A stretch of 9,230 nucleotides of DNA from Burkholderiales bacterium UBA6064 (GTDB lineage: Bacteria; Pseudomonadota; Gammaproteobacteria; Burkholderiales; Burkholderiaceae_B): positions 20,028-29,257 of the forward strand of contig DIYC01000152.1 in the NCBI GenBank assembly GCA_002428895.1. Direction: 5' to 3'. Position numbers and translations under genes: made by a program. Below, piece by piece: positions 1 to 9,230 of the stretch; position 1 is the first letter of the stretch, and every line of letters starts with the position of its first letter. The notes below the pieces were generated by a model. That model searched no databases, was not told the origin of the DNA, and saw only the letters and a program-made list of their open reading frames with translations.

Positions 1-343
1 ATTTCACTTCAGGAGAAATAACTCCTGCCAGCGTTTCTACCAATATTTTTTTTTTGGATGTCAGTTTTTTGTGGTACACATACACTGCGAAACACCGAGC
101 ACCATTGCCACATTGCTGCACCTCTTGGCCATTGGCGTTAAAAATTCGATATTTAAAATCATTATTTGGATTTGTAGCAGGTTCAACAATTAAAATCTGA
201 TCAGCACCAATTCCAAAATGACGATGAGCAAGTCGTTGTATTAATTCAGCATTAAGAACTAGCTGCCCAGAAAGATTATTAAGCACAACAAAATCGTTGC
301 CTGCGCCGTGCATTTTTGTAAAAGGAAGAGTGCCCTGTTTCAT
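1..343 (-). CDS. dapF: Diaminopimelate epimerase, 5' part (runs off the left edge)
   Basis: DapF interconverts LL- and meso-diaminopimelate, the last step before lysine and the source of meso-DAP for peptidoglycan; it is cytoplasmic. Only the first 114 codons are present. The start is the ATG at 343-341, giving MKQGTLPFTKMHGAGNDFVV. The family signature KMHGxGNDFVV sits at about residues 10-20, and the first catalytic-cysteine block QQCGNGARCF at about 76-85. The sequence continues as LTSKKKILVETLAG, matching the family. An ATG at 313 (MHGAGNDF) is too far inside the first strand to be the start. A weak GAG lies 8 bases before the ATG. The gene follows the second acyltransferase gene by 19 bases on the same strand, so it is probably co-transcribed. 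A run of ten A residues on the coding strand (plus-strand T at 46-55) is read through in frame. Family assignment is firm; the C-terminal half is not visible. Confidence 0.93.
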   Translation of the reverse strand, partial: MKQGTLPFTKMHGAGNDFVVLNNLSGQLVLNAELIQRLAHRHFGIGADQILIVEPATNPNNDFKYRIFNANGQEVQQCGNGARCFAVYVYHKKLTSKKKILVETLAGVISPEVK

Positions 344-362
344 GCTGAATACTCGATAATGA

Positions 363-1247
363 TTAATAATAGTTAGTTTGCCCAGGAGGCCTTGTTTTAA
401 AGCGTTTGTGAGTCCACAAGTATTGCGCCACATTGTTGCGAACCTTAGACTCGATCAACCGATTAATGTACTGAGCGCACTCTACATCGCTTTCCTCGGG
501 AAAACCCGCCAAACGATCGTGAAGTGTCACAAAATAATAACCCGACTTAAACAAGGTAGTCACTGGGTAGACCTGTGCGCCCAACAACCTTGACAAACGC
601 CCAACCGTAGTCAAAGTGGCAGCAGGTACACCAAAAAAAGGAACGAACACTGCATTTTTAGCACCAAAGTCCATATCGGGTAAATAGTAGAGTGGGTAAC
701 CTGATTTCATCGCTTTCACTAACTCTGGGGCACCTTGCTGCCGAGAAACTAGCTTTTGATTTCCAAATCGAGACCGGCCTTTTAAAATTAAACGATCTAA
801 TTCAACATGTTTTTGCTTGGAGTACATCGTGACCATATTTAACTCTAAAGACAATCGAGTCCAAGCTGCATCAAGACCCAGAAAATGCGGTGCTAATAAA
901 ATGACACGCTGAGATTGGCTTGACAAAGCATGAAGCTTTTCTGGGTTGGTCAGGATAACCCGATTCATAATCACATCTTGATCCCCAAACCACAACCAAC
1001 CTCGATCGACAAAAGTTCTTAAATAAAAGTACACATGCTGCACCGACCAAACCACCCGTTGCCTGAATGAAGTGTCGGGAAAGCAAAGCGTTAAATTAGT
1101 CCAAAGTACTTTGCGACGTTCATGACCAAATAACAAGACACCGCAAACCAACAAAGAACATACCGCGCCGGCAACCCCTTGATACAAAGAAAATGGCAAT
1201 GCAATGACTAAACGCCAAGCGGATAAAACGAAACGGCTAATCATCAT
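363..1247 (-). CDS. Lysophospholipid/lipid A acyltransferase (LpxL/HtrB family), second copy
   Basis: Predicted inner-membrane acyltransferase adding a secondary acyl chain to lipid A precursors from acyl-ACP; 294 residues, a usual length for the LpxL/LpxM family. An N-terminal hydrophobic anchor lies at about residues 8-40. The HX4D catalytic motif is HFLGLD at 121-126. Other family blocks are YSKQKHVELD (142-151), the LPDMDFG box (189-195) and the C-terminal QYLWTHKRFKTRPPG (275-289). The start overlaps the end of the upstream paralogue by 11 bases (ATGATGATTAG), and no clear SD precedes it, so translation is probably coupled to the upstream gene. Two adjacent Met codons make the exact start uncertain by one residue. 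Which acyl chain or position it serves cannot be told from sequence, so no gene symbol is given. dapF follows after 19 bases. Confidence 0.9.
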   Translation of the reverse strand: MMISRFVLSAWRLVIALPFSLYQGVAGAVCSLLVCGVLLFGHERRKVLWTNLTLCFPDTSFRQRVVWSVQHVYFYLRTFVDRGWLWFGDQDVIMNRVILTNPEKLHALSSQSQRVILLAPHFLGLDAAWTRLSLELNMVTMYSKQKHVELDRLILKGRSRFGNQKLVSRQQGAPELVKAMKSGYPLYYLPDMDFGAKNAVFVPFFGVPAATLTTVGRLSRLLGAQVYPVTTLFKSGYYFVTLHDRLAGFPEESDVECAQYINRLIESKVRNNVAQYLWTHKRFKTRPPGQTNYY

Positions 1248-2103
1248 TTTGAGAAACAGTACGACGTGGTTTGGGCTGCTTATATCGGTGATACCCCCAA
1301 AGATATTGCTCAGGGTATTTTAAAATTAAGTCCGCCATCGCGGAATTAATCTGAGTAGCGGCTTGAACGGGATCTTCAGGCAAAGAATCTGGACCTTTAA
1401 AAAGATGCAAAACAGTACCCTTAAAGGGCTTGCGCTCACCCACAGCTAAAATAATTTGACACTGTGTTGCACGCATTAAAGAACCAACCAGAGTCATGGT
1501 GTAAGCGGGTTTTTCAAACATTGGGGCCCAAACCCCTTCGCCCAGAGCAGGCACTTGGTCAGGCAACAATCCGACCGATTGCTTTTTTTTCAGCGCCTTG
1601 AGTAATTGCCTTATGCCCCCTAAAGTGGTTGGCGCCAACTCCAGGTTAACTTGCTCCCGATGCTGTTGAATCAAACGTTGAATATTTTGTTTTCGATGAG
1701 GGCGATATAAGATGGTGATCGGCCTACGCGTTGCAAAAATTTGGGCTGCTGCCTCAAAAGAACCTAGATGAGGCGTTAAAAACAAAATACCTTTACCTTG
1801 TGCTTGGGCTTGCTCAACACACTCCCAGTTCTCAATCCAAACTGAGTGCCCCAACTGATTTTGCATATTTTTCCGCCAAAAAAAAGGCAACTCTAAAGTA
1901 CTCATACCGGCATGCATGGCACTACAAAGAACAAACCTTTTAGAGGGGCTTATGTTTTTACCTAAACAAACCGATAAATGACCATAGAAGGTTGACCGAT
2001 AACTTGACGAGACCAGCAAGGTGACTAAACCTAACAGACCACCCAAGGCGTGAAGCAACCAAAGAGGTAAAACAGAGAAAAATTTAAAAAATAATTGAAT
2101 CAT
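1237..2103 (-). CDS. Lipid A biosynthesis acyltransferase (LpxL/HtrB family), first copy
   Basis: Predicted inner-membrane late acyltransferase of lipid A synthesis, 288 residues. The N-terminus MIQLFFKFFSVLPLWLLHAL is the typical single membrane anchor of LpxL proteins. The catalytic motif is HLGSFE at 112-117, that is HX4E rather than the HX4D of its neighbour; both forms occur in the family. Further blocks are ILYRPHR (131-137), the GLLPDQVP box (178-185) and QYLWGYHRYK (266-275). It is the first gene of the leftward operon and is divergent from metK, with 188 bases between the start codons. No good SD is visible in front of the ATG; the nearest AGG is about 17 bases upstream. Its substrate position relative to the second copy is unknown. 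Adjacent LpxL paralogues beside metK and dapF are, from memory, a common betaproteobacterial arrangement. Confidence 0.9.
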   Translation of the reverse strand: MIQLFFKFFSVLPLWLLHALGGLLGLVTLLVSSSYRSTFYGHLSVCLGKNISPSKRFVLCSAMHAGMSTLELPFFWRKNMQNQLGHSVWIENWECVEQAQAQGKGILFLTPHLGSFEAAAQIFATRRPITILYRPHRKQNIQRLIQQHREQVNLELAPTTLGGIRQLLKALKKKQSVGLLPDQVPALGEGVWAPMFEKPAYTMTLVGSLMRATQCQIILAVGERKPFKGTVLHLFKGPDSLPEDPVQAATQINSAMADLILKYPEQYLWGYHRYKQPKPRRTVSQNDD

Positions 2104-2162
2104 TGACCGAATATTTTACCTGATGTAAAGAGTTTGAGTAAAAGTTTTCTGAATTAATGTTG

Positions 2163-2168
2163 TATGAT
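2163..2168 (+). promoter_or_regulatory. Possible -10 element of the metK promoter
   Basis: TATGAT is a good -10 match. Counting 7-8 bases downstream puts the transcript start near 2175, just at the 5' edge of the pseudoknot aptamer that begins at 2177, which is the placement expected for a riboswitch leader. No convincing -35 lies 16-18 bases upstream (the nearest TTGAGT, 2134-2139, is 23 bases away), so this is only a suggestion. Confidence 0.35.
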
Positions 2169-2176
2169 TAGTTAAT

Positions 2177-2229
2177 ATCGCTGAGTTAAAAGACAACTTG
2201 CGGAGCGATTCAAAAAAACCGCTAAAGCG
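2177..2229 (+). ncRNA. SAM-II-like riboswitch aptamer in the metK leader
   Basis: Seen: a classic H-type pseudoknot. P1 pairs ATCGCT (2177-2182) with AGCGAT (2204-2209), six perfect pairs. P2 pairs GCGG (2200-2203), lying directly against the 3' strand of P1, with CCGC (2219-2222). An A-rich linker (2210-2218) joins them, and GCTAAAGCG (2221-2229) ends the element. Known: SAM-II (metA motif) has this topology and conserved CGCUGAUUUAA, UUGC before the P1 3' strand, an A-rich linker, and a terminal GCUAAA. Here the matching segments are CGCTGAGTTAA, TTGC, TTCAAAAAAA and GCTAAA. Differences are one base in the first loop and one extra base between TTGC and AGCG. Inference: it binds SAM and lowers metK expression. 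The gene downstream makes SAM, which fits. Class assignment is from memory of the consensus, not from a covariance-model search. Confidence 0.72.
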
Positions 2230-2287
2230 TCGCCGAACTCACGTAAAAAACGGCTTCGCTGGCTCATAACCTTTTTTACGGAGTTTG
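2226..2287 (+). promoter_or_regulatory. metK expression platform: SD-sequestering hairpin and competing stem
   Basis: AACTC (2236-2240), a bulged A, then CGTAAAAAA (2242-2250) pair with TTTTTTACG (2272-2280) and GAGTT (2281-2285). That is 14 Watson-Crick pairs with one bulge, and C2234-G2287 and G2235-T2286 can extend it. The 3' arm contains the metK SD, GGAG at 2280-2283, 8 bases before the ATG, so the folded hairpin should block ribosome binding. A rival stem, AGCG/GCCG (2226-2229, 2232-2235) with CGGC/CGCT (2251-2254, 2257-2260), would trap the 5' arm in its loop and free the SD; its first base overlaps the end of the aptamer. This is a plausible translational OFF switch. The pairings are read directly; the switching is inferred. 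Confidence 0.65.
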
Positions 2288-2291
2288 CTAC

Positions 2292-3455
2292 ATGTCTCAC
2301 GATTTTCTTTTCACCTCAGAGTCTGTTTCCGAAGGCCATCCCGATAAAGTTGCAGATCAAATTTCTGATTCTATTCTCGATGCAATTTTAGAACAAGATC
2401 CCAAGGCACGTGTCGCCGCAGAAACCTTAACCAATACAGGTCTAGTGGTTTTGGCTGGCGAAATTACCGCCAACGCGAATGTCGACTATATCGATGTTGC
2501 TCGCGAAACCCTAAAACGAATTGGCTACGACAATTCCGACTTTGGCATCGACCACAAGGGTTGCGCGGTCATGGTTTGTTTTGACAAACAAAGCCCAGAT
2601 ATTGCTCAAGGCGTCAATAAAGCGCACGACAATGATCTTGAACAAGGCGCTGGCGACCAAGGCTTGATGTTTGGTTATGCCGTACGCGAAACACCCGAAT
2701 TAATGCCACTGACCATTAGTCTTGCCCATCAACTTGTTTTTCGTCAAAGCATGCTCAGAAAAGATGGTCGCCTACCCTGGTTAAGGCCAGACGCCAAATC
2801 ACAAGTCACCGTTCGATATGTAGACGGCAAACCCGATTCGATTGACACCGTGGTTTTATCAACTCAACATTCACCCGACATTCCACTTGCACAATTGCGA
2901 GAAGCAACCATTGAAGAGATTATCAAACCGGTTTTACCTCCAGAACTGATGAAAAAACCAATTAATTATCTGGTCAATCCAACGGGTCGGTTTGTCATTG
3001 GTGGCCCACAAGGCGACTGCGGTCTAACTGGCAGAAAAATTATTGTCGACACCTATGGCGGTGCTGCTCCTCATGGTGGCGGTGCATTTTCTGGCAAAGA
3101 CCCCTCCAAAGTAGGCCGTTCGGCAGCTTATGCGGACCGTTATGTCGCCAAAAACATAGTTGCTGCAGGTTTAGCTGAACGTTGTTTGGTCCAAGTGTCT
3201 TATGCAATTGGTGTTTCTCGGCCCACCTCAATTATGGTGAACACCTTTGGTACAGGAAAAATATCCGATAGCGCAATTGTCGAGCTAATTGGGGCTCACT
3301 TTGACCTTAGACCCAAAGGAATCGTTCAAATGCTCAACTTACTACGGCCAATTTATAGCAAAACCGCAGCCTATGGTCATTTTGGTCGCGAAGAACCTGA
3401 ATTTACCTGGGAAAAAACAGACAAAGCACAACAACTTAAAAACGCGATTTCTTAA
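2292..3455 (+). CDS. metK: S-adenosylmethionine synthetase (methionine adenosyltransferase)
   Basis: MetK makes SAM from methionine and ATP, releasing phosphate and diphosphate; it is a cytoplasmic tetramer in E. coli. The protein has 387 residues, the normal length. Motifs: [18 protein letters not shown] (9-26, with the ATP/Mg residues His16 and Asp18), [12 protein letters not shown] (119-130), [13 protein letters not shown] (161-173), GDCGLTGRK (241-249) and [12 protein letters not shown] (262-273), ending in the usual AAYGHFGRE region. An oddity: the block usually reading KVDRSAAY is KVGRSAAY here, so residue 275 is Gly (codon GGC) where E. coli has the active-site Asp known as D271; one base change would explain it. 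All other active-site residues I can place are present. The start is supported by GGAG 8 bases upstream and the family N-terminus. The leader carries a SAM-II-like element, and a terminator follows. Confidence 0.97.
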
Positions 3456-3482
3456 AGAATAAGAAAATCTTTAATTTCGCTT

Positions 3483-3521
3483 AAAAACCCAATTGACGTA
3501 CTGCGTCGTTGGGTTTTTTTT
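3483..3521 (+). terminator. Intrinsic terminator after metK
   Basis: AAAAACCCAA (3483-3492) pairs with TTGGGTTTTT (3509-3518). The stem continues through a T-G pair, one bulged T, and GACG/CGTC (3495-3498 with 3504-3507) around a TACTG loop. It is followed by an unbroken run of eight T (3514-3521), partly in the stem. It begins 27 bases after the metK stop, so metK is mainly its own transcription unit, and the ahcY leader must start from a promoter in or just after this element. Confidence 0.88.
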
Positions 3522-3536
3522 GATAAACTTCTGCAA

Positions 3537-3600
3537 GTTCGAGGAGCGTTGCGGCCTTTTTAAAAGGTTAGGCTCGAACATAAATTAAAACGGCGCTCAC
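3537..3600 (+). ncRNA. S-adenosylhomocysteine (SAH) riboswitch in the ahcY leader
   Basis: The conserved core is easy to read: GAGGAGCGTTGCG (3541-3553), GGCTCG (3571-3576) and AACGGCGCTCAC (3589-3600). P1 is GTTCGAG (3537-3543) with CTCGAAC (3573-3579), seven perfect pairs. P2 is GGCCTTT (3553-3559) with AAAGGTT (3563-3569). The pseudoknot P4 is GAGCGT (3544-3549) with GCGCTC (3593-3598). Known SAH riboswitches sit upstream of ahcY in betaproteobacteria and pseudomonads and turn expression on when SAH accumulates. Position, sequence and downstream gene all agree. Confidence 0.95.
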
Positions 3601-3635
3601 GCACTTTTCTTTTAACTGTTTAAAGGAGGGCGTGA
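3597..3635 (+). promoter_or_regulatory. ahcY SD and SD-enclosing hairpin that competes with the SAH pseudoknot
   Basis: AAGGAGG (3623-3629) is a near-perfect SD, 7 bases before the ahcY ATG at 3637. TCACGC (3597-3602) is an exact complement of GCGTGA (3630-3635), closing a hairpin that encloses the SD and pairs up to the base next to it. Inside, CTTT (3609-3612) can also pair with AAAG (3622-3625) at the SD edge. Bases 3597-3598 are shared with riboswitch pseudoknot P4 (3593-3598), so the two folds exclude each other. The expected logic is that SAH-bound P4 leaves the SD open. Confidence 0.6.
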
Positions 3636-3636
3636 C

Positions 3637-5064
3637 ATGAACGCCATACTCAAACCTAAAACTGCAACCGGTGACGATGATTTTGTCATCAAGAACATTC
3701 AATTGGCCGACTTTGGCCGCAAAGAAATTGCAATTGCCGAAACTGAAATGCCAGGCCTAATGGCCATTCGCAATGAATATTCGGCGCAAAAACCTCTCAA
3801 AGGGGCACGCATTACAGGGTCACTTCACATGACCATACAAACTGCGGTTCTTATTGAAACTTTAACCGCATTGGGCGCACAAGTACGTTGGGCATCCTGT
3901 AACATATACTCCACTCAAGACCACGCAGCTGCCGCAATTGCCGCATCGGGTATTCCTGTATTTGCAGTCAAAGGCGAAACCTTGACAGAATACTGGGACT
4001 ACACCCATCGTATTTTCGAGTGGCCCGATCATGGCTATACCAATATGATCTTAGACGATGGCGGTGACGCCACACTACTGCTCCATTTGGGTGCTAAAGC
4101 AGAAAAAAATTCTGCTTTGTTAAATAACCCTCAAAGCGAAGAAGAAACCTGCCTATTTGCTTCAATCAAGAAAAAATTAGCTGAAAACAGCACCTGGTAT
4201 TCAACGCGGCTAGCTCAAATTCGTGGTGTTACCGAAGAAACAACCACTGGCGTTCACCGTCTGTATGAAATGCATAAAAGAGGCGAGTTAGCGTTTCCAG
4301 CCATTAACGTAAACGACTCTGTCACCAAATCAAAATTTGACAACTTGTATGGTTGCCGTGAATCTTTGGTAGACGGCATTAAACGTGCAACCGACGTGAT
4401 GATTGCTGGCAAAGTGGCCGTGGTAGCCGGTTATGGTGATGTCGGCAAGGGCTCTGCTCAAGCACTACGTGCTTTATCCGCACAAGTGTGGATTACAGAA
4501 ATCGACCCCATTTGCGCACTTCAAGCTGCAATGGAAGGGTACAAAGTAGTCACAATGGAATACGCAGCCGACAAAGCTGACATTTTTGTTACCGCTACAG
4601 GAAATAAAGATATTATTACGCACGATCACATGGTCAAAATGAAAGACCAAGCGATTGTTTGTAATATTGGTCATTTTGACAACGAAATTGATATTGCCAG
4701 TATCAGAAAATACACTTGGGAAAACATTAAACCCCAAGTTGATCACATCATTTTCCCTGACGGTAAAAGAATCATTCTGCTGGCTGAAGGTCGCCTGATT
4801 AATCTAGGTTGTGCAACAGGACACCCTAGTTTTGTGATGTCTTCAAGTTTTTCAAACCAAACGATTGCTCAAATCGATCTGTGGCAACACCCTGAAAACT
4901 ATCCCATCGGAGTTTATGTGTTACCCAAACATTTAGACGAAAAAGTAGCTCGATTACATCTGAAAAAAGTTGGCGCAGAACTGACGCAATTAACTGCCGA
5001 GCAAGCAAAGTATATTGGTGTAGAACAAAATGGCCCCTATAAGCCAAACCATTACAGGTACTAA
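3637..5064 (+). CDS. ahcY: Adenosylhomocysteinase (SAH hydrolase)
   Basis: AhcY splits S-adenosylhomocysteine, the inhibitory by-product of SAM-dependent methylation, into adenosine and homocysteine; it is a cytoplasmic NAD-dependent enzyme. The protein has 475 residues, typical of the longer proteobacterial form, with an inserted segment at about 152-193 before the substrate-domain block [14 protein letters not shown]. Motifs: [16 protein letters not shown] (61-76), [11 protein letters not shown] (92-102), [18 protein letters not shown] (226-243, with Lys231, Asp235 and Cys240 matching human K186, D190 and C195), the NAD-binding GYGDVGKG (265-272), and the canonical C-terminus PYKPNHYRY. The start has a strong SD (AAGGAGG, 7-base spacing). 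The leader carries an SAH riboswitch. tlyA follows after 6 bases and metF after that, forming one operon. Confidence 0.98.
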
Positions 5065-5070
5065 AACGAC

Positions 5071-5874
5071 TTGAGAGCCGACCTTGCACTCATCGAAGCG
5101 GGCTTGTGTAGTTCAAGAACACAAGCCCGCCAATTAATTCAAGAAGGCAGCGTATTTTTGGTGCTAGGCTCGCAAATTATTACCGTTAAAAAACCCTCTC
5201 AGCCCATCGATTATCCGTTGCAGCTAAAAGTTCGAAGCGAAAAATTACAGTACGTATCCCGCGGCGGGCATAAACTGTACGGGGCAATTCAACGGTCTGG
5301 ACTAAGCGTCCAGCATGCACGCTGCATCGACTTTGGTCAATCAACAGGTGGTTTTACCGATTGTTTGCTCAAATTAGGAGCCAGTCATGTAATCGGTTTT
5401 GATGTGGGTCATGATCAATTGCACCCCTCTTTGCGGAATCATCCCCAAGTGCGGTTTTTTGAAAAGGTGAATTTAAAAGAGTTAGACATTTCACACTGGC
5501 TTCGTTTTTTAAGTGCCCAAGCCAGTGATTTTTTTCCAGCAAACGTAGTCGTTGCCGATTTATCATTTATTTCGATTCGGCGTGTACTGCCTAATTTAGT
5601 GGGTTTACTGCCTCAGCCCGCTTCGTGTCTTTTTTTAATTAAACCCCAATTTGAACTAGGCCCACACTGTGTTGGAAAAAATGGGATTGTGAAACTCAAC
5701 AGCAACATCGAGCAGCAACTTAAAAGTGATTTTTTTAATTTTACCCAATCGATCGGATTAAACCCAATTGAGTTTTTTCCTAGTGAAATAACAGGCACTG
5801 ACGGCAACCAAGAATTTTTTCTATTTTCAACCTGGCCCGGCTTACCTCTTGAGCAACACCTTCAACAGCGATAA
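5071..5874 (+). CDS. tlyA: TlyA-family rRNA 2'-O-methyltransferase (S4 + FtsJ-like domains)
   Basis: Predicted SAM-dependent RNA methyltransferase; mycobacterial TlyA methylates ribose in 16S and 23S rRNA, but the target here is unknown. The protein has 267 residues, normal for the family. An S4 RNA-binding domain covers about 1-60 (RADLALIEAGLCSSRTQARQ). The methyltransferase domain has YVSRGGHKL (61-69), the SAM-binding loop DFGQSTGGFTD (87-97, usually DxGASTGGFTD), VADLSFIS (161-168), IKPQFE (190-195) and NQEFF (246-250). The proposed K-D-K-E tetrad is Lys68, Asp163, Lys191, Glu248. The start is TTG at 5071: the frame is closed by the ahcY stop TAA at 5062-5064, and RADLALIEAG is the family N-terminus. 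No good SD is visible (AGG 13 bases upstream), so translation is probably coupled to ahcY. metF begins 2 bases after the stop. It is often misannotated as hemolysin. Confidence 0.9.
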   Translation: MRADLALIEAGLCSSRTQARQLIQEGSVFLVLGSQIITVKKPSQPIDYPLQLKVRSEKLQYVSRGGHKLYGAIQRSGLSVQHARCIDFGQSTGGFTDCLLKLGASHVIGFDVGHDQLHPSLRNHPQVRFFEKVNLKELDISHWLRFLSAQASDFFPANVVVADLSFISIRRVLPNLVGLLPQPASCLFLIKPQFELGPHCVGKNGIVKLNSNIEQQLKSDFFNFTQSIGLNPIEFFPSEITGTDGNQEFFLFSTWPGLPLEQHLQQR

Positions 5875-5876
5875 TT

Positions 5877-6719
5877 ATGGACATTAGTTTTGAATATTTT
5901 CCAGCAAAAACAGAACAAGGCACTGCAAACCTAATTCGCACACACCAGCAGTTAATGCAAGCCAAACCCACATTTGTTTCAGTCACTTTTGGCGCAGGCG
6001 GAAGCACCCAAGAAGGCACTTTGAATACCATTATTCAATTGCAACAAACCGGTGTGAATGCAGCGCCACATCTGTCGTGCGTCGGAGCCACGCAAGATTC
6101 AATTGCACAATTACTCGATTCCTATAAAAACCAAGGAGTTAATCGAATTGTTGCACTACGAGGAGACACCCCAAAAGACAAACAAACGAAGAACAGTTCC
6201 TTTTGTTACGCCTCAGACCTAGTTCAATTTATTCGAAAATACTCAGGAAATCATTTTTTAATCGAGGTAGCTGCCTATCCAGAGGTACATCCCCAGGCTA
6301 CTTCTGCGCAACAAGACCTACAGCATTTTATTCATAAAGTAAGATGTGGAGCTGACTCTGCCATTACTCAGTATTTTTATAACCCTGATGCTTTTCTTTA
6401 TTTTCGCGACCAAGTTAAACGTACCATTAATATTCCAATTATTCCAGGCATTATGCCGATTACAAACTTTCATCAACTGGCTCGATTTTCAGACACCTGC
6501 GGTGCTGAAATTCCACGCTGGATTCGGCACAGGCTGCAAAGTTTTGGTGATGACGTCAATGCAATTCGATCTTTTGGATTTGAAGTGGTAGTTTCAATGT
6601 GCCAAAACTTACTTAAAGAAGGGGTTGAGGGCCTACATTTTTATACCCTAAACCAAGCAGAAGCGACTCTGAACATTTTAAGCGAAATGAATTTAAAGCG
6701 TAACTTCCCAGCCAATTAA
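5877..6719 (+). CDS. metF: 5,10-methylenetetrahydrofolate reductase
   Basis: MetF reduces 5,10-methylene-THF to 5-methyl-THF, the methyl donor for homocysteine to methionine, using FAD and NADH in bacteria. The protein has 280 residues, slightly short of the E. coli enzyme (about 296) because the N-terminus begins almost directly at the first strand, ISFEYFP. Motifs: SFEYFPAKTEQG (4-15, catalytic Glu6 matching E. coli E28), VSVTFGAGG (34-42), IVALRGDTP (91-99, Asp97 matching D120), IEVAAYPEVHP (129-139), ITQYFYN (163-169, Gln165 matching Q183), PGIMPITNFHQL (190-201) and GLHFYTLN (252-259). It starts 2 bases after tlyA and is the last gene of the ahcY operon, so it should respond to the SAH riboswitch. 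With AhcY it closes the methionine-SAM cycle; the methionine synthase gene itself is not in the window. Confidence 0.96.
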   Translation: MDISFEYFPAKTEQGTANLIRTHQQLMQAKPTFVSVTFGAGGSTQEGTLNTIIQLQQTGVNAAPHLSCVGATQDSIAQLLDSYKNQGVNRIVALRGDTPKDKQTKNSSFCYASDLVQFIRKYSGNHFLIEVAAYPEVHPQATSAQQDLQHFIHKVRCGADSAITQYFYNPDAFLYFRDQVKRTINIPIIPGIMPITNFHQLARFSDTCGAEIPRWIRHRLQSFGDDVNAIRSFGFEVVVSMCQNLLKEGVEGLHFYTLNQAEATLNILSEMNLKRNFPAN

Positions 6720-6848
6720 ATTATAAAGACCATTCAAAACCGACAAAAACCAAATCGATTTCGTATTAAAAAATAACTAAACAGTCACCTTAAAACAACC
6801 TTAAAATTTTATTTTCCTACCGAACATTATGCAGCAAGGCTAAAACCT

Positions 6849-6873
6849 GTTATTTTTACAAAATAAAAGTAAC
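6849..6873 (+). repeat. Inverted repeat/hairpin downstream of metF
   Basis: GTTATTTTTA (6849-6858) pairs with TAAAAGTAAC (6864-6873), ten pairs including one G-T, around a CAAAA loop. TGCAG (6830-6834) and CTGCA (6874-6878) can add an outer stem. It is not followed by a T run on the plus strand, so it is not a standard terminator; it might stabilise the 3' end of the ahcY-tlyA-metF mRNA or be an operator. It lies 130 bases after metF. Confidence 0.4.
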
Positions 6874-6888
6874 CTGCAATGCTCCGAC

Positions 6889-7236
6889 ATGAAAAAAGTA
6901 AAGCATAACTTATACCTATCCTATTTATTAAAAAGTCGCGAGAATGCAACATTGATCAACTTATCAGTCATATTAAATAAAATAATCCGTCACAATAAAA
7001 TAACTCGATTTTCATCCGCAAGAGTCTATACGCTGATGAGTTTATGGGAAGAAGTGAAAAGCGCAGTATGTCAAATAAAATCAGAAAATGAAATTCTGAT
7101 TTTTGCCGTATTTAAACTGGAGTGCCTGAAGCTGAAAACGAAACTCAATCACTTTACTTTACGTTCAAAAATTTTTATCAAACCAACTCAACAGCTGTGT
7201 TGCGTGCTTCGTCACGAACAAACTACGGCTGCGTAA
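6889..7236 (+). CDS. Hypothetical small basic protein of unknown function (doubtful)
   Basis: An open frame of 115 codons, beginning MKKVKHNLYLSYLLKSREN. I do not recognise it. The product would be basic and leucine/isoleucine/lysine-rich with no signal peptide, no clear membrane helix and no known motif. No SD precedes the ATG; the bases before it are CAATGCTCCGAC. In favour of coding: a stop-free run of this length in DNA of about one-third GC is uncommon by chance, and it occupies an otherwise empty gap. Against: it contains a 10-bp perfect hairpin and its C-terminus lies in a locally GC-richer patch. It could be a remnant of a lost gene. Treat as low confidence. Confidence 0.25.
   Translation: MKKVKHNLYLSYLLKSRENATLINLSVILNKIIRHNKITRFSSARVYTLMSLWEEVKSAVCQIKSENEILIFAVFKLECLKLKTKLNHFTLRSKIFIKPTQQLCCVLRHEQTTAA
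7077..7104 (+). repeat. Perfect 10-bp inverted repeat with short T tail
   Basis: AAAATCAGAA (7077-7086) and TTCTGATTTT (7094-7103) are exact complements around the 7-base loop AATGAAA, followed by one more T. It resembles a weak AT-rich terminator or a regulator-binding site upstream of the transporter gene, and is symmetrical enough to act on both strands. It lies inside the doubtful small open frame, which argues a little against that frame being coding. Confidence 0.45.
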
Positions 7237-7295
7237 GGTCAGATATTAAAAACAAAGAAATAAAGTTGAAGTCGAAAAAATATAGAGAAAATGGA

Positions 7296-8987
7296 ATGAC
7301 TCTGTTTTGCAAATTTTTACAATTTTTTTTGCTGTTCAAAATAATTCTTTTTTCCCATGAGATTATGGCTCAATCTCTACCCTCAACGATCGACCCCGGT
7401 CGAGTTGAAAAGTTCTTCGATCCAAATTTACAGAAATTTCCGGATACACAGGAAGAACAGCAAAATGAATTTGTTTCAGAACCTCCCGCAGGGGCAGAAA
7501 ATGTGAAATTTGTGCTTAAGGAAGTACGAATCACAGGCATGTCGAAATTTTCTGATGCTGATTTTAAACAGATTTACCAACCCTTTTTGAATACAGAAAT
7601 TACGCTTAATCTTGTTTGGAATTTTGCTGCGCAAATTACGAACATGTATAAAAAGCAAGGTTATTTTTTATCGAGAGCTTTTATTCCTAAACAAGAAATT
7701 GATAATGGTTTTATTAAAATTGAGGTGTATGAAGGCTACTTATCTGAAATCGTTTTTCCAGAAGCAGATCAAATTGGTATTCGAAACATTCATCGTTACA
7801 TGAATCAAATTTTGATGGAACGACCAACACGTTTTTCTACGCTCGAATCATTTTTACTGTTGCTGAATGATTTACCCGGACATCGATTTCGATCGTATAT
7901 TGAACCTGCTGTTGACCCAAGCAACGGGAAAAATACTTCTAAAGTGATCATTTCACGTGAAATTCAAAAAAAACAATCTAGCTTATTGTGGGATATAAGC
8001 GGATCCGATCTAGTAGGTAAAAACATTTTCAGATTAGCTCACTCAGGTAGCTATTTACCAAGCGGTCAAACTGAAATTGTAGTGCTAGCTGCTTCACCAA
8101 ATGGCGAATTAACGCAATACAGTTTAAGTCAATCTTTTCCGATTGATCTCAAGACATCAATTGAATTGGCGCTTAGCCGAACTACTGTTAGTCCAGGCGG
8201 GTCGTTAGAAGAACTTAAAATTGAAGGCAATTCAATATCACTAGACCTCGCAGCGGTCTGGAAAATTATGCGTACACGTCAAGAAAACTTAAACTTAACT
8301 ATCGGTATTCCAATCAAAACAACACGATCTGATATTTTAGATAATGTTGCATTAGTTCGGGAACGTGTTAGAGCCATTTCCACTAAGCTGCATTATGATT
8401 TAACGCAGTCTAACCGAATACATTCGGTGGATATAGGGTTAACGAAAGGTTTACAAATATCTGGAAATAGCAAAATTAGTGATACTGGTTTGTCTCGAGC
8501 CAATGCTGACCCTGACTTCACAATATTCAATCTAGACTACATGCTAACCCAGCAACTGTCTAAAGAATTAAACTTAATTTGGGCTCTTTCAGCGCAACTG
8601 GCAACAACACCTTTGCATTCTTTTAATGAATTTGGTTATGGCGGCAGTGAATATGGGCGAGCATATAATTCCTCCCAGATCACGGGAGATCACGGAGTAT
8701 CAACCCGCTTAGAACTCCGTCATACTGGCTTTAGATTGCCTCTTTTATTTTCTCAACTTGTACCTTACTCATTTTATGATACAGGCCGTGTTTGGAACAT
8801 TAATGATGCAACTGATTTAGATGAGTCTGCTTCCTCTTTTGGAGTCGGTGGATACCTTTCCAACCAGAAGGGTTTTGATGTTAATTTAGGGTATGCGTTT
8901 AGAAATCGAGTCCATTTGAGTGACTCACAAAATATAGAAAACACGCGTTCTGGTCGAGTTCTATTTCAGTTCAATTTACGTTTTTAA
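7296..8987 (+). CDS. ShlB/FhaC/HecB-family two-partner-secretion outer-membrane transporter (TpsB)
   Basis: TpsB proteins are 16-strand beta barrels with two periplasmic POTRA domains that secrete, and sometimes activate, a large partner exoprotein. From the ATG at 7296 the protein has 563 residues, a usual family length. A signal peptide covers 1-25 (MTLFCKFLQFFLLFKIILFS, likely cleavage IMA|QS). A hydrophilic linker runs from 26 to about 70. POTRA 1 is at about 70-152 (VLKEVRITGMSKFSDADF to YEGYLSEI) and POTRA 2 at about 153-222. The barrel follows, with the loop-6 motif GGSEYGRAY (449-457; Arg455 matches the conserved VRGY/GRGY arginine, with Ala in place of Gly) and C-terminal Phe. The frame is open back to 7122, but only 7296 yields a signal peptide and it has GAG 8 bases upstream. 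No secreted partner is complete in the window. Confidence 0.88.
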   Translation: MTLFCKFLQFFLLFKIILFSHEIMAQSLPSTIDPGRVEKFFDPNLQKFPDTQEEQQNEFVSEPPAGAENVKFVLKEVRITGMSKFSDADFKQIYQPFLNTEITLNLVWNFAAQITNMYKKQGYFLSRAFIPKQEIDNGFIKIEVYEGYLSEIVFPEADQIGIRNIHRYMNQILMERPTRFSTLESFLLLLNDLPGHRFRSYIEPAVDPSNGKNTSKVIISREIQKKQSSLLWDISGSDLVGKNIFRLAHSGSYLPSGQTEIVVLAASPNGELTQYSLSQSFPIDLKTSIELALSRTTVSPGGSLEELKIEGNSISLDLAAVWKIMRTRQENLNLTIGIPIKTTRSDILDNVALVRERVRAISTKLHYDLTQSNRIHSVDIGLTKGLQISGNSKISDTGLSRANADPDFTIFNLDYMLTQQLSKELNLIWALSAQLATTPLHSFNEFGYGGSEYGRAYNSSQITGDHGVSTRLELRHTGFRLPLLFSQLVPYSFYDTGRVWNINDATDLDESASSFGVGGYLSNQKGFDVNLGYAFRNRVHLSDSQNIENTRSGRVLFQFNLRF

Positions 8988-9043
8988 CTTTGATGCATTT
9001 GCGTACTTCGAATTCATCCCCATCAGTAATCGGTAGCGGTAGT

Positions 9044-9055
9044 TATCAATTGATA
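9044..9055 (+). repeat. Perfect 12-bp palindrome TATCAATTGATA
   Basis: A perfect dyad 56 bases after the transporter stop and about 150 bases before the next possible start codon. Its size and symmetry would suit a dimeric regulator site, but AT-rich palindromes of this size also arise by chance. No terminator-type T run is attached; a run of nine T lies 30 bases further on (9085-9093). Confidence 0.3.
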
Positions 9056-9130
9056 CAAACTATTTATTCAAATTTAATAATCAATTTTTTTTTGGAACTT
9101 TTCACCCAAACAAGGGGCTGAAAAATACAT

Positions 9131-9153
9131 CTTAGTTCGGTCTAATGACTAAG
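9131..9153 (+). repeat. Inverted repeat CTTAGT...ACTAAG
   Basis: CTTAGT (9131-9136) and ACTAAG (9148-9153) are exact 6-bp complements separated by 11 bases, 55-77 bases before the possible start codon at 9208. The location fits an operator or leader hairpin for the gene to the right; the stem is short and the role is not shown. Confidence 0.25.
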
Positions 9154-9207
9154 TGCAAACTTATTTAAAACATATGTTGCATGCCGTTGGATTTTCTGAG
9201 ATGTAAA

Positions 9208-9230
9208 ATGATGCAAAGCAAAACGAAGTA
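9208..9230 (+). CDS. Possible start of the next gene, perhaps the secreted TpsA partner (runs off the right edge)
   Basis: Two adjacent ATG codons (9208 and 9211) follow GAG at 9198-9200 at spacings of 7 and 10 bases, a good ribosome-binding arrangement. Only MMQSKTK can be read before the edge. The frame is the same strand and lies 220 bases after the tpsB gene, where a tpsA partner is often found, but seven residues cannot show identity. The assignment to TpsA is context only. Confidence 0.35.

Follow-up and report, generated by a model that had tools for sequence, protein, structure and literature searches.

The metK leader of a betaproteobacterial genome carries a covarying pseudoknot with the architecture of SAM-II, in which nearly all SAM-contact nucleotides are kept. 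We consider it likely that this RNA binds SAM, upon which metK translation would be switched off, and that it represents a new translational subtype of the SAM-II group instead of plain SAM-II. Within the window (the whole stretch of DNA that was analysed, 9,230 nt) three helices and a UUGC...GCUAAA core are found with metK downstream, and in most relatives a -10 box lies upstream; SAM binding and the OFF direction would follow from the pocket and the metK context. On two counts, the nucleotide at position 10 and the Rfam score, the leader falls outside SAM-II, and it is for this reason that we file it as a new translational subtype within the SAM-II group.

SAM-dependent methylation has its entry point in SAM synthetase, and the control of this enzyme in betaproteobacteria is recorded as unknown by Leyn et al. 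2014 (PMC4239095), who sought metK regulation in beta-proteobacteria and found none. For a group to which Cupriavidus, Polynucleobacter and Variovorax belong, among others, the leader would provide an answer that can be tested directly. Furthermore, it is a natural example of U replaced by G in a SAM pocket that has been studied in detail, and it belongs to a widespread subtype that the Rfam SAM-II model misses.

Architecture of the aptamer

The aptamer is an H-type pseudoknot (Table 1), in which GAGTTAA occupies 2183-2189, TTGC 2198-2201 and GCTAAA 2221-2226. An earlier, sequence-only reading of this DNA had proposed P1 (ATCGCT/AGCGAT), P2 (GCGG/CCGC), L1, TTGC and GCTAAA, and every one of these blocks lies where it had been placed. 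Its extent of 2177-2229 had the core right and was slightly short, as the third helix P2a (2192-2194/2229-2231) was overlooked and the element ends at 2231. Two departures from the consensus that it noticed, a G in loop 1 and an extra base between TTGC and the P1 3' strand, are both real according to the RF00521 alignment. The second means that two nucleotides, compared to one in SAM-II, separate C23 from the P1 3' strand, which amounts to one more P2b pair; in one leader (L081) the spacing from TTGC to P1 reads by eye as one nucleotide, so that the extra one is not universal. Most leaders have GAC/GUC as P2a, and another group has GAAC/GUUC. Plain nested folding of the leader does not see the element (z -0.75), because it is a pseudoknot, and such folding is uninformative here.

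Table 1. Features of the metK leader and its surroundings (window coordinates)
Feature	Position	Strand	Basis or remark
-10 promoter-like box TATGAT	2163..2168	+	8 nt before P1
Whole aptamer, SAM-II-like H-type pseudoknot (P1, P2b, P2a)	2177..2231	+	covariation, independent model R2, RF00521 in register
P1 5' strand AUCGCU	2177..2182	+	partner 2204-2209; 4 of 6 pairs with both-side changes in relatives
L1 third strand GAGUUAA	2183..2189	+	G2185 at the place of SAM-II U10; U2186, U2187 = U11, U12; numbering via SAM-II alignment
P2a 5' strand GAC	2192..2194	+	partner 2229-2231
UUGCGG: U2198, U2199 (= SAM-II U20, U21) and P2b 5' strand 2200-2203	2198..2203	+	P2b partner 2219-2222
P1 3' strand AGCGAU	2204..2209	+	covariation over 44 leaders
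P2b 3' strand CCGC (2219-2222), then U2223, A2224, A2225, A2226 (= U44, A45, A46, A47, SAM contacts of SAM-II)	2219..2226	+	window letters
P2a 3' strand GUC	2229..2231	+	also within the strand claimed by the predicted competing stem
5' arm of predicted anti-aptamer (ON) stem AGCG-UC-GCCG	2226..2235	+	pairs 2251-2260, -11.0 kcal/mol
Anti-Shine-Dalgarno arm AACUCACGUAAAAAA of predicted OFF hairpin	2236..2250	+	pairs 2272-2285, -13.2 kcal/mol
3' arm of predicted ON stem CGGC-UU-CGCU	2251..2260	+	duplex and fold prediction
Shine-Dalgarno arm UUUUUUACGGAGUU of predicted OFF hairpin	2272..2285	+	GGAG at 2280-2283
metK, methionine adenosyltransferase (SAM synthetase)	2292..3455	+	NCBIfam TIGR01034 596.5 bits, cut-off 309.4
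SAH riboswitch (known family), between metK and ahcY	3535..3605	+	RF01057 59.2 bits, cut-off 37; context

Covariation of the three helices

In an alignment of 44 metK leaders (A1, window included), 97.6% of the 572 cells of the three helices are paired, against 20-48% when the partners are slid. Double changes occur in 69 cells, where shuffled alignments give 17.0 +/- 5.1 and none out of 500 reaches 69; likewise, the covariation score of A1 is 0.364 compared to 0.188 in the shuffles, a value that again none of the 500 attains. One of the five measures, the number of further pair types in A1, shows no excess, being reached by 356 of the 500 shuffles. The inner two P2b pairs are invariant in A1, and the search pattern had fixed them. 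The P2a extension known from SAM-II is present with 3-4 bp, and all of its cells are paired.

Mapping the leader pair types onto a tree of 93 MetK proteins, that of the window included, yields 50 double-change events in which pairing is kept: 34 in P1, 13 in the outer P2b pairs and 3 in P2a. These counts come from a single Fitch parsimony reconstruction with ties broken arbitrarily. The pseudoknot helices P2b and P2a together show 16 double events and no broken one; in P1, pairing is lost or gained in 18 events, and its outermost pair accounts for 13 of these. The P1 hairpin and the P2b pseudoknot that make up the H-type fold of SAM-II are found in both A1 and the MetK tree. Compensatory changes in P1 and P2, the absence of which would have spoken against the SAM-II topology proposed earlier, are abundant in the 44 leaders and in the 50 tree events, and that topology is borne out.

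These paired changes in three helices act at the level of the RNA, which argues against the element being a protein operator, or a metK mRNA leader or processing signal, that is conserved without metabolite binding, as do the base-by-base match to a known ligand pocket and the kinship with SAM-II sites accepted by Rfam that are described below. Such an element has some appeal in that MetJ, and SamR in Xanthomonadales, target metK in other groups (PMC4239095), and that ligand binding is a prediction here, yet we regard it as very improbable.

Scores of Rfam and leader-derived models

The SAM-II model RF00521 aligns with the leader in register over 2168-2245, with 17.7 bits against a cut-off of 36 and an E-value of 0.06 in a scan of 217 nt. 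In the window's own genome a chance site reaches 18.3 bits with the same model, as high as the leader, which means that Rfam alone neither proves nor finds the element. In the Rfam scan of the whole window at E<=1 the SAH riboswitch is the sole entry and the leader element is not listed; by that scan alone, the finding would have been discarded. In the comparison with Rfam SAM-II and SAM-V that had been suggested as a check on the leader, the former aligns in register and below its cut-off, and the latter is not listed. Among relatives, 13 of the 13 metK loci scanned likewise lack an RF00521 match at E<=1. SAM-V, whose accession we take to be RF01826, is not listed in the Rfam scans of the window, the narrow leader, the 13 metK loci and 20 further stretches, nor is SAM/SAH (RF01727) in those of the window, the narrow leader and the 13 metK loci.

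A covariance model with the window as its first row (R1) gives the window 77.6 bits, which proves nothing, as the window is part of the model. A second model (R2) was therefore built from 35 relatives' leaders, leaving out the window as well as any locus known to belong to its genus; named relatives without a known genus could be of that genus. R2 finds 2174-2232 of the window with 77.2 bits (E 3e-22 in 65 kb), and the leader element is far beyond chance. In the window's own genome R1 has a single strong site, the next best scoring 18.6 bits.

A second site in the window, at 7856-7949, scores 15.2 bits with R1 (E 0.003, filters off) and 11.6 with R2; it lies within an ORF and was taken as chance. 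An ORF at 7122-8987 (621 aa), which may encode an outer-membrane two-partner-secretion transporter, has no NCBIfam match at 1e-5.

Distribution among metK loci

Two sets of loci were assembled: the best 80 of 593 stretches obtained by searching named genome contigs with MetK, and 29 further loci fetched after metK had been found in 60 of 60 related genomes. The resulting 109 loci are the nearest by MetK among those listed, duplicates kept. A complete element stands before metK in 94 of these 109 (92 by the search pattern, L101 and L102 by model), and one incomplete copy is ended by a contig edge (L046). With both the pattern and R1, the element was not found in 14 of the 109: L002, L003, L015, L029, L036, L039, L043, L071, L098, L099, L100, L105, L107 and L108. 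Among named loci, those without it include three of Gallionella (L002, L039, L043) and one of a Nitrosomonadales MAG (L071), and those with it Cupriavidus, Paraburkholderia, Caballeronia, Polynucleobacter, Variovorax, Oxalobacter, Undibacterium, Achromobacter and others. The betaproteobacterial host suggested by the sequence-only reading is confirmed, and its "divergent SAM-II subtype" holds in a refined form, as the metK leader of most sampled relatives and not the oddity of a single genome.

The search pattern fixed CTTGC, GC[T/C]AAAG and most of L1, excluded GATTTA, and left P1, the outer P2b pairs and P2a free. Since the pattern had fixed them, the core letters of the 93 leaders it found (the window's among them) are no independent measure of conservation; where the pattern allowed a choice, in GC[T/C]AAAG, T rather than C is found in 92 of the 93. 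R1, in which no letters are fixed, was run on the 17 loci without a pattern match and added only L101, L102 and the incomplete L046; the only other R1 site, in L098, scores 10.1 bits and lies away from the leader. The L102 leader (minus strand, about 2713-2764 and just upstream) appears by eye to have an extra small hairpin inserted in aptamer loop L1.

Of 89 distinct metK leaders, 80 have, 3-12 nt upstream of P1, a -10 box with 5 or 6 of 6 matches, as opposed to 5.6% of shuffled upstream sequences, and the gap from box to P1 is 6 or 7 in 75 of the 86 leaders with at least 4 matches. With the box directly before P1, transcription would start with the aptamer or immediately upstream of it. A stricter sigma-70 scan of the window gives no site on this strand. 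SAM-II has likewise been described with a promoter immediately ahead of P1 (PMC1273637).

Canonical SAM-II sites and tandem arrangements

Across the wider group, R1 has matches at E<=0.001 in 130 of 200 genomes of the order and in 96 of 274 of the class, many of them at weaker scores; the weaker matches that were inspected proved to be canonical-type SAM-II-like sites. When RF00521 is applied to these 200 genomes of the order, it finds matches in 87 at E<=0.001 and in 36 above its cut-off, none of them in the window's genome; in the 12 of those 87 genomes with a known metK place, no RF00521 match lies at metK (by eye).

The 20 stretches that were fetched contain eight single sites and 12 tandem pairs. 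The single sites read GATTTGA, followed by a terminator-like hairpin (by eye), and stand before metZ (L158-L162, L165) or a gene of the cystathionine gamma-synthase family (L157). RF00521 matches all eight at E<=1 and accepts L157, L164 (52.5 bits) and L165 (45.2 bits). R1 and R2 also pick up canonical SAM-II, some of it accepted by Rfam, and this joins the two aptamer types. The canonical sites before metZ probably correspond to the metXZ element that Leyn et al. described (PMC4239095).

In a tandem pair, a canonical-type SAM-II-like site with a terminator-like hairpin is followed, at a spacing of 30-143 nt (12 pairs), by an aptamer of the metK type, behind which lies a ribosome site. RF00521 recognises the first aptamer in 10 of the 12 pairs, one of them (L151) above the cut-off, and the second in none of the 12.

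Several observations were made around these loci. Tandems are found in L147-L156, L163 and L166, and also in L112, L117, L168-L170 and L173. Directly behind 11 of them (L117, L147-L155, L163) lies a gene for a small protein of 95-112 aa that starts with M[YF]DC (e.g. L147:806-1126), for which no Pfam match was found in the four tested and no NCBIfam match in the three tested; a MATE exporter gene comes next in all four loci scanned (L147, L152-L154). In L170 the tandem precedes a gene for a MoxR-type AAA ATPase (1621-3054; Pfam AAA_5, bpMoxR), which is not obviously a methionine gene. One genome of the class outside the order (G475) has ten R1 matches, forming five tandem pairs. Lastly, RF02424 (Bp2_287, a Burkholderia sRNA) gives sub-cut-off matches on the opposite strand over the SAM-II leader in L150, L152, L154, L155, L156, L163 and L165, which suggests that this family may be an antisense reading of such a leader.

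The putative SAM pocket and position 10

In the SAM-II structure, U44 reads the adenine, A47 the amino acid and G22 a hydroxyl, U11 and U21 face the sulfonium, and the triples U11-A45-U21 and U12-A46-U20 are formed (PMC3764141); the SAM-V structure agrees with these contact assignments (PMC6061858). The window keeps these contacts as U2223 (U44), A2226 (A47), G2200 (G22), U2186 (U11) and U2199 (U21), and judged by its letters against the two structures (PMC3764141, PMC6061858) it retains U11, U12, U20, U21, G22, C23, G42, C43, U44, A45, A46 and A47. U10, described as "completely conserved" in SAM-II (PMC3764141), is replaced by G2185.

This G is nearly fixed before metK, being found in 91 of the 93 pattern-found leaders, of which one has U (L038) and one A (L052); GAGTTA as a whole occurs in 88 of the 93. 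The two leaders that the model added carry G (L102) and U (L101, GATTTAA). So could the G re-tune the pocket, such that the metK aptamer poorly discriminates SAH or prefers another SAM-related ligand? Its near-fixation would fit, as would the finding that the SAM-V equivalent of U10 contributes a single hydrogen bond to the uridine by which the SAM adenine is read (PMC6061858), and variant SAM-I switches have changed their ligand to spermidine (PMC10853860). Conversely, both sulfonium-facing uridines and the adenine- and amino-acid-binding bases are kept, and the metK context points to SAM. Moreover, the 18 aptamers that stand second in a tandem, by our reading, have U in 11 cases and G in five (three from one family), with two otherwise changed. 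This mixture of G and U weakens the case for a new ligand, and together with the U before metK in L101 and L038 makes the G look like a tolerated swap. We therefore hold a re-tuned specificity to be improbable, and SAM remains the ligand we expect.

A predicted expression platform between aptamer and metK

The sequence-only reading had an aptamer directly before metK, a placement that the TIGR01034 match confirms, and overlooked the expression platform between the two. This platform probably consists of two competing hairpins controlling a remote ribosome site. At high SAM, the third strand GAGUUAA would dock onto P2b while P2a holds GCGUC, and the anti-aptamer stem would be unable to form; the anti-Shine-Dalgarno arm, thus freed, would pair with 2272-2285 and hide GGAG. 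At low SAM, the anti-aptamer stem would be the first to form during transcription, the anti-Shine-Dalgarno arm would be trapped in its loop, and GGAG would be left open. In the window, the predicted ON stem uses the P2a strand for pairing and has the anti-Shine-Dalgarno arm between its two arms.

Across leaders, the platform complementarity is moderate. In 91 distinct leaders the Shine-Dalgarno duplex has a mean of -13.0 kcal/mol compared to -9.3 in shuffled sequences, with 46% at p<=0.05, 54% falling short of it and a median p of 0.083; for the anti-P2a duplex these values are -13.1 and -10.2 kcal/mol, 33%, 67% and 0.117. When the window is folded together with 11 leaders of its genus, the OFF hairpin emerges as the consensus; 4 of its 18 pairs show a double change with pairing kept, and some cells are broken. 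In 12 leaders of Burkholderia, Paraburkholderia, Pandoraea and kin, RNAalifold finds a stem of the ON type as the consensus, and none of its 11 pairs has a double change. Equilibrium folding of the window shows no bistability, as the unpaired probability of the Shine-Dalgarno is <0.01 whether or not the P2a strand is free. Since the OFF hairpin prevails even with the P2a strand free, the switch would need co-transcriptional, kinetic folding.

The moderate statistics and this dominance of the OFF hairpin at equilibrium would also fit the same fold with SAM as its ligand acting by direct occlusion, mRNA decay or Rho, and direct occlusion of the ribosome site is known for translational SAM-II and SAM-V (PMC6061858, PMC10907184). 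However, GGAG lies about 50 nt (48) past the P2a end at 2231, which makes direct occlusion unavailable and means that the Shine-Dalgarno is not located inside P2a as in SAM-V; furthermore, the anti-Shine-Dalgarno hairpin is a genus consensus, and the duplexes are stronger than shuffles over all leaders. Control without the two hairpins is therefore unlikely in our view, although less so than a changed ligand, and we prefer the hairpin exchange.

No terminator-like site was found in the window's leader. A local platform hairpin with the loop AAC or AACGC occurs in 44 of 92 leaders by a loose pattern. Downstream, the probable SAM OFF switch and the SAH riboswitch share one metK-ahcY-tlyA-like-metF cluster, which sets control by the two side by side within a single group of genes.

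Comparison with known systems

In the open-access literature searched, there is no report of the metK element, nor do the accessible parts of PMC7736828, PMC2864571, PMC2258182, PMC8632094, PMC10853860, PMC13273304, PMC10907184 and PMC12452182 contain it; our best reading is that the metK subtype is uncatalogued in the open literature searched. A bolder interpretation, which we put forward tentatively and at somewhat less than even chances, is that the metK leaders form a separate class of the SAM-II group, as SAM-V does. They would combine a translational aptamer, a re-tuned pocket (G10 and the extra P2b pair) and a remote hairpin-exchange platform, serving as the standing SAM-synthetase control of Betaproteobacteria. 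The same aptamer would also have been recruited into tandem SAM switches before other genes, including those of the small protein and the MATE exporter, as their second, translational module.

SAM-II itself (RF00521, SAM_alpha; the metA motif) shares with the metK leader the H-type P1/P2b/P2a fold, the L1 third strand, UUGC...GCUAAA, a gene of SAM metabolism and a promoter just before P1 (PMC1273637). The leader differs in having G in place of U10 and two nucleotides in place of one between C23 and P1, in scoring below half of the Rfam cut-off (17.7 of 36 bits), in preceding metK and not metA, metX or metY, and in its remote Shine-Dalgarno platform, where SAM-II has a terminator or direct occlusion. 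While SAM-II had been put down as best known from alphaproteobacteria, it is already on record in beta-proteobacteria, with Bordetella bronchiseptica among the sequences (PMC1273637); the metK subtype is not, in the open literature searched. SAM-V has the same binding core and is a translational OFF switch (PMC6061858), as predicted for the metK leader, which in contrast lacks an Rfam SAM-V match, has its ribosome site outside P2a and is betaproteobacterial, whereas SAM-V belongs to marine alphaproteobacteria and Bacteroidetes.

The metXZ RNA element of beta-proteobacteria (Leyn et al. 2014, PMC4239095) is likewise a pseudoknot leader of methionine genes in the same class. By its description, on which this comparison is based, it has six conserved blocks; it differs in having a terminator and in standing before metX or metZ. 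SAM/SAH (RF01727) resembles the metK leader as a small RNA before metK in a proteobacterial group, but is limited to Rhodobacterales in PMC2864571. The closest parallel to the tandems is found in the SAM-II/SAM-II and SAM-II/SAM-V bi-mechanism switches, where the first aptamer has a terminator and the second acts on the ribosome site (PMC9481103). Tandem SAM-II with a second, ribosome-site platform has thus been described in general; here the second aptamer is of the metK type, and, in contrast to those bi-mechanism tandems, the translational aptamer before metK stands alone.
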